From: Thermoleophilum album
GTDB lineage: Bacteria; Actinomycetota; Thermoleophilia; Solirubrobacterales; Thermoleophilaceae
NCBI RefSeq assembly: GCF_028867705.1
Contig: NZ_CP066171.1
Coordinates: 434,001 to 498,000, forward strand
Length of the DNA: 64,000 nt
Reading direction: 5' to 3'
Part shown: positions 1 through 64,000 of the stretch, piece after piece
Position numbering within the stretch: the stretch's first letter is position 1
How the letters are laid out: every line of letters starts with the position of its first letter
Notes under the pieces: model-generated
Seen by the model: only the letters and a program-made list of their open reading frames with translations
Told to the model about the DNA's origin: nothing
Databases searched by the model: none
Position numbers and translations under genes: made by a program

Positions 1-455
1 GGCGGCGAGAGGAAGACCGCGACCGTCGCGCCGGCCGCCCACGGATCGGGCACGACACGGCGCGCGAGCTGGTAAACGACGAGCGCGCACAGCGCGGCGA
101 GCAGGGCAAGGAACGCTTCGACGGCGCGCGCGCCGCCGACTGCGTAGGCGGGGGCGATCAAAAGCGGCATCCCGACACCGTGCGGTTCGAGCAGCGCGCC
201 GTCGGCGCCGGGCTCGCCGTGCTGGTCGAGTGCGTAGGGGTAGAAGGGACGGTAGGCGCGGTTCTTGTACTCGTCGGAGACGTCTAGGTCGCCGTCGTGG
301 ACGAGCGAGTGGGCGGCGAGGAGATAGTGCGGCTCGTCGCCGCCGAACTCCGAGGTGCCGAACGCCTTCAGGCCGATCGTCGACAGATAGACCCCGAAAC
401 AGAGCAGGAACAAAAGCAAGCAGCTTCGCCGCAGCGACCGCCTAGTGCCCGCCAC
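1..455 (-). CDS. GT39-like membrane glycosyltransferase, 5' part (truncated by window edge)
   Basis: Only about 151 codons are inside the window; the gene continues past base 1. The GTG start (455-453) lies four bases after the stop of the acyl-CoA dehydrogenase, so the two are probably translationally coupled. Residues 12-29 form a hydrophobic first membrane segment, followed by GGDEPHYL at 38-45 and an acidic DGDLD stretch. An acidic loop of this kind after the first helix is typical of GT39/PMT-like enzymes that use polyprenyl-phosphate sugars, where the Asp/Glu is catalytic. A second hydrophobic stretch follows near residues 115-140. Family membership is inferred from this N-terminal motif; the sugar and acceptor are unknown. 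Confidence 0.6.
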   Translation of the reverse strand, partial: MAGTRRSLRRSCLLLFLLCFGVYLSTIGLKAFGTSEFGGDEPHYLLAAHSLVHDGDLDVSDEYKNRAYRPFYPYALDQHGEPGADGALLEPHGVGMPLLIAPAYAVGGARAVEAFLALLAALCALVVYQLARRVVPDPWAAGATVAVFLSP

Positions 456-459
456 GCCG

Positions 460-1593
460 CTAGCAGCCGAGCGCCCGCGCGATCACGAGCTGCTGGACCT
501 CGTCGGTTCCTTCGCCGATCGTCAAGATCTTCGCGTCGCGGTAGTAGCGGCAGACGGGGTACTCCTCGATGTAGCCGTAGCCGCCGTGGATCTGCACCGC
601 CTCTTCGCAGGCACGGACGGCCACGCGCCCGCTTTTCAGCTTCGCCTGGGCGGCGGCGAGCGTGAACGGCTTGCCTTGGTCTTTCAGGACCGCCGCCTTG
701 TAGGTGAGGAGCCGGGCGGCTTCGATCTCGGCCGAGATGTCGGCGAGCTTCATCTGGATCGCCTGGAACTTGGAGATCGGTTTGCCGAACGCCTGGCGCT
801 CGCGCGCGTAGGCGAGCGCCTCGTCGAACGCCCCCTGGGCGAGACCGACCGCCAGCGCCGACACCGAGATGCGACCGCCGTCGAGCGTCGCTAGGAACTG
901 ACGGAAGCCCGCGCCACGCTCACCGAGCAGGTGGTCTTCGGGCACGCGCGCACCGTCGAAGGCGAGCGGTCGCGTGTCGGAGGCGTTCCAGCCCATCTTG
1001 CGGTAGGGCGGACCGATCGTGTAGCCGGGCGTTCCGTTTGGGACGACGATGTTCGAGATTTCGTCTGGCCCGGTGCGCGCGGTGATCGTGACGAGCGCGC
1101 TGATCTCGGTGCCGGCGTTGGTGATGAACTGCTTGGCACCGTCGATCACCCACTCGCCGTTCTCGAGCCGCCCCGTGGTGCGTGTGTTGCCGGCGTCCGA
1201 GCCGGCTTCCGGTTCGGTCAGACCGAAGGCGGCGAGCCGCCGGCCCGAGCAGAGGTCGGGAAGCCAGCGCTCCTTCTGCGCGGTCGTTCCGTAGGCATAG
1301 ATCGGGTAGGTACCGAGGCTCGTGTGCGCAGCGACCGTGATCGCCAGCGACGCGTCGACGCGCGCGAGCTCCTCGATCACGAGCGCGTACGAAAGCGTGT
1401 CGGCTCCTCCGCCGCCCCACTCCTGCGGGTAGGGGACACCCATCAGCCCGAGGTCGGCCAGCTTGGCGACGAGCTCGTAGGGGAAGCGCTTTTGTTCGTC
1501 GAGCTCGGGCGCCAGCGGACGCACCTCCTGCTCGGCGAACTCGCGCGCGAGCGCGCGGATCGCCCGTTGCTCGTCCGTGAGCTCGAAGTGCAC
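460..1593 (-). CDS. acyl-CoA dehydrogenase
   Basis: This FAD enzyme catalyses the alpha,beta-dehydrogenation of acyl-CoA and passes electrons to ETF, whose genes lie at 27.1 kb. The protein is 377 aa, normal for short/medium-chain acyl-CoA dehydrogenases. It begins with the typical HFELTDEQR N-terminus, has the FAD-contact stretch FGLTEPEAGSD in the middle, and ends with IGEGTDEVQ, where Glu361 is at the position of the catalytic base. The open frame extends upstream to 1974, but that part is antisense-like low-complexity sequence overlapping another gene, so the GTG at 1593 is chosen. It lies 19 bases after the stop of the upstream minus-strand gene. Chain-length preference cannot be read from the sequence. 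Confidence 0.93.
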   Translation of the reverse strand: MHFELTDEQRAIRALAREFAEQEVRPLAPELDEQKRFPYELVAKLADLGLMGVPYPQEWGGGGADTLSYALVIEELARVDASLAITVAAHTSLGTYPIYAYGTTAQKERWLPDLCSGRRLAAFGLTEPEAGSDAGNTRTTGRLENGEWVIDGAKQFITNAGTEISALVTITARTGPDEISNIVVPNGTPGYTIGPPYRKMGWNASDTRPLAFDGARVPEDHLLGERGAGFRQFLATLDGGRISVSALAVGLAQGAFDEALAYARERQAFGKPISKFQAIQMKLADISAEIEAARLLTYKAAVLKDQGKPFTLAAAQAKLKSGRVAVRACEEAVQIHGGYGYIEEYPVCRYYRDAKILTIGEGTDEVQQLVIARALGC

Positions 1594-1612
1594 GCGCGGA
1601 TCGTAGCCCGCG

Positions 1613-2575
1613 CTACAGGCAGCGGACGACGAGCCGCACCCGTCCCGGTGCTGACGTGGTAGCAGCCGCGCTGCGCGGGGAACGCAAAAGCGGCACGATC
1701 TCGGCGCCCGCGGGTCCTTCGGCGAACGCGGCGAGCGCCGTCGAACGGGACGGGCATCGCGTAACGACGGTGTCGGAGCGCCGCAAGGTGCGCTCGATCG
1801 CGACGTCCCGGGTGCGGAGTGCGACGCTGCTAGGACGCCCGCCACGCTCGACTCGGAAACGCGCCGGCAGGCAGCGCGCCCAGCCAGCCACCCTCGCGCC
1901 TGCGCCCGGCTCCGCCGGCTCGGGCGCGAAGACAACGCTCGCCTGCGAGCGGCTTCCACGCACCGCGACGACACGCGCGCCTCGTGGCGGCAACTCGTAA
2001 CCGGCGGCGGTGACGACGAAGCCGGATGGGCACGTCGCAGTCGCCGTCGCCGGCAGCTCGGACAGCGCGAAGGGCTCGTAGCGCTCGGCGGCCTGGAGCT
2101 CGACGCGCGCCCCGGGCGGCAGGCGCAGGCGCAGACAGCGCAGCGCGAGCACTGCGCGACCGCCCTGCACCGCTGTCGGGCCGAGGTCGAAGCGCCACAG
2201 GTTGTGGCCCGCCGGGCGGGTCGCGAGCAGTCGAACCTGCCGCAAGCGCACGGCGTACCCCGACGCGGCGAGCGTGTTGCGCGGACAACCGAGAGTTATC
2301 GCGCGGCGCGCGCCGACCGCGAACGTGCGCGCGCGCACCGCGACCTCGATCCGCGCCGGGCTCGACCTCGTCCGTGCCGTCTCTACGCGCGCGCCACTCG
2401 CGAGCGCTCGTGCCGCCAGTGTCGCTCCCGCACAGGCGATCCCTGTGCCGACTGCGAAGGCGACCAGGGCGCCGCGTCCGGCGAGCTTCACGACAGTCGC
2501 GTTGGGAACGCCACAGCTACCACCGTCTTCGCTCGAACTGGGCGCCCTCCGGGCACGGCGCGGGGTGGGGGACAT
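1613..2575 (-). CDS. membrane-anchored or secreted protein of unknown function
   Basis: The 320-residue product is not recognised. A hydrophobic segment around residues 27-50, preceded by a basic stretch, looks like a signal anchor or signal peptide. The remainder is rich in Arg, Ala and Val, with spaced cysteines (for example in LGCPRN, LRCLRL, TCPSGF and RWARCLP-like contexts) and repeated short strand-like segments, suggesting extracellular beta domains. A TAGCTT box lies eight bases before the ATG at 2575, a layout that suggests a leaderless transcript; a GTG one codon earlier at 2578 is the alternative. It ends 19 bases before the acyl-CoA dehydrogenase on the same strand, so they may be co-transcribed, but nothing links their functions. 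Confidence 0.6.
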   Translation of the reverse strand: MSPTPRRARRAPSSSEDGGSCGVPNATVVKLAGRGALVAFAVGTGIACAGATLAARALASGARVETARTRSSPARIEVAVRARTFAVGARRAITLGCPRNTLAASGYAVRLRQVRLLATRPAGHNLWRFDLGPTAVQGGRAVLALRCLRLRLPPGARVELQAAERYEPFALSELPATATATCPSGFVVTAAGYELPPRGARVVAVRGSRSQASVVFAPEPAEPGAGARVAGWARCLPARFRVERGGRPSSVALRTRDVAIERTLRRSDTVVTRCPSRSTALAAFAEGPAGAEIVPLLRSPRSAAATTSAPGRVRLVVRCL

Positions 2576-2583
2576 CACAAGTC

Positions 2584-2589
2584 AAGCTA
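2584..2589 (-). promoter_or_regulatory. -10 box TAGCTT, leaderless type
   Basis: TAGCTT on the minus strand is eight bases from the ATG at 2575. There is no Shine-Dalgarno sequence between box and start. Confidence 0.45.
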
Positions 2590-2783
2590 CCGCCAGCGAC
2601 CGCGCTACGGAAGGCGTAGCGGCGACTCCGGGCGCGACCTCAGGCCGTAACCTCCGCTCACGCGACCGCCGGCCGGTGCCGCCCGTCGGTGCCGCCGTGG
2701 CTCCACCCGCCGCGCGAGACGCGCGCTGCCGCTGTGTGCCTGCGCACCGCTCGCAGCCACTCCCAGCGGCCGCGGCGGTCGTG

Positions 2784-2789
2784 TAGGTT
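2784..2789 (+). promoter_or_regulatory. -10 box TAGGTT, leaderless type
   Basis: TAGGTT is followed by six bases and then the GTG start of the esterase at 2796. No Shine-Dalgarno sequence is present, so the transcript probably starts at or next to the start codon. Confidence 0.5.
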
Positions 2790-2795
2790 GCGCAC

Positions 2796-3854
2796 GTGCC
2801 GCCCGCAGATCTGCAAGCGCGTCTCGCCAAGCCGTTGGTGCGTTCGCTCGGGCGCCTGCCGCGCCCGGCGCTTGCGAAGCTCGCCGGGCCGCCGCCGGCG
2901 GCCGCGCCCGACCTCGAGCCTGAGGCGCAGCTCCTCGCCCGCTTTTCCGAGCGCAGCCCGCTGCCGCGCATCGAGACGCTGCCGGTAGCGGCCGCACGGT
3001 CGCTCTTCGACGCGCAGGTCGACTCGGTGACGCGGCGCGAGCACCTTCCCGTCACGACTCTCGAGCACACGCTGCCGGTGGGCGACGTGCGCCTGCGTGC
3101 GCGCCTCTACGTCCCGCAGCAGGCACCGTCGACGGGTCCGTTGCTCGTCTACTTCCACGGCGGTGGGTTCGTGCTCGGGTCGATCGCCACGCACGACGCT
3201 CCGCTGCGTCTTTTGGCGCACGCCAGCGGCGTTCGCATCCTCTCCGTCGACTATCGGCTCGCTCCCGAGCACCGTTTCCCGGCCGCCGTCGAGGATGCGG
3301 TCGCTGCGTTCGAGCACGTCGCGGCGGAGCCGCAGCTCTTCTCCACCGACCCGGGTAGCATCGCCGTGGGCGGCGACTCGGCCGGCGGCACGCTCGCCGC
3401 GGTCGTCTGCCAGGAGCTCCGCCGCCGCGGCGGCCCACTGCCTTGCTTTCAGCTTCTGATCTACCCCGCGACCGAGCTTTTCGACCAGTTCCCTTCGCGG
3501 CGCGCGTTCGCCCGTGGCTTCATCCTCACCGAGGAGGAGATGAACTGGTTCGCCGATCACTACGTCCCGGATCGCGAGCTGCGCCGCGATCCCCGCGTCT
3601 CGCCCTTGCGCGAGCCGGACCTCGCCGGTCTGCCGCCGGCGCATGTCGCGACCGCGGCCGCCGACCCGCTCCGCGACGAGGGAGAGGAGTACGCGCGGCG
3701 GCTGCGCGCCGCGGGCGTTCCCGTGTCGGCCTACCGTCACCCGCACCTGCACGGCTTCTTGAACATGACGGCGCTGCCCGCGGCACGCGCAGGCACCATC
3801 CAGATCGCGGGTGTGCTTTGCCACGCGCTGAGCGCTGTTCCACGCGAGCCGTGA
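2796..3854 (+). CDS. alpha/beta hydrolase, hormone-sensitive-lipase (HSL) family esterase
   Basis: A 352-residue carboxylesterase/lipase-type hydrolase. HGGGF at 121-125 is the oxyanion-hole motif of the HSL family, and GDSAGG at 193-198 carries the nucleophile Ser195. Asp290 (in AADPLRDE) and His319 (in HLHGF) complete the catalytic triad. No signal peptide is visible, so it is probably cytoplasmic and acts on short or medium acyl esters. It stands alone on the plus strand and converges with the metallopeptidase gene, leaving only two bases between the stops. The GTG start is supported by the TAGGTT box six bases upstream. The substrate is unknown. Confidence 0.92.
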   Translation: MPPADLQARLAKPLVRSLGRLPRPALAKLAGPPPAAAPDLEPEAQLLARFSERSPLPRIETLPVAAARSLFDAQVDSVTRREHLPVTTLEHTLPVGDVRLRARLYVPQQAPSTGPLLVYFHGGGFVLGSIATHDAPLRLLAHASGVRILSVDYRLAPEHRFPAAVEDAVAAFEHVAAEPQLFSTDPGSIAVGGDSAGGTLAAVVCQELRRRGGPLPCFQLLIYPATELFDQFPSRRAFARGFILTEEEMNWFADHYVPDRELRRDPRVSPLREPDLAGLPPAHVATAAADPLRDEGEEYARRLRAAGVPVSAYRHPHLHGFLNMTALPAARAGTIQIAGVLCHALSAVPREP

Positions 3855-3856
3855 AG

Positions 3857-4792
3857 TCACTCGCTCGCGCTGGCGAGACCGAGAACCGCTAGCCGGCGCT
3901 CGAGCGCCTTCCCCGACACGTCGAACAGCGCGCAGAGGTCGGCGAACAGGCTGGGCGACTCGCTCGTTCGCAGCCGCTCGTAGTGGTGGCGCAGAAGCTC
4001 GGCCGGCATCAGCAACGCGGCCGCGAACGCGTTCGCCTCGTGTTCGCGCTGCGGATGAAGCTCGCCGCCGCCCCCACCGCCAGTGTCAGGGTGCGCGGGC
4101 TTGCCGGTAGCCGCGGCAGCAGGGTCGCCGGAAGCGGGGGCTCGGCCGCCCGTGAACGGGGGCGCTGCGTGTCCGTGCGAGCCGGGCGCCAGCTCGGCGA
4201 GCGCTTCGCTGCGGCAGAACACCGGCAAGTGGCGTTCGCGGTGTAGCTCCCAGTGGCCGATCTCGTGGCCGATCGTGAAGCGCCGTCGGGCCGGCCACTG
4301 GAGCGCTTCGTCTCGCGCTACCCAAATCTCGCCGCGATCGGGCAACAGCAGTCCCGATATCCGTTGTCCGCGCAGCTCGCCGGGAAGGCCGGGTGCCGCC
4401 GAGGGGTCAGCGACGTCGCGCACTCGCAGGCACAGAACCGAATCGGCGATGTCCTCCACCGGCACCGGCAGCCGCACGCCGTCCCAGACGAAACCCGGAA
4501 CCGAGTCGAGCAACGCTTGCGCGGCGCGCTCGGCGCGCTCGAAGGCGAAGTGCTGGTCAGCGCTGCGGCTGGCGCTCATCGCTGTGAACGACCGCGGCCA
4601 CCGCCCCGGCGGGACGCTGTGCTCGAACGTGCAGTCGCAGCGCGGGGCGCTGCGCAGAACCTCGTCGATGCGACAGCGCAAGTGCTCGTCTCGGGCGACG
4701 AGCACCGCGAGCTTGCGCACCACGTCGTCGTCGCCGTTGAAGGGGCCGAGGCGTATGAAGAGCTCGGCGAAGTCCACGAACTCGCGTCCCAC
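3857..4792 (-). CDS. ImmA/IrrE-family metallopeptidase
   Basis: A 311-residue zinc peptidase. HEIGH at 176-180 supplies two zinc histidines and the catalytic Glu177; the downstream helix REHEANAFAAALLMP (249-263) is the second signature of the ImmA/IrrE (COG2856) family and supplies the third ligand. A Gly/Pro/Ala-rich insert sits between them (about 203-247). Residues 1-71 precede the usual domain; their codons have the normal very high third-position GC, so this extension appears genuinely coded and the GTG at 4792 is kept over the ATG at 4579. Family members commonly cleave phage or stress repressors or regulators. The gene follows an ECF sigma factor and an HTH protein on the same strand, which suggests it acts on one of them. 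Confidence 0.88.
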   Translation of the reverse strand: MGREFVDFAELFIRLGPFNGDDDVVRKLAVLVARDEHLRCRIDEVLRSAPRCDCTFEHSVPPGRWPRSFTAMSASRSADQHFAFERAERAAQALLDSVPGFVWDGVRLPVPVEDIADSVLCLRVRDVADPSAAPGLPGELRGQRISGLLLPDRGEIWVARDEALQWPARRRFTIGHEIGHWELHRERHLPVFCRSEALAELAPGSHGHAAPPFTGGRAPASGDPAAAATGKPAHPDTGGGGGGELHPQREHEANAFAAALLMPAELLRHHYERLRTSESPSLFADLCALFDVSGKALERRLAVLGLASASE

Positions 4793-4909
4793 GACATCGG
4801 TTACGCCCGGTGGGTCGTTCGAGAAGCGACGGTTCTGACAGCGCGCCCGCGGTCGCGCCCGCGTGACCGCGCTTTCTGGGCTCGGAGGCCGCGTCGCAGC
4901 GCTGGGTGC

Positions 4910-5575
4910 TCACCGTTCGTGGGGCGGATCGCCGAGAAAGAGGCGATCGATTTCGTCGAACTGCTCGCCGTCGTGCTGCCGACCGCCCGGATGTCGCTGC
5001 TCGCGCGGCTCGGTCTCGCCGTCGACGGCGCGGGCGAACACCATCCCAGGTTCGCTCAGCGGCGAGGCGGGTGCCAGCGAGCGTGCCGCCGCACGCAGAT
5101 CGGCGGCTGTCGTCCCCAGCACCCGGGCCAACGCGTCGAGCACCGTGTCGGAGACGCGATCGGCGTCGAGCGTGCCTTGTTCCATCTGGTGGTAGTAGCC
5201 GGCCACTTTCTGCTCGCGGCCTACAGCGCCCAGTCGCGCCGCCAGCTCGTTCGCGACGTCGCGTCGCAGCTTGCGGGCACGCTCGCGCAGCGCCGGTAGC
5301 ACCAGCGGCCACAGCCCCGATCGCCCGCGCAAAGACCGGGCGGCGCGCTCCACCACACGCTCGACGAGTGGATCGGCATCCGCCGGCGGCGGCGTGCGCG
5401 GCGCTTCGGCTAGATAGACGTCGATCAGCGCGAGCACCGCTTCCCGTTCGGCCCCCGTCAGCCCCGCACAGAACTCGTGCGGGTCGGGATCCTCGCCGGC
5501 ATGGAAGGCGGCGACGAAGGCGCGGACGCGCTCGAGCACCCCGTCGACCTGCGAGCTGTCCGATCGCGCTGTCAC
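4910..5575 (-). CDS. helix-turn-helix (XRE-like) regulator, possible partner of the ECF sigma factor
   Basis: A 221-residue soluble protein. Residues about 104-155 (LRRDVANELAARLG ... VAGYYHQMEQG ... VLDALARVLG) follow the pattern of an XRE-type helix-turn-helix domain. The N-terminal 100 residues are helical and acidic, and the C-terminus is polar, ending in DEIDRLFLG. The GTG start overlaps the sigma-factor stop in a GTGA, so both are translated from one message. The position after a sigma gene and before an ImmA/IrrE-type peptidase suggests a regulator of the sigma factor or a repressor removed by the peptidase. No membrane segment or zinc anti-sigma motif is present, so it is not a classical anti-sigma factor. 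The role is inferred from context. Confidence 0.72.
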   Translation of the reverse strand: MTARSDSSQVDGVLERVRAFVAAFHAGEDPDPHEFCAGLTGAEREAVLALIDVYLAEAPRTPPPADADPLVERVVERAARSLRGRSGLWPLVLPALRERARKLRRDVANELAARLGAVGREQKVAGYYHQMEQGTLDADRVSDTVLDALARVLGTTAADLRAAARSLAPASPLSEPGMVFARAVDGETEPREQRHPGGRQHDGEQFDEIDRLFLGDPPHER

Positions 5576-6249
5576 TCGCCCTCGGTTCGTCCGCGAAGAC
5601 TCTGCTGTAACTGTCTGCGAAAGCGCGAACAGATCTGGTAGACGTTGTCCACAGTCATTCCCGGGATTCGAGCGGCCACGCTGGCAGGGGCGTCGCCGCG
5701 GAGCTCGACCGCCACGACGACCGCGCGGTGATGCTCGTTGAGCGCCCGCAGTTCCGCGAAGAGCGTCTCCCGCTCGTGCATGCGATCGGCGAAGCGACCG
5801 TCTTCGCCGGACAGGGTTGCCTCGAAAGCGTCGAGGGGCGTGTCCTGAAGCTGCGCCTCCTGGCGGCGGTAGTGCTGTCGGAAAAAGTCGTCGATCCGAC
5901 GGTCGAGCACGCGGTGTAGCCAGGCGCGAAACGATCCCGGCCTGCTTGCGTCGATCTTGCCCGCGAGCAGGCTGGACGTCGCGTCGCTCAGCGTTTCCTG
6001 GGCAACGTCCTCGGCGTGACAGGCGAGGTCGCCGGCGAGCCGCAGCTGGGCACGCTTCTTGAGGTGCGGAAAGTAGCCGCCGAGCAAGACTTCCAGCGCG
6101 CGCCTTGCCCGCTCCACGTCCCCGGCTGCCTGCGCCTCGCGCACGACCTCGACCAGCTCCTCGTCGCTCAACCGCGCGAGGTCGCGGGACCCGGTCACCG
6201 AGCGCGCGACCGTCGCAGCTGGATCGTCACCGTCGCGCTCGTCGAACAC
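5572..6249 (-). CDS. ECF-type RNA polymerase sigma-70 family factor
   Basis: A 225-residue sigma factor of the extracytoplasmic-function type. The sigma-2 region covers AEDVAQETLSDA and the following helix FRAWLHRVLDRRIDDFFR; after a charged linker, sigma-4 includes ELRALNEHHRAVVVAVELRGD and the recognition-helix region PGMTVDNVYQICSRFRRQL. A GGGAGA lies about nine bases before the GTG at 6249, so that start is chosen. The open frame reaches a GTG at 6306, but the extra 19 residues are Pro-rich. It is first in a three-gene unit with the HTH protein and the metallopeptidase. Its target promoters are unknown. Confidence 0.87.
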   Translation of the reverse strand: MFDERDGDDPAATVARSVTGSRDLARLSDEELVEVVREAQAAGDVERARRALEVLLGGYFPHLKKRAQLRLAGDLACHAEDVAQETLSDATSSLLAGKIDASRPGSFRAWLHRVLDRRIDDFFRQHYRRQEAQLQDTPLDAFEATLSGEDGRFADRMHERETLFAELRALNEHHRAVVVAVELRGDAPASVAARIPGMTVDNVYQICSRFRRQLQQSLRGRTEGE

Positions 6250-6327
6250 GGCAGCGATTCTCCCGCATCCGACGGTCGGAGGCGAGGGCGGCGCCGGAAA
6301 ACGCACCGCTTGGGCCGCCCTGCCGCC

Positions 6328-7353
6328 TCAGTGCGGCTTGCCCGAGCCCAGTCGTAGAGCGAACGCGTCGGACACGGCAGGTCGGCGGCGCAGGATTCCG
6401 AACCGCTCGGCGAACCGTGCCCAGCCGACGAGCGCCGCGCGCGGTACGCGCAAGTCGTCCGCGAACACCGGCAGCACCGCCTGGAGCTGGGCCGCGACGA
6501 GCGCGCGCTCGCCGCCGCCCGCGCGTACGATCAGGTCGACAGCGCGTTGCGGCCGGCGCCGGACGCTGTCGATGCCGGCGGCGATCGCTGCCAAGGTGCG
6601 TTCGATCGCAGCCCGCCGGCGAGCGAGCTGGGTGCGCGTGGTGACCAGCACGACTTCCGGGAAGCGCGGCGCGCCGAAGCGATCGAGCCGGAACTCGCGC
6701 ACGCGCGCGCCGCGCAAGCGCAGCGCCACGCCCTCGGCGTTCCAGAACACCGGTGCAGCGTCGATCCGTCCGGCGAGGAGGCTGCGCACCGCTGCGAACC
6801 CGACGGTCACGTAGCGGATGCGGCGCGGGTCGCCGCCATCGCCCTCGACGATCGCTCGCACCACAGCCGGGTCGGACGGCAAACCCGAGACACCGACGCG
6901 CCGTCCTACGAGATCGCGCGGTCGCGTCACCTCGGCACGCGTGACGAGCGCGGCGAGCGGTACGCGCACGAGTGCCCCGACAGCGACCACGTCGAGCCCC
7001 CGTTCGCGCGCGAGGCCGAGGTCCTGGATGTCGAGGACGCCGAGCTGCACCCGATTGGCTTCGAGCAGTTTCAGCGAGTCGGGTGCGGAGCCGGGGGCGC
7101 GGATCGCCAGGCGGACACCGTGGCTGCGATCGAGACCGTCCTCGCGAGCCATGAAGAGCGGGGCGTGCACGGCGTTGGGCGTGAAGTCGAGGGCGAGCGC
7201 GACGCGTTCGGGGGTTCGCGTGTCCTCGCCGCCACCGCAGCCGGCCAGCGCAGCTAGTGCAGCCAGCGTGGCCAGCACGAGCGCAAGGGTGGACGAGCGT
7301 GTGCGAGTAGACGGGCGTGCGAGGCTGGCGGGCCGCAACCGGTGCGATTTCAC
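6328..7353 (-). CDS. NMT1/THI5-like ABC-transporter substrate-binding lipoprotein
   Basis: A 341-residue exported lipoprotein. Its signal peptide ends in a lipobox (LAALAGC, lipid-modified Cys39). The mature part opens with VALALDFTPNAVHAPLFMA, characteristic of NMT1/THI5-like binding proteins (ThiY, SsuA, TauA relatives) that capture pyrimidine precursors, sulfonates or similar small molecules. The DFTPN form is closest to ThiY-like proteins, but the ligand is not certain. No permease or ATPase gene accompanies it here. It starts 11 bases after the stop of the SCP2/hydrolase fusion gene and is followed by the sigma factor gene on the same strand. Confidence 0.82.
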   Translation of the reverse strand: MKSHRLRPASLARPSTRTRSSTLALVLATLAALAALAGCGGGEDTRTPERVALALDFTPNAVHAPLFMAREDGLDRSHGVRLAIRAPGSAPDSLKLLEANRVQLGVLDIQDLGLARERGLDVVAVGALVRVPLAALVTRAEVTRPRDLVGRRVGVSGLPSDPAVVRAIVEGDGGDPRRIRYVTVGFAAVRSLLAGRIDAAPVFWNAEGVALRLRGARVREFRLDRFGAPRFPEVVLVTTRTQLARRRAAIERTLAAIAAGIDSVRRRPQRAVDLIVRAGGGERALVAAQLQAVLPVFADDLRVPRAALVGWARFAERFGILRRRPAVSDAFALRLGSGKPH

Positions 7354-7364
7354 GGCGCGGTCTT

Positions 7365-8675
7365 CTACCGCAAACCCGCCGAGGCGCGCAGGCGGGCGTC
7401 CGAGCGGCTGGCGCCCGTGCCGTGGCGACGGGACGAGCTGCGCCCGTCGGAGCGGTTACCCGCCCCCCGCGAGGCGCTGCGGAAGAGGTCCACGAGCGCG
7501 GTATGTGTTCGCTGCGGATCCTCGACCTGCGGCACGTGCCCGCAAGGCAGGATCAGCTGCTCGACGTTGGGAAGAACCTTGCGCACGTGGCGGTGAAAGC
7601 TGGCCGGGACGAGCGTGTCGCGTTTGCCCCACACGAACAGTGCCGGCGTCCGGAGCTCACCGAGCCGTCGCCAGAAGCCACTGTCACCGTGGGCGGGCTC
7701 GAGATAGATGTTGCGTGCCGCCGCGTAGAAGGCGGCGCGCCCACGCGCACTGCAGTACGAGCGCAAGAACTCGTCGACCCCCGCTGCCACCCAGTCGTCG
7801 CCGGCGGCGCCCGGGATCAGGCGCCGCACGAACAGCTCGGCGAGCGGGCGCGGGGCAGGTTGCAGGAGACCGAGCTCGGGGCGCAGCGCCCGCACGAGTG
7901 GTGTCGCTTGTCTGCGCCGCAACCAAGCGAGCGATGGGCACAGAAGGCCGAGCGAGCGCACGCGCTTGGGGTCGGAGAGGGCGATTTCGATCGCGACACG
8001 ACCGCCCATGCTGTTGCCGACGAAGTGGGCGCTGCGGATTCCGAGGGCGTCGAGTGCTTCACGGACGACTGCTGCGAACCAAGGAGCGTCGTAGGGGGCG
8101 CGCAGCGGCTTGGCCGAGTCGCCGAAGCCGGGCAGGTCCAGCGCAACGACGCGGTACGGGATCGCGAGCGCCGCCACTGTGGTCAGGAAGGAGGCCTTCG
8201 TGCCGCCAAGGCCGTGGATACAGACGACCGTTGGCCCGTAGCCGGCCTCGCAATAGGCGATCTCGCCGACGCTCGTGGCGACGCGGGCGAATCGCAAGCG
8301 CCCGCGCTGGGGCCGCGCGGTGGCAGCGAGAAAGCCGATCCCCAGGTGCAGGTCGCGCCGGACGCGCAGCCGGCCGCGGGCGAAAATCGCCATACCTTCG
8401 CGAAGGTCGTCGGCAAGCGCTCGCCAGCCATCGGGGTCGGCAGTGATGATCGCGTCGGGGCGTCCGCGCGGACGATCCAGACGCGGCTTGCGGCCGTCGG
8501 CAACCAGGCAGTCGACCGTGCCCTGCCGGCTGAACTCGAGCCGGATCCGCGCCTCGCCGCGCGGGAGATCGATGAACCGGCCATCGAAGCGACCCAGGAG
8601 CTGCTCGAGCGGCTCCGGGGGCCGTTCCCAAAGGGGTTTCGGTGGGGTGCTCACGGCCGCGTCTACCTCTACCAC
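7365..8675 (-). CDS. fusion protein: SCP2-like sterol/lipid-binding domain plus alpha/beta hydrolase
   Basis: A 436-residue two-domain protein. Residues about 20-115 (LLGRFDGRFIDLPRGEARIRLEF ... DAIITADPDGWRALA ... GRLRVRRDLHLG) resemble an SCP2 lipid-binding domain. Residues about 130-400 form an alpha/beta hydrolase with an HGLGGTK oxyanion region at 154, GNSMGG carrying Ser222, Asp353 in WGKRD, and His380 in CGHVPQ. The arrangement suggests a hydrolase acting on hydrophobic acyl or ester substrates that the N-terminal domain presents. The C-terminal 35 residues are Arg/Ser-rich and probably disordered. The start may instead be the GTG at 8654. It heads a minus-strand run with the lipoprotein and the sigma factor. 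Confidence 0.85.
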   Translation of the reverse strand: MVEVDAAVSTPPKPLWERPPEPLEQLLGRFDGRFIDLPRGEARIRLEFSRQGTVDCLVADGRKPRLDRPRGRPDAIITADPDGWRALADDLREGMAIFARGRLRVRRDLHLGIGFLAATARPQRGRLRFARVATSVGEIAYCEAGYGPTVVCIHGLGGTKASFLTTVAALAIPYRVVALDLPGFGDSAKPLRAPYDAPWFAAVVREALDALGIRSAHFVGNSMGGRVAIEIALSDPKRVRSLGLLCPSLAWLRRRQATPLVRALRPELGLLQPAPRPLAELFVRRLIPGAAGDDWVAAGVDEFLRSYCSARGRAAFYAAARNIYLEPAHGDSGFWRRLGELRTPALFVWGKRDTLVPASFHRHVRKVLPNVEQLILPCGHVPQVEDPQRTHTALVDLFRSASRGAGNRSDGRSSSRRHGTGASRSDARLRASAGLR

Positions 8676-8830
8676 GTCCGTCGGATTTAGATACTCGGTA
8701 TCCCCGGCCGGTCCTTGAGCGGGCCGGGTTCGCGAGCCATCCGCGGCGCCGCAGCTTCGCCGATCGCCCTGCTCACAGGTCTTGGGACCGTCTCGTAACG
8801 AACGCGGCGATTACGTCACCGCGCGCCGCC

Positions 8831-8836
8831 TACCGT
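8831..8836 (+). promoter_or_regulatory. -10 box TACCGT, leaderless type
   Basis: TACCGT ends eight bases before the ATG at 8845, with no Shine-Dalgarno sequence between. It supports that start over the longer frame from 8782. Confidence 0.45.
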
Positions 8837-8844
8837 CGCGAGCG

Positions 8845-9876
8845 ATGACCTGTGTGCGTTCTCGCGCTACCACTCGACGCTACCTCACGTCGGAGACTCG
8901 CGGCCAAGCGACCGTCGAGTGGATAGGCCTCGTTCTGGCGATCGCGATCGTCCTCGCCGGAGCGGCGGCTGTCGCGCAACGGGCCGACACGCTCGCCTTC
9001 GCCAGCGCCCTCGCGCGGCAGCTCCTGTGCGTGCTCGCGAGCGATCGCTGCGAGCGTGGCGACGGCGATCTCGAGCGCGCTTACGGGGCACGGTTGGCCG
9101 AGACGATCCGCGACCATGCCCCTGGTCTCGTGTACCAGCGCGCGGAGGTGGGCGGCTCCGAGCGGGCGGTCGCTGCACGGAGCACGGGCGAAGTCGACGT
9201 TCCCGTCGATTGGCGCAGATGCCGCCAGCGAAGCTGCGCCAGCGCTTTCGCGACGGCCGGCACCACTCTCGCCGCCAGCGCGCGGGGTGTGCCGGCGGCG
9301 GCGTTCGTGCACGTTGTGCGCCGCGGCGGGCGCACCTACGTGCAGTACTGGTTCTACTACCCCGACTCGCGCACCCGCACAATCGCCGACGGGCTGTTTC
9401 GCCTCCTCGGTCGGCCGACGCCCGGGTACCACCGCGACGACTGGGAGGCCTACGAGATCCGGATCGAGCCCGACGGGAGCGTCCTCTCCCGCGCCTCTAA
9501 CCACGGCGACTGGTTCCCGTGCCGTCTCGGCGCGCTCAAGAGCGCGCTGCGTGTCGTCCGCGAGGAGCTGCCCCGCCTCGTGCCCATCGACCCGCTGCGC
9601 GGTGCAGCGCGGGGCATACCACCAGTGCGCCGCACGTGCGTCGAGTGGCTGGCCGCGAGCCGCTGGGTGCGCGTCGACCCGGGTAGCCACGCCAACTCGC
9701 TGGCGATGCCCGATTCGCACCCGACCCACGTCCGCGACGGGATCTACGTCGCGCCGGCCGACCTCGTGTTGATCCCGCTCGACAGCCACGCCCGATCCGG
9801 CTACCGCGAACTCGGCGATGTGCGGCCGCCCTGGCAGAAGGACGTCTTCCGCGAACCGGAAGCGCCCGACTCCTAG
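8845..9876 (+). CDS. membrane-anchored protein with TadE/pilin-like N-terminus and a Vps62/NPP1-like domain
   Basis: A 343-residue protein not assignable to a characterised gene. The N-terminus has a short basic leader then RGQATVEWIGLVLAIAIV, the TadE/Flp-pilin pattern of polar residues and a Glu followed by a hydrophobic helix. The large extracellular part contains VQYWFYYPDS, GYHRDDWEAYEI and SNHGDWF. These resemble the YWFxYP and H-x-DWE signatures of Vps62 and necrosis-inducing NPP1-like proteins. Several cysteines could form disulfides outside the cell. The start follows a TACCGT box by eight bases. No other pilus assembly gene is nearby. Domain assignment rests on motif likeness only. 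Confidence 0.6.
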   Translation: MTCVRSRATTRRYLTSETRGQATVEWIGLVLAIAIVLAGAAAVAQRADTLAFASALARQLLCVLASDRCERGDGDLERAYGARLAETIRDHAPGLVYQRAEVGGSERAVAARSTGEVDVPVDWRRCRQRSCASAFATAGTTLAASARGVPAAAFVHVVRRGGRTYVQYWFYYPDSRTRTIADGLFRLLGRPTPGYHRDDWEAYEIRIEPDGSVLSRASNHGDWFPCRLGALKSALRVVREELPRLVPIDPLRGAARGIPPVRRTCVEWLAASRWVRVDPGSHANSLAMPDSHPTHVRDGIYVAPADLVLIPLDSHARSGYRELGDVRPPWQKDVFREPEAPDS

Positions 9877-10133
9877 CTCGCGAATCGCGGTCAGCGGTGC
9901 AAGGTGGCACCGGCGAGCAGCAGCAGGCGGCACCTACTCGCTAGCCGCGAAGCGCCGCGTGCGGTACCTTCCCGAACCTGCGTGCTACTTCCTGCACGCG
10001 GATTCAAACTCCGGTCGGCGTGTGCCGATGCAAGGGATCGTGACCCTCTCGCGTGCGCGCCGAACCTTTGCCACCTACACCGACTTCGCCAGCGCGCCCC
10101 GCTCAACCCCAGGCCAGCCAAGGAGACAAAGAG

Positions 10134-11807
10134 GTGAGTGACAGCCTGCTCCAGGTTGCCGACCGCGTCTTGTACCAGCTCGGTACGGTCAAGATCCTCG
10201 CCGAGCGCGGCGTCATCCGACCGATGCGACCCGACCGCGCGCTCGCTTTCGCGCGCACGCTGCTGCGCTGGGGGCCGTCGCCGGGTGCGGCCTCGATCGG
10301 CCTCGCGGCGCGTTTCCCCGACGAGCCCCAGATCATCGACGAGATCGGCACGCTCACCTTCCGCGAGGTCAACGAACGCACCAATCGCTTGGCGGACGCC
10401 CTTAGAGCGCGTGGTCTCGGTCCCGGCTCGCAGATCGCGATCATGTGCCGCAACCACCGCGGCTTCATCGAGACCGTGCTGGCCGCGTCGAAGCTCGGGG
10501 CCGACTCTCTGTTTCTGAACACGATGTTCGCCGGGCCGCAGCTCGCCGACGTCATCAAGCGCGAGGGTCCCGACGCGGTCGTCTACGACGAAGAGTTCGC
10601 CGAGATCGTGCGGCCGGCCGCGCGGCGGCGCAAGCGGTTTGTCGCCTGGCAGGACAGTTTGCGCCCGGCCGATCCCACCCTCCAGGAGCTGATCGACGAG
10701 GGGTCGCCGCGCAACCCCGATCCGCCCGGACGCACCCCGCGCGTGACGATCCTCACGTCCGGTACCACCGGCACGCCCAAAGGCGCGCGGCGATCGACGC
10801 CCGATTCGATCGACCCCGCCGTCAGCTTCCTCTCGAAGATCCCCTTGCAGGCGCGCCAGCGCACGCACATCGCGTCGCCGCTGTTCCACTCCTGGGGCTT
10901 GGCGCACTTCCAGATCGGTCTTCTGATCGGCTCGACGTACGTGCTGCGGCGCCGCTTCCAACCCGAGGAGTGTCTCGCTGTCGTCGCCCAGCATCGCTGC
11001 TACTCGTTGGCGGCCGTGCCGGTGATGCTGAAGCGGATCCTCGAGCTCCCCGAGGAGGTGCGCCGCCGCTACGACCTCTCATGTCTCAAGGTCGTGGCGT
11101 TGTCGGGCTCGGCGCTGCCCGGCGATCTCGCGCTGCGCTGGATGGACGAGTTCGGCGACAACCTCTACAACCTCTACGGCTCGACCGAGGTCGCCTGGGC
11201 GACGATCGCCACGCCCGCCGAGTTGCGCGCCGCTCCCGGCACCGCGGGCACGCCGCCGCGCGGCACGGTCGTGCGGCTCTACGACGAGGAGGGTCGCCCG
11301 GTACCCGCTGGCCGGACTGGCCGCATCTTCGTCGGCAACCGGATGCTCTTCGAGGGCTACACCGACGGCAACTCGAAAGAGGTGATCGACGGGCTCATGG
11401 CCACCGGCGACGTCGGTCGCTTCGACTCCGCTGGGCGCCTGTTCGTCGAAGGGCGTGACGACGAGATGATCGTCTCGGGCGGCGAGAACGTCTTCCCGCA
11501 GGAGGTCGAGGACGCGCTCGCCGTGCATCCGGCGGTGCGCGAAGCGGCCTGCATTGGCGTAGACGACGAAGAGTGGGGCCAGCGCCTGGTCGCCTTCGTC
11601 GCGCTCGAGGCGGGTAGCACAGCGAGCGAAGACGACCTCAAGGACTGGGTGCGCAGCAACCTCGCCCGTTACAAGGTGCCGCGCGAGGTGATCTTCCTCG
11701 ACGAGCTGCCGCGCAACGCCACCGGCAAGGTGCTGAAGCGAGTGCTGCGCGAACGCTACGAGCAGAGCGCGCAGCCGGCCACGGGTAGGGCCGTCGCTTC
11801 CTCCTAG
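10134..11807 (+). CDS. AMP-dependent fatty acyl-CoA synthetase (class I adenylate-forming)
   Basis: A 557-residue ligase that activates a carboxylic acid with ATP and CoA, the entry step to beta-oxidation. TSGTTGTPKG is the P-loop-like ATP motif, LYGSTE the A5 motif, and ATGDVGRFD the A7 region. The C-terminal domain has the hinge region GRDDEMIVSGGENVFP and the catalytic lysine in NATGKVLKR. AGGAGA at 10121 lies eight bases before the GTG at 10134, which fixes the start within a longer open frame. The chain-length class is not clear. Thiolase and acyl-CoA dehydrogenase genes in the same window fit a fatty-acid degradation role. Confidence 0.93.
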   Translation: MSDSLLQVADRVLYQLGTVKILAERGVIRPMRPDRALAFARTLLRWGPSPGAASIGLAARFPDEPQIIDEIGTLTFREVNERTNRLADALRARGLGPGSQIAIMCRNHRGFIETVLAASKLGADSLFLNTMFAGPQLADVIKREGPDAVVYDEEFAEIVRPAARRRKRFVAWQDSLRPADPTLQELIDEGSPRNPDPPGRTPRVTILTSGTTGTPKGARRSTPDSIDPAVSFLSKIPLQARQRTHIASPLFHSWGLAHFQIGLLIGSTYVLRRRFQPEECLAVVAQHRCYSLAAVPVMLKRILELPEEVRRRYDLSCLKVVALSGSALPGDLALRWMDEFGDNLYNLYGSTEVAWATIATPAELRAAPGTAGTPPRGTVVRLYDEEGRPVPAGRTGRIFVGNRMLFEGYTDGNSKEVIDGLMATGDVGRFDSAGRLFVEGRDDEMIVSGGENVFPQEVEDALAVHPAVREAACIGVDDEEWGQRLVAFVALEAGSTASEDDLKDWVRSNLARYKVPREVIFLDELPRNATGKVLKRVLRERYEQSAQPATGRAVASS

Positions 11808-11826
11808 GCGCTGCGCGTCGGCGCGC

Positions 11827-13299
11827 CTACGCGACCAGCCGGCGGGCGAGCTCGACGAGCGCGCGCACGCCGAACCCCGACGCGCCCTTGCCGACGTACT
11901 CGCGGCCACGGGCCCACGCCGTGCCGGCGATGTCGAGGTGCGCCCACGGCCGCCCATCTACGAACTCGGCCAGGAACTGTGCGGCGTAGCACGACAGCGC
12001 TTTGCGCTCGAGACTGGCGTTTACGAGGTCAGCGTGCTCTCCGCGGACCATCTCGGCGAAGTCGCTGTGGAGGGGCATCCGCCAGGTGTCCTCGCCGGTG
12101 GCGGCGAACGCCGCCGCGACTGTTGCGGCCCACTCGTCGTCGTTGGCGAAAAGACCGGCGTAGGTCGAACCGAGCGCGACGATGATCGCGCCCGTGAGGG
12201 TCGCGAGGTCGACGAGCCGCTCGGCACCCTCGCGGACCGCGTAGGTGAGGGCGTCGGCGAGCAGCAGCCGGCCTTCGGCGTCGGTGTTGGTGATCTCGAT
12301 CGTGCGGCCGTTCAGCGCGGTGACGATGTCGCCCGGTTTGAACGCGCCGCCGTCGGGCATGTTCTCGCAGGCCGGGACGACAGCGGTGACGCGTAGCGGC
12401 AGGGCGAGCTCGGCGATCGCGCCGACCGCCTCGATCACAGCGGCGCCGCCGGACATGTCGAACTTCATCTCGTGCATGCGCTGGGCGGGTTTGATCGAGA
12501 TACCGCCGCTGTCGAAGGTCACCGCCTTGCCGACCAGCCCGAGGTGCGGTCCGCGCGCCGCGCTCGGCGCGTAGCGGAGCACGATCAGGCGCGGTTCGCT
12601 CACCGAGCCGCGCGCCACCGCAGCGAACGCGCCCATGCCGAGCCGCTCGATCCCCTCGCGGTCGAGGAGCTCGACCTCGAGCGACGCGTGCTGGTCGGCG
12701 ATTTCGCCAGCGCGCTCGGCGAGGAACGTCGGCGTCGCGACGTTGCCCGGCAAGTTCTGGAGATCGCGCGCGCGGTTCGCCGCGAGCGTCGCGATCCGTG
12801 CCCGCTCGATCGCCGCTTCGCAACCCGTGGCGCAGACGATCAGCCGTTCAAGGCCGCTGTCGTCGCCGTCGCCACCGCCCCCGCTCTTGAACCGGTCGAA
12901 GCGGTACGCACGCAGCAGCGTCCCCTCGACGAGCGCGGCAGCGAGCTGCCCGGCGCTCGCCGCAGTAGTTTCGGAGCTCGTCGACGTGGGGAGCGGCCAG
13001 GCGACGCTGCGCACCGCAAGCTGCGCAGCGCGCTGGGCGACCGCCGCCGCCGCCGCCCGCAGCCGTTCGTGATCGAGCTCGCTGCGCTTGCCGAGCCCGA
13101 CGACGATCACCCGCTGGCCGCTCGCGTCGTGGCCGTGGGCCAGGTGCCTGTAGCGCGCTCGCGCCTCGCCGAGCTCAAGGAGTTGCGCTGCGACCTTGTC
13201 GGCAGGCGCCTGCTCGTCTTCGAATAGGGGGACGACGCGCGCGCTAGCGCCGCTGTCGGCAGGAGAGTTGTCGCTCGTCAGCACCTCGACCGGGGCCAC
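11827..13299 (-). CDS. pepA: leucyl aminopeptidase, M17 family
   Basis: A 490-residue cytoplasmic dimetal aminopeptidase that removes N-terminal residues from peptides. The C-terminal catalytic domain has GKAVTFDSGGISIKP, with metal ligands and the catalytic lysine region, and NTDAEGRLLLADA, the M17 signature with catalytic Arg and metal-binding Asp/Glu. The N-terminal about 170 residues are the less conserved M17 N-domain. The open frame continues to 13587, but this overlaps the divergent thiolase gene; a TACACT box nine bases before the GTG at 13299 supports that start. It is convergent with the acyl-CoA synthetase gene. Confidence 0.93.
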   Translation of the reverse strand: MAPVEVLTSDNSPADSGASARVVPLFEDEQAPADKVAAQLLELGEARARYRHLAHGHDASGQRVIVVGLGKRSELDHERLRAAAAAVAQRAAQLAVRSVAWPLPTSTSSETTAASAGQLAAALVEGTLLRAYRFDRFKSGGGGDGDDSGLERLIVCATGCEAAIERARIATLAANRARDLQNLPGNVATPTFLAERAGEIADQHASLEVELLDREGIERLGMGAFAAVARGSVSEPRLIVLRYAPSAARGPHLGLVGKAVTFDSGGISIKPAQRMHEMKFDMSGGAAVIEAVGAIAELALPLRVTAVVPACENMPDGGAFKPGDIVTALNGRTIEITNTDAEGRLLLADALTYAVREGAERLVDLATLTGAIIVALGSTYAGLFANDDEWAATVAAAFAATGEDTWRMPLHSDFAEMVRGEHADLVNASLERKALSCYAAQFLAEFVDGRPWAHLDIAGTAWARGREYVGKGASGFGVRALVELARRLVA

Positions 13300-13308
13300 G
13301 GCTCGGGC

Positions 13309-13314
13309 AGTGTA
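13309..13314 (-). promoter_or_regulatory. -10 box TACACT for pepA
   Basis: TACACT on the minus strand ends nine bases before the GTG at 13299, so the transcript would begin at or just before the start codon. The divergent thiolase gene has a TATCGT at 13375-13380 and its own Shine-Dalgarno sequence. Confidence 0.4.
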
Positions 13315-13491
13315 CGGCCCCGGTGGTGGCGAGCGCGATCGGTGGTGTGCGCAGCGGGTACCGGGCCAAGGGGGTATCGTTCCCGCGTCGCTTTGCTCGC
13401 GAGCGGCCGTCGCCGCCGGCTCGCGGGCCCGCGGCCCCGCCAGCGCCAGCAACCGCAGCTTCCAGCACGCGAAGGAGGGAGAAGCCGACCG

Positions 13492-14676
13492 ATGCCCAAG
13501 ACCGTCATCCTCGGAGCCGCCCGCACCCCGTTCGGCAAGCTCGGCGGCGCGCTCGCTTCTCTCGACGCGACCGACCTCGGTGGTCATGCGATCGCTGCTG
13601 CGCTAGAGCGCGCCGATGTGGCACCGGAACAGGTCGAGCAGGTCGTTTTCGGCCAGGTGCTCCAGGCAGGGCAGGGTCAAATCCCCTCGCGCCAGGCGCA
13701 GATCAAGGCTGGCATTCCCCGCGAGGTGCCCTCCGAAACGATCAACAAGGTGTGTGCCTCGGGGCTGCGCGCCGCCGGCATCGTCGACCAGGCGATCCGC
13801 GCCGGCGAGATCGAGGTGGCGGTGGCCGGCGGGATGGAGTCGATGTCCAACGCCCCCTACCTACTTAAGCAGGCGCGGTTCGGCTACCGGATGGGCGACG
13901 CCAAGCTGCTCGACGCGATGATCAACGACGGCTTGCGCAACCCCTTCACCGGCAAGCACATGGGCGAGGAGGCCGACGAGGTTGGCGAGGAGCTCGAGAT
14001 CACGCGCGCCGACATGGACCGCTTCGCCCTGCGTTCGCACGAGCTCGCGATCCGCGCGATCGACGAGGGACGTCTCCCCGAAGAGATCGTCCCCGTGACC
14101 GTCCGCTCCAAGAAGGCCGAGACGACCGTCGCGATCGACGAGGCGCCGCGGCGCGACACCTCGCTCGAGAAACTCGCCAAGCTGCCCGGCGCTTTCCACA
14201 AGGACGGTGCCCACACGGCCGGCAACGCCCCGGGTGTGAACGACGGGGCGGGGGCCCTCGTGCTCGCGTCGGACGAGTGGGCCAAGCGCAACGGCCGTAA
14301 GCCGCTCGCGACGATCGTTTCCCAGGCGGCGATCGCCGACGACTTCCCGTACCTGGCGCGCACACCGGCGAAAGCGGCGAAGAAAGCGCTCGACAAGGTC
14401 GGTATCGCCGTCGACGACGTCGACCTCTTCGAGATCAACGAGGCGTTCGCATCGGTCGCGATCAACTCGGTGCGCATGCTCGGCATCGACGAGGCGAAGG
14501 TGAACGTCAACGGCGGGGCGATCGCGCTCGGTCACCCGATCGGCGCGAGCGGTGCGCGCATCCTGATGACGCTCGCCTACGAGCTCCGCCGCCGCGGTGG
14601 CGGCATCGGTGTCGCAGCTATCTGCTCGGGCGGCGGCCAGGGCGACGCGATCGTGATCGAGGTCGACGGCGCCTAG
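13492..14676 (+). CDS. acetyl-CoA acetyltransferase (thiolase)
   Basis: A 394-residue thiolase catalysing acetyl-CoA plus acyl-CoA exchange, either the last step of beta-oxidation or acetoacetyl-CoA formation. Cys88 in NKVCASG is the acyl-accepting nucleophile. GHPIGASGA carries the catalytic His, and Cys378 in CSGGGQG is the proton-shuttling cysteine. The strong ribosome-binding site AAGGAGGGA at about 13472-13480 fixes the ATG start at 13492. It is divergent from pepA and followed after 10 bases by the HAD phosphatase gene. Degradative versus biosynthetic use cannot be separated by sequence alone. Confidence 0.95.
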   Translation: MPKTVILGAARTPFGKLGGALASLDATDLGGHAIAAALERADVAPEQVEQVVFGQVLQAGQGQIPSRQAQIKAGIPREVPSETINKVCASGLRAAGIVDQAIRAGEIEVAVAGGMESMSNAPYLLKQARFGYRMGDAKLLDAMINDGLRNPFTGKHMGEEADEVGEELEITRADMDRFALRSHELAIRAIDEGRLPEEIVPVTVRSKKAETTVAIDEAPRRDTSLEKLAKLPGAFHKDGAHTAGNAPGVNDGAGALVLASDEWAKRNGRKPLATIVSQAAIADDFPYLARTPAKAAKKALDKVGIAVDDVDLFEINEAFASVAINSVRMLGIDEAKVNVNGGAIALGHPIGASGARILMTLAYELRRRGGGIGVAAICSGGGQGDAIVIEVDGA

Positions 14677-14686
14677 CTGCGGCTCG

Positions 14687-15478
14687 GTGTCGAGCGACCG
14701 CGCTGCCGCCTTCTTCGATCTCGACAAAACGCTGCTCGAAGGCTCCAGCGCCTTCTATTTCGCACGGGCGGCGTTCGAGAGCGGCATGCTCTCGCGCCGC
14801 CAGCTGGCACGCGATCTCGTCGCCAACCTCGCCTTCCGTCTGCGCGGATCGACCGACGAACAGACCGAAGCCGTCAAGCGGCGTGTCCTCGACGCGATCG
14901 CCGGTCAGCGCCAGCGCGACCTGATGCGTCTCGGCCCGCGCGTGTTGAGCAGCGTCTTGCCGCGCCTCTACCCGCAGATGCTCGAGGAGGCGTGGAGCCA
15001 TCAAGAAGCCGGCCGCAAGGTCTACATCGTCACCGCCGCCGCGCAGGAGCTCGCTGACGCGCTCGCCCACGTTCTCGGTTTCGACGGTGCCGTTGGCATG
15101 CGCGCGGAGGTCGAGGGGGGTGTCTACACCGGGCGCCTCGCCGGCCCCTTCACATACCGCGAAGGCAAGGCGGAAGCGATCCGGGAGCTCGCCGCGCGCG
15201 AGGGCTTCGACCTCGAACGCTCGTTCGCCTACTCGGACTCCGAGTCGGATCTGCCGATGCTCAGAGCGGTAGGCAATCCAGTGGCGGTGAACCCCGACAA
15301 GGAGCTCGAGCGCATCGCCCGCGCCGAGGGTTGGCGGATCATGCGTTTCGACAGGCTCGCGCTCAAATTGCGCCTGGGCGCTGCGCTCGCCACGGCGGCC
15401 GCGGGCGGGGCGTGCGCCGCACTCGTCGTGCGGCGGGCACGACCGCGTCGGCGGTGGCGGGTGCTCGCGCGTGTCTGA
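14687..15478 (+). CDS. HAD subfamily IB phosphatase with C-terminal membrane segment
   Basis: A 263-residue SerB-like HAD-IB hydrolase. Motif I is FFDLDKTLLEG, with nucleophile Asp and acid/base Asp (residues about 10-20); motif II is the TAAAQE region; motif III and IV are covered by REGKAEAIREL and SDSESDLPML. A hydrophobic Ala-rich segment near 238-252 followed by Arg residues may anchor the protein to the inner membrane face. Family members act on phosphoserine, phospholipid head-group or other small phosphates; the substrate here is not known. It overlaps the next gene by eight bases, implying coupled translation with the GH63-like glycosidase. Confidence 0.85.
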   Translation: MSSDRAAAFFDLDKTLLEGSSAFYFARAAFESGMLSRRQLARDLVANLAFRLRGSTDEQTEAVKRRVLDAIAGQRQRDLMRLGPRVLSSVLPRLYPQMLEEAWSHQEAGRKVYIVTAAAQELADALAHVLGFDGAVGMRAEVEGGVYTGRLAGPFTYREGKAEAIRELAAREGFDLERSFAYSDSESDLPMLRAVGNPVAVNPDKELERIARAEGWRIMRFDRLALKLRLGAALATAAAGGACAALVVRRARPRRRWRVLARV

Positions 15479-16823
15479 TCGCGCGGCGAGCAGCGACGGC
15501 GGCTTGCGGGCGGCCTGCCTAGGGACGCTTGCCCGCTGCGATCGCGGCACCTACACGGTGCCCTCGCCGCTCACCTACCCGCACCAGTGGAACTGGGACT
15601 CGGCGTTCGCTGCGCTCGGCTGGCTGTGTGTCGATCCTCGACGGGCGTGGCAAGAGCTCGAAACGCTCACGGGTGCGCAAGCCCGCGACGGTCTCGTACC
15701 CCACATCGCTTACGCCTCCCCCCGTCCGCTCGAACGCCTGGCCCCACTCCTTCACCGCATCCCGAGCCTCGCACGTTTTCTGCCCGCTCTCGTCCGCTCG
15801 CGCTACTCGCCATCGCCGGGCTGGTGGGGGTGGCTGCGCGGCCGTGACGGGCGCTTACGCACGGCGATAACCCAGCCGCCGGTAGCCGCAACCGCCGCGC
15901 GGCTGCTTTTCGAATCCACCGGCGACGAGCTCGCTGCACGGCGTCTGCTCGCGCCGCTCAGTCGCTGGCACGCGTTTCTGCTCGGCGCGCGCGACCCCTG
16001 CGGGCTCGGCGAGCCGGTCCTGATCCATCCTTGGGAGTCGGGGCGCGACAACGCCGTCGAATGGGACGCACCGCTCGCGCGCATACGTCCCGCGGTGCGC
16101 GTGGTGCCGCGTCCCGATCGGCGCTACGTCGACGCTGCCGAACGGCCGAGCGACGACCACTACCGGCGCTTCATGACGCTCGTTCGCGAGGGGACGCGCC
16201 GCGGCTGGCCGCAGCGCGAGCTCGCCGCGAGCGGCCCCTTTCGCGTTCTCGACCCCGCTTTCAGTGCGATCCTCGCGCGCGCCGCCGCGGACCTCGCCTG
16301 GCTGTGTTCCGAACTCGGCGAAACCCGGCTCGCCGAAGCCGAAGCAGAGCGTGGCGAACGTGTCGGTGCTGCGCTACGGGCACGGCTTGGTAGCGACGGC
16401 CTGTTGCGCGCGGTCGATCTCGTGACCGAGGAAGAGACCGACGCACTGTCGTGTGCGAGCGCGCTCGCGGCGGTAGCGCCAGACCTACCCGACAGGGCGG
16501 TCGCGGCAGTCGCCAAGCTGGTGACTGCCGGGGCGCTTGCCAGTCCGGTCGGCGTTCGTTCGCTCGCTCGCGACGACCCGCGCAACGAGCCGCGTCGCTA
16601 CTGGCGCGGCCCCGTGTGGGTGAACGTGACGTGGCTGTGCGCATTCGCGCTGTCCGAGCACGGTTTTCGCAGCGAAGCCGAGCTTCTGCGCTTGCGCCTC
16701 GTCGAGTGCGTGCGCGATGGTGGGATCCGCGAGTACTTCGTGCCCGCTTCGGGACGCGGTCTCGGGGCTCGCGACTTCGCTTGGACGGCCGCTCTCGCCT
16801 TGAGCACGCTTGCTGGACGCTGA
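15471..16823 (+). CDS. GH63-like glycoside hydrolase, possibly mannosylglycerate/glucosylglycerate hydrolase
   Basis: A 450-residue cytoplasmic (alpha/alpha)6-barrel glycosidase. WNWDSAF near residue 40, HPWESGRDN near 185 and YWRGPVWVN near 376 are the conserved blocks of small bacterial GH63 proteins, including the mannosylglycerate and glucosylglycerate hydrolases; the Asp and Glu in the first two blocks are catalytic candidates. About 450 residues matches those hydrolases and is much shorter than eukaryotic GH63 glucosidases. The gene overlaps the upstream HAD phosphatase gene by eight bases, suggesting a joint pathway, perhaps compatible-solute turnover. The substrate is inferred. Confidence 0.83.
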   Translation: MSDRAASSDGGLRAACLGTLARCDRGTYTVPSPLTYPHQWNWDSAFAALGWLCVDPRRAWQELETLTGAQARDGLVPHIAYASPRPLERLAPLLHRIPSLARFLPALVRSRYSPSPGWWGWLRGRDGRLRTAITQPPVAATAARLLFESTGDELAARRLLAPLSRWHAFLLGARDPCGLGEPVLIHPWESGRDNAVEWDAPLARIRPAVRVVPRPDRRYVDAAERPSDDHYRRFMTLVREGTRRGWPQRELAASGPFRVLDPAFSAILARAAADLAWLCSELGETRLAEAEAERGERVGAALRARLGSDGLLRAVDLVTEEETDALSCASALAAVAPDLPDRAVAAVAKLVTAGALASPVGVRSLARDDPRNEPRRYWRGPVWVNVTWLCAFALSEHGFRSEAELLRLRLVECVRDGGIREYFVPASGRGLGARDFAWTAALALSTLAGR

Positions 16824-16854
16824 GCGCGCTCGCCGAACGGCGACGCGGATGGGC

Positions 16855-17961
16855 TCAACGCGGCGCTTGCGCAGCCAGCGCCGGATCGTCGAGCTGCCTG
16901 GCGGCTAGCTCGACACGATCGCGGCCGGCGCGCTTGGCCCGGTAGAGAGCTTCGTCGGCTTCGGCGACGAGCTGCTCGAGCGTGACGTCGGCGCCACGCG
17001 CGATCGTCACGCCGAAGCTGATCGTCACCGTCAAACCCGACGGCGAGCGAGCTGCGGCGACGGCCTGTCGCAACCGCTCGCACACCGCCACCGCGCGCTC
17101 CCTGTCGGCGAGTGGCAAAAGAGCCACGAACTCTTCGCCGCCGATGCGGAACAGCTGGTCGCCGCCGCGCAGCGACTTGCGCATCGCGCGCGCGACCGTG
17201 CGCAACACCTCGTCGCCGACGAGATGACCGTAGGTGTCGTTGATCTCTTTGAACCGGTCGATGTCGCCGATCGCGAACGCGAGCGCTCGCGGCGCCTGCG
17301 CCTGCGCAGGATCACGCAAAAGCTGGTCGAGCCGCAGTCTGAGGGCGGCCCGGTTGAGCAGCCCGGTCAGGGGGTCGACGAGCGCCTCGCGCCGGTGCTT
17401 GCGGTCGGATTCGACGGTCGCAGTCGAGAGCAGGATCGCTCCCAACACCAGTGCCATCGGGAAGATCACCCGCGATGGCCGCTCGGCGACGGCGGCGGGA
17501 TCGATCGCGACGGTGCTCGCGAACAGCAGCGCGTAGATGTAGGCGCTGCCGATCAACACGCCCTGGCGCTCGAAACGTGCGGCGAGCGTGATCGCCGGGA
17601 GAGCCAACCAGGGGACGCCGGGACTCTCGGGTCCGCCGGTGAGCACGACGGCGACGGAGATCGCGAGCGGGCTCACGGCCCAGCCCGCCGCGGCCCAGGG
17701 GAAGGGGTTCGCCGCTCGCCGCATCAAGCGCTCGCAGACCGGGAACGCGACCACTGTCGCGAAGAACGGGAACAACCACCACGCGCCCAGCTCGGGGGTT
17801 GCGAGGAGCAGCGAAAACGCAAGGACGGCGAACGTCATCCGTCGGTAGCGGCTAATCCGCTCTTCGATATCGAGCAGCCGCTCGCGACGCAGCTGGTCGG
17901 CGAGAGTCAGGTTGGCGCCCTCGGGGTGCTCGGGCGCGGCGGTTTTTGAACCTCCTGTCAA
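16855..17961 (-). CDS. membrane diguanylate cyclase (GGDEF domain)
   Basis: About 368 residues. An N-terminal helix (LADQLRRERLLDIEERISRYRR) leads into five or six hydrophobic segments, then a GGDEF domain: DPLTGLLNRAAL, the GDIDRFKEINDTYGHLVGDE metal/substrate segment, and active site GGEEF with GG intact. It should make c-di-GMP from two GTP. An RxxD inhibitory site is not evident. The start is unsure: the open frame extends to 18174 across the mutase promoter, and the only alternative starts in the conserved part are the TTG at 17961 and an ATG just before the first membrane segment. It converges with the GH63-like gene. Confidence 0.85.
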   Translation of the reverse strand: MTGGSKTAAPEHPEGANLTLADQLRRERLLDIEERISRYRRMTFAVLAFSLLLATPELGAWWLFPFFATVVAFPVCERLMRRAANPFPWAAAGWAVSPLAISVAVVLTGGPESPGVPWLALPAITLAARFERQGVLIGSAYIYALLFASTVAIDPAAVAERPSRVIFPMALVLGAILLSTATVESDRKHRREALVDPLTGLLNRAALRLRLDQLLRDPAQAQAPRALAFAIGDIDRFKEINDTYGHLVGDEVLRTVARAMRKSLRGGDQLFRIGGEEFVALLPLADRERAVAVCERLRQAVAAARSPSGLTVTISFGVTIARGADVTLEQLVAEADEALYRAKRAGRDRVELAARQLDDPALAAQAPR

Positions 17962-18018
17962 CCCCGCTTGTGCCCTCCGAGCGGATCCAGGTGTTCCAGC
18001 CGCATGGCGTGACCGGGC

Positions 18019-18043
18019 GGATCGCTGCCTCCCCCAGCGATCC
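18019..18043. other. perfect 9-bp inverted repeat (hairpin)
   Basis: GGATCGCTG at 18019-18027 and its exact complement CAGCGATCC at 18035-18043 enclose a seven-base loop. It lies between the GGDEF gene and the methylmalonyl-CoA mutase gene, which are divergent. It has no U-tract on either strand, so an operator or 5'-leader hairpin of the GGDEF transcript is more likely than a terminator. Confidence 0.5.
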
Positions 18044-18136
18044 TCCTCGAAGTATCTGTCGGCACAAGCGCGGGCTTGCTTGATGCGCCGTCCCGGGCGC
18101 CCCGTTCCCAGTACGCGTTCGAGACCTGCGGTGCCG

Positions 18137-18142
18137 TACTCT
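18137..18142 (+). promoter_or_regulatory. -10 box TACTCT for the mutase large subunit
   Basis: TACTCT lies ten bases before the ATG at 18153. No convincing -35 or Shine-Dalgarno sequence is seen, suggesting a leaderless or nearly leaderless message. Confidence 0.4.
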
Positions 18143-18152
18143 TTACGCAACG

Positions 18153-19805
18153 ATGGGGGTGGAGGAGCCCGCACGCGGCGGGACAGAGCGCTGGTTGCGC
18201 GAGCGCTATAGCCGCGCCCGCGAACGCGAAGCGCTGTTCACCACGATCTCCGGCGAGCCGATCAAGCCCCTCTACGGCCCCGAGGACCTGCCCCCGTTCT
18301 CGGAGATCGGCTACCCGGGCGAGTTCCCCTACACGCGCGGCGTCTACCCGTCGATGTACCGCGGGCGCCTCTGGACGATGCGCCAGTTCGCCGGTTTCGG
18401 CACGGCCGAGGAGACGAACGAGCGCTTCCTGTACCTGCTCGAGCAGGGGCAGACCGGTCTCTCGACCGCGTTCGACATGCCGAGCTTGATGGGCCACGAC
18501 TCCGACCACCCGCGCTCCGAGGGCGAGGTTGGGCGCGAGGGTGTGGCGATCGACTCGGTCGTCGACATGGAGCGGCTCTTCCGCGGCATCCCGCTCGACC
18601 AGGTTTCAGTGTCGATGACGATCAACGCCCCGGCAGCGGTGATGCTCGCGTTTTTCGTGGTCGCTGCCGAGCGGCAAGGCGTGCCGCCCGACAAGCTGCG
18701 CGGCACGATCCAGACCGACATCCTCAAGGAGTACATCGCGCAGAAGGAGTGGTGTTTCCCGATCGAGCCGGCGATGCGGCTCGTGACCGACATGGTCGAG
18801 TTCTGCGCGCGCGAGATGCCGCTCTGGCACCCGATCTCGGTGTCCGGCTACCACATCCGCGAGGCGGGGTCGACCGCTCAGCAGGAGCTCGCCTTCACGC
18901 TCAAGGACGGCTTCACCTACGTCGAGTACGCGCTCGAGCGCGGCCTCGACATCGACTCCTTCGCGCCCCGCTTCTCCTTCTTCTTCAACGCTCACATCGA
19001 CTTTTTCGAGGAGATCGCCAAGTTCCGCGCCGCCCGGAGAATCTGGGCGCGGGAGCTGCGCGACACCTACGGTGCCCGCGACGAGCGCTCGCTTCTGATG
19101 CGCTTCCACACCCAGACGGCGGGCTGCTCGTTGACCGCCCAGCAGCCGCTCAACAACATCGTGCGCACGACGATCGAGGCGCTCGCGGCCGTGCTCGGCG
19201 GCACGCAGTCGCTGCACACCAACTCCTACGACGAAGCGCTCGCGCTGCCGACCGAAGAGGCGGTGCGCGTTGCCTTGCGCACCCAACAGATCATCGCCCA
19301 CGAGACCGGCGTGACGAACACGATCGACCCGCTGGGCGGTTCCTACTTCGTCGAGGCGCTGACCGACCGCATGGAGCAGGCCGCCTACGACTACTTCCGG
19401 CGCATCGACGAACTCGGGGGGATGGTCGAGGCGATCAAGCAGAACTTCCCCCAGCGCGAGATCGCCGAAGCGGCGTTCCGCTACCAGCAGGAGGTCGAGC
19501 GCGGCGAGCGCGTCGTGGTTGGCGTCAACCGCTACCAGGTGCCGGAAGAGGAAGAGGTTGAGATCCTGCGCATTCCCTACGAGGTCGAGCGCAAGCAGAT
19601 CGAGCGTGTTCGGCGGGTGCGCGCCGAGCGCGACGCGCGGCGTGCAGAACACGCGCTGGAGCGGCTACGCGAGGCGGCTCGCAGCGAAGACGAGAACCTG
19701 ATGTGGCCGCTGCTCGACTGCGCGCGTGCCCACTGCACCGAGGGCGAGATCGTCGAGTCGCTGCAAACCGTCTTCGGACGCTACGTCGAGACACCGGTGT
19801 TCTGA
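18153..19805 (+). CDS. methylmalonyl-CoA mutase, large (catalytic, substrate-binding) subunit
   Basis: A 550-residue TIM-barrel subunit interconverting methylmalonyl-CoA and succinyl-CoA. It has the family blocks [28 protein letters not shown], the [13 protein letters not shown] segment, [29 protein letters not shown], and [14 protein letters not shown]. It lacks the cobalamin-binding C-terminal domain; that is a separate gene at 20851. This split form occurs in archaea and several bacteria. The length (about 550) matches split large subunits. The related isobutyryl-CoA/ethylmalonyl-CoA mutases are alternatives, since the substrate-pocket residues were not aligned. It would channel propionyl-CoA from odd-chain or branched substrates into the TCA cycle. 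Confidence 0.92.
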
Positions 19806-19848
19806 CGCCGTCCGTTCGTACCTGCCCCCGAGACCAGGAGGTGCCCCG

Positions 19849-20802
19849 ATGGAAGAGCAGACGCCTCGTCAGCCCGCATGCGCCGATCACCGTGGTTTTG
19901 GCGCGCGAACCGGCGCCCACCCGGTGCCCGCTGGCGCGCGCGGCAGGGCCCGCGGTCGGCGGCTCGCCGCCGGGACGGCGGCTTTGGTCGTCGCCGCCGC
20001 GCTGCCGACCGCGCAGGCGCTGGGCAGCGCTGCGGCAAGCGGGCCGGCGAACGCGTCGAGCAGTGCTGCGCCCGCCTCCGAAGACGTCTCGCCGACTGTG
20101 GCCGCGACCGGCTCTCGGCCCGCGGCGGGCGTGTCCACTACAGCGACCACCACGTCCGGCGCCACCACGCCGCCAGCTCCCGCCGGTGACGGCAGCTCGA
20201 GCACCACGCAGCAAGCACTCGGCGGGCAGTCTTCGGGCGGCGACGCCCCGGCGACCGCGGGTGCGACCGGCGCTGGTGCCAACGGCGAGCGTGCCGCCCG
20301 GGTCCGCAAGGCGGCGGCGAGCGTGACGATCCGTAACTTCGCGTTCAGCCCGGCGACCGTCACGGTGCGGGTGGGCGAGACCGTCACCTGGACGAACGCC
20401 GACTCGGTTGTCCACAACGCGGCGGGGAACGGCTTCCGCACACCGTTGCTCGAGCGCGGGCAAAGCGCCTCCTACACCTTCACCCGCCCGGGCACCTACC
20501 GCTACCACTGCGATCCCCACCCCTTCATGCGCGGCACGGTCGTGGTCGTGGCTGCGCAGGGCGGCGGCAGCGGATCCGGTGCCGCCGCTGGCGGCAAGGC
20601 CGGGGGCGCCACGGGTTCGGCGGGGAACGCCGGTGGTGCCGGGAGCGGCGGAGGCAGCGGCCAGCAGGGCGCCGCTGCGAACTCGCCCTCCCTGCCGGCG
20701 ACCGGTGCGGCAGCGGGCTTGCTGGCGCTGCTCGGCGCCGGTTTCGTCGCTGGCGGCGCGCTCGTCCGCCGAGCGGCGCGGCGGCTTGCCGAGCACAGCT
20801 AG
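19849..20802 (+). CDS. wall-anchored cupredoxin (plastocyanin-like) protein with LPATG sorting signal
   Basis: A 317-residue exported protein. A basic N-terminus precedes a hydrophobic signal segment (about 40-58), then a Ser/Thr/Ala/Gly-rich linker. A cupredoxin domain follows at about 150-235 (VTIRNFAFSPATVTVRVGETVTWTN ... YRYHCDPHPFMRG), with copper ligands His (in VVHNA), Cys and His (in HCDPH) and Met. After a second Gly/Ser-rich linker, LPATG at 282-286, a hydrophobic helix and a basic tail form a sortase-type signal. An AGGAGGTG ribosome-binding site fixes the ATG at 19849. It probably carries electrons at the cell surface. It lies between the two mutase subunit genes. Confidence 0.87.
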   Translation: MEEQTPRQPACADHRGFGARTGAHPVPAGARGRARGRRLAAGTAALVVAAALPTAQALGSAAASGPANASSSAAPASEDVSPTVAATGSRPAAGVSTTATTTSGATTPPAPAGDGSSSTTQQALGGQSSGGDAPATAGATGAGANGERAARVRKAAASVTIRNFAFSPATVTVRVGETVTWTNADSVVHNAAGNGFRTPLLERGQSASYTFTRPGTYRYHCDPHPFMRGTVVVVAAQGGGSGSGAAAGGKAGGATGSAGNAGGAGSGGGSGQQGAAANSPSLPATGAAAGLLALLGAGFVAGGALVRRAARRLAEHS

Positions 20803-20832
20803 CGTCGCGACCGCGGCGCAACCTGCCTCGGG

Positions 20833-20838
20833 TAAACT
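20833..20838 (+). promoter_or_regulatory. candidate -10 box TAAACT before the small mutase subunit
   Basis: TAAACT is 12 bases before the ATG at 20851, in the 48-base gap after the cupredoxin gene. It may give the B12-binding subunit its own transcript. Confidence 0.35.
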
Positions 20839-20850
20839 GCGGCGCTCGCG

Positions 20851-21300
20851 ATGGCGCAAGCCACCGACAGCGGCGGGCAGGCGACGTCGACCGCGACGCG
20901 GAAGATCCGCGTCGTCGTCGCTAAGCCCGGACTCGACGGTCACGACCGCGGCGCGAAGATCATCGCGCGCGCGTTGCGCGACGCTGGCATGGAGGTCATC
21001 TACACCGGTCTCCACCAGACGCCTGAACAGATCGTGGAGACCGTGATTCAGGAGGACGCCGACGCTGTCGGTCTGTCGATCCTCTCCGGTGCGCACATGA
21101 CTCTCGTGCCGCGCGTCGTGAAGCTGCTCGAGGAGCAAGGTGTCGACGACGTCGTGGTCGTCGTGGGCGGAACCATTCCCAAGGACGACATTCCCGAGCT
21201 CAAGAAGCTCGGCGTCGCCGAGGTGTTCACGCCCGGCTCGTCGGTGCAGGCGATCGTCGAGTTTTTGCGCTCGGCCGTCGCCGAGCGCCGCGCCCTCTAG
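20851..21300 (+). CDS. methylmalonyl-CoA mutase, small cobalamin-binding subunit
   Basis: A 149-residue Rossmann-like B12-binding protein. DGHDRG at 29-34 is the DxHxxG motif whose His31 replaces the lower ligand of cobalamin; [11 protein letters not shown] and [10 protein letters not shown] are the other two conserved blocks around the nucleotide tail. It is the missing C-terminal domain of the mutase encoded at 18153. An Ala/Thr/Ser-rich stretch of about 17 residues precedes the domain. Together the two subunits form the active mutase. A TAAACT box just upstream suggests some independent expression. Confidence 0.94.
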
Positions 21301-21321
21301 GCGAACGCCGAGAGCGGCAGC

Positions 21322-22233
21322 GTGCTTGCGACCTTAGCCTGCACGCTCATCGGAGCGGCGCTGCTCGCGCTCGCCCTACGAGACATCTTCGATTCGCTCT
21401 TCCACCCGGAGGGGAACAGCCGCCTCTCGCGCTTCATCGCGCGCCGGACCTGGGGTGCCGTTTCGAGCCTCACGCGGACACGACAGGGCCTGGCCGTCGC
21501 CGGCCCGCTCGCGGTTTTCGCGGTCATCGGAGCTTGGGCTCTTCTGTTCGTACTCGCCTTCGCCCTGATCTACCTACCACACGTCGCTAATGCGTTCGAG
21601 GCGCCTGGTGGGGGGCTGCCTCGCGGGTTGGGTAGCCGCTGTGCCGAAGCTGTCGCGTTTTCGTTGCAAGTCCTCACGACACTCGGTTTTTCGGACCTCG
21701 TGCCGGAAGCGCCATGGCTGCGGATCCTTGCGCCCTTCGAGGCGCTGATCGGGTTCGGCCTCTTGAGCGCGAGCATTTCCTGGCTCTTGACAGCCCAGCC
21801 GGTGCTGGCACGACGGCGCGAGCTCGCCTACGAGCTGTACCTCGCGATGCGGACTGCCGGCTTCGACGAGGCTGCGTTCGCAAACGATGTCGCAATGCTG
21901 GTGCGCGAGCTAGTGCCGCGCCTGGTCGTCGTCGAACGCGACCTCGTCGCGTTTCCCGTCACCTTCTACTTTGCGGTCTCCGACGAACGTTTCTCCCTGG
22001 CTGCCGCACTTCCCGCGCTCGAGCGCGCGCGAACGCGGCTCGAGCGGGGCAGGACAGGCCCCGCCGAGGTGAGAGAGCATGTGCGAGTGCTCGGAGAAGC
22101 GCTGGACGATCTCGCCGCCACCATCGCCACGCATCTCCGGGTCGCAGGGTTGGGAACCGCTGCCGTATTCGACGCCTACGCACGCGCACACCGTGTTCGG
22201 CCTTGGATCGGGGCGGGACAGCGTCACCGCTAG
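21322..22233 (+). CDS. two-pore-helix K+ channel-like membrane protein
   Basis: A 303-residue membrane protein. Hydrophobic segments cover residues about 3-20, 60-86 and 138-157. Between the last two is a pore-loop sequence, SLQVLTTLGFSDLVPE, with the filter-like TTLGFSD at 119-125. This is a divergent form of the TVGYGD selectivity filter of Ion_trans_2 channels. The C-terminal 140 residues are helical and cytoplasmic, with no recognisable RCK/TrkA-N nucleotide motif. The gene starts with GTG 21 bases after the mutase small subunit and ends convergent with the UspA gene. Cation conduction is inferred; selectivity is uncertain because of the filter change. Confidence 0.7.
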   Translation: MLATLACTLIGAALLALALRDIFDSLFHPEGNSRLSRFIARRTWGAVSSLTRTRQGLAVAGPLAVFAVIGAWALLFVLAFALIYLPHVANAFEAPGGGLPRGLGSRCAEAVAFSLQVLTTLGFSDLVPEAPWLRILAPFEALIGFGLLSASISWLLTAQPVLARRRELAYELYLAMRTAGFDEAAFANDVAMLVRELVPRLVVVERDLVAFPVTFYFAVSDERFSLAAALPALERARTRLERGRTGPAEVREHVRVLGEALDDLAATIATHLRVAGLGTAAVFDAYARAHRVRPWIGAGQRHR

Positions 22234-22279
22234 CCGCCTGCTTAGCGGACCGCTGTCTCGCTCCCTACCGACGGTGTCT

Positions 22280-23233
22280 CTAGCGCGGTGCGGGTACCAC
22301 GAGCAAGGGGCGGTCGGTGGCGTGCAAGAGCTTGCGTGTCACCGAGCCGAACAGGAACTCGCCGATCCGCGAGTGACCGTGGCGACCGAGCGCGATCATG
22401 CCCGCGCTTCGCTCTTGGGCGGTCGCAACGAGCGCCTCCGGCACACTCGTCGTCGCACGCACGGCGAGCGGTTGTGCTTCCAGACCTTGTTCGCGTGCCC
22501 GCGCGGCCCCGACTTCGGCGCACTGTTGGGCACCGGCTCGCAGCGCCGAGTCCATCTGTTCGAAGTCCGTGGCCAGAAGCTCAGGACCGACACCGGCGAT
22601 CCGCGTCGCGAGTTGGGCTGCATACTCGACCCAGACCGTCGCGACGGTCACGCGGCGTGAGCGCGCGAGTCCCGCCACCGCTTGCACGGCTCGCTCGGCG
22701 TGTTCGGAACCGTCGAACGCGATCAGCGTCTCCACGTCCTCTTGTTGTGTCTCGACGCCGTGGGGGTCAGGTGGCACAACGAGGACGGGCACCTTCGCGT
22801 GTCCGATCACACCGGCGGCGACGCTTCCGAGCAAGGCCGACGCGGCGCGACCGAGCCCGCGTGTGCCGATAACGATCGCCGCAGCGTGTTCCCGTTCGGC
22901 GAGCTCACAGAGCGTGGGCCAGCCCTTGGCGCTCCCGCGCACGGCCTCTCCCTCTGCTTCGAAGCCGCATCGACGGGCGAACTCCGCGCCCGCGTTCGCG
23001 AGCCGCTGCGATTCGCTTGCCTCGAGCGCCTGGAACTCGCTGCTCACCTCCGAGGCCGGCGCGAAATGCTGGGCTTGATGGCGCAGCAGCGCCTCGGCGA
23101 TTGGTTCCCACACGAACACGACACGGGCCCGGCGCGGCGCGAGCAGCGTTGCAGCGCTCGCGATCGCGTGGCGAGCCGTCTCCGAACCGTCGTAGGCGAG
23201 GAGCAGCGTCTGGTCGGAGCGCGATGAGGTCAT
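22280..23233 (-). CDS. tandem-domain universal stress protein (UspA family)
   Basis: A 317-residue protein made of two UspA folds. The first starts at LLLAYDGSETARHAI and ends with VIGTRGLGRAASALLGSVAAGVIGHAKVPVLVV; the second starts at TLIAFDGSEHAERAV and ends with ALGRHGHSRIGEFLFGSVTRKLLH. The G-x2-G-x9-G-(S/T) ATP-binding signature is recognisable in both halves, so the protein probably binds ATP. An AGGAGG sequence lies about 12 bases before the ATG at 23233; the longer frame to 23371 is not supported. It probably protects against stress or starvation. It is divergent from the large secreted protein gene. Confidence 0.9.
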   Translation of the reverse strand: MTSSRSDQTLLLAYDGSETARHAIASAATLLAPRRARVVFVWEPIAEALLRHQAQHFAPASEVSSEFQALEASESQRLANAGAEFARRCGFEAEGEAVRGSAKGWPTLCELAEREHAAAIVIGTRGLGRAASALLGSVAAGVIGHAKVPVLVVPPDPHGVETQQEDVETLIAFDGSEHAERAVQAVAGLARSRRVTVATVWVEYAAQLATRIAGVGPELLATDFEQMDSALRAGAQQCAEVGAARAREQGLEAQPLAVRATTSVPEALVATAQERSAGMIALGRHGHSRIGEFLFGSVTRKLLHATDRPLLVVPAPR

Positions 23234-23364
23234 TTCGGGGTTGGTCCTCCTGCTCTCGTTGGTGGCCGGTCGCTCGAGCGGCGGCGGAGCGCGTCGCGCG
23301 GCGTCCACGCGGTGTCCGCGCGTGCAAGTTAGTCGGGTCGCAGTCGAACGCGCGAGATAGCCCG

Positions 23365-23393
23365 TTGACAACGGCCAGCGGCGCCCCTAGCGT
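23365..23393 (+). promoter_or_regulatory. sigma70-type promoter TTGACA-17-TAGCGT
   Basis: A consensus -35 TTGACA (23365-23370) and a TAGCGT -10 (23388-23393) are exactly 17 bases apart. Transcription would start near 23400, about 15 bases before the GTG of the large secreted protein. Confidence 0.6.
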
Positions 23394-23414
23394 CCGCGAA
23401 ATGGGGCTGCTCCA

Positions 23415-26400
23415 GTGAGTCTCGGTGAGCGCTGTGTCGCGTTAGGCGCTGCGCTGGCCGTGGTGGCTGCTGCGGGGAGCGCCGCGAGCGCGACCGACGA
23501 GACGAAGCACGCCTACGCGACCGGGGCGAAACAGGTGCAGGCGGCTCGAGCGAAGCTCCCCGTCTACCGCACCCCCGGCTACAGGGGGTCGACCAAAGTG
23601 CCGCGCACCAGGCCGGCACCGCTGCCGCGCCCGGTGCAGCTCACCAGCAGCGGTCGCTACCCGGACGTCCTTGTCGACGACGCCGGCACCGCGCACATCG
23701 TCTGGACAGAAGACGACGGCGCCCAGGCCGACTCCGTGCACTACTGCCGCCTCAAACGCGCCGCTACCACCTGCGACTCGAAGCTCACGCTAGTTCCGAA
23801 CAAGGCCTACGAGCCCGGTGACGACCCCGAGTTCAACGTCAGTCAGAACGGTGCCCGCATCCTGCGCCTTGGCCAGCAACTCGTGATCATCGACTTCCGC
23901 TACCCGACCACCTACCCGAAGCCCGACGGTTCGGACCCCTCGCGGACCGTGCTGATGTGGGTCAGCTACGACGGCGGCCAGAGTTTCAGCGGGCCGGCGA
24001 TCGTCGGCAACCAGGAGATCAGCGGTGGTGCGCTCGTGTTCGGTCCCGAGAACGATCCGACGATCCTCACCACCACCGACACCGTCACCGGCGGCACCTT
24101 CGTGCAGGCGATCCAGCCGGGACAGTTCACGAGCGCGAGCGGCAACCTCGGCAGCGGCGGTCCCGACCGCGCCTACTCCGGCAGCCTCGCCGTCGACGGC
24201 GGTGTTCCAGTGGCGGCGTTCGCCGATCTAAACAACACCACGTACGTGCGTCGCTGGTCGGGCAACGGCTCGCCCGCCGACCCCGCGACCTGGGGCCCGC
24301 CGCTGACGGTCGCAGGCGACGAGCCGCAGCTGGCTGGCGGACCCAACGGGTTGTTCCTCCTCAACCGGCCGCAGCCGGGAGCGCCGTACGCTGTGCGCAG
24401 GATCGCGGGCGGTCAGGTCGGACGCTCGGTCGCGGTTTCGCCCGCCAACGCCAGCCTGCGCTCCTTCTACGCGAGCCCCTCGGGCCGCCTGTTCGCCGCT
24501 TGGCAAGAGGGCGCCGGCGGAACGGGCGCCAAGGTCCAGTTGCGCAGCTCGGCCGACGGGCGCTCGTGGGGCGACCCGCAACCGCTCGTCACCGGGAGCG
24601 CCAACGGTCAGATCCGGATCGGCGCGGCCGCCGATGGGGGCGGCTTCGCTGTCCTCAACCACACCGGCGGGATCAACCAGTACGGGACCCTGTACGCGCT
24701 CGGTTTCGGCCCCCGGAACCCCACCGGCAAGCGCGGCTTGGCTGGTCTGCCCGGCGGCGGCACCGACGCTGTCACCAGCTGCCAGACAATCCGTTTCGGT
24801 CTCGCGCGGTTCGACACCAAGTTCGGGTGCTTTCTGGCCGGCAGCGGCGCGGCGCGGGGAAGCGTCGTGACCAGCGGCGAGCTCGACTTGAACGGGCTCC
24901 GCGTCGTGCCGGAAGCAGGCACGAAGATCGTGATCGATCCCCGGGCCCGCACCATCGACACGGCGCCCGCGACGGGCGCGGTGCGCGTGCTGCTGGAGCA
25001 CGGCTCGACGTCGATCACGCTCTGGCGCGGCGCGATCCACGCCAAGCTGCCCAGCGCAGGACCGGGCAGCACGCTTTTCAGTTTCGACACCGGTGCGTTC
25101 GGCGTCGACGTGCTGGGCTTCGCCGCACGGGGGCGCATCGACGTGCTGCTTGCCCAAGACAGCGTGCGCGTTCCGGTGTCGCTGCAGCTGCCGAAGATCT
25201 TCGGCGACGTGCGCGGCGCGGCCCAGCTTGTCGGCGAGCGCGGCCGCGGGTTGCGCCTCGACTCGCTGGCGATCAACGTCGGCAACGCCTTCCTCGGTCC
25301 GCTGCTCATCAAGAGGATCGACATCGAGTACGCGGGCAGCCAGGAGTTGTGGCGCGGTGCTGCGACGGTGCAGTTCCCGCCCCCCGCGCTCGGCGGCAGC
25401 CTCGGCGGCGACGTCGAGTTCCAGGGCGGGGCTTACAAGCGGGGAGGCTTCGCCTACGAACCGCCGCCTCCCGGCATCGTGATCGGCCCGTTCGTCTATC
25501 TCAACCGCATCGGCGGCCGTCTCGACCTCGACCCCACACATATCCAGGCGAGCGCGCGCGTGGGCGCCGGCACGCCAGCGGTGGGCGGGGTGTCGCCGAT
25601 AAACGTCGTCGGTACGTTCGACATGACCTTCCCCTCGCCGCCGCGGCCCGTCACCTTCGAGATGAACGGCCGTGTCACGTTCTTCATATTCGAGATTGGG
25701 CGCGGTTTTCTGCGCTTCACGGGCGACGGCACAGCGGCCTTCGGCGGGCACGTCGGGCTCGATCTCGGCCCTCTCCGGGTGCGGGCCGACGCCGACGGCT
25801 TCGTCGACGCGCGCCGCGGCGAGTTCGGCGCTTCGCTGAGCGGCGAGACGTGCATCGCCTTGAAGCTGTCGACGCCGGTCGGCACGTTCGACGCCGGGTG
25901 CGTTGGCGTCGGCACCGACGCAGCGATCTCCACGGCCGGTTTCGCCGCCTGCGCGGGGGTGAACGTACCGCCGCCGTTCAGCACCTTCACCGGCAAGCGC
26001 GTCACCGGGGGTATCGAGGTGCCGGCTCGCGACCTCGAGCCGGCGCTGCTCGCCAATCCGGCCACGACGAGCGCGCTTTTGCTCGCCCATCTGCGGTTCC
26101 CCTGCAACACCGGCCCGTACCGAAAGCCGCCGCCTGCTGCTGTCTCGAAGGCGGCCGCGCCGGGGTCCGTGGCGGTCCGGATTGGCCGCGCTCTTCCCAG
26201 CGCGACACTCGCTGTGGTCGGCCAGGGCGGCGCGCCCCGGGTGAGCGTCACCGGACCGGGCGGCAAGGCGGTGGGTTTCAGCGTCAATGCGGCCGCCGTG
26301 CCGGCGACGTACGTGGTGATCCCGAAGCCGGCCGCGGGCGCCTACACCGTCACGCCCCAACCGGGGTCGCCGGCGATCGCGGAGGTGTCGGTCGGCGCCG

Positions 26401-26942
26401 GGTACCGGCCGGCGCAGGTGCGCGCGCCGCTCGGCCGCCGGGGCGGCAAGCGCACGATCGCCTACCGCGTCGCCAATGCCGGCAGCGGCCAAGAGATCGT
26501 TTTCCTCGAGCGCGGGGCGTTCGGTAGTCGGATCATCGCTCGCACGCGCAAGTCGCGGGGCACGATCCGCTTCACTCCCTTCGAAGCGCGCGGGACCAGG
26601 CGCACTGTGGTGGCGCAGGTACGGCGCGAGGGACTCGTGCACGACGAGCGGGTAGTGGGCAGCTTCCGCGCGCCGCGCCCCGCGCGCCCCAGCCGGGTGC
26701 CGCACCTGCGCATCAAGCGCCGCGGCAGAACGCTCACGGTGACGTTCGGACGCGCCCGCGGAGCTGTGCAGTACCTGGTCTGGATCCGCGGGAGCCATGG
26801 GCGCCGCGAGCTCAAGGTGCTCTCGGCGCGGCAGCGGCGGGTGCGCACACGCATCCTCGCTCCCGGCGACCGCCTCACCGTTCGGGTCGCCGCGCGCTCG
26901 CGGCTGGGGTTGATCGGGCCGGCGGCTAGCGTGCGCCGCTGA
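23415..26942 (+). CDS. large secreted protein with BNR/sialidase-like N-terminal half
   Basis: An 1175-residue exported protein of unknown function. The signal peptide is short and ends near SAASA (about residue 26). The N-terminal 450 residues have beta-propeller features: DVLVDDAGTAHIVWTED, SYDGGQSFSGP near 185 and SADGRSWGDPQ near 379 are Asp-box (BNR-like) repeats. The middle, about 480-880, is strand-rich and Gly-rich without a known motif. The C-terminal 250 residues look like two or three Ig/FN3-type domains ending in a basic Arg-rich tail. No sortase signal is present. The BNR part suggests carbohydrate or surface binding, but no catalytic residues were identified. A consensus promoter lies just upstream. 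Confidence 0.75.
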   Translation: MSLGERCVALGAALAVVAAAGSAASATDETKHAYATGAKQVQAARAKLPVYRTPGYRGSTKVPRTRPAPLPRPVQLTSSGRYPDVLVDDAGTAHIVWTEDDGAQADSVHYCRLKRAATTCDSKLTLVPNKAYEPGDDPEFNVSQNGARILRLGQQLVIIDFRYPTTYPKPDGSDPSRTVLMWVSYDGGQSFSGPAIVGNQEISGGALVFGPENDPTILTTTDTVTGGTFVQAIQPGQFTSASGNLGSGGPDRAYSGSLAVDGGVPVAAFADLNNTTYVRRWSGNGSPADPATWGPPLTVAGDEPQLAGGPNGLFLLNRPQPGAPYAVRRIAGGQVGRSVAVSPANASLRSFYASPSGRLFAAWQEGAGGTGAKVQLRSSADGRSWGDPQPLVTGSANGQIRIGAAADGGGFAVLNHTGGINQYGTLYALGFGPRNPTGKRGLAGLPGGGTDAVTSCQTIRFGLARFDTKFGCFLAGSGAARGSVVTSGELDLNGLRVVPEAGTKIVIDPRARTIDTAPATGAVRVLLEHGSTSITLWRGAIHAKLPSAGPGSTLFSFDTGAFGVDVLGFAARGRIDVLLAQDSVRVPVSLQLPKIFGDVRGAAQLVGERGRGLRLDSLAINVGNAFLGPLLIKRIDIEYAGSQELWRGAATVQFPPPALGGSLGGDVEFQGGAYKRGGFAYEPPPPGIVIGPFVYLNRIGGRLDLDPTHIQASARVGAGTPAVGGVSPINVVGTFDMTFPSPPRPVTFEMNGRVTFFIFEIGRGFLRFTGDGTAAFGGHVGLDLGPLRVRADADGFVDARRGEFGASLSGETCIALKLSTPVGTFDAGCVGVGTDAAISTAGFAACAGVNVPPPFSTFTGKRVTGGIEVPARDLEPALLANPATTSALLLAHLRFPCNTGPYRKPPPAAVSKAAAPGSVAVRIGRALPSATLAVVGQGGAPRVSVTGPGGKAVGFSVNAAAVPATYVVIPKPAAGAYTVTPQPGSPAIAEVSVGAGYRPAQVRAPLGRRGGKRTIAYRVANAGSGQEIVFLERGAFGSRIIARTRKSRGTIRFTPFEARGTRRTVVAQVRREGLVHDERVVGSFRAPRPARPSRVPHLRIKRRGRTLTVTFGRARGAVQYLVWIRGSHGRRELKVLSARQRRVRTRILAPGDRLTVRVAARSRLGLIGPAASVRR

Positions 26943-27040
26943 GCGGCTGCTCGCCCACCCCTGCCGGGGCGCCCGCCGACGGTCGCGACCCCGCCCTGCG
27001 AGCGTGGTGGAAAAGCCGCGCCCGAGACCGAGCTGGGGGG

Positions 27041-27058
27041 CGACTGACTCGTCAGTCA
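27041..27058. promoter_or_regulatory. FadR/TetR-type palindrome in the etf promoter
   Basis: GACTGAC (27042-27048) and GTCAGTC (27051-27057) are exact inverted repeats separated by TC. The 18-base site closely matches the Bacillus FadR consensus TGAATGANTANTCATTCA. It overlaps the likely -35 region, so binding would repress. A TetR-family regulator responding to acyl-CoA is inferred. Confidence 0.6.
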
Positions 27059-27073
27059 AGAGCGCGGTAAGAT
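27044..27073 (+). promoter_or_regulatory. etf operon promoter (CTGACT ... TAAGAT)
   Basis: TAAGAT at 27068-27073 is a good -10 box. CTGACT at 27044-27049 is a plausible -35 with an 18-base spacer and lies inside the palindrome. The start point would be near 27080, leaving a leader of about 60 bases with GAAGGAGA before the GTG at 27141. Confidence 0.5.
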
Positions 27074-27140
27074 TCCGCGCGCTCACTGCGCCGCCGCAAC
27101 ACGAACCTGATTTGCGACAGCGACCCGAAGGAGATCGCCC

Positions 27141-27935
27141 GTGAAGATCTGCGTCCTCGTCAAGGAGGTACCCGACGCGGCGGTCGAGAAGCGCATCGAC
27201 CCGCAAACCAAGCGCCTCGACCGCTCCGGCGAGACCCAGCTCAACCCCTTCGACACCCACGCGATCGAGGCTGCGATGCAGCTGCGCGAGGGTGGCAAGG
27301 TCCAGGTCGACGAGATCGTCGCCGTGACGATGGGCCCGGAGGGCGCCTTCCGCACGCTCCACAAGGCCGTCTCGCTCGGTGCCGATCGCTCGATCCACCT
27401 CACCGATCCGGCGCTCGCCGGTTCCGACGTCTGCGCAACCGGCTACGCGCTAGCGAAGGTGCTCGAGCGCGAGCAGCCCGATCTCGTGCTGCTCGGGCAG
27501 CAGTCCGACGACGGCGAGTGCTACACGGTCGGCGCGGTCGTTGCCGAGCACCTGAAGATGCCGTCGCTCACCCAGGTGATCGCGATCGAGGTGCAGGACG
27601 GCAAGTTGATCTGCGAGCGCCAGGCCGAGTACGGCTACGACACGGTCGAGGTCGAGCTGCCGGCGGTGATCTCGGTTGGCGACGCGATCAACGAGCCGCG
27701 CTACCCGTCGCTCAAGGCGATCATGGGTGCCAAGAAGAAGCCGCTCGAGAAGCTCTCGGCGGCCGACGCCGGCATCGACCCTGAATACGTCGGGGAGAAG
27801 GGCTCGCGCACCGAGGTCCTCGCGATCAACCCGCCGCCCCAGAAGGAGGCCGGCGAGATCATCGAGGACGAGGACACCGACGAGACCGTCCAAAAGATCA
27901 TCGCCTGGCTCGAGGAAAGGAAGCTGTTGGCATGA
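27141..27935 (+). CDS. etfB: electron transfer flavoprotein, beta subunit
   Basis: A 264-residue ETF beta subunit; with the alpha subunit it collects electrons from acyl-CoA dehydrogenases and delivers them to the membrane quinone via the ETF:quinone oxidoreductase encoded next. KICVLVKEVPDAAVEKRIDP is the usual N-terminus. Family blocks include NPFDTHAIEAAMQL, DLVLLGQQSDDGECYTVG and the recognition-loop region EYGYDTVEVELPAVISVGDAINEPRYPSL that docks on dehydrogenases. A GAAGGAGA ribosome-binding site precedes the GTG start. Its stop overlaps the etfA start by four bases (ATGA). The upstream palindrome suggests control by fatty-acid status. Confidence 0.96.
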   Translation: MKICVLVKEVPDAAVEKRIDPQTKRLDRSGETQLNPFDTHAIEAAMQLREGGKVQVDEIVAVTMGPEGAFRTLHKAVSLGADRSIHLTDPALAGSDVCATGYALAKVLEREQPDLVLLGQQSDDGECYTVGAVVAEHLKMPSLTQVIAIEVQDGKLICERQAEYGYDTVEVELPAVISVGDAINEPRYPSLKAIMGAKKKPLEKLSAADAGIDPEYVGEKGSRTEVLAINPPPQKEAGEIIEDEDTDETVQKIIAWLEERKLLA

Positions 27936-28915
27936 GCGGGATCCTCACCTACGCACTCCACTACCAGGGCGCCTTCAACAAGAACTCGCTCGGAGCGGTC
28001 TCGGAGGGCGCGAAGCTCGCCGCCGAGCTTGGCGGTGAGGCGGCCGCGGTGGTCGTCGGCGGCGACGACCTCACCGACGAGCTCTGCGCTTCGCTCGGCC
28101 GCTACGGCGCTAAGAAGGTCTACCGCGTACGCGGCCCCGAGGGGCTTGCCCAGCCGGTGGTCGACGCGATGGCCAAGGTGATCACCGAGCAGGGCTACGA
28201 CTACGCCCTCTTCGGTGGCGGTCTGCTCGGTTTCGAGGTCGGTGCCGGGCTGTCGGCGCGTCTGCGCGCCGGCGTCGTGATGGAGGTCACCGAGGTCAAG
28301 GTGCAGGATGGTCGCCTGATCGCCACCCGTCCTGTGCTCCAGGACTCGGCGCTCGTCGACTCCGGTTACGTCGGGTCGCCGGGCATCGTGATCGGGCGTC
28401 TGAATGCCTTCGACGCCGTCGAGCGTGACGGCGGCCCGGCCGAGGTGATCGACGTCGACGTCCAGTTCGAGGCGCACTCGCAGAAGGCGCGCATGGTGAA
28501 GCGCGGCGAGCAGCGCGGTGCCGACGTCAACATCGAGGACGCCGAGATCATCGTCGCCGGCGGCCGCGGCCTCGGCGAGGCCGAGAAGTTCCGCATGCTC
28601 GAGGAGCTGGCCGAGCTGATGGGCGGAGCCGTTGCCGCGACGCGTGCGGTGGTCGACGCGGGCTGGTACCCGTACGCCGCCCAGATCGGTCAGACCGGCA
28701 AGACGGTGGCGCCGAAGCTCTACCTGGCGGCGGGTATCTCCGGCGCGATCCAGCACAAGGTCGGCATGCAGAACTCCGAGAACATCGTCGCGATCAACAA
28801 GGACCCCAACGCGCCGATCTTCGAGTTCTGCGACCTCGGTGTCGTCGGCGACCTGCACAAGATCGTGCCCAAGCTGATCGAGGCGGTGCGGGCACGCAAG
28901 AACGGCGGGGCGTAG
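27932..28915 (+). CDS. etfA: electron transfer flavoprotein, alpha subunit
   Basis: A 327-residue ETF alpha subunit carrying most of the FAD site. The C-terminal FAD domain has IVAGGRGLGEAEKFRMLEELAELMGGAVAATRAVVDAGW, then QIGQTGKTVAPKLYLAAGISGAIQHKVGMQ and the IVAINKDPNAPIFEFCDLGVVGDLHKIVP block, all hallmark segments. The start ATG overlaps the etfB stop, so synthesis is coupled. The gene is followed four bases later by the ETF:quinone oxidoreductase. Confidence 0.97.
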   Translation: MSGILTYALHYQGAFNKNSLGAVSEGAKLAAELGGEAAAVVVGGDDLTDELCASLGRYGAKKVYRVRGPEGLAQPVVDAMAKVITEQGYDYALFGGGLLGFEVGAGLSARLRAGVVMEVTEVKVQDGRLIATRPVLQDSALVDSGYVGSPGIVIGRLNAFDAVERDGGPAEVIDVDVQFEAHSQKARMVKRGEQRGADVNIEDAEIIVAGGRGLGEAEKFRMLEELAELMGGAVAATRAVVDAGWYPYAAQIGQTGKTVAPKLYLAAGISGAIQHKVGMQNSENIVAINKDPNAPIFEFCDLGVVGDLHKIVPKLIEAVRARKNGGA

Positions 28916-28919
28916 CGTC

Positions 28920-30647
28920 ATGGCTAGCGCGCCGGCAGAGTTCCCTCCCAAGGTCGACCCGGCGAAGGAGTTCGTCGGGCCGCCGACCGACTCTCCCGAC
29001 GAGCGGATCGAGGTCGGGGTCGCGATCGTCGGCGGCGGTCCCGCCGGGCTCTCGTGCGCGATCCGACTCGGCCAGCTGCTCGCCGAGGACGAGAAGCTGC
29101 TGGAGTCGCTCGGCGAGGTGCCGATCGCGATCATCGAGAAGGGCAAGACCTGCGGTTCGCACCTGCTCTCCGGCGCGATGATGCGTCCCACGGCGATGCG
29201 GCGTCTGTTCCCCGACCTGCCCGAGTCGGAGTGGCCGACCTACGGGCCTGTCGACAAGGACGCCGTCTACCTGCTCACGCCGAAGCGGGCGCTGCCGCTG
29301 AAGCCAACGCCGCCGCCGTTCCGCAACCACGGTAACCACGTCACCTCGGTTGCTCAGCTCGGCCGCTGGTTGGCGGAGAAGGCGGAAGAGCTCGGCGCCT
29401 ACATCCTCCCCGAGACAGCTGCCGTCAAGCTGCTCGTCGAGGATGGCCAAGTTGTCGGTGTGCGCACCGGCGACAAGGGGCGTGATCGCGAGGGCAAGGA
29501 GCTCAGCAACTTCGAGCCGGGTTCCGACGTCGTCGCCAAAGCCACGGTGCTCTGCGAGGGCACGCAAGGCCACTTGGCGGGCGCGGCGATCCGTTACTTC
29601 GGGCTTGGCTCCGACGACCCCCAGCAGTGGGAGCTCGGCGTCAAGGAGGTGTGGGAGGTCAAGCAGCCGCTCGACCGCGTCATCCACACCATGGGCTGGC
29701 CGCTCCGCTACCGGGCGAAGTTCGGCGAGTTCGGCGGCTCGTTCATCTACCCGATGGGCGAGGACAAGGTGTCGCTGGGCTTCGTGGCCGGTCTCGACTA
29801 CAAGGACGCCACCTTCTCGGTGCACGACACGCTCCAGCTGCTCAAGACCCACCCGCTCGTGCGCGGCATCATCGAGGGCGGCAAGCGCATCGCCTGGGGT
29901 GCCAAGACGATCCCGTCGGGCGGCTACTGGGCGATGCCCAAGCGGCTGTGGGCGCCCGGCATGTGCATCACCGGTGACTCGGCCGGAATGGTCAACGTTC
30001 CGCGCCTCAAAGGCATCCACTACGCGATGCTCTCGGGCATCCTCGCTGCCGAGGCGATCTACGAAGCGCTCAAGCAGAGCGGGTCGGCGCGCGACCTCTC
30101 GGGGTACGAGCGGCGCGTGCGCGAGTCCGAGATCGAGAAGGACCTCTACGAGGTGCGCAACATGCGCCAGCCCTTCACCAAAGGGTTCTTCATCGGCGGC
30201 GCGATCTCAAACGCGATGCTCATCACCAAGGGCCGGATCCCCGGCGGTCACTGGGAGACCCACGACGACGCCACCGTCCCGGTCTTCATCGGCGATCGCG
30301 ACAAGGTCTACCCGAAGCCCGACAACCAACTCACCTTCAACAAGCTGGACTCGGTCTTCCTCTCGGGCAACGCGACCCGCGACGACGCACCGAACCACAT
30401 CCGCATCGCCAACCCGGTGCCGCTCGAGGTGGCGCTGATGTGGCAGAACATGTGCCCGGCGCAGGTCTACGAGGTGCCCGAGGAGGAGCTCGAGGCGGCA
30501 CGCGTCGACGGCAAGCTCGACGGCAAGAAGCTCGTGAACGTCAAGGTGACGCCGTCGAACTGCGTGCAGTGCGGCGCGATCACCGCCAAGGGCGGACGCC
30601 TCACACCGCCCGAGGGCGGCGACGGGCCGAACTACCAGGTCACCTGA
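28920..30647 (+). CDS. electron transfer flavoprotein:quinone oxidoreductase (ETF dehydrogenase)
   Basis: A 575-residue membrane-associated FAD/Fe-S protein that oxidises reduced ETF and reduces quinone, in this group probably menaquinone. The N-terminal FAD motif is VAIVGGGPAGLSCAIRLG (about 37-54); TCGSHLLSGAMM and NHGNHVTSVAQLGRWL follow in the expected order. The C-terminal domain holds CPAQVYE and NCVQCGAIT. Canonical enzymes have four cluster cysteines, one in CPA and three as CxxCxxC. Here the last position is Ile and the loop to PEGG is four residues shorter, so only three expected cysteines are present. The gene is four bases after etfA and completes the operon. Confidence 0.94.
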   Translation: MASAPAEFPPKVDPAKEFVGPPTDSPDERIEVGVAIVGGGPAGLSCAIRLGQLLAEDEKLLESLGEVPIAIIEKGKTCGSHLLSGAMMRPTAMRRLFPDLPESEWPTYGPVDKDAVYLLTPKRALPLKPTPPPFRNHGNHVTSVAQLGRWLAEKAEELGAYILPETAAVKLLVEDGQVVGVRTGDKGRDREGKELSNFEPGSDVVAKATVLCEGTQGHLAGAAIRYFGLGSDDPQQWELGVKEVWEVKQPLDRVIHTMGWPLRYRAKFGEFGGSFIYPMGEDKVSLGFVAGLDYKDATFSVHDTLQLLKTHPLVRGIIEGGKRIAWGAKTIPSGGYWAMPKRLWAPGMCITGDSAGMVNVPRLKGIHYAMLSGILAAEAIYEALKQSGSARDLSGYERRVRESEIEKDLYEVRNMRQPFTKGFFIGGAISNAMLITKGRIPGGHWETHDDATVPVFIGDRDKVYPKPDNQLTFNKLDSVFLSGNATRDDAPNHIRIANPVPLEVALMWQNMCPAQVYEVPEEELEAARVDGKLDGKKLVNVKVTPSNCVQCGAITAKGGRLTPPEGGDGPNYQVT

Positions 30648-30657
30648 TCAGGCCGCG

Positions 30658-31062
30658 CTAGATCCGGCTCTGGAAGCTCGGCGCGGGCATCCCGGCCTCG
30701 CCGAGTCGGTTCCAGTCGACGTCGAGGTGCACCATTCCCTCGACCACGCCGTCGCGCACCACCGGCAGATGGTGGATCTGGTACTGCGCCATCAACTCGG
30801 ACGCGTCGGTGAGGAGCGCGTCGGGCGGTGCCGCTATCGGCTGCTCGCTCATCCAGCGTGCGACGGGCTCCGCGGTCGGCGACGGACTGGCGGCCACCGC
30901 CCGCGTGACGTCCCAGTCGGTGAGGATCCCCACGAGCCGCCCCTCGGCACACACCGGAAGCGCCTTGACGTCGCCGGCGACCATCTTGCGAGCGGCCTCG
31001 CCGATGGTGTCGTCGGGAGCTGCGCTGGGCAGCTCACGTGTCATCAGGTCTCGCAGTCGCAT
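30658..31062 (-). CDS. tandem CBS-domain protein
   Basis: A 134-residue soluble protein made of two CBS motifs: LRDLMTRELPSAAPDDTIGEAARKM with GRLVGILTDWDVTRAV, and VARWMSEQPIAAPPDALLTDASELM with DGVVEGMVHLDVDW. Two CBS motifs form a Bateman module that usually senses adenine nucleotides. No other domain is attached, so it probably acts as a stand-alone regulator or partner. GGAGGGAGGT lies six bases before the ATG. It converges on the ETF operon with ten bases between stops, and is divergent from gpsA. Confidence 0.88.
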   Translation of the reverse strand: MRLRDLMTRELPSAAPDDTIGEAARKMVAGDVKALPVCAEGRLVGILTDWDVTRAVAASPSPTAEPVARWMSEQPIAAPPDALLTDASELMAQYQIHHLPVVRDGVVEGMVHLDVDWNRLGEAGMPAPSFQSRI

Positions 31063-31156
31063 GCCGTACCTCCCTCCGTTGTGGCCAGCAGCTCGCGGCT
31101 GTCTCTCGAGCTGCTTTTACCCGCCGCGCGCGAAGCTCACGCCGCGGTTCGATCGG

Positions 31157-31162
31157 TAGCCT
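31157..31162 (+). promoter_or_regulatory. -10 box TAGCCT before gpsA
   Basis: TAGCCT is followed by six bases and then the ATT codon at 31169, which is the only potential start upstream of the NAD-binding motif. It also supplies the in-frame TAG that limits the open frame. Confidence 0.4.
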
Positions 31163-31168
31163 CGCGCC

Positions 31169-32278
31169 ATTCGTCTACGCGGTGACAACTTCCGGCGTGC
31201 GGCGGTCGTCGGGGCCGGCTCGTTCGGCACCGCCGTGGCGGTCCTGTTGGCCCGTGCCGGGCTGCGCGCCACGCTCGTGGCGCGCAGCTTCGCGCAGGCC
31301 GCCGAGCTTAAGGAGAAGCGCGAGAACAGCCGCTACCTGCCTGGCGTGGCGCTGCCCCAGGGCGTGCGCGTGGCCGCTTTGGAGGGCGGTTGGCAGGAGG
31401 CTCTCGCCCGCTCCGACCTGGTCTTTCTCGCCGTGCCGTCGCGCGCCGTCGGCGAGGTCGCACGCGCGCTCGCAGGCAGCGAGGTGCCCGGCCATGCGGG
31501 TGTGGTCTCGCTCGTCAAAGGGCTCGTGCCGCCCGACGGCACGCCACCCACCAGTGTGCTCGCCGAGCACTTCGGCCGCGACCGCATCGCCTGTGTCGGC
31601 GGTCCGGCCCACGCGCGCGAGATGGTCGAAGCGGGCGCCGGGCTTGTCTGCGCGGCGTGGTCGGCTTCGCTCGCCCACTCGGTGGCGGCGGTCTTCCAGG
31701 CTGCCGGTGTCGTTTGCGAGGTCTCGGCCGACCCGGCGGGGGTCGAGCTCGCCGGCGTCGCCAAAAACGCCGCTGCGGTCGCCGTCGGCGCGACACGCGA
31801 GCAGGGTTTGAACGCCGCCGGGATGGCTGCCGCCGACATCTTCCGCGAGGTGCTCGCCCTCGCCGAGCGCCGCGGTGCCGATGCGCGCACCTTCGTCGGT
31901 CGCGCCGGCACCGGCGATCTCGTCGCCACGGCGCTCGCACCGAGCTCGCGCAACCGCACCGCCGGCGAGCTGCTCGCCCGTGGCGTGCCGGCGAGCGAGA
32001 TACCCGAGCGGGTGGGGCAGGCGGTCGAGGCGCTCGACACGGTTCGCCTGCTCGCGCGGGCGATCGAGCGCGAGGGACTCGAGGCCCCCGTCACATCGGC
32101 GCTCGCGCGCTTGATCGAAGGCACGTTGCCGCTCGACCGCTGGGTGGCGCTTGTACGCGCCCAACAGCAGCCGCCGGCGAGCTTCCGTCGGCCTCGTTCT
32201 TGGTTGCTGCGGCTGCGCTATCTCGCGCGGCGGATGCGCGCCGTGCGGCGGGAGCGTCCGGCGCGGTACACTCGCTGA
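31169..32278 (+). CDS. gpsA: glycerol-3-phosphate dehydrogenase [NAD(P)+], with a probable ATT start
   Basis: The enzyme reduces dihydroxyacetone phosphate to sn-glycerol-3-phosphate for phospholipid synthesis. The Rossmann motif [19 protein letters not shown] is coded from 31205, before the first GTG (31235). The frame is closed by TAG at 31157, so no ATG, GTG or TTG precedes the motif; ATT at 31169 is the best candidate and gives 369 residues. Further family blocks are [27 protein letters not shown] and the catalytic lysine region [15 protein letters not shown], then GTGDLVAT and [12 protein letters not shown]. The C-terminal 40 residues extend beyond the usual end and are Arg-rich. A sequencing indel near the 5' end is the alternative explanation. 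Confidence 0.88.
32267..32272 (+). promoter_or_regulatory. -10 box TACACT for rpmE inside the end of gpsA
   Basis: TACACT lies ten bases before the rpmE ATG at 32283 and overlaps the last gpsA codons. It would let L31 be transcribed separately from gpsA. Confidence 0.4.
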
Positions 32279-32282
32279 CGCA

Positions 32283-32507
32283 ATGAAGGCGGGGATCCAC
32301 CCGGAGTACGGCCCGGCGCACGTCCGTTGCACGTGTGGCAACGAGTTCTGGACGCGCTCAACGAAGAGCGAGATCCACGTCGAGATCTGCTCGAACTGCC
32401 ATCCCTTCTACACGGGCAAGCAGAAGCTCGTCGACACGGGTGGCCGTGTCGAGCGGTTCCGGCGCAAGGTCGCGCGCAGCCGCGCCGCCCAAGCGAAGTC
32501 GCGCTGA
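32283..32507 (+). CDS. rpmE: 50S ribosomal protein L31, zinc-binding form
   Basis: A 74-residue L31. [27 protein letters not shown] is the standard start, and the cysteines in CTC and CSNC (C-x-C ... C-x2-C) are the zinc ligands that define the C+ form rather than the zinc-free paralogue. [23 protein letters not shown] is also canonical. It lies four bases after gpsA. Confidence 0.97.
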
Positions 32508-32648
32508 GCGGCGTACCCATGCCGGTGTTGCGCCGGGTGGGCGCGGCGCGCGGTGCCGGCAGGGATGTCGGTAAGGCTGGCCGTCCCTAGTTGCGCGGCG
32601 CGGGCGACCAGCGCAACTGCGCGGCGCTGCCGTTGTTCTTTTAGGCGC

Positions 32649-33455
32649 ATGGAAGCGCAGCTAAACCGTGGCGGCCGGCTCGTCGGAGCGCTGGCGGCCC
32701 TGGGCGTCGTCGTTGGGTCGGCTGTGAGTTTCGCGGACGCCGGCGCCGCGGACGCGGAGCAACGCGGCGCCCGCGCAGAGTCGTCGGTCGCGGTCCTCGC
32801 TCCCGACGACGCGCGCGCGACGGTCGCGCTGCGCGAGTGCTTGCCGCGCAAACGCGCGGCGACGTTCGAGGTGCGGGCGCAGCGGCTCGCGGGAAGCGTG
32901 CGCGTCGGCGTGCGCGTGGCGCTGCTCGAGCGCCGCGACGGCAAACCGTGGCGAGCGGTAGGTGTGCGGCCGGCGCGCTGGCTGTGGTCGACGCCTGGGG
33001 CGAGCGCTTTAGTCGTCGACCGCAAGTACAGGCGCCTTCGCCCCGGGCGCAAATACCGGGTGCGGGTCGACGTCGTCTGGCGCGACCGTCGCGGGGACCC
33101 ACTCGCGAGCGCGAAGCGGCTCTCGCCGGTGTGCAGGGTGCCACCCGCGCTGCCCAACCTGCGCCCCGTGTCCCTGGCTATCCGGCGTGGTGGGCTCTAC
33201 ACGGTGGTCGTGAGGAACGCGGGGAGTGCTCCATCGGCCCCGACCACTGCGACGATCGTCGCCGGACCGTGGCAAGGAACGGTCGCGGTACCGGCACTGC
33301 GACCAGGGGCGGTCTACGAGCTCGCGACGTTCGGGCCGCCGTGCCCGGCGGGCAGCGTCGTCACTGCCACCGTCGACCCCGGGCGTGTCGTGCGTGAGCT
33401 GAACGAGGGCGACAACACGCTCGCGAAGGTGTGTCCGCCGCCCGTCAGTCGCTGA
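32649..33455 (+). CDS. exported protein with a C-terminal CARDB-like domain
   Basis: A 268-residue protein. The first 30 residues form a signal peptide or anchor ([21 protein letters not shown]). The middle is Arg- and Ala-rich. Residues about 165-265 ([31 protein letters not shown] ... [22 protein letters not shown]) follow the CARDB pattern: a beta-sandwich with the closing Asn-Glu-x-Asp-Asn-x-L signature. Such domains mediate cell-surface adhesion. No enzyme motif is seen. Its 3' end overlaps the end of the convergent DtxR gene by 11 bases. ATG at 32649 is chosen because it precedes the basic residues of the signal. Confidence 0.68.
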
Positions 33456-34155
33456 CTTCGTTTTGCGACTGAGCGTCCGCGCGGTGCAACAGCACGCGCA
33501 TCGAGCGCGCCAGATCGCCGCCGAGAGCGTGGACGGTCGATCCGAAGCGCACGAACAGCGGTCCGCCGAACGGCTGGCGGTCGACGACCTCGAACTCGTC
33601 GCCGGGCTTGATCCCCCGCTCGGCGAGGTAGCGGAGCATCGCCGGGTCGGAATCGGAGATGCGCACGAACCGTCCCCGCGCACCCGGTTCGAGGCGCTCA
33701 AGACTGAGCGTCGGCGGCTCGTCGATGTGGCCGTCGGGCGTGGGGATCGGGTCGCCGTGCGGATCGTGCGTGGGGTGGCCGAGCTTGCGCGCGATTGCCT
33801 CCTCGAGCTCGTCCGAGAGGACGTGCTCGAGCACCTCAGCTTCGGCGTGCACCTTGTCCCACGGGATACCCAGCTTCTCGACCAAATAGAGCTCGAGGAG
33901 GCGGTGGTGGCGCAGCACCTCGAGTGCCAGGCGCTCGCCCTCGGCGGTCAGTTGCACCCCCCGGTAGCGCTCGTGGCGCGCGAGACCCTGCTCGGCGAGG
34001 CGTCGGACCATCGCCGACGCCGAACCCGGCGTGACGCCCATCCGCTCGGCGAGCGCGGTCGTAGTCACCGTGCCGTCTTCGGCACGCGACTGCAGCACGT
34101 AGATCGACTTGACGTAGTCCTCGACCGCTGCGCTGGCTTCGTCCCACTTCGCCAT
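33445..34155 (-). CDS. DtxR/IdeR-family metal-dependent transcriptional regulator
   Basis: A 236-residue repressor responsive to iron or manganese. The winged helix spans residues about 7-70 (VEDYVKSIYVLQ ... LAERMGVTPGSASAMVRRLAEQGL ... YRGVQLTAEGERLA). The dimerisation and metal domain includes RHHRLLELYLVEKLGIPWDKVHAEAEVLEHVLSDELEEAI, with the usual His, Glu and Asp ligands. The C-terminal FeoA/SH3-like domain starts near GARGRFVRISDSDPAMLRYLAERGIKPGDEFEV. Three domains make it closer to DtxR/IdeR than to the two-domain MntR. It is divergent from yqhQ. No iron-box target was recognised in this window. Confidence 0.93.
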   Translation of the reverse strand: MAKWDEASAAVEDYVKSIYVLQSRAEDGTVTTTALAERMGVTPGSASAMVRRLAEQGLARHERYRGVQLTAEGERLALEVLRHHRLLELYLVEKLGIPWDKVHAEAEVLEHVLSDELEEAIARKLGHPTHDPHGDPIPTPDGHIDEPPTLSLERLEPGARGRFVRISDSDPAMLRYLAERGIKPGDEFEVVDRQPFGGPLFVRFGSTVHALGGDLARSMRVLLHRADAQSQNEVSD

Positions 34156-34202
34156 GCAGGGCTAATGATGCACCGTCGCCGAGCAGGGGGCGAGCGGGCT
34201 CT

Positions 34203-34208
34203 ACGATG
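34203..34208 (+). promoter_or_regulatory. -10 box TACGAT for yqhQ
   Basis: TACGAT lies 23 bases before the GTG at 34232. This promoter would leave a leader of about 15 bases. Confidence 0.3.
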
Positions 34209-34231
34209 GTCGGAGAGCAAGCGAGGCGAGC

Positions 34232-35314
34232 GTGAACGAGCGGGCGGCAGCGATCGACGGGACGGGGAAGTCGGCTAGCGACGAGGGGGTGGCTCGTGCG
34301 TGCCCGCCCGGCGGCGAAGCATCGGGCGACGCGCCCGTCGGCGGTCAGGCGGTGCTCGAGGGCGTGATGATGCGCGGCGTCAACCACTGGGCGGTGGCCG
34401 TTCGTCTGGCTGACCCCCAGCGTCCCGACAGCGCCGACAGCGGACCGATCGAGGTGTGGTGCTACGAGCTCGAACACCCGGCGGCTCGGCGTCGCTGGTT
34501 GCGCTTGCCGGTGGTGCGCGGGGTCGTGGCGCTCGTCCAGTCGCTGTCGCTCGGACTCCGCGCGCTCGGGATCTCGGCCGAGGCGCAGGCCGCCGTCGCG
34601 GACGGCCGCACGCCGCCGTCGTCCGACGGAGCAGGCGACGGCCAGCGGGCTATCTCCAGGGGGGCGTGGGCTGCGACCGTCGCCTTCTCGCTCGCGCTCG
34701 CCGTCGGCCTCTTCTTTCTTCTGCCGGCGACGCTGACGAAGGCGCTCGGCGGCGGGCTCGGCAGCGGCCTTGCGTTCGTCGTGGTCGAAAAGCTCGTGCG
34801 CGTTGCGATCCTCGTCGCCTACCTGTGGGCGATATCGCTGCTTCCCGACCTGCAACGCGTCTTCGCTTACCACGGCGCCGAGCACAAGGTGATCGCCTGC
34901 TACGAAGCCGGCTGTCCGCTCGAGCCGGCGACAGCGCGCCGCTTCTCGCGACTCCACCCGCGCTGCGGCACGAGCTTCCTGTTGCTGGTCGTGATCGTGG
35001 CGATCGTGGTCTTCGCTCCGCTCGGCAACCTCGACTGGCACTGGTTGCTCGCTTCGCGGATCGTCGGTATTCCGCTGGTGGCGGGACTGGCGTTCGAGGC
35101 GATCCGCTGGATGGGGCGCAACCGCCACCGGCCGCTCGCCCGCGTTCTGATGTGGCCTGGCCTGCAGCTGCAGCGCCTTACGACCCGGGAACCCGACGAC
35201 CACCAGCTCGAGGTGGCGATCGCAGCGCTCGGCGCCGTGCTAGCGCGCGAGAACCCGCGCCGCGCCGCGGCGCGGATGCGCGCGGGCGCCGTCGGTATCG
35301 AGGTCGCTGCGTAG
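34232..35314 (+). CDS. DUF1385 (YqhQ-like) multi-pass membrane protein
   Basis: A 360-residue membrane protein. GGQAVLEGVMMRG near residue 35 is the defining N-terminal block of DUF1385/YqhQ. It is followed by YRGVV-type sequence (LPVVRGVVALVQSLSLGLRAL) and then hydrophobic segments (about 150-167, 177-195, 248-268 and 275-292). YHGAEHKVIACYE and HPRCGTSFLLLVVIVAI are the other conserved blocks; the His and Glu could bind a metal. The biochemical function is unknown. It is the first gene of a same-strand block with prfA and prmC. Confidence 0.88.
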   Translation: MNERAAAIDGTGKSASDEGVARACPPGGEASGDAPVGGQAVLEGVMMRGVNHWAVAVRLADPQRPDSADSGPIEVWCYELEHPAARRRWLRLPVVRGVVALVQSLSLGLRALGISAEAQAAVADGRTPPSSDGAGDGQRAISRGAWAATVAFSLALAVGLFFLLPATLTKALGGGLGSGLAFVVVEKLVRVAILVAYLWAISLLPDLQRVFAYHGAEHKVIACYEAGCPLEPATARRFSRLHPRCGTSFLLLVVIVAIVVFAPLGNLDWHWLLASRIVGIPLVAGLAFEAIRWMGRNRHRPLARVLMWPGLQLQRLTTREPDDHQLEVAIAALGAVLARENPRRAAARMRAGAVGIEVAA

Positions 35315-35378
35315 CCGCCGCGGATCCGGCAGCTGAAAGGAGCGGTGACCGGCACGCGGCGCGGAGCGCCGCGGCGCC

Positions 35379-35384
35379 TAAGCT
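35379..35384 (+). promoter_or_regulatory. -10 box TAAGCT, leaderless type, for prfA
   Basis: TAAGCT ends eight bases before the prfA ATG at 35393, with no Shine-Dalgarno sequence. Confidence 0.45.
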
Positions 35385-35392
35385 GAGCGCCG

Positions 35393-36441
<1,049 letters not shown>

Positions 36442-36445
<4 letters not shown>

Positions 36446-37356
36446 GCGCGCTGGGGCAGGCGACAGGTCGGCGCGCGCGCCGCCGGGCGCTAGCGACAGC
36501 CGGCGAGCTGGTGGCCACGGGCACAGCGCTTCTTGCCGGCGTCGGGTGCGACACGCCGCGTCTCGACGCCGAGCTGCTCGTCGCCGCCGCCGCCGGCCTC
36601 GACCGAATGGCTGTCGTAGCCGACCCACGGCGTCCCCTGCCGACAGCGATCGCCGAACGTGCCTGGACGCTGCTCGCGCGGCGCGCGCGGCGCGAACCGC
36701 TCGCCTACATCCTCGGACGCAAGGCGTTCCGCCGCCTCGAGCTGGCGGTCGACCGTCGGGTGCTGATTCCGCGGCCGGAGAGCGAGTTGCTCGTCGACGT
36801 CGCCGTGGCCGAGCCGGCGGGTGCCCACGTTCACGAGGTCGGCTGCGGTTCCGGCGCGATCGCGCTAGCGATCGCCAGCGAACGGCCCGATCTGCGTGTG
36901 ACGGCCTCCGACGTCTCGGCGGCAGCGCTAGCGGTGGCGCGCGCGAACGCCGAGCGTCTCGACATCGCCGTCGAGCTCTGGCAGGCCGATCTCCTTCCCC
37001 GGCAGCTCGAAGGCGGCTGCGATCTCGTGGTGGCCAACCTGCCGTACGTGAGCGAGAGCGAATGGGAGCGACTCGCGCCGGAGATCCGCTGCTACGAGCC
37101 GCGCACAGCGCTCGTGGCCGGGCCGCGCGGGAGCGAGCTGATCGAACGGTTGCTGACTCGCTGCCCGCCCGGGCAGCGCGTAGCGCTCGAACATGCACCG
37201 TGGCAGGCCGCGGCCGTGCGCTCCTGGCTCGAGGGGGCACACACGCTGCGCGACCTAGTCGGTCACGAGCGAGTCACCGTCGGCCGCGTGCCGCAGCGGC
37301 CGACTTCAGACCTGCAGCGACAGTGCGACGGTGGGGCCCTGAGCTGTGAGCACTAG
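36442..37356 (+). CDS. prmC: release factor glutamine N5-methyltransferase
   Basis: A 304-residue SAM-dependent methyltransferase that modifies the GGQ glutamine of release factors. [16 protein letters not shown] and [12 protein letters not shown] form the PrmC-specific N-terminal region; [15 protein letters not shown] is the SAM motif, and NLPYV is the N-x-P-Y catalytic motif (commonly NPPY). The GTG start overlaps the prfA stop, so the enzyme is made with its substrate. Residues 1-25 are basic and vary in the family. The 3' end overlaps the next gene by 11 bases. Confidence 0.95.
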
Positions 37357-38005
37357 CGAGGCGAACGAGAGGCGAGGGCGGCGGCTCGCGCTCGACGCCG
37401 CCGCGGTTCGCGAGTTCGAACGCACGATCGCGGGCGGCGGCGTGGCGGTGTTCCCGGCCGACACCGTCTACGGGCTCGCCTGCTCGCCCACCGACCGGGC
37501 GGCTGTCGAGCGGCTTTACGAGATCAAGGGGCGTCCCCCTGCCAAACCGTCGGCGGTGATGTTCTTCGATCGCGACCGGGCGCTCGCCGAGCTCGACTTT
37601 CTCGGCGAGCGCACACGGCGCGCCTGCGAACGGCTGCTTCCCGGTGGGGTGACGCTGCTCGTGCCCAACCCGCGACGACTGTGGCCGCTCGCCTGCGGTC
37701 CGCAACCAGAGGTGCTCGGCGTGCGCGTGCCCTGCCTCGAGGGCACGCTCGCGCCGCTCGCTGGCGCGCGCGTCGCGGTGTTGCAGTCGAGCGCCAACCT
37801 GTCGGGCGCGAGCGACGTTCGCTCGCTAGACGCGCTCGAACCGGCGATCGCCGCGAGCGTCGACCTGCTGCTCGACGGTGGCGAGCTGCCGGGCACGCCG
37901 TCGACCGTCATCGATCTGACCGACTACGAGCGCACCGGCGCGTGGCGGATAGTGCGCGAGGGGGCGGTCGACGCCGCCCGCGTCGCCGAGCTCCTCGGCC
38001 GTTGA
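37346..38005 (+). CDS. L-threonylcarbamoyladenylate synthase (Sua5/YrdC/YciO family)
   Basis: A 219-residue enzyme that makes threonylcarbamoyl-AMP from Thr, bicarbonate and ATP, the first step of the t6A37 modification of ANN-decoding tRNAs. [15 protein letters not shown], the basic [13 protein letters not shown] substrate loop, [10 protein letters not shown], and [11 protein letters not shown] are the family's conserved blocks. The size fits the short TsaC type without the C-terminal Sua5 domain. It overlaps prmC by 11 bases and is followed by glyA. Linking prfA-prmC-tsaC is a common bacterial arrangement. Confidence 0.93.
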
Positions 38006-38035
38006 GCGCGCAGCTCCAGGGGCGGACGGCGGTGG

Positions 38036-38041
38036 TACCGT
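38036..38041 (+). promoter_or_regulatory. -10 box TACCGT, leaderless type, for glyA
   Basis: TACCGT is seven bases before the ATG at 38049. It covers the alternative upstream GTG (38040), so the ATG is the better start. Confidence 0.5.
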
Positions 38042-38048
38042 GCCGTTG

Positions 38049-39329
38049 ATGGGCGACGTTCCGAACGACTTCTTCCACCGCTCGCTGGAGGAGGTGGATC
38101 CCGAGCTGGCCGCCGCGGTCGCCGCCGAGCAGCGCCGCCAGGAGGCGACGCTCGAGATGATCGCCTCCGAGAACTTCGTGCCGCGCGCCGTGCTCGAGTG
38201 CCAGGGGTCGGTGCTCACCAACAAGTACGCCGAGGGCTACCCAGGGCGCCGCTACTACGGGGGCTGCGAGCACGTCGACGTCGCCGAGCAGCTTGCGATC
38301 GACCGCGCCAAGGAGCTGTTCGGGGCCGAGCACGCCAACGTCCAGCCGCACGCCGGAGCGCAGGCCAACACCGCCGTGTACATGGCCCTGCTCGAACCCG
38401 GCGACACGATCCTCGGGATGAAACTCGACCACGGCGGCCATCTCACGCACGGCATGCGCCTCAACTTCTCGGGTCGCTACTTCGATGTCGTCGCCTACGG
38501 CGTGCGCGAAAGCGACTCCCGCATCGACATGGACGAGGTCGCGCGCTTGGCGCGAGAACACCGGCCGAAGCTGATCGTCGCCGGATGGTCGGCCTACCCG
38601 CGGCAGCTCGACTTCGCCGCTTTCCGCGCGATCGCCGACGAGGTCGGCGCCTACCTGATGGTCGATATGGCCCACTTCGCCGGGCTCGTCGCCGCCGGCG
38701 AGCACCCGAACCCGGTTCCCTACGCTGATGTCGTTACCACAACCACCCACAAGACGCTCGGCGGTGCGCGCGGCGGGATGATCCTGTGCCGCGGGGAGCT
38801 GGCGAAGAAGATCGACTCCGCGGTCTTCCCGGGCAACCAAGGCGGACCGCTGATGCACGTCATCGCCGCCAAGGCCGTGACCCTCAGGATCGCTCAGAGC
38901 GAGCAGTTCCGCGAGCGCCAGCGGCGCACCCGCGCCGGGGCGGCGATCCTTGCCGAAGAGTTGCTTACCGCCGGGCTCGACGTGCTCACCGGCGGCACCG
39001 ACGTGCACCTGGTGCTGGTCGACCTGCGCCGTTCGGAGCTCGACGGCAAGCAGGCCGAGGACCGTCTCCACCGCATCGGAATCACCGTCAACCGCAACAC
39101 CGTGCCGTTCGATCCGCGCCCGCCGATGGTCTCCTCCGGTGTGCGCATCGGAACACCGGCCCTGGCGACGCGCGGCTTCGGTCCCGACGAGTTCCGCGAG
39201 GTGGGTCGCATCATCGCCAGCGCCCTCAGCGACCGTTTCGACGAGGCACGCGAACAGGAGCTCGCCCAGCGCGTGCGTCAGCTCGCCGAGCGCTTCCCGC
39301 TCTACGCTGCCGCTACAGCTGCGGCTTAG
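38049..39329 (+). CDS. glyA: serine hydroxymethyltransferase
   Basis: A 426-residue PLP enzyme interconverting serine and glycine with tetrahydrofolate, the main source of one-carbon units. Conserved blocks are [35 protein letters not shown], the aldimine region around [15 protein letters not shown]-like sequence ([18 protein letters not shown]) and [14 protein letters not shown] with the PLP lysine. [15 protein letters not shown] and the FGPDEF near the end are also typical. An upstream in-frame GTG (38040) exists, but it lies within a TACCGT box placed seven bases before the ATG, favouring a leaderless start at 38049. Confidence 0.97.
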
Positions 39330-39351
39330 CGGCGCGCGCCGACAGCACGGC

Positions 39352-39357
39352 TAGCCT
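39352..39357 (+). promoter_or_regulatory. -10 box TAGCCT, leaderless type, for wecA
   Basis: TAGCCT ends eight bases before the GTG at 39366; no Shine-Dalgarno sequence is seen. Confidence 0.4.
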
Positions 39358-39365
39358 GCAGCGGC

Positions 39366-40556
39366 GTGGGTGTGCGCGACGCGATTGGGGCATTCGCGGT
39401 CGCGACGGTCGTGTCCTGGCTCGCGACGCCGGTGAGCGCCCTGCTCGCGCGACGCGTCGGCGTGATCCACGTGCCGCGCGAGCGCGACCTTCACGAGCGC
39501 CCGACTCCGGGGCTCGGGGGTCTGGCGATCCTCGCTGCGGTGCTCGTCGCCACGGCTGTTTTCTTGCCGCTGCGGGGGGAATACCTGGGGATCCTCGCCG
39601 GTGCCGTGGCGATCACCCTGCTCGGTGCGGTCGACGATCGCGTCGATCTGCACCCGGCGGCGAAGCTCGCCGGCCAGACAGCCGCCGCGACGCTGCCGGT
39701 CGCGGCGGGCGTGTACGTCGACCACGTGACGCTGCCGTTCCTGGGCGCGTTCGACCTCGGACCGGCCGGTCCGCCGCTGACGGTGATCGGCGTTGTCGCG
39801 GTCGTGAACGCCGTCAACTGGACCGACGGGGTGGACGGGCTCGCCGCCGGCGTGTGTCTGATCGCTGCCCTGACCTTCGCCGTGCTCGCCCTGTCGCTCG
39901 ACCGCGACGCCGCCGGTGTTCTCGCTGCACTGACGGCCGGTGCGGCGGCGGGCTTTCTCTGGCACAACTTCCACCCGGCGTCGGTGTTCATGGGCGACGC
40001 CGGTTCGAACCTGCTTGGTTTGCTGCTGGCCTGTGTCGCCATCCAGGGGGTGCTCAAGACAGCGGCGGTGGTGGCGCTCTTTTTCCCGCTGATGGTGCTC
40101 GCCGTTCCCGCTGCCGACGCCACGTTCGTGATCGCCAAGCGCATCAAGTACCGGCGGCCGGTGTACTCCGCCGACCGCTGGCACTTCCACCACCGCTTCG
40201 CGAACATCGGTTTCTCGCAGCGACGGACAGTGCTCTACCTGTACGGGTGGTCGCTGTCGCTCGCAGCGCTTGCGCTCGCCTTGCGCTTCGTGCCCTACTC
40301 GGACGAGGCGGGCCGCCTCCACCCGGGCTGGTCGGCGGTGCTCGGAGTTTTCGCGCTCGTGGCGCTGGTGGCGAGCGTCTATGTCGTCTACGTCCTCGAG
40401 ATCCTCAAGTTCCGTCGTTGGCGCGAGCGACAGCTGCGCCGTCAGGTCGAGACAGGGGAGATCCCGCCGCTGTCGGCCGACCAGATCGAGCGCGAGATCG
40501 CTCGCGAGATCGAGACGGGCGAGTTCGAGGCGGTGGGCGGAAACGGTCGCGGCTAG
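39366..40556 (+). CDS. undecaprenyl-phosphate N-acetylglucosaminyl-1-phosphate transferase (WecA/TagO type)
   Basis: A 396-residue polytopic enzyme of the MraY/WecA superfamily that starts surface-polymer synthesis by moving a sugar-1-phosphate onto undecaprenyl phosphate. About ten hydrophobic segments are visible. RDLHERPTPGLGGLAI is the N-terminal block; LGAVDDRVDL is the DDxxD-like magnesium motif; NAVNWTDGVDGLAAG is the NxxNxxDGxDGL block; FMGDAGSN and the cytoplasmic HFHHRFANIGFS His motif complete the set. The C-terminal 40 residues are charged and cytoplasmic. The last 152 bases overlap the antisense radical SAM gene. In actinobacteria it would serve cell-wall glycan linkage. Confidence 0.92.
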   Translation: MGVRDAIGAFAVATVVSWLATPVSALLARRVGVIHVPRERDLHERPTPGLGGLAILAAVLVATAVFLPLRGEYLGILAGAVAITLLGAVDDRVDLHPAAKLAGQTAAATLPVAAGVYVDHVTLPFLGAFDLGPAGPPLTVIGVVAVVNAVNWTDGVDGLAAGVCLIAALTFAVLALSLDRDAAGVLAALTAGAAAGFLWHNFHPASVFMGDAGSNLLGLLLACVAIQGVLKTAAVVALFFPLMVLAVPAADATFVIAKRIKYRRPVYSADRWHFHHRFANIGFSQRRTVLYLYGWSLSLAALALALRFVPYSDEAGRLHPGWSAVLGVFALVALVASVYVVYVLEILKFRRWRERQLRRQVETGEIPPLSADQIEREIAREIETGEFEAVGGNGRG

Positions 40557-41466
40557 CGGCGAGCGCGCGCAGCAACCGCTCCCGCTCGTTGCGCGGCAGG
40601 TAGGCGCCGCGCGCGTACAGCTGGGTGTAGCGAGCGACGAGCTCGGGTCGCTGTTCGCCGAGCCAGGCGAAGAAGAGGTCGCGCAGCTCGCCGCGAAGGT
40701 GGAGCGGAATGCCAACTACGCGCGTCGCACCAGCCTCGCGGGCCGCTTCGACGACGGCCTCGATCTGGCGGGGTGCGTCGTTGATGCCGGGCATCAGCGG
40801 CGCGACCATGACGGTGGTCGGGATGCCGTTGCGCGCCAGTTCGGCTACCGCCTCGAGGCGGGCGCGGGGGTGGGGAGTGTGCGGCTCGGTTGCCCGCCAG
40901 GCGCGCTCGTCGACGGTTGGGATCGAAAGTCCAGCCTCGAACCCGGGACCGGCCGCGAGCTCCCGGAAGAAGCGCAGGTCGCGAAGCAGCAGCGGCGACT
41001 TCGTTAGCAGGGAGGCAGGTGTGGCGGAGTCGCGCAGCGCTTCCCAGATTCCCGGCAGGAGGCGGTAGCGCGCCTCGGCCCACTGGTAGGGGTCGGTGTT
41101 GGTGCCGAGCGCCACCGGTTCGCGGCACCAGTCGGCCCGCAACAGCTCGGCGCGTGCGAGCTCGGGGGCGTTGACCTTGACGACGATGCGACGCTCGAAG
41201 TCGCGGCCCGGGTCGAGGTCGAGGTAGCGGTGCGAAGGCCGGGCGAAGCAGTAGACGCAAGCGTGAGTGCAGCCGCGGTACGGGTTGATCGTCCAGCGAA
41301 ACGGAAGCCGCGAACGCGTCGGCACGCGATTGAGCAGCGAGCGCGCCCGCACCTCGAGAAAGCGCACGTCGGCGGCCGCCGGCGGATCGAAGTGGCGAAA
41401 GTCGGCGGCGCTCTCGAGGCCGGGTAGGGCCGGTTGGCGGTCGGTGGTCAGCGTGCGCCAGCGCAC
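40405..41466 (-). CDS. Rv2578c-type radical SAM protein (SplB/COG1533 class)
   Basis: A 353-residue radical SAM enzyme. C66-T-H-A-C70-V-Y-C73 is the CxxxCxxC [4Fe-4S] motif, preceded by WTINPYRGC. KVNAPELARAEL, ALGTNTDPYQ and TLLTKSP-like ASLLTKSPLLLRD blocks place it in the COG1533 group, which includes spore photoproduct lyase; the reaction here is not known. The GTG at 41466 begins RWRTLTTDRQPALPGL, matching the group's usual start; the longer frame to 41541 is less likely. A LexA-type box directly abuts this start. The C-terminal 50 residues, Arg/Ser-rich, overlap the wecA gene on the other strand. Confidence 0.9.
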   Translation of the reverse strand: MRWRTLTTDRQPALPGLESAADFRHFDPPAAADVRFLEVRARSLLNRVPTRSRLPFRWTINPYRGCTHACVYCFARPSHRYLDLDPGRDFERRIVVKVNAPELARAELLRADWCREPVALGTNTDPYQWAEARYRLLPGIWEALRDSATPASLLTKSPLLLRDLRFFRELAAGPGFEAGLSIPTVDERAWRATEPHTPHPRARLEAVAELARNGIPTTVMVAPLMPGINDAPRQIEAVVEAAREAGATRVVGIPLHLRGELRDLFFAWLGEQRPELVARYTQLYARGAYLPRNERERLLRALAASRDRFRPPPRTRPSRSRERSRARSGRPTAAGSPLSRPDGAAVARANDGT

Positions 41467-41479
41467 GAACAGATGTTCG
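41466..41479. promoter_or_regulatory. LexA/SOS box (CGAAC-AGAT-GTTCG)
   Basis: The 14-base site is a perfect fit to the Gram-positive/actinobacterial LexA box CGAAC-RNRY-GTTCG. It directly abuts, and shares one base with, the GTG start of the radical SAM gene. A LexA bound here would block transcription of that gene. Confidence 0.72.
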
Positions 41480-41572
41480 CATCGCTGTCGGACGGCGCCG
41501 CCGCGACGTCCGTGCGTTCCACGGCCCGCCGTCTGCGCCAAGCCCTCGCCGCGCGCACGCAGCGCGAGGCGT

Positions 41573-41992
41573 TCACTCGCCGAACACGGTCACCACCACC
41601 GTGCGCGTGCCGCCGTGGTCGCGGTGCTCGCACAGATAGATCCCTTGCCAGGTGCCCAAAAGCGGCTCGCCGTCGGCGACCGGGAACGACACCGAGCTGC
41701 CGAGCAGGCTCGCCTTTATGTGCGCCGGCATGTCGTCGGGGCCTTCGAGGGTGTGCGAGAAGTAGGCGGCACCGTCGGGGACGGCGCGGTCGAACCAGCT
41801 CGCGAAGTCGCGCCTTACGTCGGGACTGGCGTTCTCGTTGAGCGTCAGCGCAGCCGAGGTGTGGCGGATGAAGATGTGCACGATTCCGACCCGCAGCTGG
41901 CGGATCTCCGGCACCGCGGCGAGCACCTCGTCGGTGACGAGATGGAAGCCGCGCGGGCGCGGTCGCAACCGCAGTGTGCGCTGGAGCCACAT
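41573..41992 (-). CDS. YjbQ/UPF0047 family protein (secondary thiamine-phosphate synthase-like)
   Basis: A 139-residue protein. GIVHIFIRHTSAALTLNENASPDVRRDF is the family signature; the histidines of HIFIRHTS and later HTLEGPDDMPAHIK bind metal. The C-terminal LGTWQGIYLCEHRDHGGTRTV block is also canonical. E. coli YjbQ shows weak thiamine-phosphate synthase activity, but the biological role is not settled. A TAAGTT box seven bases before the ATG suggests a leaderless message. The gene is divergent from the c-di-GMP enzyme genes. Confidence 0.92.
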   Translation of the reverse strand: MWLQRTLRLRPRPRGFHLVTDEVLAAVPEIRQLRVGIVHIFIRHTSAALTLNENASPDVRRDFASWFDRAVPDGAAYFSHTLEGPDDMPAHIKASLLGSSVSFPVADGEPLLGTWQGIYLCEHRDHGGTRTVVVTVFGE

Positions 41993-41999
41993 GGCTGCG

Positions 42000-42005
42000 A
42001 ACTTA
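42000..42005 (-). promoter_or_regulatory. -10 box TAAGTT, leaderless type, for yjbQ
   Basis: TAAGTT on the minus strand is exactly seven bases from the ATG at 41992. Confidence 0.5.
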
Positions 42006-42083
42006 GCCGGCTAGCGAGGGCGTCGCCGTAGCCGGCTGGCGGTGGCGTCACCGGGGGGTGTGGCCGCGAACAGCCTGCGGCTT

Positions 42084-42089
42084 TATCGT
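42084..42089 (+). promoter_or_regulatory. candidate -10 box TATCGT for the c-di-GMP gene pair
   Basis: TATCGT lies in the divergent region, 86 bases before the earliest possible start of the GGDEF/HD-GYP gene. No clear -35 accompanies it. Confidence 0.25.
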
Positions 42090-42220
42090 GGAGGGGGCAC
42101 CTGTCCCCTGGCACGCGGCCGCCGCGATCGCTCGGCGCGGGCGCTCACGGCGTTCGTGCGCCGAGAGTCGTGCCCCCGTCGCGCCTCGTGAGCGCGGGGT
42201 GGGCGGGCTCCTACGTTGCC

Positions 42221-43870
42221 ATGAACGCAGCTACTCCTTCGACGATCGCGCGACCGACCAACTGGCGGGACGTCTTCAGCAGCGGGCCGATAGCGCCGCT
42301 GCCAGCGCTCGCGCTCGTCGGCGCCGTCGTGGCGTGGGTTGGCGCGCTAGTCGGCGCGATCGTGGTGCTGTTGCCCGGTGCGCCGCTCGCGCGCCCGGAG
42401 CTGGTGTTCGCGGCGGCCGCGGGCGCCGCGGTGCTGGGCGCGGCGTTGGCGCTGGCGCGCGCCCGTGCGGGACAGGCTGGGCTGCACGCTGCCGTGTTCG
42501 TGGGCACGTTGCTCGGCACGTTGGGCGTGCTCGGCTGGGGCAGCGAGCATGCCTTCGGCCCGCTCGGCTACGCGTGGGTGGTCGTAGCGGCGTTTGTCTT
42601 CTTCCCCGCCTGGCAGTCGCTGCTCCACGTCGCGAGCGTAGCGGTGGTCTACGCGCTGGCGATGGTGTTCGACCGCGGCGGCGTCGCCTGGAACGCTTGG
42701 TTTGCGACCGTCACCGCCCTTGCCGGGGCCGGTGCGATCGTCACCCTCGCGCGCATCCGTGCGAGCGCGCTTCTGCAGCAGCTCGAGGAGGCCGCGGGCC
42801 GCGATCCGCTCACGGGGCTGGCCAACCGCCGCTCGCTCCAAGATGCGTTCGACATCGAGCTCGAGCGGGCCCGGCGCACTGGCCGTCCGCTCGCCGTCCT
42901 GCTCGTCGACATCGACCACTTCAAACGCGTCAACGATCGCTGCGGCCACCGGTGCGGCGACGAGGTTCTGCGCACGCTCGCGCGTGTGCTGCAAGCTTCG
43001 AAGCGCGGCTTCGACCTGGCGGCAAGGCACGGCGGCGAGGAGTTCGTTCTGCTCGCACCGGACTGCGACGAGCACGGCGCTTACATGCTCGCCGAGCGCC
43101 TACGTACCGCGGTCGAGCGAGCGTTCGCCGACCACCAGGCGGGGCCGGTTACCGTGAGCATTGGCGCGGCCGTGCATCCCGTTCACGGTCAGACGCTCGA
43201 GGCGCTTCTGCACGCGGCCGACGAAGCTATGTACGCAGCCAAGAAGCTCGGCCGCAACCGCACCGTGATCTCGAGTGCCGAGATCGAACGCGCCGCCGAG
43301 CTCGACGTGACCGGCGGCGGGCGCGTCGAGCTGGCCGCGCTTGTCGACCTCGCCGAGGCGGTCGATATGGCGACGATCGGCAACACCAGCCACTGCCGGC
43401 GGGTGGCGCGCTTCGCCGAGCTCGCGGCGCGTGAGCTAGGTCTTCCCGCTCACCGCGTCGAACAGGTTCGTCTCGCCGCGCTCCTCCACGACGTCGGCAC
43501 GATCGCGATTCCCGACGAGATCGAGCGCAAGAAGGGGCCGCTCACCTACGAGGAGTGGGAGTTCGTGCGTGCGCATCCGGTCGTCGGGTCGCGCATGCTC
43601 GAGGTCACCGAGCACCGCGAGCTCAGCCGTTGGGTACGCGCGCACCACGAGCACCTCGACGGGAGCGGCTATCCCGACGGACTGAGCGGCGCCGACGTTC
43701 CGCTCGAGGCGCGCATCATCGCCGTCGCCGAGGCGTACGAGGCTATGACCAGCGACCGTCCCTATCGGCCGCGGCTCACTCACCGCGAGGCTGTCGCAGA
43801 GCTGCGCTCCGCGGCGGGCCAGCGCTTCGACACCGAGGTGGTCGAGGCGCTGGTGAGGGCGCTCGGGTGA
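42221..43870 (+). CDS. membrane GGDEF + HD-GYP bifunctional c-di-GMP enzyme
   Basis: About 549 residues. Five hydrophobic segments fill residues 20-175. The GGDEF domain follows: DPLTGLANRRSL, LLVDIDHFKRVNDRCGHRCGDE and an intact active-site GGEEF. The HD-GYP domain has the metal-binding LLHDVGTIAIPDE and HHEHLDGSGYPDGL, then EARIIAVAEAYEAMTSDRPYR. Both active sites look complete, so it could make and break c-di-GMP. Starts at GTG 42170 or 42188 are possible and would add up to 17 residues. Its stop overlaps the start of a second GGDEF gene in GTGA. Confidence 0.92.
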   Translation: MNAATPSTIARPTNWRDVFSSGPIAPLPALALVGAVVAWVGALVGAIVVLLPGAPLARPELVFAAAAGAAVLGAALALARARAGQAGLHAAVFVGTLLGTLGVLGWGSEHAFGPLGYAWVVVAAFVFFPAWQSLLHVASVAVVYALAMVFDRGGVAWNAWFATVTALAGAGAIVTLARIRASALLQQLEEAAGRDPLTGLANRRSLQDAFDIELERARRTGRPLAVLLVDIDHFKRVNDRCGHRCGDEVLRTLARVLQASKRGFDLAARHGGEEFVLLAPDCDEHGAYMLAERLRTAVERAFADHQAGPVTVSIGAAVHPVHGQTLEALLHAADEAMYAAKKLGRNRTVISSAEIERAAELDVTGGGRVELAALVDLAEAVDMATIGNTSHCRRVARFAELAARELGLPAHRVEQVRLAALLHDVGTIAIPDEIERKKGPLTYEEWEFVRAHPVVGSRMLEVTEHRELSRWVRAHHEHLDGSGYPDGLSGADVPLEARIIAVAEAYEAMTSDRPYRPRLTHREAVAELRSAAGQRFDTEVVEALVRALG

Positions 43871-45036
43871 GTCCGCGCCGCCGCGCGCTGGCCGTGCGCG
43901 ACCGCTTGCGGAGGGGGCGCAGAGCGCTCGATCCGCGCGCGTCGTCGCCGGCGGATCCGCCGCCGTTGCCGCGGCCGGCGGATCCGCTCGTTCAGCTACG
44001 GCCCGCGGGCCCGCTCGCCAGCGCTGGCGGTTTGCGCACACTATCCCTGGCGTTCGGTTGCGGCGGTCTTCTCGGTGTCGCGTCGCTGCTTGTCCCGCGC
44101 GCCCCCTCGTCGCGTGCACACGTGCTGCTCCCGCTGGCACTGGTCGCGCTGGCCCTCGGTCTCTACCTGTGGCTGCTGGCGCGGCGACCGCGCCCGCAAT
44201 GGGTGACAGTCGCCGCGCTCGTGTCGGGCTGCGCACTGGTCGCAGCGGCGGTCGCGAACGACAGCGGGGCAAGCGCCTACGCGCTCTTCTTCGTCTGGCT
44301 GGTGATAGAGGCCGCGCTGCTGCTGCCGCCCACGGCCGCATTCGCGTATTTCACCCTGACGGCCGCTGCGTACGCGCTCGCTCTGGCCCTCGCACCGCAC
44401 ACGGGTAGCGAGGCGCAGCGCTGGCTTTTGACCGTCGGCACGAGCGGGGTCGCCGGCTTCGTGGTGGGCCATTTGCGCGAGCGCACGCTGGCCGCGACAG
44501 CGCACCTGTCCGCCGCTGCCAACACCGACGCCCTTACCGGGCTGCTCAACCGCCGGGGCTTCGACGGTGTGCTCGAGCGCGAGCTCGAGCGCGCGCAGCG
44601 CAGTGGTCGTCCCTTGAGCATTGCGCTCGGCGACGTAGATGGCTTGAAGGCAATCAACGATAGCCTCGGCCACCATGTCGGCGACCGCGCGATCGTCGCC
44701 GTCGCACGTCTACTCGCTGCCGCGACACGCACGATCGACGTCTCGGCACGCTTCGGCGGCGACGAGTTCGCGCTCGTTCTGCCCGAGGCCGACGCCGACG
44801 GCGCGCGGGCGCTCGCCGAGCGCGTGCGCAAGGAGGTAGCCGGCTCGTCCCTCGTGCCCGCGGGGGTGACGATCAGTTTCGGGGTGGCCGAGGCGAGCGC
44901 CGGGCGGGCCACCGCCGAGGCGCTGCTGCGCGCCGCAGACGGAGCGCTCTACGGCGCGAAGGCGGCGGGCGGCGACAGGACCGCCGTCGCCGACCCCCCA
45001 GCCGGCGACGGGTCCGCGCCACCTGTTACAAAGTAG
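43867..45036 (+). CDS. membrane diguanylate cyclase (GGDEF domain)
   Basis: A 389-residue protein. The first 55 residues are Arg/Pro-rich and cytoplasmic, followed by about six hydrophobic segments (about 60-210). The C-terminal GGDEF domain has DALTGLLNRRGFD, ALGDVDGLKAINDSLGHHVGDR and the exact active-site FGGDEFA. It should be an active diguanylate cyclase. It is translationally coupled (GTGA) to the preceding GGDEF/HD-GYP gene, so the pair is expressed together. Its final codons carry part of an 11-base direct repeat ahead of the ATP synthase operon. Confidence 0.9.
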   Translation: MSPRRRALAVRDRLRRGRRALDPRASSPADPPPLPRPADPLVQLRPAGPLASAGGLRTLSLAFGCGGLLGVASLLVPRAPSSRAHVLLPLALVALALGLYLWLLARRPRPQWVTVAALVSGCALVAAAVANDSGASAYALFFVWLVIEAALLLPPTAAFAYFTLTAAAYALALALAPHTGSEAQRWLLTVGTSGVAGFVVGHLRERTLAATAHLSAAANTDALTGLLNRRGFDGVLERELERAQRSGRPLSIALGDVDGLKAINDSLGHHVGDRAIVAVARLLAAATRTIDVSARFGGDEFALVLPEADADGARALAERVRKEVAGSSLVPAGVTISFGVAEASAGRATAEALLRAADGALYGAKAAGGDRTAVADPPAGDGSAPPVTK

Positions 45037-45046
45037 TCACAAAGTC
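45025..45046 (+). promoter_or_regulatory. 11-base tandem direct repeat upstream of the ATP synthase operon
   Basis: GTTACAAAGTA (45025-45035) and GTCACAAAGTC (45036-45046) are adjacent and agree at nine of eleven positions. This one-helical-turn repeat is the usual format of OmpR/PhoB-family operators, including the Streptomyces PHO box. It ends 12 bases before a TAGCGT -10 box. Confidence 0.45.
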
Positions 45047-45057
45047 GCGAAGTTCGG

Positions 45058-45063
45058 TAGCGT
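45058..45063 (+). promoter_or_regulatory. -10 box TAGCGT for the ATP synthase operon
   Basis: TAGCGT is in the 129-base gap before the first atp gene. The expected -35 region falls inside the second copy of the direct repeat. The leader would be about 95 bases. Confidence 0.4.
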
Positions 45064-45165
45064 TCCGAACGCAAGCGAAGCGCCCGAGCGCGCGCACTCA
45101 CCAGGCCACACGCTCCGGCGGTTCGCTGCCATCTCTCGAAGCCATGCAGAACGGGTACAGCAACG

Positions 45166-45357
45166 ATGACCGACCCATCACCCCTGAACCCTGCGGGCGC
45201 AGGGCTCACGCTGGTGGGTGCGATGCTTCTGTTCGCAGCGCTCGGGTTGGGCGTCGGGGAGATTGTCGGTGCCCCCGTCCTCGTCGGGCTCGTCGGTCTA
45301 TTCGCAGGCGCGGTGGTCGGGGTAGCGCTTGTCCGCGCACGCTTTAGGGATCTCTGA
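45166..45357 (+). CDS. small two-helix membrane protein, AtpZ/AtpQ-like, first gene of ATP synthase operon
   Basis: A 63-residue protein with two transmembrane helices (about 13-31 and 36-55) separated by a short Gly-Ala-Pro turn, ending in a basic VRARFRDL tail. Small proteins of this kind, called AtpZ or AtpQ/AtpR-like, often begin ATP synthase operons and support cation supply or assembly. The assignment is positional plus topology; sequence identity to a named family is weak. It is five bases upstream of the AtpI-like gene. Confidence 0.6.
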   Translation: MTDPSPLNPAGAGLTLVGAMLLFAALGLGVGEIVGAPVLVGLVGLFAGAVVGVALVRARFRDL

Positions 45358-45361
45358 GCCG

Positions 45362-45745
45362 ATGGCTGCCGCCCCGACAAGTCGCCTCGTCGAGCTCCTC
45401 GACCTCGCCGTGCTGGCAGCCGCGGTGTCGGTTGCCGCGCTCGTCGGCGCTCCCGCGCTCGGCATCGCCATCGGCAGCGGCGTGTGGGTCGCGCAGCGCG
45501 TCGCCGGCGATCTCACGGCGCGGCGGGCGCTCGCTCTCGGGCGAGCCAAGGCCGGTCTCGGCATTCTCGCCGCAGGACTTCTGCTGCGCGCCTGGATGGT
45601 CGCCTTCGGTCTGCTCGCGGCGGGCGTGATCGACCGCCGCGCCGGCCTCGTCGCGGCGCTGCTCGTCGCGCTAGCCGTCAACGCGCGTTTGGCGGTCGAG
45701 CTGCCGAGGCGGTTGCGCGGCGTGAAAGTGGAGGCAGCACGGTGA
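45362..45745 (+). CDS. AtpI-like ATP synthase assembly protein
   Basis: A 127-residue membrane protein with four hydrophobic segments (about 10-32, 33-48, 67-85 and 90-108). It sits where atpI normally lies, directly before subunit a. AtpI-type proteins help assemble the c ring. Sequence conservation in this family is low, so the name rests on position, size and topology. The ATG at 45362 is preferred to the ATG at 45329, which lies inside the previous gene. Its stop overlaps the atpB start in GTGA. Confidence 0.62.
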   Translation: MAAAPTSRLVELLDLAVLAAAVSVAALVGAPALGIAIGSGVWVAQRVAGDLTARRALALGRAKAGLGILAAGLLLRAWMVAFGLLAAGVIDRRAGLVAALLVALAVNARLAVELPRRLRGVKVEAAR

Positions 45746-46662
45746 GCGCGGCGGTTCGCGCGATGAGCGTGCGCGCCAAGGTCATGCTCGGCCTCGGCAT
45801 CTACCTCGCCGTCACGGTCGCGCTGCTGCTGCTCTTCCCGTCCGAGGGCAAGAACGAAAGCTTTAAACCGGTCGAGGAGTTCCGCCTCGACCCGTGGGTC
45901 GAGATCAAGGTCGCCGGCATCGATCTGAGCATCAACAAGGCGGTGCTCTACCTGGTGATCTCGTGCCTTTTGACGGTCGCCTTCATGACCTGGATCGCGC
46001 GCCGCATGCAGGCGCGGCCGAACCGTGTGCAGGCAGCGGTAGAGGCGCTCTACGACCTCACCTACACGACGATCGCGCGCCAGAACATGTCGCCGCAGAT
46101 GGCTGCGCGCTGGTTCCCGTTCGTCGGTGCCCTCTTCTTCTTCATCTGGGTTTCGAACCTCGTTGGTTACATCCCGCTGCCGATCAACACCCACGCCACG
46201 GTCGCAGTCTTCGGTATCGAGTTCCCGGCGTTCGCGATCTACGCCGCCACCGCCAACCTCTCCGTGCCGCTGGTGCTCGCGGCGGTCGTTTGGCTCTCGT
46301 ACCACCTCGAGGGGATCCGCGAGAAGGGGCTGGCTGCGTACCTGTCTTCCTGGATTCCCTCCGGGACGCCGGCGGCGATGCGCCCGATGATGTTCGCGAT
46401 CGAGCTGATCTCGCACTCGGTGCGGTTGATCTCGCTTTCGGTCCGGCTCTTCGCGAACATGCTCGCCGGCCACCTGATGATCCTGTTCATGGCCGGCGGT
46501 CTGGCGGTGCTGCTCGGCGTCGCCGCGATCGCCTGGGTGACGCTGCCGCTCGCGGTCTTCTTCTTCGTCTTCGAGGTCGTCCTAGTGGCGACGCTGCAGG
46601 CGTTCATCTTCGCCACGCTCACGTCCATCTACTTCGGCGAGGCAACCGCCGAGGGTCACTGA
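45742..46662 (+). CDS. atpB: ATP synthase Fo subunit a
   Basis: A 306-residue polytopic subunit forming the proton half-channels. The C-terminal helix pair contains HSVRLISLSVRLFANMLAGHLM, in which the Arg of VRLFANM is the essential residue facing the c ring; the final helix FVFEVVLVATLQAFIFATLTSIYF is typical. WFPFVGALFFFIWVSNLVGYIPLP is the conserved middle block. The start is the GTG overlapping the preceding stop; an ATG seven codons later is an alternative. The N-terminal about 40 residues are one extra helix plus a periplasmic loop. Confidence 0.96.
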   Translation: MSAAVRAMSVRAKVMLGLGIYLAVTVALLLLFPSEGKNESFKPVEEFRLDPWVEIKVAGIDLSINKAVLYLVISCLLTVAFMTWIARRMQARPNRVQAAVEALYDLTYTTIARQNMSPQMAARWFPFVGALFFFIWVSNLVGYIPLPINTHATVAVFGIEFPAFAIYAATANLSVPLVLAAVVWLSYHLEGIREKGLAAYLSSWIPSGTPAAMRPMMFAIELISHSVRLISLSVRLFANMLAGHLMILFMAGGLAVLLGVAAIAWVTLPLAVFFFVFEVVLVATLQAFIFATLTSIYFGEATAEGH

Positions 46663-46678
46663 AAGGAAGGAGGACAGC

Positions 46679-46939
46679 TTGATCGCCGATCTGCTTCTGC
46701 CCCTGGCCGAGGTCAGCGACTCCGGTCTCAAGTCGATCGCGCTCGGTGTCGGCGCCGGTCTCGGTTCGCTCGGCGTCGGTATCGGTCTCGGCATCATGTT
46801 CGGCCGCGTGATCGAGGCGGTCGCGCGCCAGCCCGAGCTGCGTCAGGAGATCACGAGCATCCAGTGGCTCGCGTTCGCGCTGATCGAGGCGGTGGTCTTC
46901 TACGCAGCGATCTTCGGATTGATCGCGTTCTTCCTGTGA
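46679..46939 (+). CDS. atpE: ATP synthase Fo subunit c
   Basis: An 86-residue hairpin subunit, one protomer of the rotor ring. Helix 1 is Gly-rich (LGVGAGLGSLGVGIGLGIMFG), the polar loop is RQPELRQ, and helix 2 carries the proton-binding Glu70 in FALIEAVVF. A following Ala rather than Ser, and no Gln in the helix-1 site, argue for H+ rather than Na+. The start is TTG at 46679; an AAGGAGGA Shine-Dalgarno sequence about five bases upstream makes this clear. An N-terminal extension of about 15 residues precedes helix 1. Confidence 0.97.
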   Translation: MIADLLLPLAEVSDSGLKSIALGVGAGLGSLGVGIGLGIMFGRVIEAVARQPELRQEITSIQWLAFALIEAVVFYAAIFGLIAFFL

Positions 46940-46943
46940 GCAG

Positions 46944-47558
46944 GTGATCGGGCCGATCGACATCAGTTCGCTCGCGCTGCCGCTCGCCGCTGAAGGCGGC
47001 GGCGACTCGAGCTTCCTGATCTCGCCCAGCGTCGGGCTGATGATCTGGACGCTCGTCGCCTTTGGCGTCACGCTCTGGCTGCTCAACCGCTACGCGTTTC
47101 CGCAGATCGCGCAGGCGCTCGACCGGCGCCGACGCGAGATCGAGGAGTCGCTCGAGCGCGCCGAGCGGGCCAAGCGCGAGGCCGACGCCCTCGTCGAGGA
47201 GTACCGCGCGCGTCTGCGCGAGGCGCGCGAACAGGCCGAGGACATCCTCGTGCGGGCACAGCGGGCGGCCGAGGAAGAGGTCGACCGCGCGCGCGAGGAA
47301 GGCCGCAAACAGCGCGAGGAGCTGCTCGCTGCGGCGCGCCGTGACATCGAAGCGGAAACGCGGCGCGCGCTCGACCAGATCCGCCGCGAGGTCGCCGAGC
47401 TCACGGTCGAGGTGACCGAGAAGATCACCCGGCGCTCGCTGACCCCGGACGACCACAAGCGGATGATCGAGGACGCTTTGCGCGAGCTCGACTTCGCGGC
47501 CCTGGCCCCGCAGGGCGGTAGCGCGGGCGAAGGCGGGACGAACGCGAGCGGGAGGTAG
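46944..47558 (+). CDS. atpF: ATP synthase Fo subunit b
   Basis: A 204-residue peripheral-stalk subunit. A single transmembrane helix (about 30-50, GLMIWTLVAFGVTLWLLNRYAFPQI) is followed by a long charged coiled coil (about 55-175), rich in Arg, Glu and Ala with heptad-like spacing. The C-terminal 20 residues are Gly/Ser-rich. It holds F1 against rotation. The GTG start lies four bases after atpE. Confidence 0.96.
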   Translation: MIGPIDISSLALPLAAEGGGDSSFLISPSVGLMIWTLVAFGVTLWLLNRYAFPQIAQALDRRRREIEESLERAERAKREADALVEEYRARLREAREQAEDILVRAQRAAEEEVDRAREEGRKQREELLAAARRDIEAETRRALDQIRREVAELTVEVTEKITRRSLTPDDHKRMIEDALRELDFAALAPQGGSAGEGGTNASGR

Positions 47559-47565
47559 CGGAGGC

Positions 47566-48099
47566 GTGGACGAGCTCGCTCGCAACTACGCCCGCGCGCT
47601 CTTCGAGTCGGCGCGCGACGCGGGCGTGCTCGACCGTATCCGCGACGAGCTCGAAGCGCTGGCGCGCGGGCTGCGCGAGAGTCGCGAGCTGCGGCTCTTC
47701 TTCAACTCGCCGTACTTCTCGCGCGACGAGAAGCGTGCCGGTGTTCGCAAGGTCGTGCACGGCGCCGACGAGCGTCTCGTGCGCTTCCTCGAGCTGCTCG
47801 CCGAGCGCCACCGCTTCCCGCTGCTCGACCGCATCCGCCGCGAGTTCGACCGCTTGTGGGCCGAGCACAACCGCCTGCTCGACGTCGAGGTGGCTGCAGC
47901 GATCGAACTCGACGAGGGGCTTGTGCGCGAAATCGGCCAGCGCATCGAGCAGCAGACGGGACGGCGTGTGCGTCTGGCGCGCCGCGTCGATCCCGAGCTG
48001 ATCGGGGGACTCGTAGTGCGCGTCGGCAACGTCGTGCTCGACGCGAGCGTCCGCAACCGTTTGGAGAGACTGAAGCGAGAGGTGGCTTCCGCCGCCTAG
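47566..48099 (+). CDS. atpH: ATP synthase F1 subunit delta
   Basis: A 177-residue OSCP/delta subunit linking the peripheral stalk to F1. The N-terminal helical bundle starts with [18 protein letters not shown], and the C-terminal domain has the signature [30 protein letters not shown]. Length and gene order (after b, before alpha) are normal. It begins with GTG seven bases after atpF. Confidence 0.96.
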
Positions 48100-48116
48100 G
48101 AGGGGACTTCCAGCCG

Positions 48117-49748
<1,632 letters not shown>

Positions 49749-49794
49749 TTAAGCGGTACGGGATTTAGGGAGCAAGCGCTGACGAAGACGGCAA

Positions 49795-52238
<2,444 letters not shown>

Positions 52239-52299
52239 GGGCGCAGCGACCACCGCTGTTAAAAGCACGGGCGACAACGTGGGAAGGGCGGTGTAGCAG

Positions 52300-52710
52300 G
52301 TGGCCCACCAGAAGTTCAGGGCGCGCGTTCTGACTCCCGAGGGAGAGGCCTTCGCTGGCGAAGTCGAGATGGTGTCGACACGTACCGCGACCGGCGTAGT
52401 CGGCATCCTCGCCCGTCACCAGCCGCTGCTCGCGATCCTCGAGCCGACCGAGCTGCGCCTCTACCGCACAGAGAGCGAGATCGAGCGCTTCGCCCAGGCC
52501 GAGGGGTATCTGCAGGTCGCCGAGGGCGAGGCGCTGATCCTCGTCGAGGAGGCGCACCGTCCCGAGGACCTCGATCGCTCCGAGCTCGAGCAGCGGTTGC
52601 GCGAAGCGCGTGAACGCTACGAACAGGCAGCCGACGGCAGCGAGGAGCAACGGCGCGCGCAGCGGGCGGTACGGCGTCTCGAGGCGTTTCTCGAAGTCGT
52701 TACGGCCTGA
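52300..52710 (+). CDS. atpC: ATP synthase F1 subunit epsilon
   Basis: A 136-residue central-stalk subunit. The N-terminal beta-sandwich (KFRARVLTPEGEAFAGEVEMVSTRTATGVVGILARHQPLLAILEP) is the standard epsilon fold; the C-terminal half is two helices rich in Glu and Arg (EQRLREARERYEQAADG ... QRAVRRLEAFLE) that can act as an inhibitory arm. The gene closes the atp operon, 61 bases after atpD, starting with GTG. Confidence 0.95.
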   Translation: MAHQKFRARVLTPEGEAFAGEVEMVSTRTATGVVGILARHQPLLAILEPTELRLYRTESEIERFAQAEGYLQVAEGEALILVEEAHRPEDLDRSELEQRLREARERYEQAADGSEEQRRAQRAVRRLEAFLEVVTA

Positions 52711-52748
52711 GTGGGTGGCGCCGCTCGGGGTGGTCGTCAGAGACGGGC

Positions 52749-53450
52749 ATGCGTGATCTCACCGCAGAGGAGGTCCGCGTACTCGGCTGCTTGATCGAGA
52801 AGCAGCGGACGACACCCGATCAGTATCCGCTGACGCTCAACGCGCTTCGTAACGCCTGCAACCAGACGACCAACCGCGATCCGGTCGTCGACTACAGCGA
52901 GGACACGATTCGCCGCGCGCTCGAGCGTCTCATACACCGCGGCTGGGTACGCAACGCGAGCTGGGCGGGCAGCCGGGCGATGAAGTACCGGCACCTGCTC
53001 GACCAGCAGCTGAACCTCGACGAGCGCTCGCTCGCTCTGCTTGCCGTGCTGATGCTGCGCGGACCCCAAACGGCGGCCGAGCTCCGCCAGCGAAGCGAGC
53101 GCTTGTACCGCTTCGCATCACCAGAAGAGGTCGAGCAGGTGCTCGCCGAGCTGGCGGCGCGCGATCTCGTCGCGCAGCTTCCGCGCCGTGCCGGAGAAAG
53201 GGGCCGGCGCTACGTGCATCTGCTCAGCGCTCAGTTCGCCGACGGGGCTGACCTTGCAGCCGGCCGCTCCGCGCGCGACGACGACGGCGCGGCATCGGTG
53301 CCGGGCCCGCACGGCGAGCCGCGGTCGTCAACCGGTCTCGGTGCGGTGGAGGGCGCCGACGTTGCAGCGCCGACACTTGCCGAGCGGGTCGCTGCGCTCG
53401 AACGACGGATCGCCGAACTCGAACGCAAGCTGAACGAGCTCGCTGGTTGA
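52749..53450 (+). CDS. YceH-family protein (DUF480)
   Basis: A 233-residue protein of the YceH family, built from two winged-helix domains. LTAEEVRVLGCLIEKQRTTPDQYPLTLNALRNACNQTTNRDPV is the unmistakable N-terminal block, followed by LALLAVLMLRGPQTAAELRQRSERLYRF. The family occurs widely; its function is not established, though DNA or RNA binding is assumed. The C-terminal 35 residues form a coiled coil (TLAERVAALERRIAELERKLNELA). It follows the atp operon by 38 bases but is probably functionally separate. Confidence 0.93.
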   Translation: MRDLTAEEVRVLGCLIEKQRTTPDQYPLTLNALRNACNQTTNRDPVVDYSEDTIRRALERLIHRGWVRNASWAGSRAMKYRHLLDQQLNLDERSLALLAVLMLRGPQTAAELRQRSERLYRFASPEEVEQVLAELAARDLVAQLPRRAGERGRRYVHLLSAQFADGADLAAGRSARDDDGAASVPGPHGEPRSSTGLGAVEGADVAAPTLAERVAALERRIAELERKLNELAG

Positions 53451-53476
53451 ATCGAGGAGGCACGGGGCACGGAAGC

Positions 53477-54133
53477 TCAGCGGCTGTAGCCGCGCCGTTC
53501 GAACTGCGCTCGCGCCTCTTCGACCTCTTCTGGGCTGAGCGGTCGAGGCGTGCCGACGGCGTGAGCGCGCACGAGCAGGTCACAAAGCCATTCGAGTAGG
53601 CGCGCGGCTCCAACCGCTTCATCTAACGTCTCGCCGACGGCGACGGCCCCGTGGTTCGCCAGGAGCGCGGCGCGACGGTCGCGCAGGGCCTCGATCGCGA
53701 CTTCGGCCAGCTCTGGGCTGCCGAACCGCCGGTACGGTGCAACTCGTACCGGCCCGCCGAGCAAGACCATCTCGTAGTGGATGCACGGCAGCTCGCCCTC
53801 GAGCGTGCAGGCCACGGCGGTTGCGGAGGGCGAGTGCGTGTGGACGACCGCGCCGACGCTGTGGTGCTCGTAGACAGCGAGGTGGAGTGGAAGCTCGGAC
53901 GATGGTGCCAGGCGCCCGGCGACGAGTTCGCCCGAGCAATCGACGATCGTCACCTGTCCCGCACGCAGCTCACCCAGGTTCGAGCCGGCCGGGGTGATCG
54001 CGATATGGTCGCCGTCGCGAGCGCTGACGTTGCCCTGCGTGCGCGTCACTAACCCCTCGGCCGCGAGTGTCCGCGAGGCGTCGGCGACGGCATGGCGCAG
54101 TTCGAGCAGTGGGTCGGCAGGATTTCGGCGCAT
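53477..54133 (-). CDS. class II aldolase/adducin-family protein
   Basis: A 218-residue zinc-dependent aldolase-fold protein (fuculose-1-phosphate/ribulose-5-phosphate family). GLVTRTQGNVSAR is the N-terminal block, VVHTHSPSATAVA supplies two zinc histidines, and LLANHGAVAVG the third; a Glu is near ELPLHLAVYE. The substrate is not clear; L-fuculose-phosphate, methylthioribulose-phosphate and other sugar phosphates are possible. The ATG at 54133 is chosen; the longer frame runs into copA. It begins 23 bases after copA on the same strand, but no copper link is evident. Confidence 0.88.
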   Translation of the reverse strand: MRRNPADPLLELRHAVADASRTLAAEGLVTRTQGNVSARDGDHIAITPAGSNLGELRAGQVTIVDCSGELVAGRLAPSSELPLHLAVYEHHSVGAVVHTHSPSATAVACTLEGELPCIHYEMVLLGGPVRVAPYRRFGSPELAEVAIEALRDRRAALLANHGAVAVGETLDEAVGAARLLEWLCDLLVRAHAVGTPRPLSPEEVEEARAQFERRGYSR

Positions 54134-54156
54134 CGATAGAGAGAGCCCTCGGGACG

Positions 54157-56478
54157 CTAGCGAAAGCGCCGCAGACGCAACGAGTTCGTGACCACCGAGA
54201 TGCTCGAGAGTGCCATCGCGATACCGGCGATGGCAGGGTTGAGTAGACCTGCGGCCGCTACCGGCAGCGCGACGAGGTTGTAGGCGAACGCCCACGCGAG
54301 GTTCTGACGGATCGTTCGCAGCGCACGGCGCGACAGTGCGATAGCGCGCGGTACGAGGCGCAGGTCGCTACCGACGAGCGTGATGTCCGAAGCCTCAATG
54401 GCGACGTCGGTGCCACTGCCGACGGCGATGCCGACATCGGCGCTCGCTAGGGCGGGAGCGTCGTTGATCCCGTCGCCCACCATGGCCACCGCGAAACCGC
54501 GCGCGCGCAGTTGCTCGACGATCGCTGCCTTTTCGTGCGGTAGGACCCCGGCGACCACCTCCGAGATCCCGACGCGCTCGGCGACTGCCGAGGCGACACG
54601 CTGCTCGTCACCAGTTACGAGCACGGGCTCGATCCCCTGTCGGCGTAGCTCGGCAATCGCTTCCGCTGCTTCTGGCCGTGGCTCGTCGGAGACTGCCAGC
54701 ACTGCTGCGACGCGACCGTCGACGGCGAGCACGACCGTCGTCCGTCCTTCCCTCGCGGCGCGATCGAGCGCATCTCGCACCGCTGCGGAGAGGTCGATGC
54801 CGCGTTGGGCGATCAGAGCGGGACGAGCCACCACGACCTCGTGTCCCGCTACCTCTCCCTCGACGCCGCGACCGGCGTGTGCGCGGAAGCCGCTGACCGT
54901 CGGCAACTCTCCGCACCGTTTCGCCGCGGCGGTCACGATCGCGCGCGCGATCGGGTGTTCCGACGCGCGCTCGACAGCGCCCGCCAGTTGCAGGGCGCGT
55001 TCAGTATCGAAACCGTCGAAGGTCTCGACTCCGACGAGTGTCATCTCGCCGCGCGTCACGGTGCCGGTCTTGTCGAGAAGTGCGCGGCGAAGCCGACGCG
55101 CCCGCTCGAGCACCTCTGGCCCCTTGATGAGGATGCCAAGCTCGGCCCCGCGCCCTGTGGCGGCGACGACGGCTGTCGGCGTCGCCAGCCCGAGCGCACA
55201 GGGGCACGCGACGACGAGCACCGCTACGGCCGCAGTGAGTGCGAAGGTGAAGGGCTCACCGACAGCGAGCCAAGACAGCAATGTGGTGGCGCTCAGCGCG
55301 AGAACGACCGGTACGAACACCCCGGCGACGCGATCGGCGAGGCGCTCGATGCGCGCCTTGCCGGCTTGCGCGTTTTCCACCAGGCGCGTGATCTGCGCAA
55401 GTGTGGTATCGGCCCCGACGCGTGTAGCACGCACTACTAGCCGGCCGTCGGTGGCGATTGCGCCACCGACTACCTCGTCGCCGGGACCGACAGCGACCGG
55501 CAGCGATTCTCCGGTGACCAGCGCGAGATCGAGCGCTGCTTGGCCGCTCGCTACTACGCCGTCGGTGGCGACGCGTTCACCGGGCCGAACGACGAACAGC
55601 TGGCCGACAGCGAGCTCCGCCGCGGGGATGCGAAGCTCGCGGCCGTCGTCGGTTAGCAGCGTGGCCTCGGACGGGGCCAGTTCGAGGAGTTTGCGCACCG
55701 CGCTGCCGGCGGCCCGCCGAGCCCGCGTTTCTATCCACCTTCCGGCCAGCGTGGCGGCAGCGACGGCAGCAGCGATCTCGAAGTACACCTCCTCGCCACC
55801 CGCTGATCGCCGAGGCACGAGCGTGAACTGCATGTGCGTATCGGGGTCGCCGGCTTCCCCGAAGAGAAGCGCCGCGACTGAATAGGTCCACGCCGCGGCG
55901 ACACCCAGCGTGATCAGTGTGTCCATGTTGACCGCGCGGTGACGAGCCGCGCGCAGCGCCGCCCTATGGATCGGCCATGCTGCCCACCACACCACGGGTG
56001 TCGCGAGGGCGAAGGCAACCCACTGCCAATAGCGGAACTGCAGAGCTGGCACCATCGAGACCAAAACGACGGGCGCCGTCAGTGCCAGCGCTACCTTGGC
56101 GCGTTTGCCCAGATTGGCGTCGGCGGCGTGGTGATGGGCGTGGTCGTGGTGTTCGGCGGACGCGCGTTGCGCCTCCGGTGCGTGCAGCTCGTATCGTGTG
56201 GCGGGCGCAGCCGCCCGCTGCGATCGAGCGGGAGTTCGCGCGTCGTAGCCCACTGATCTGACCGCTTCGACGAGTTTCGCTGCTGCTTGTGGGCTAGCGG
56301 CGTCGGTGAGCTCGATGTGCGCCTTGTTTGTTGCGAGGTTGACCCGGGCTTTCCGCACGCCCTCGACCGCAGCGAGCGCGCTTTCCACGCGTTTCACGCA
56401 CGAGGCGCAGTGCAAGCCTTCCAGCTCGAGATCGATGGTGCCCGGCTGCGTCCCCGCGGCGTGCTCGCTAGTACCCAT
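54157..56478 (-). CDS. copA: Cu+-exporting P1B-type ATPase
   Basis: A 773-residue copper exporter. Residues about 14-85 form one heavy-metal-associated domain with Cys24 and Cys27 (CASC). A His-rich linker (HHDHAHHHAADAN) precedes the first helices. TGES is the actuator loop, CPCALGLATP in helix 6 is the copper site, DKTGTVT holds the phosphorylated Asp, and GDGINDAPAL the hinge. FAYNLVALP in helix 7 and MALSSISVV in helix 8 are the Cu+-specific residues of CopA. The ATG at 56478 lies inside a CsoR-type operator, with a TAGCAT box eight bases upstream. It is divergent from csoR, its likely regulator. Confidence 0.96.
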   Translation of the reverse strand: MGTSEHAAGTQPGTIDLELEGLHCASCVKRVESALAAVEGVRKARVNLATNKAHIELTDAASPQAAAKLVEAVRSVGYDARTPARSQRAAAPATRYELHAPEAQRASAEHHDHAHHHAADANLGKRAKVALALTAPVVLVSMVPALQFRYWQWVAFALATPVVWWAAWPIHRAALRAARHRAVNMDTLITLGVAAAWTYSVAALLFGEAGDPDTHMQFTLVPRRSAGGEEVYFEIAAAVAAATLAGRWIETRARRAAGSAVRKLLELAPSEATLLTDDGRELRIPAAELAVGQLFVVRPGERVATDGVVASGQAALDLALVTGESLPVAVGPGDEVVGGAIATDGRLVVRATRVGADTTLAQITRLVENAQAGKARIERLADRVAGVFVPVVLALSATTLLSWLAVGEPFTFALTAAVAVLVVACPCALGLATPTAVVAATGRGAELGILIKGPEVLERARRLRRALLDKTGTVTRGEMTLVGVETFDGFDTERALQLAGAVERASEHPIARAIVTAAAKRCGELPTVSGFRAHAGRGVEGEVAGHEVVVARPALIAQRGIDLSAAVRDALDRAAREGRTTVVLAVDGRVAAVLAVSDEPRPEAAEAIAELRRQGIEPVLVTGDEQRVASAVAERVGISEVVAGVLPHEKAAIVEQLRARGFAVAMVGDGINDAPALASADVGIAVGSGTDVAIEASDITLVGSDLRLVPRAIALSRRALRTIRQNLAWAFAYNLVALPVAAAGLLNPAIAGIAMALSSISVVTNSLRLRRFR

Positions 56479-56486
56479 AGGGGGTA
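56472..56486. promoter_or_regulatory. CsoR operator between copA and csoR
   Basis: TACCC (56472-56476) and GGGTA (56482-56486) flank a five-base centre, the same spacing and near sequence as the Bacillus copZA CsoR site. It overlaps the copA start codon and the csoR -10 box, so one bound tetramer could shut both genes. Confidence 0.72.
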
Positions 56487-56490
56487 TGCT
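56485..56490 (+). promoter_or_regulatory. -10 box TATGCT, leaderless type, for csoR
   Basis: TATGCT is seven bases before the ATG at 56498. It covers the alternative ATG at 56486, so 56498 is the better start. Confidence 0.5.
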
Positions 56491-56492
56491 AG
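56487..56492 (-). promoter_or_regulatory. -10 box TAGCAT, leaderless type, for copA
   Basis: TAGCAT on the minus strand is eight bases before the copA ATG at 56478. It overlaps the csoR -10 box on the other strand. Confidence 0.42.
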
Positions 56493-56497
56493 CGCTA

Positions 56498-56782
56498 ATG
56501 AGTGCACCCGGTTACAGCGAGGACAAGGAAAGAGTCCTCAAGCGCCTTCGCCGCATCGAAGGGCAGGTGCGAGGGATCCAACGGATGGTCGAGGAGGAGC
56601 GCTACTGCATCGACGTGCTGACGCAGATCTCGGCCGTCCAAGCGGCGCTCCACCGTGTCGCGCTCTCGCTCCTCGACGACCATGCTCGGCACTGCGTTGT
56701 CGGCGGCAAGGGCCCGGGTACAGCGGAGGAGCGCACCAGCGAGATGATGGCGGCGGTGGCGCGACTTTTGAAGCGCGGATAG
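56498..56782 (+). CDS. csoR: copper-sensing repressor CsoR
   Basis: A 94-residue all-helical repressor. RLRRIEGQVRGIQRMVEEERYCIDVLTQISAVQAAL is the family core. Cys37, His62 and Cys66 have the spacing of the Cu+ ligands in Mycobacterium CsoR (C-x24-H-x3-C). Without copper it binds DNA; Cu+ binding releases it. The nearby operator and copA make copper the likely signal, rather than formaldehyde (FrmR) or nickel (RcnR). Confidence 0.95.
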   Translation: MSAPGYSEDKERVLKRLRRIEGQVRGIQRMVEEERYCIDVLTQISAVQAALHRVALSLLDDHARHCVVGGKGPGTAEERTSEMMAAVARLLKRG

Positions 56783-56824
56783 ACGCGGGCCAGAGGAGAC
56801 GCCAGAGCGGCTGCTAGACGGAGG

Positions 56825-57826
56825 CTAGGGGCGCGAGCGCAAACCGAGGTCGCGCGGGAAAGGTTCGAGGTACACCTGCTCGCGCGCCCACTCGCTGCCG
56901 TGGCGGCGCAGGTGGTGGCGGAGCAGGGCGAGCGGCACCTCGAGCGGCACGATGCCGGCACGGTAGTCCGCGATCGCGTCCAGTAGTTCCACCCGGTCGG
57001 AGCGATCGACCGCGTCCGAGAGGTGGCCGAGCAGATGGAGCATCGCGTCGACGTTGCGGCCGCGGGTGGCGGGACGACGGAGCGCCTCGGCGTGCAGACG
57101 CCGATAGCGGAGCTCGACATCCTGCCTCGGCAGCTCCGCCGCCCGCGCCACCAACCGGCCCAACTCCCTTGCTCTAGCGGGATCGTGCGCGTGGAGGAAG
57201 ACCTTTTCGCGCGCGTGCAACGCGACAAGATCGGCGAGCGTCCAGGCGCCGGCGAAAAACTCGCGCAGCCGCGCGTGTGCGAATACTTGTGCGACGAACG
57301 TTTCGCGCAGAAGCGGATCGTTGAGCCGACCCTCCTCCTCGAGCGGAAGCGAGGGTAGGCGTTCGCGCAGAACCTGCGCGAACACGCCGCTACCGTCTCG
57401 CCCCGCGAGCTCGCCGTCCGGCTTGTACACGCGCACGCGGTAGAGACCGCACGTAGGCGAGTTCTTTTTGAGCACGAAACCGTCGACGGCGAGCTCGTCG
57501 AGGCGTCGGCATATCGTTTCGGCTAGCTGGCGCATCGCAGCGGTCAGGTCGCGGCCGCTGCGCGGCGCGACCAGACGTGTGCCGGAGGCCCCGTCACGGA
57601 CCAGGCGGATCGTCTCGCGCGGCACACCCAGCCCGAGCTCCACTTCCGGGCAGACAGGCACGTACTCGACGAAGCGCGCAAGCGTCTCGCAGACGAAACG
57701 GTCGCGCAAGGGCACTCCGTCGTAACGCACACGCTCGCCGACGAGACACGCCGAAATGCCGACGCGCGGACGGTTCCGCTCGCCGCTTGCGGCTCCGTGG
57801 TCGCTGCGCACCGCGCGCTCGATCAT
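56825..57826 (-). CDS. DUF523-DUF1722 fusion protein (YbgA-like)
   Basis: A 333-residue soluble protein with two domains. The DUF523 part (about 20-165) includes GISACLVGERVRYDG, YVPVCPEVELGLGVPRE and LKKNSPTCGLYRVRVY, with conserved cysteines possibly binding a metal or cluster. The DUF1722/YbgA part (about 190-325) has FFAGAWTLADLVALHAREKVFLHAHDP and a helical C-terminus. The fused form is common in bacteria; its function is not established. The ATG at 57826 is chosen because the longer frame overlaps the divergent kinase gene. The gene converges with csoR. Confidence 0.9.
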   Translation of the reverse strand: MIERAVRSDHGAASGERNRPRVGISACLVGERVRYDGVPLRDRFVCETLARFVEYVPVCPEVELGLGVPRETIRLVRDGASGTRLVAPRSGRDLTAAMRQLAETICRRLDELAVDGFVLKKNSPTCGLYRVRVYKPDGELAGRDGSGVFAQVLRERLPSLPLEEEGRLNDPLLRETFVAQVFAHARLREFFAGAWTLADLVALHAREKVFLHAHDPARARELGRLVARAAELPRQDVELRYRRLHAEALRRPATRGRNVDAMLHLLGHLSDAVDRSDRVELLDAIADYRAGIVPLEVPLALLRHHLRRHGSEWAREQVYLEPFPRDLGLRSRP

Positions 57827-57898
57827 TCCGCACGTAGTACGGAGCAGGCGTCCGTGCGGTGCACAGTTCGACTTCGAACCACGTAAATCGTGTGAGAG

Positions 57899-59335
57899 GT
57901 GAAACGCTCGGACGACTCTCCGCCCGCCGGCCGGCTGCGACGCGGAGCCGCTCTCGGAGGCACGCTCGCGCGCCAAGGCGTGCGGCTCGCCAGTGCCCGT
58001 TTCGCGGCGATCGGCCGCGCCGCGCGCGGCGACGACACACGCGCCGCGGCCACTGTCGAGGCAGCGCGCGAGCTGGCTCGGCAGCTGTCGCGGATGCGCG
58101 GGGCCGCGATGAAGATCGGCCAGGCCCTATCGACGCTCGAGCCGCTCGGCCTTCCGCCCGAAGCGCGCGAGGAGGTTCGCCGGGCGTTCGCCCAGCTGCG
58201 TGACTCGGCCCGGTCGGTCCCGTTCGCGTCCGTCGAGCGAGTAGTCGCGGACGAGCTCGGCGGGCCGCTGTCGCGGCACTTTCGCGATTTCGATCGCGAG
58301 CCGCTCGCCGCGGCGTCGATCGGCCAAGTGCACCGCGCGGTAACGCGCGGCGGCGACGTGGTGGCCGTCAAAGTTCAGTACCCCGGCGTTGCGGAGGCCG
58401 TCGAAGCCGATCTGCGCAACCTCGGTCTGTTGGCGCCGTTGGTACGACGCATAGCGCCCGGGCTCGACGTGCGCGCAGTGCTGCGTGAGATTCGCGAGCG
58501 GATCGGCGACGAGCTGGACTACGAGCTCGAGGCGCAGAACCAGCGCCGCGTGTGGCGCGCGTGGCGCGGCCACCCCTTCGCTGCTGTTCCGGCCGTTTTC
58601 TCCGAGCTGTCGAGCCGCCGCGTGCTGGTCACCGAGCTGGTGCGCGGCAGCACGTTCGAAGACGTCCGCGAGCTTCGCGCCGCGGAGCGCGACCGCTTCG
58701 GCGCGATCGTCGCGCGCTTCTTCTTCGCCAATCTCGCCCGGCTCGGCCTCGCGCTGGGCGATCCCCATCCCGGCAACTACCTGCTTATGCCCGACGGACG
58801 CGTCGCTTTCCTCGACTTCGGTCTCGTCCGCGCGATTCCGCGTGCGCACCTCGAGCGTGAGAAGGCGCTGGCGCGCGCCGCGATCGCCGGCGACGCTCGC
58901 GCCGTGCACCGGGCGATGGCCGATCTTGGTTACCTCCCCGACCCCGCGCAGTTCGATCCCGATCTACTGCTGGCGCAGATCCGTGCCGCGGCGGGCTGGA
59001 TGTTCACGCGCGGGCGGCAGCGCATCGACCCCGAATTCGTGTTGCGCGTGCTCGAAGAAGGCGGCTCGCCGCGGTCACCATTCTTCGCGCAGATGCGACG
59101 CCAAACGGTGCCGGCGCCGTCGCTTTTGATGCGACGCATGGAGGGGCTCTTGCTGAGCGTGCTTGGCGATCTCCGTGCGACCGCCGACTGGGGAGGGATC
59201 GTCGCCGAGTACGTGCTCGACGCCGAACCCGTCGACGAGCTGGGGCGCGCCGATGCACGCTTCTGGCAGCGTGAACGGTCGGGCCCGCGGTCGAGCTCGA
59301 GCGCGCCGCGGCGGCAACGGCGCCCCCGGTCTTGA
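57899..59335 (+). CDS. ABC1/ADCK/UbiB-family atypical kinase
   Basis: A 478-residue protein-kinase-like ATPase. MRGAAMKIGQALS contains the KxGQ motif diagnostic of the UbiB/COQ8 family; ELDYELEAQN, LALGDPHPGNYLL (catalytic loop) and AFLDFGLVR (DFG metal site) follow. Eukaryotic and bacterial relatives support quinone or isoprenoid lipid metabolism and show ATPase rather than classical kinase activity. The C-terminal 35 residues are basic and disordered. It is 21 bases upstream of the phytoene desaturase gene, suggesting a link to isoprenoid membranes. The start is GTG; no terminal transmembrane helices were found. Confidence 0.9.
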   Translation: MKRSDDSPPAGRLRRGAALGGTLARQGVRLASARFAAIGRAARGDDTRAAATVEAARELARQLSRMRGAAMKIGQALSTLEPLGLPPEAREEVRRAFAQLRDSARSVPFASVERVVADELGGPLSRHFRDFDREPLAAASIGQVHRAVTRGGDVVAVKVQYPGVAEAVEADLRNLGLLAPLVRRIAPGLDVRAVLREIRERIGDELDYELEAQNQRRVWRAWRGHPFAAVPAVFSELSSRRVLVTELVRGSTFEDVRELRAAERDRFGAIVARFFFANLARLGLALGDPHPGNYLLMPDGRVAFLDFGLVRAIPRAHLEREKALARAAIAGDARAVHRAMADLGYLPDPAQFDPDLLLAQIRAAAGWMFTRGRQRIDPEFVLRVLEEGGSPRSPFFAQMRRQTVPAPSLLMRRMEGLLLSVLGDLRATADWGGIVAEYVLDAEPVDELGRADARFWQRERSGPRSSSSAPRRQRRPRS

Positions 59336-59356
59336 CGGCGGTCTGCTGGAAGATCG

Positions 59357-61018
59357 GTGTGCGCAGCTGAACCGCGAGCCTCGCGCGGCCGTAGTCAGGG
59401 CGTGGGGTCCAGCGCGGTCGGCAGGCGGAGCGCGTCCGGGGAGCGGCCGTCGCCGCGCGCCCGAGCACCGCGCCGCGCGCGTGTAGTGGTGGTCGGTGCG
59501 GGGCTCGGCGGTCTTGCGGTCGCGCTCCGCTTGCAAAGTGCAGGCTGCGAGGTGACCGTCGTCGAACGCCTCGACCGGCCTGGTGGGCGCGCCGGGGTGG
59601 CACGCGCTGGGGCTTATCGCTGGGACACCGGACCGACGCTTGTGACGATGCCCGAGCTGGTGCGCGAGACGCTCGCTGCCGGGGGTGTCGATCCCGACGC
59701 GCTCGGGATGCTCCCAGTCGACCCGATCTACACGATCGAGTGGGCCGACGGCGCCCGCCTGTCGTTCCCTCGGGGCCGCGAGAACCTACTCGCCGAGGTC
59801 GAGCGCAGCTGGCCGGCGGAGGTCGCCGGGGTCGCGCGCTTGCTCGACAAGCTCGAGCCGCTCTACCGCCTCTTGCTAGAAGTCGCCGACCGTCCGTTCG
59901 CAAGCGTCTTCGACCAGCTCGCGCTGGTGCCGCGCCTCGCGCGGCATGCCGGCCTCGTCCCGCTCTGGTCGCTGGTCGCGAAGCACGTGAGGGATCGGCA
60001 CTTGCGCGACGCTCTCGCCTTCCATCCGCTGTTCATCGGCGGCGACCCGTTTCGCGTGCCGGCGGTGTACGGCGGGCTCGTGCCGCTGCAGCTCGAGAGC
60101 GGCGGCTGGTACCCCGACGGTGGCGTGTGGAGCCTCGTCGGCACGCTCGCCGCACCGCTCGAGATCGAGTTCGGCGCGCGCTGCGCGCGGATCGTGCGCG
60201 CGTCGAGCGGGGCGGTGCGCGCGGTCGAGCTCGACGGCGGCGGCCGCATAGCTTGTGACGCGGTCGTCTGGAACGGCGATCCCTACGCGGTCGAGCGCGC
60301 TCTAGGTCGGCGTCGCGAGCGGCGCGGACGCAGTCGTCTGGCGCGTCCGTCGATGTCGTGCCTGCTGTTCTACTTCGGTTTCGCGCGGCGTCTACCGAGG
60401 CTTGCTCACCACCACCTCTGGGTCGGCGGCGAGTTGCGACCGTTCGTCAGTTGGGCCACGGCCAGGCAGAGCGCCAGGCGCCCCCGTAGCGATCGCGGGC
60501 GTCGCCGCCCGTCGCCCGCGATCGCGATGTACGTGCACGCGCCAGCGCGCAGCGACCCCTCGGTAGCGCCGCCCGGCGGCGACGCGCTGGCTGTCCTGGT
60601 GCCGGTACCGAACCTCGGAGCGGCCGCCAGGTTCGGTTACAGCATCGGCGAGCTGCGCGAGCAGGTGCTCGCGGCGCTCGAGCGGATCAGCGGGCTGTCG
60701 GACCTGCGGGAGTGGCTCGAGGTCGAGGAGGTTTTCACGCCGTTCGACTTCCGCGACCGCTACGACGCGTACGCCGGGAACGCCTTCGCACTCGAGCCGA
60801 CGCTTTTCGGTTCCGGATGGTTTCGTCGCCATAACCGAGACCGGCGGGTGCCCGGTCTGTACCACGTCGGTGCGGGGGCGCATCCCGGCGCGGGGATTCC
60901 AGGTGTCCTCCTCGGTGCGCGGCTGACCGCTCGCTTGCTGACAGCGGACCTAAGGCAACGCGGTCTTCTGGGCCCGACGGGCGCTGGGAAGAACGCTGCC
61001 GAGGGAGCGAGACGGTGA
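59357..61018 (+). CDS. crtI: phytoene desaturase/dehydrosqualene desaturase-type carotenoid enzyme
   Basis: A 553-residue FAD enzyme that introduces double bases into phytoene-like substrates. RVVVVGAGLGGLAVALRL near 42-60 is the dinucleotide fold, VERLDRPGGRAG follows, and GLYHVGAGAHPGAGIPGVLLGARLTARLL at the C-terminus is the typical CrtI/CrtN flavin signature. A basic Arg/Ser/Pro-rich insert sits at about 365-390. The first 40 residues are basic and low in structure, so the GTG at 59402 is also possible. Its stop overlaps the crtB start in GTGA. C40 versus C30 substrate cannot be decided here. Confidence 0.9.
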   Translation: MCAAEPRASRGRSQGVGSSAVGRRSASGERPSPRARAPRRARVVVVGAGLGGLAVALRLQSAGCEVTVVERLDRPGGRAGVARAGAYRWDTGPTLVTMPELVRETLAAGGVDPDALGMLPVDPIYTIEWADGARLSFPRGRENLLAEVERSWPAEVAGVARLLDKLEPLYRLLLEVADRPFASVFDQLALVPRLARHAGLVPLWSLVAKHVRDRHLRDALAFHPLFIGGDPFRVPAVYGGLVPLQLESGGWYPDGGVWSLVGTLAAPLEIEFGARCARIVRASSGAVRAVELDGGGRIACDAVVWNGDPYAVERALGRRRERRGRSRLARPSMSCLLFYFGFARRLPRLAHHHLWVGGELRPFVSWATARQSARRPRSDRGRRRPSPAIAMYVHAPARSDPSVAPPGGDALAVLVPVPNLGAAARFGYSIGELREQVLAALERISGLSDLREWLEVEEVFTPFDFRDRYDAYAGNAFALEPTLFGSGWFRRHNRDRRVPGLYHVGAGAHPGAGIPGVLLGARLTARLLTADLRQRGLLGPTGAGKNAAEGARR

Positions 61019-62028
61019 CCCGTTCGCACCCCCTGACCGTGAGCGAAGATGTCGCACGGCCGCCGGTCACGCGGCGCGATCGCACCTCGCGGACGATCGC
61101 ACGCCCGCCGCAAGCGGCCCCCGCGCACCAGCCGCAGGCAGCGCCCGTGCCTCGGCCGACACGCCCGCCGGGTGACGGCATCACGAAGGCGGCGCTTGTG
61201 CGCGTGGCGCGCGCCACGATCGCGCGAGCGTCGCGCACGTTCGCTCTCGGCGCGAGGTTGCTGCCGCAGCCGGAGCGTGACCTGGTGCGCCTCCTCTACT
61301 TCGCATTGCGCACCCTCGACGATCTCGTCGACGAGCGCGACCCGACAGCCGCCGAGCGCCTCGCGCAGGCCAGAGCGTGGCTAGCAGGTGCCGCTCCCTC
61401 CACACCCGAGACGCATGCTCTCGCGGTCGTGGCGGCGGAGCGACCGCTGCCGAGAGCGGCGCTCGCGATGTTCCTCGACGGCCTGGAGTACGACCTCGCT
61501 GGTGCCGCTCCGAGCAACGACGCCGACCTCGACCTCTACTGCCTGAGGGTTGCCGGCTCGGTGGGGATCCTCGTGGCGGCGATCCTCGGCGCACCGGCGC
61601 ACGCGCGCGCCCGGGCCGCCGCGCTCGGATCGGCTCTGCAGCTCGTGAACATCGCCCGCGATCTCGACGAGGACCTGGCCGCCGGACGCGACTACCTCGG
61701 TTGCGGTCGCCGCGCGCCGGCCGGTCGGAAGGCAAGCTCGCCACGCAGAAGCGTGCTGGCGCCGCCCCTCGAGCGCGCGCGAGCGCTCTTCGCTATCGGC
61801 TACGACGGCATCCCTGCATTGCGCCGCGGGCGTTTCGGTGTCGCTGTCGCGGCTCTCGCGTACCTGGCGATCGCCGACGCGATCGAGCGACGCGACTACG
61901 CGCCAGGACGGGCTCGCACTTCGCTGCTCACGAAGGGAACATGCATCGCCCGCGCGGCGTTCGACCTCGCTTTGGGCCGCCTCTCGCCGCTGCGTCGCAG
62001 GTCGCGCCGCGCCGCGTGGCCGTACTAA
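61015..62028 (+). CDS. crtB: phytoene synthase/squalene synthase-family enzyme
   Basis: A 337-residue enzyme that condenses two prenyl diphosphates head to head. After a 60-residue Pro/Arg-rich leader, SRTFALGARLLPQPERDLVRLLYFALRTLDDLVDE holds the first Asp-rich motif (DDLVD); NIARDLDEDLAAGRDYL holds the second. It is coupled to crtI by a GTGA overlap, which favours carotenoid rather than squalene synthesis. The substrate would be geranylgeranyl diphosphate for C40 carotenoids. Its stop (TAA) interlocks with the stop of the convergent exported phosphatase-fold gene over four bases. Confidence 0.9.
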   Translation: MTRSHPLTVSEDVARPPVTRRDRTSRTIARPPQAAPAHQPQAAPVPRPTRPPGDGITKAALVRVARATIARASRTFALGARLLPQPERDLVRLLYFALRTLDDLVDERDPTAAERLAQARAWLAGAAPSTPETHALAVVAAERPLPRAALAMFLDGLEYDLAGAAPSNDADLDLYCLRVAGSVGILVAAILGAPAHARARAAALGSALQLVNIARDLDEDLAAGRDYLGCGRRAPAGRKASSPRRSVLAPPLERARALFAIGYDGIPALRRGRFGVAVAALAYLAIADAIERRDYAPGRARTSLLTKGTCIARAAFDLALGRLSPLRRRSRRAAWPY

Positions 62029-63149
62029 CGCCGCGGTAGCTGCACGACCGCGACGTGTCCGCCGTGGTCGGACGGCCACAGGCCGCTGCGCGAACGGTTG
62101 CGCGGATCGGTGCCGACCACAACTTGGGCGAGCACGCGCATCCGCGGCTTGACGAGGATGTGGTCGATGTGATGGTCGAAAGCGGCGGGCGTCGGGTCGC
62201 TCAAATCCTCGCGCGCCAGGCAGCACGAGTTAGCGGGCTTCGACCGGTGGCGCAACACCCAGGTGTCGCGCAGCCCGAAGCTCTGGAGAACGCGGTACGC
62301 GCCCGGATTTTCGCCACGGGGATCGGAGTTGAGGTCGCCGACCACGATCAGCGGCAGCGGTGTTCGCAGCGGCCCGCCCCGGGCAACTAGCTCCTGGGCC
62401 TGCGCGACGCGCGTCTGGTCGAGGAAAGCCTCGAGGTGCGTGTTCACGACGCGCACCCGCTGGCGGCCGAGCGCGAGGTCGACGCCGGCGTATCCGCGGA
62501 GCGCCGTGAAAGTTCCGACCACGGTCGGCACCACGAGCCGCGCCTTGTAGTTGCGACCGAACTTGCGCACCACGCGCAGCCCGGTGCGGCGGCGCACGAG
62601 CACCACGTCGCGCATCGTCAGGCGCACGTCGTAACCGAGCGAGGTGGGAGCTTCGATGTCGGCTTCGCGCTGGACAGCGGCTACCCGGTAGCGCAGCTTG
62701 GCACGCGCTAGCTCGCGCAACAACAGCGCCAAATAGTCGTAGACGACGGTTCGCGCCGGTGTCGCCGAGCCGTCCTTGACCCCTGTGGGGCCACGTCGCC
62801 AGAGGGCCACCTCTTGGAGCCCGATCACGTCGGGACGGTGGCGGCGCACCTCACGCGCTAACAGCCGTGCCCGCGTCGGGAAATCGGTGCGGCGAACGAC
62901 GTTCCAAAGCTCGGTCGCCTTCGCCTCGAACTCCTCGCGTGTGCGCGCTGGGATCGGTTTCGCGATATCGCCGCCGAGGTAGATGTTGCGGGTCATCACC
63001 GAGAGCGTCGCGGCGCGCTGCGAGGTGCGAGCGGCGTCAGCTGCGCCGCTCGCCACTCCGGCAGCGGCAGCGAGCGCCACGGCAATGGCGACGGTCGTCT
63101 TGCGAAGTCCGCCGCCGCGAACGCGACGGCGACCGGTGTGTACCCGCAA
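62025..63149 (-). CDS. exported endonuclease/exonuclease/phosphatase (EEP)-family protein
   Basis: A 374-residue secreted protein. A signal peptide of about 40 residues (VAIAVALAAAAGVASGAADA) precedes an EEP fold: LSVMTRNIYLGGD, RPDVIGLQEVALW (catalytic Glu), VVNTHLEAF (His), VVGDLNSDPRG (Asp-Asn) and SDHGGHVAVV (Asp-His pair). All catalytic residues are present; targets could be nucleic acids, phospholipids or phosphate esters. AGGGAGG lies five to six bases before the TTG at 63149, so that start is chosen over the GTG at 63173. A TAGGCT -10 box is at 63207-63212. Confidence 0.87.
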   Translation of the reverse strand: MRVHTGRRRVRGGGLRKTTVAIAVALAAAAGVASGAADAARTSQRAATLSVMTRNIYLGGDIAKPIPARTREEFEAKATELWNVVRRTDFPTRARLLAREVRRHRPDVIGLQEVALWRRGPTGVKDGSATPARTVVYDYLALLLRELARAKLRYRVAAVQREADIEAPTSLGYDVRLTMRDVVLVRRRTGLRVVRKFGRNYKARLVVPTVVGTFTALRGYAGVDLALGRQRVRVVNTHLEAFLDQTRVAQAQELVARGGPLRTPLPLIVVGDLNSDPRGENPGAYRVLQSFGLRDTWVLRHRSKPANSCCLAREDLSDPTPAAFDHHIDHILVKPRMRVLAQVVVGTDPRNRSRSGLWPSDHGGHVAVVQLPRR

Positions 63150-63206
63150 CGATCCCTCCCTGGCGATCCGCACGACTCCGTCCCGAAAACGGCGGCTGTC
63201 GTTTCC

Positions 63207-63212
63207 AGCCTA
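63207..63212 (-). promoter_or_regulatory. -10 box TAGGCT for the EEP gene
   Basis: TAGGCT on the minus strand would start transcription near 63200, leaving a leader of about 50 bases with the AGGGAGG ribosome-binding site. Confidence 0.35.
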
Positions 63213-63247
63213 ACCGCTCGCGTCGCGCGCGAGAGAGATTTAGGTGG

Positions 63248-64000
63248 TTAGCTGGCCAGCGCGCGCTCGACGATCGCCGCGCTGTCGATGTTGGCTGGCA
63301 ACGTGCCGAAGACGCGTCCCCGCTCGGTGCCGAGCCGCCCGGCACAGAACGCGTCCGCGACCGGCGCGGGCGCGTGGCGAACGAGCAGCGCGGCTTGGAA
63401 CGCCAAAGCGAGATCCTCGACCGTGCGACGCGCAGCCCACTGCGGGTCGATCTTGCCGGCCGCGAGCTCGGCGAGCTGCGCGCGCACGCGCGTGAGGTGA
63501 TCGTCGAGGTGGCGGTCGGCGCCACGGGCGATCTCGCACTCGGCGAGGAACGCTTCGACACCGTCGGGTTCCTTCGCCATGGCGCGCAGCACGTCGAGGG
63601 CGGCGACGTTGCCCGATCCCTCCCAGATCGAGTTGATCGGCGCGTCGCGGTAGAGGCGCGGCATCGCCGACTCCTCGACGTAGCCGTTGCCGCCCAGGCA
63701 CTCGAGCGCTTCTGCGGCGTGGATCGGCGCGCGCTTGCAGATCCAGTACTTCATCACGGCAGTCGCGAAGCGCCGCAGGGGCGCGTCGTCCTCGTCGTAG
63801 GCGCGGGCGACGCGCAGCGTCGCGACCGTCGCTGCCTCGGACTCGATCGCGAGATCGGCGAGGACGTTCTGCATCGCCGGCCACTCGACCAACCGCCGCC
63901 CGAACGTCGCGCGGTGACGGGCGTGGTGAACCGCTTCGACCAGCCCGAAACGCATCGCACCCGCCGATCCGATCATGCAGTCGAGGCGCGTGTGGTTGAC
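63248..64000 (-). CDS. AidB-like acyl-CoA dehydrogenase, C-terminal part (truncated by window edge)
   Basis: The frame runs off the right edge; 250 codons are present. NHTRLDCMIGSAGAMRFGLVEAVHHARHR starts the visible part, and ALECLGGNGYVEESAMPRLYRDAPINSIWEGSGNVAALDVLRAM is the signature shared by AidB and related isovaleryl-CoA-type dehydrogenases. The C-terminal about 120 residues form the extra helical domain found in AidB-like proteins. It is a second acyl-CoA dehydrogenase, distinct from the one at 460. Role: fatty-acid or branched-chain oxidation, or the less-defined AidB stress function. Confidence 0.9.
   Translation of the reverse strand, partial: VNHTRLDCMIGSAGAMRFGLVEAVHHARHRATFGRRLVEWPAMQNVLADLAIESEAATVATLRVARAYDEDDAPLRRFATAVMKYWICKRAPIHAAEALECLGGNGYVEESAMPRLYRDAPINSIWEGSGNVAALDVLRAMAKEPDGVEAFLAECEIARGADRHLDDHLTRVRAQLAELAAGKIDPQWAARRTVEDLALAFQAALLVRHAPAPVADAFCAGRLGTERGRVFGTLPANIDSAAIVERALAS

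Follow-up and report, generated by a model that had tools for sequence, protein, structure and literature searches.

Organization and conservation of the locus

In the window, the 64,000-nucleotide stretch of Thermoleophilum album DNA analyzed here, three genes lie together on the minus strand.

5572..6306, minus strand: sigma gene, encoding an ECF-type sigma factor of 244 residues as annotated
4910..5575, minus strand: HTH gene, encoding 221 residues, the putative restraint of the sigma factor
3857..4792, minus strand: M78 gene, encoding an ImmA/IrrE family metallopeptidase of 311 residues

As had been claimed at the outset, the sigma and HTH open reading frames (ORFs) overlap in GTGA (positions 5575-5572), with the peptidase gene on the same strand. 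Judged by its profile matches, the product of the upstream gene is a member of the ECF sigma family (TIGR02937 sigma70-ECF, 44.0 bits against a cut-off of 42.9; PF04542 Sigma70_r2, 26.2 bits against 24). Based on the upstream sequences of loci L032 and L033, a plausible alternative start of the sigma gene is the GTG at 6249, giving 225 residues, which comes after a block (GAGAATCGC) common to the window and the congener L033. The M78 start at 4792 needs care, because the near relative HR41 reads GCG in place of the GTG there; the next GTG in frame lies at the equivalent of 4777.

A protein-based contig scan returned one close relative only, and profile searches were then used. Among 110 loci, collected through their HTH gene, the sigma gene lies upstream on the same strand in 107, the commonest arrangement being a 4- or 8-base overlap of the HTH gene onto it. 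Once loci cut by a contig end are excluded, 103 remain, and 97 of them have an M78 gene no more than 1.5 kb away; 67 M78 genes are on the same strand (that of L127 is a partial match, 32.7 bits). The three-gene order, whose conservation had been set beforehand as the test of the original prediction, is therefore kept across relatives, which excludes a chance origin of the unit. In short, the three-gene cassette is kept across a class of bacteria. In a sample of the phylum, the cassette search gave matches in 24 of 396 genomes; 8 of these were weak, mostly generic XRE domains, and 16 were strong, one of which (G273) falls outside the class. When the neighbors of 42 loci were clustered, leaving aside frames that overlap the cassette, no cluster clear of the cassette occurred in more than 8 loci.

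The HTH protein and the peptidase

The HTH protein is conserved in A1, a 43-row alignment of this protein, and its predicted structure (pLDDT 83.5) consists of a helical N-domain, a central XRE fold, a flexible linker of low confidence, and one short C-terminal helix. Domains and motifs of this protein and of the peptidase map as follows.

5078..5323, minus strand: XRE/Cro-fold domain of the HTH protein (residues 85-166; predicted fold)
5030..5041, minus strand: linker motif VFAR, hydrophobic-x-R (residues 179-182; R182 nearly invariant in A1)
4937..4957, minus strand: C-terminal motif DEIDRLF (residues 207-213; F213 invariant in A1)
4580..4792, minus strand: N-terminal extension of the peptidase, found in the window, L032, and L033 only
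4253..4267, minus strand: HEIGH catalytic motif of the peptidase (residues 176-180)
4031..4045, minus strand: EHEAN motif of the peptidase (residues 250-254)

None of the Pfam HTH models matched the HTH ORF at cut-off, the best reaching 12.6 bits. Structural comparison by VIA-align placed the XRE domain close to SinR (3qq6; Z 9.0, rmsd 1.8, 66 aligned), CapH (7t5u; Z 8.6, the second structural match), and DdrO (6rnz; Z 7.9), and in the predicted model residues 85 to 166 are an XRE/Cro fold. Proteins with this fold are normally DNA-binding repressors. The DdrO-like layout, in which an N-terminal XRE domain is followed by a C-terminal dimerization domain, is absent, as the XRE domain here follows the helical N-domain. 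The protein is acidic and its XRE domain near-neutral. Pfam gave no match in the window's HTH protein at E 0.1, Foldseek gave no match to the full model or the N-domain model at E 0.001, with no anti-sigma fold recognized, and a structure library search of the N-domain gave nothing clear (best Z 5.5), with no anti-sigma domain among the matches listed.

A motif of the hydrophobic-acidic-x-L-F type is present in 100 of 104 complete C termini of HTH proteins. It is also kept in four of five complete loci that have no M78 gene nearby and therefore need not be a protease site. A division of the linker motif into FAR and FR according to M78 subfamily (same-strand versus other), made by eye, was dropped owing to exceptions and a possible effect of phylogeny.

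The M78 ORF matches PF06114 at 49.1 bits, and E177, which the original prediction had picked as the residue to mutate, indeed falls within HEIGH; EHEAN presumably supplies the third zinc ligand. A sensory role for the N-terminal extension, also proposed earlier, is not favored, because the extension was found only in the window's genus while the peptidase core occurs throughout the class. In a PADLOC scan that took in the three cassette proteins and five candidate target proteins, the best match of the peptidase was CapP (70.7 bits). The peptidase gene is single-copy in its own genome.

A promoter-like motif and its candidate targets

In relatives, a bipartite, ECF-like motif, TGTCAGA-N16-CGAC, was found ahead of the sigma gene. 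It occurs in 31 of 88 loci (shuffled mean, 0.13; reverse strand, 1), and a wider form occurs in 53 of 88 (shuffled mean, 0.76; reverse strand, 5), the 88 being what remains of the 110 loci after removal of 11 near-copies and of 11 that had less than 300 bases of upstream sequence or no sigma match that could be used. Among 25 same-strand loci where the gap is at least 60 bases, 10 also have the wider form ahead of the M78 gene (shuffled mean, 0.14; reverse strand, 0). The motif was not found in the region upstream of the window's sigma gene; its only exact copy in the 64 kb lies ahead of the peptidase gene.

4814..4840, minus strand: TGTCAGA-N16-CGAC, promoter-like motif upstream of the M78 gene

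From its form and position, TGTCAGA-N16-CGAC appears to be a candidate promoter of the cassette sigma factor. In one family, f7, a variant form, CGTAAGA-N17-YGAC, has 21 sites in 10 of 11 genomes, 8 of them at sigma genes, and the reversed pattern has none; no sites of this variant were found in nine genomes of families f5 and f11. Both promoter types are absent from 41 of 99 sigma upstream regions.

Genome-wide, 73 motif sites were found in 21 cassette genomes, which were chosen mostly for the motif at their sigma gene; 14 of the sites, counted from the listing, are at sigma genes, and 59 are away from them. The same number of cassette-less genomes from the same order, their status resting on profile search alone (G081 may hold a missed cassette), contained 16 sites versus 5 for the reversed motif. 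Without sigma sites, the difference between the two sets of genomes has a Mann-Whitney p of 1e-5. Gene starts, assigned with a simple rule based on ORFs and GC3, cluster 9 bases downstream of the motif. A plausible ORF start 8 to 10 bases downstream is seen at 12 of 58 non-sigma sites, selected without regard to start codon, versus 2.4% of random positions (p 1e-8). The pooled set comprises 112 sites, 76 with a start and 32 of these at distance 9; it counts sigma genes in, along with 10 loci of cassette-less genomes, and the clustering given above comes from a repeat without either. Of the 10 cassette-less loci, also selected by start codon, five are followed by a plausible start no more than 60 bases on (four at 7 to 10 bases, one at 23).

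Candidate targets confirmed by HMM are SbcD, RecC, RmuC, a TM0106 nuclease-helicase, an HD/OB nuclease, HsdM, Cas3g, and ARPP-1; AddB-like and YhaM-like nucleases are further candidates. The Pfam scan covered 30 of the 91 listed target proteins, picked by eye, the other names were assigned by eye from sequence likeness, and many target ORFs fall in no named family. In 67 nonredundant candidate target promoters, which include sigma-gene promoters and up to four possibly from cassette-less genomes, no conserved element was found besides the -35, the -10, and the start codon, although operators may differ between lineages.

In the window's genus, no clear genome-wide excess of sites was seen with a one-mismatch pattern plus start codon: 10 sites (reversed, 5) in the own genome, 4 (reversed, 7) in a genome of the same species, and 5 (reversed, 3) in a congener. 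The own genome does carry a TGTCAGG copy ahead of an AddB-like gene. The promoter motif and its DNA-repair targets are what is new here, beyond what could be seen when the original prediction was made.

A putative sigma-factor switch for DNA damage

The best reading is that the soluble HTH protein restrains the sigma factor and that the peptidase removes the HTH protein. The cassette would then be a cytoplasmic stress switch with, as output, an ECF sigma factor that transcribes genes for DNA-break repair and genome defense. In the unstressed cell, the XRE-fold protein, co-made with the sigma factor from overlapping genes, would bind it and keep it inactive. Upon DNA damage the M78 peptidase would become active, probably via single-stranded DNA or released zinc by analogy with PprI/IrrE and CapP, and cleave the XRE-fold protein, perhaps within its flexible tail. 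The released sigma factor would read TGTCAGA-N16-CGAC promoters (CGTAAGA-N17-YGAC in f7), and the motif ahead of its own gene or the peptidase gene would create positive feedback. From the positions of the sites, the predicted regulon includes sbcD, recC, addB-like, rmuC, and YhaM-like nuclease genes and defense genes. The original prediction had left open whether the HTH regulator acts on the sigma factor or on its promoters; the former is favored and the latter less so, because the 67 promoters show no second conserved element and the HTH protein is acidic with a near-neutral XRE domain. It seems to us evenly poised whether this account holds, in which the cassette is a DNA-damage response on the lines of IrrE/DdrO or CapP/CapH and delivers a sigma factor. 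Against it stand the window's genus without a clear excess of sites, the normal repressor role of the XRE fold, and the sites in cassette-less genomes, as well as the window's sigma gene without the motif, the 41 of 99 upstream regions with neither promoter type, the C-terminal motif kept at loci with no M78 gene nearby, the target ORFs without a named family, the anti-sigma fold that was not recognized in the searches above, and the f7 variant that was not found in the nine f5 and f11 genomes. Its most far-reaching version is a DNA-damage response of this bacterial class in which an XRE-fold protein turned soluble anti-sigma factor is cut by an M78 peptidase that DNA or zinc activates, and the ECF sigma factor, rather than a derepressed repressor regulon, induces double-strand break repair and phage-defense genes with positive feedback; this version is put forward tentatively, its chances being somewhat short of even.

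An unlikely reading, albeit one with real weight, is that the XRE-fold protein is a DdrO-like DNA-binding repressor of the sigma operon that makes no contact with the sigma factor, M78 cleavage serving to derepress the sigma gene. This would fit the closeness of its fold to SinR, CapH, and DdrO, the repressor role of the XRE partner in M78 pairs as described in passages of PMC7907104 and PMC10904395, and the lack, in some lineages including the window's genus, of a sigma-type promoter ahead of the sigma gene. It is harder to reconcile with 67 candidate target promoters, sigma-gene ones among them, without a second conserved element, with an acidic protein whose XRE domain is near-neutral and central rather than N-terminal, and with an HTH gene that most commonly overlaps the sigma gene by 4 or 8 bases.

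A quite improbable alternative accepts the link between the sigma factor and the XRE/M78 pair and assigns the TGTCAG-type promoters to a different regulator of DNA damage, such as a WYL activator of the PafBC kind. The PafBC motif also contains TGTCAG and its theme is DNA repair, which overlaps with the repair theme seen here; in addition, some sites lie in genomes where no cassette was detected, and in the window's genus the cassette comes with no clear site excess. Yet the sites are several-fold commoner where the cassette is present and also occur at the cassette itself, the 16- to 17-base spacing to CGAC and the preferred distance to the start codon are ECF-promoter-like, and the f7 variant CGTAAGA does not resemble the PafBC motif. 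Xre-COG2856 pairs have been proposed as toxin-antitoxin-like modules (in a passage of PMC2701414), but we consider it very improbable that the XRE/M78 core is a toxin-antitoxin or mobile-element control module to which the sigma factor and DNA repair are linked incidentally, given that the sigma gene is the more constant neighbor (107 of 110 loci), that neighbor clustering revealed nothing independent of the cassette in more than 8 of 42 loci, and that the peptidase gene is single-copy.

A cassette in which the XRE-fold protein restrains the sigma factor would resemble several known systems. Like Deinococcus IrrE (PprI)/DdrO, it combines an M78 peptidase, an XRE-fold partner, and DNA-repair target genes; the Deinococcus response is SOS independent according to passages of PMC7907104 and PMC10904395. 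In contrast to IrrE/DdrO, the output here would be an ECF sigma factor, the promoter motif is of the ECF type, no second conserved element was seen at target promoters, and the XRE domain sits mid-protein, flanked by a helical N-domain and, beyond the linker, a C-terminal motif. The resemblance to CapP/CapH of CBASS operons lies in the peptidase, whose best PADLOC match is CapP, and in the XRE domain, for which CapH ranks second among the structural matches; cleavage of CapH by CapP is activated by single-stranded DNA (a passage of PMC10904395). CapH, however, represses a defense operon, whereas the cassette has a fixed upstream sigma gene. The ECF41 promoter, TGTCACA-n16-CGTC, which was established by experiment, almost matches TGTCAGA-N16-CGAC in form and spacing, but ECF41 factors carry a large C-terminal extension and control decarboxylase, oxidoreductase, or epimerase genes (passages of PMC3426412). 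As with soluble ECF anti-sigma factors, the HTH protein is small, lacks a membrane anchor, and is encoded by a gene overlapping that of its sigma factor; it differs in its XRE fold, in the lack of a recognized anti-sigma domain, and in the adjoining M78 peptidase. In the open-licence literature, no description of an ECF sigma factor together with an XRE/M78 pair came up, and passages of papers that mention both extracytoplasmic function and IrrE draw no link between the two.

If correct, the cassette would be a sigma-factor version of the Deinococcus radiation response. It would join ECF sigma factors ruled by anti-sigma proteolysis with SOS-independent, M78-run DNA-damage responses, which are usually treated apart, and would raise the question of how a repressor fold of the XRE type was recruited to hold a sigma factor. 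Repair and anti-phage genes would be tied into one regulon, and a little-studied bacterial class would gain a predicted DNA-damage regulon whose promoter is simple and can be tested.

Organization and conservation of the cassette

All three open reading frames lie at the positions originally predicted, on the minus strand, and the GTGA overlap is likewise present.

6306-5572, minus strand: ECF-type sigma gene, above the TIGR02937 (ECF model) and Pfam Sigma70_r2 cut-offs
5575-4910, minus strand: HTH gene, below every Pfam cut-off
5575-5572, minus strand: GTGA overlap of the sigma and HTH genes
4792-3857, minus strand: M78 peptidase gene, above the Pfam Peptidase_M78 cut-off

The peptidase carries HEIGH at residues 176-180, so that E177, proposed earlier for mutation, is indeed the right catalytic residue to change. 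It is the only peptidase match in the genome, which is one contig of 2.1 Mb. The nearest named relative, Bacterium HR41 (isolate HRbin41), shows 89-93% identity over the three proteins. Upstream, a gene for an NMT1/THI5-like substrate-binding protein (6328-7353, minus strand) stops 21 bases short of where the sigma gene is annotated to start, and read-through into the sigma gene is therefore possible in this genome. A GAGAATCGC block (6257-6262, minus strand) lies just 5' of an alternative sigma start at 6249 and occupies the same place in the congener locus L033; it is common to the genus and may represent a housekeeping-type leaderless promoter.

With the HTH protein as the query, matches were found in 48 of 199 genomes of the class Thermoleophilia, while a profile from its 43-row alignment matched in 115 of 399 genomes, 11 of these only weakly and of a generic XRE type; within the family of the window, the gene is present in 12 of 31 genomes. 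We compiled 110 loci, including the window and with some loci sharing a genome, that were picked by the HTH gene, and the counts thus reflect how often sigma and M78 genes accompany it. The predicted three-gene order is borne out: 107 loci have a sigma gene in the same orientation 5' of the HTH gene (103 of them no more than 200 bases from the HTH domain), and an M78 gene lies within 1.5 kb in 97, downstream on the same strand in 67 and convergent in 30. No M78 gene was found within 1.5 kb in 6 loci, and 7 more stop at a contig edge. Where sigma and HTH genes overlap, lengths of 4 and 8 bases are the commonest.

Twenty of the 30 convergent M78 genes are low scoring and were taken as a different M78 subfamily. 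In these loci (e.g., L046, L050, L132, and L167) they replace the same-strand peptidase, suggesting that the protease was exchanged and its function kept. In L126 (genome G739), a cassette without a nearby M78 gene, a DUF6361 gene with its own ECF-like promoter motif directly follows the HTH gene, in the usual place of the peptidase. Near the cassettes of L053 (G009) and L063 (G025), additional copies of cassette genes, partial or broken, point to duplication and decay, and a second, partial sigma-like reading frame is located just upstream of the sigma gene in L101 (G151) and L108 (G580).

The predicted model of the HTH protein (pLDDT 83.5) comprises the following parts.

Residues 4-82: helical N-domain
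Residues 89-165: five-helix domain
Between the five-helix domain and the C-terminal helix: linker, modeled with low confidence
Residues 208-214: short C-terminal helix

In structure comparisons of the model, the middle domain matched SinR (Z 9.0, rmsd 1.8, 66 aligned), CapH (Z 8.6), and DdrO (Z 7.9). By the comparison tool's own notes, Z values in the 8-9 range count as modest, but the XRE/Cro fold, which this domain is predicted to adopt, dominates the listed rows. CapH and DdrO are described as partners of M78 peptidases (PMC10904395). A C-terminal motif of the hydrophobic-acidic-x-L-F type (DEIDRLF in the window) occurs in 100 of 104 complete C termini, and also in 4 of 5 complete C termini from loci without a nearby M78 gene. 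The protein is acidic, with a mean net charge of -11.4 over the 43 rows (XRE domain, +0.4).

A promoter-like motif at sigma genes and beyond

Upstream of the sigma genes, TGTCAG and TGTCAGA are the most enriched 6-mer and 7-mer, the latter being present in 28 of 88 de-duplicated regions versus 0.9 expected. TGTCAG followed 16-17 bases on by CGAC was found in 31 of the 88 regions (reverse strand, 1; shuffles, 0.13) and the wider form YGTMAG-N16..18-YGAC in 53 (reverse strand, 5; shuffles, 0.76). The motif is thus built like an ECF promoter, given the experimentally shown ECF41 promoter TGTCACA-n16-CGTC reported in PMC3426412. Over 99 regions, 38 are of the TGTCAG type, 20 of the YGTAAG type, and 41, including that of the window, of neither. 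The sole exact TGTCAGA-N16-CGAC within the 64 kb is located at 4840-4814, in the interval that separates the HTH gene from the peptidase gene. In 25 loci, a same-strand peptidase domain is preceded by a gap of 60 bases or more, and 10 of these gaps contain the wider form (reverse strand, 0; shuffled mean, 0.14).

Having been found at sigma genes, the motif was then searched for in the rest of the genomes. TGTCAGA-N16/17-CGAC was sought in 21 cassette genomes, most of them picked for the motif at their own sigma gene, and in 21 same-order genomes without a detected cassette. The former gave 73 sites, 59 of which are not at sigma genes (reversed pattern, 10), and the latter 16 (reversed, 5). When a start codon 7-11 bases on was required, 47 cassette genomes gave 116 sites and 34 other genomes 26 (reversed, 7 in each case). 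Since related genomes are not independent, the p values of these tests are indicative. The variant CGTAAGA-N17-YGAC with a start codon gave 21 sites, all in family f7 (10 of 11 genomes) and 8 of them at sigma genes, and none in nine genomes of families f5 and f11 (reversed pattern, 0).

At non-sigma sites unselected for a start codon, 12 of 58 have a plausible open reading frame start 8-10 bases on, whereas 2.4% of random positions do; adding the sigma genes makes it 18 of 69. A larger set, mostly picked by start codon, leaves out sigma genes and cassette-less genomes. Of its 88 sites, 62 are followed by a start no more than 60 bases away, and for 29 of these the distance is exactly 9 bases, which suggests leaderless transcripts.

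In the genus of the window, a search allowing one mismatch, with a start codon 9 bases on, gave 10 places in its own genome, 4 in a same-species genome, and 5 in a congener, versus 5, 7, and 3 for the reversed controls, and hence no clear genome-wide excess. Two of the own-genome places are exact. One of them, with TGTCAGG (1605422-1605396, minus strand), lies 83 bases 5' of the ATG of a reading frame for a protein that shares 36% identity with the AddB-like protein of L306, and the other precedes an unnamed reading frame. The sequence sampled from this genome comprised 400 kb plus the window.

Candidate targets and proposed circuit

The following products are encoded behind the motif and were confirmed by HMM unless stated otherwise.

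SbcD: L250, L305
RecC: L294 (633 bits); L276 as a fragment
RmuC: L248
TM0106 RecB-like nuclease-helicase: L237
HD/OB nuclease like YhaM: L231 (under the YhaM equivalog cut-off), L328
AddB N-domain: L306; L185 under the cut-off
HsdM: L240
Cas3g: L315 (620.8 bits versus 400)
ARPP-1: L235 (family f3), L365 (family f7)
SNF2 helicase, defense type: L228 (PADLOC HmaA, 1154 bits; DrmD under the cut-off)

By eye, YhaM-like genes recur behind the motif in nine genomes (three families) and SbcD genes in four (two families), and further small protein families do so as well; many other candidate target reading frames carry no family name. A small family starting MW(L/I)xTxxGFxS(V/I)V stands behind the motif in five genomes (L050, L201, L304, L209, and L236), and the one member scanned had no Pfam match. 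In our judgment, a theme of double-strand-break repair and defense is clear among these candidate targets.

Around the observed conservation of the cassette, the predicted XRE fold, and the promoter-like motif with its positions, we infer a circuit in which the sigma factor would read the TGTCAGA-type motif, the XRE-fold protein would hold it back by binding, and, on damage, the M78 peptidase would remove the XRE-fold protein. The original prediction had the HTH protein restrain either the sigma factor or its promoters. Sigma binding is favored over promoter repression by the acidic charge, by the overlapping genes, and by the 67 non-redundant candidate promoters, which show no second conserved element (mean information of 0.07 bits outside the 27-base motif). 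By analogy, the activating signal might be single-stranded DNA, reported to activate PprI and CapP (PMC10904395), or zinc, reported for IrrE (PMC7907104). The N-terminal extension of the peptidase (66-71 residues; similar in the congener L033), originally proposed to sense the signal, was not found outside the genus; it may thus modulate the response, but a role as the general sensor is unlikely.

The closest systems to the peptidase-XRE part are IrrE/DdrO and CapP/CapH, and those closest to the output are ECF sigma/anti-sigma pairs. No description of an ECF sigma factor combined with an XRE/M78 pair was found in the portions of the literature searched.

What the first reader, a model, noticed from the sequence alone, without database searches (positions are those of the whole stretch)
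41440..41490. LexA box directly at the start of an Rv2578c/SplB-type radical SAM gene
CGAAC-AGAT-GTTCG at 41466-41479 fits the Gram-positive LexA consensus at every defined position and abuts the GTG start of the radical SAM gene. COG1533 includes spore photoproduct lyase, a DNA repair enzyme. An SOS-controlled member in this lineage would point to a DNA-repair function for an enzyme whose reaction is unknown.
Basis: partly seen in the sequence, partly recalled or inferred. Interest (0 to 1): 0.65.

Follow-up and report, generated by a model that had tools for sequence, protein, structure and literature searches.

The report
SOS-controlled radical SAM repair gene
A DNA-damage switch (LexA box) sits on the start of an uncharacterised radical SAM enzyme gene, and it is kept at that gene across nearly all Actinomycetota; most relatives of the enzyme also end in a tail like those that dock repair proteins onto the replication clamp, so it is probably a DNA-lesion repair enzyme.

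Summary
CGAAC-AGAT-GTTCG lies at 41466-41479; its last base is the G of the GTG start of an Rv2578c-type radical SAM gene (minus strand, 40405-41466). Within this genome the palindrome is no rarer than chance (10 sites, control 8). Conservation is the proof: 30/30 best class-level orthologues and 65/74 named actinobacterial orthologues carry it with at most one mismatch near the start (background 0.027 per region). The same box precedes lexA in 30/31 order genomes and imuB-dnaE2 here. Oddly, this genome's own lexA and recA lack it.

LexA control of COG1533 'splB' genes is already reported in Proteobacteria and Bacteroidetes: a new member of a known kind. Its chemistry remains unknown.

The parts
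41466..41479 (.). LexA (SOS) box CGAAC-N4-GTTCG, overlapping the start codon by one base
   Evidence: exact match; conserved at the same place in orthologues
40405..41466 (-). Rv2578c/PA0069-type radical SAM gene (COG1533-like), 353 aa from GTG
   Evidence: NF038135 379 bits (curated cut-off 430), PF04055 48.9 bits; conserved MRW start
41248..41271 (-). CxxxCxxC [4Fe-4S] cluster motif (C66, C70, C73)
   Evidence: invariant in 22 and in 106 aligned orthologues
41083..41106 (-). family signature GTNTDPYQ (residues 121-128)
   Evidence: near-invariant in 106 orthologues; no cysteine here or elsewhere to match the fourth cysteine of spore photoproduct lyase
41489..41493 (-). GTCCG element, 9 nt upstream of the box (GTC-N12-GAACAT); PafBC '-26-like' candidate
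   Evidence: GTCYR element exactly 9 nt upstream of the box in 12 of 21 order-level orthologues, 13 nt in 4; GTCCG-N9..11-TAnnnT in 24/31 lexA promoters of the order, shuffle mean 0.22
41473..41478 (-). predicted -10 hexamer GAACAT inside the LexA box, 6 nt before GTG (leaderless transcript predicted)
   Evidence: inference from spacing, compared with TAnnnT at the same distance in lexA/recA promoters of the order
40405..40556 (-). 3' tail of the gene, antisense to the end of the convergent MraY/WecA-like gene; replaces the clamp-binding-like tail seen in relatives
   Evidence: same overlap in the congener L020
39366..40556 (+). convergent MraY/WecA-like glycosyl-phosphotransferase gene (neighbour; name by eye, not by a family search)
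   Evidence: open frame
41573..41992 (-). upstream YjbQ/UPF0047 gene (neighbour)
   Evidence: PF01894, 138 bits

Best explanation
The site is a LexA operator. In undamaged cells a LexA dimer sits on the predicted -10, transcription start and start codon of a probably leaderless promoter and blocks RNA polymerase. After DNA damage, RecA-stimulated self-cleavage of LexA frees the promoter. A GTCCG element spaced like the mycobacterial PafBC (RecA-NDp) promoter probably also lets PafBC activate it. The product is a radical SAM enzyme with the fold of spore photoproduct lyase; most orthologues end in a beta-clamp-binding-like peptide. It most likely repairs or modifies a damaged base in DNA by 5'-deoxyadenosyl-radical chemistry, recruited to stalled forks through the sliding clamp as ImuB and DinB are. 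Shown computationally: box, its conservation, co-occurrence with lexA and imuB-dnaE2, fold, family tail. Inferred: binding, repression, leaderless start, PafBC input, DNA substrate. In the window's own genus the clamp tail has been lost, so recruitment there must differ or be absent.
For: Exact box. Orthologue conservation: 30/30, 18/18 and 65/74 against 0.027 expected per region. Same box at lexA in 30/31 order genomes and at imuB-dnaE2 in this genome. LexA with DNA-binding and S24 domains present. In mycobacteria and other Actinomycetia the box lies between a TTGAC -35 and the start, a classical repressor position. GTCCG-N9..11-TAnnnT in 24/31 lexA promoters and a PafB-PafC fusion with two WYL, two WCX and HTH_PafC. 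Fold: spore photoproduct lyase is top by Foldseek and by VIA-align (Z 20.1, next family 15.2). Clamp-like tail in 47/58 (shuffles 0.8, max 5) and 51/73 named, and in four of five alpha-proteobacterial relatives (QLSLF, QLRLF, QLTMF, QLSLL).
Against: No binding or induction data. This genome's lexA and recA lack the box, so its SOS circuit is unusual. Genome-wide the palindrome is at chance frequency. The own protein lacks the clamp-like tail. SOS regulons also hold genes that do not act on DNA. The protein scores below the NF038135 cut-off (379 against 430).
Confidence: 0.75

Rival explanations
1. LexA-regulated, but the enzyme acts on something other than DNA (protein, RNA or metabolite) during the damage response.
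For: Radical SAM chemistry is diverse; next-best folds are PFL-activase, NifB, RiPP maturases and lipoyl synthase. The reaction of the family is not described in the papers held. The fourth cysteine of spore photoproduct lyase is missing.
Against: The whole-length match is to spore photoproduct lyase (Z 20 against 15). A clamp-like tail is kept across phyla.
Confidence: 0.25
2. The gene is mainly controlled by PafBC and the LexA box is secondary or decaying in this genus.
For: Own lexA and recA have lost the box but keep the GTC-N12-TAnnnT spacing. GTCCG sits at a fixed 9 nt from the box in 12 of 21 order-level orthologues. PafBC fusion present.
Against: The box at this gene is perfect in both genus members (L030, L020), as is the one at imuB here, so it is under selection where lexA and recA lost theirs.
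Confidence: 0.15
3. Chance palindrome, or an operator for another regulator.
For: 10 perfect sites in the genome against 8 control sites.
Against: Position and sequence conserved across the phylum, and shared with lexA and imuB-dnaE2.
Confidence: 0.03
4. The gene is a true spore photoproduct lyase that reverses 5-thyminyl-5,6-dihydrothymine.
For: Closest solved fold; annotated as SplB in the SOS literature (PMC3323433, PMC8565304).
Against: No fourth invariant cysteine in 106 orthologues, whereas C141 is essential in the Bacillus enzyme (PMC3742179). Sequence similarity is very weak (best E 0.12).
Confidence: 0.05

Closest known systems
LexA-regulated COG1533 'splB' genes of alpha/beta-Proteobacteria and Bacteroidetes (PMC3323433, PMC8565304)
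   Same: SplB-like radical SAM gene under a lineage-specific LexA box; alpha-proteobacterial relatives found here also carry GTTC-N7-GTTC boxes
   Different: Gram-positive type box; in this order it lies on the start codon; Rv2578c rather than PA0069 subfamily
vnz_31145 radical SAM gene of Streptomyces venezuelae (PMC9380542)
   Same: actinobacterial radical SAM gene, 20-fold induced by mitomycin C, LexA ChIP peak
   Different: reported box TCGACCGTTCGCTC at -61 is unlike the GGAAC-N4-GTTCT found here at Streptomyces-like orthologues; whether it is the same gene was not established
Spore photoproduct lyase (4FHC-4FHG, 4K9R, 4RH0)
   Same: fold over nearly the whole protein, Z about 20, CxxxCxxC cluster
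   Different: 14-16% identity; no equivalent invariant fourth cysteine; not sporulation-linked
Mycobacterial PafBC/RecA-NDp promoters with an SOS box (PMC8223512, PMC6789036)
   Same: genes with both an activating damage element and a LexA box; GTC-to-TAnnnT spacing of 12 (mycobacterial motif recalled from memory, not read in a paper here)
   Different: element reads GTCCG; PafB and PafC are fused; binding untested
ImuB and its beta-clamp motif QLPLWG (PMC10421592)
   Same: SOS-induced protein with a Q-L-x-L clamp peptide; ImuB of this genome has QLPLAG
   Different: here the motif is at the extreme C-terminus of a radical SAM enzyme

Membership tests
LexA (SOS) regulon | LexA box at the promoter | tested here: met
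   exact CGAAC-N4-GTTCG overlapping the start
LexA (SOS) regulon | box conserved at orthologues | tested here: met
   30/30, 18/18 and 65/74 with <=1 mismatch; background 0.027
LexA (SOS) regulon | same box at lexA/recA of the same genome | tested here: not met
   own lexA and recA lack it; 30/31 order lexA genes have it; own imuB-dnaE2 has it
LexA (SOS) regulon | LexA binding and damage induction | not testable with these tools
   needs EMSA/ChIP and mitomycin C or UV induction
Rv2578c radical SAM family (NF038135) | score above the curated cut-off of 430 bits | tested here: not met
   379 bits over positions 2-309 of 317; no genome of the 149 searched in the class passes, so the cut-off is tuned to Actinomycetia
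Rv2578c radical SAM family (NF038135) | full-length match and conserved signature | tested here: met
   best family by far (E 1.4e-113), MRW start, CxxxCxxC, GTNTDPYQ
Spore photoproduct lyase | SPL fold with radical SAM cluster | tested here: met
   top matches, Z 19.4-20.1, 267-278 residues aligned
Spore photoproduct lyase | essential fourth cysteine (C140/C141) | tested here: not met
   only the three cluster cysteines are invariant in 106 orthologues; requirement from PMC3742179
beta-clamp clients | Q-x-x-L-F type clamp-binding peptide | tested here: met
   family level: 47/58 against shuffle mean 0.8, 51/73 named
beta-clamp clients | peptide present in the window's own protein | tested here: not met
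   tail replaced by sequence antisense to the convergent gene
PafBC-activated promoters | damage element at GTC-N12 from the -10, with PafBC encoded | tested here: inconclusive
   GTC-N12-GAACAT here; GTCCG-N9..11-TAnnnT in 24/31 lexA promoters; PafBC fusion; no binding data

The most novel reading that the evidence does not exclude
A phylum-wide, SOS-induced and sliding-clamp-tethered radical SAM enzyme repairs a DNA lesion by a chemistry distinct from spore photoproduct lyase (no fourth cysteine). It would be a widespread and overlooked direct-reversal or base-modifying repair pathway in Actinomycetota, with relatives in Proteobacteria.
Probability: 0.45. Interest if true: 0.85.

Novelty: new member of a known kind. 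Interest (0 to 1): 0.55.

Why it matters
It places an uncharacterised enzyme family, present in about half of the actinobacterial genomes searched including mycobacteria, among the most consistently LexA-marked genes of the phylum. The clamp-like tail and the SPL fold without SPL's key cysteine make a sharp prediction: a replication-fork-recruited radical SAM repair enzyme with an unknown lesion substrate. That can be tested by knockout and clamp-binding assays in laboratory strains.

Tried and rejected
Chance occurrence: the genome-wide count alone could not exclude it; orthologue position does. Coding-sequence conservation as the reason for the conserved box: rejected, because spacing to the start varies, one relative has a stop between box and ATG, and in other families the box is well upstream. 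First hmmscan with a wrong reading frame gave nothing and was repeated. First look at recA upstream used the wrong strand of the locus and was corrected. One pass of a box script chose wrong frames for some loci and was repeated. Some recA loci were not parsed, so recA box frequency is not quoted. Sequence search of solved structures found spore photoproduct lyase only at E 0.12; the fold search settled it. The strict pattern CCGTCCG-N10-TAnnnT has only 3 hits in the genome (control 0), too few for a regulon. Phage homologues are few and distant. No paper held mentions Rv2578c together with LexA; subscription papers on the M. tuberculosis LexA regulon could not be checked and may already list the gene.

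Full report
Observation. The palindrome CGAACAGATGTTCG is at 41466-41479. The gene is on the minus strand; there the site reads CGAACATCTGTTCG and its last G is the first base of GTG (41466-41464). The 353-aa product matches NCBIfam rSAM_Rv2578c from profile position 2 directly after this GTG, and Pfam Radical_SAM. The start is therefore well supported, and there is no Shine-Dalgarno sequence before it.

Chance. Counts do not make the case: the window has two perfect copies, and the 2.11 Mb genome has 10 against 8 for the reversed control. The second window copy lies inside a HAD-like gene.

Conservation. In the class, 57 of 149 genomes have a family match. All 30 best orthologues carry CGAAC-N4-GTTCG with at most one mismatch just before the start, as do 18 of 20 further ones, the other two being distant paralogues. 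Across the phylum 141 of 296 genomes have a match, and most upstream regions taken carry the box or a close variant; Streptomyces-like genomes have GGAAC-N4-GTTCT, and one family with a different N-terminus (L115-L120) has none. Among named genomes (Mycobacterium, Nocardia, Rhodococcus, Gordonia, Arthrobacter, Microbacterium, Kribbella, Nocardiopsis, Solirubrobacterales and others) 65 of 74 have it with at most one mismatch and 74 of 74 with at most two, against 0.027 per region in the rest of the same loci. The sequences are related, so these are not independent trials, but the surrounding bases are not conserved.

Is it the LexA box of this lineage? A LexA with the DNA-binding and S24 domains is encoded. 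In the order, 30 of 31 lexA genes examined have this box upstream. The single exception is this genome; a congener's lexA fetched separately also lacks it. The own recA has at best a two-mismatch remnant, CGAAAGTACGTCCG. Yet the own imuB-dnaE2 cassette keeps a perfect box at its start. So in this genus LexA appears to have let go of lexA and recA while keeping the radical SAM and mutagenesis genes.

Promoter anatomy. In Actinomycetia the box sits between a TTGAC -35 and the start codon; in another family of the class TATGAT-like -10 elements follow the box, with the start 6-7 nt further on. In the window's order the box has slid onto the start codon. GTCCG or a close variant lies exactly 9 nt upstream of the box in 12 of 21 orthologues and 13 nt in 4. 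In lexA promoters of the order GTCCG-N9..11-TAnnnT occurs in 24 of 31, shuffle mean 0.22, and the own recA has GTCCG-N10-TACCTT. The GTC-N12-TAnnnT spacing equals that of the mycobacterial RecA-NDp/PafBC promoter as I recall it; the papers read confirm the motif's existence and dual control with LexA, but not its letters (PMC8223512, PMC6789036). A 695-aa PafB-PafC fusion is encoded. At this gene the hexamer at that spacing is GAACAT, inside the LexA box, 6 nt before GTG. I infer a leaderless transcript with LexA covering -10, start site and start codon, and possible PafBC activation.

The enzyme. An AlphaFold2 model (mean pLDDT 78) matches spore photoproduct lyase best by Foldseek and VIA-align (Z 20.1, rmsd 3.2 over 272 residues; next family NifB Z 15.2). 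In 106 orthologues only the three cluster cysteines are invariant, whereas the lyase needs a fourth (PMC3742179). It is SPL-like in fold, not an SPL.

Tail. Most orthologues end in a peptide of the beta-clamp type: QLTLL, QATLF, QPTLF, QLSLF (47 of 58; shuffles 0.8, maximum 5; 51 of 73 named). Alpha-proteobacterial relatives on plasmids end in QLRLF, QLSLF, QLTMF and QLSLL, and four of the five examined have GTTC-N7-GTTC boxes upstream. ImuB of this genome has QLPLAG, like the proven QLPLWG of mycobacterial ImuB (PMC10421592). The window protein and its congener lack the tail because the gene end overlaps the convergent MraY/WecA-like gene. I found no paper linking this family to the clamp.

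Known and new. SOS control of COG1533 'splB' is described for alpha/beta-Proteobacteria (PMC3323433), for Bacteroidetes and 'several species' (PMC8565304), and SplB-like genes sit with ImuB-C genes (PMC3765255). An LexA-bound, MMC-induced radical SAM gene is in S. venezuelae (PMC9380542). The phylum-wide marking of the Rv2578c family, the clamp-like tail and the box-on-start geometry were not found in the papers held, which miss most subscription journals.

Noticed in passing
L011 upstream of lexA (genome C1:669649), L198: This genome and its congener are the only ones examined in the order whose lexA lacks the LexA box; recA here has only a degenerate remnant. Loss of LexA autoregulation in one genus.
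   Followed up: partly
L006 1501-1514 / genome C1:986652-986690: GTCCG-N10-TAnnnT followed by a perfect LexA box, like the order's lexA promoters, pointing to a roughly 90-aa open frame that starts with the ATG inside the box; unknown small SOS gene or RNA.
   Followed up: partly
L005 1501-1514 / genome C1:767151-767164: Perfect LexA box with an ATG inside it, opening a frame for a protein of about 190 aa of unknown family.
   Followed up: no
L013-L014 / genome C1:135934-136782: Second recA-like frame lacking the first ~63 residues; looks like a truncated copy or fragment beside the full recA at C1:1098288.
   Followed up: no
L016, L021, L023, L024, L025, L069, L070, L072, L074: Radical SAM orthologues with open frames of 500-900 aa whose family match is split, consistent with inteins (NCBIfam has an intein-containing Rv2578c model).
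   Followed up: no
L017/L022/L016/L023 and L028/L034/L024 parent contigs: In several relatives the radical SAM gene lies within about 5-20 kb of recA or of lexA on the same contig (coordinates).
   Followed up: no
window 15214-15227: A second perfect CGAAC-N4-GTTCG inside a HAD-like gene; probably a chance match.
   Followed up: yes
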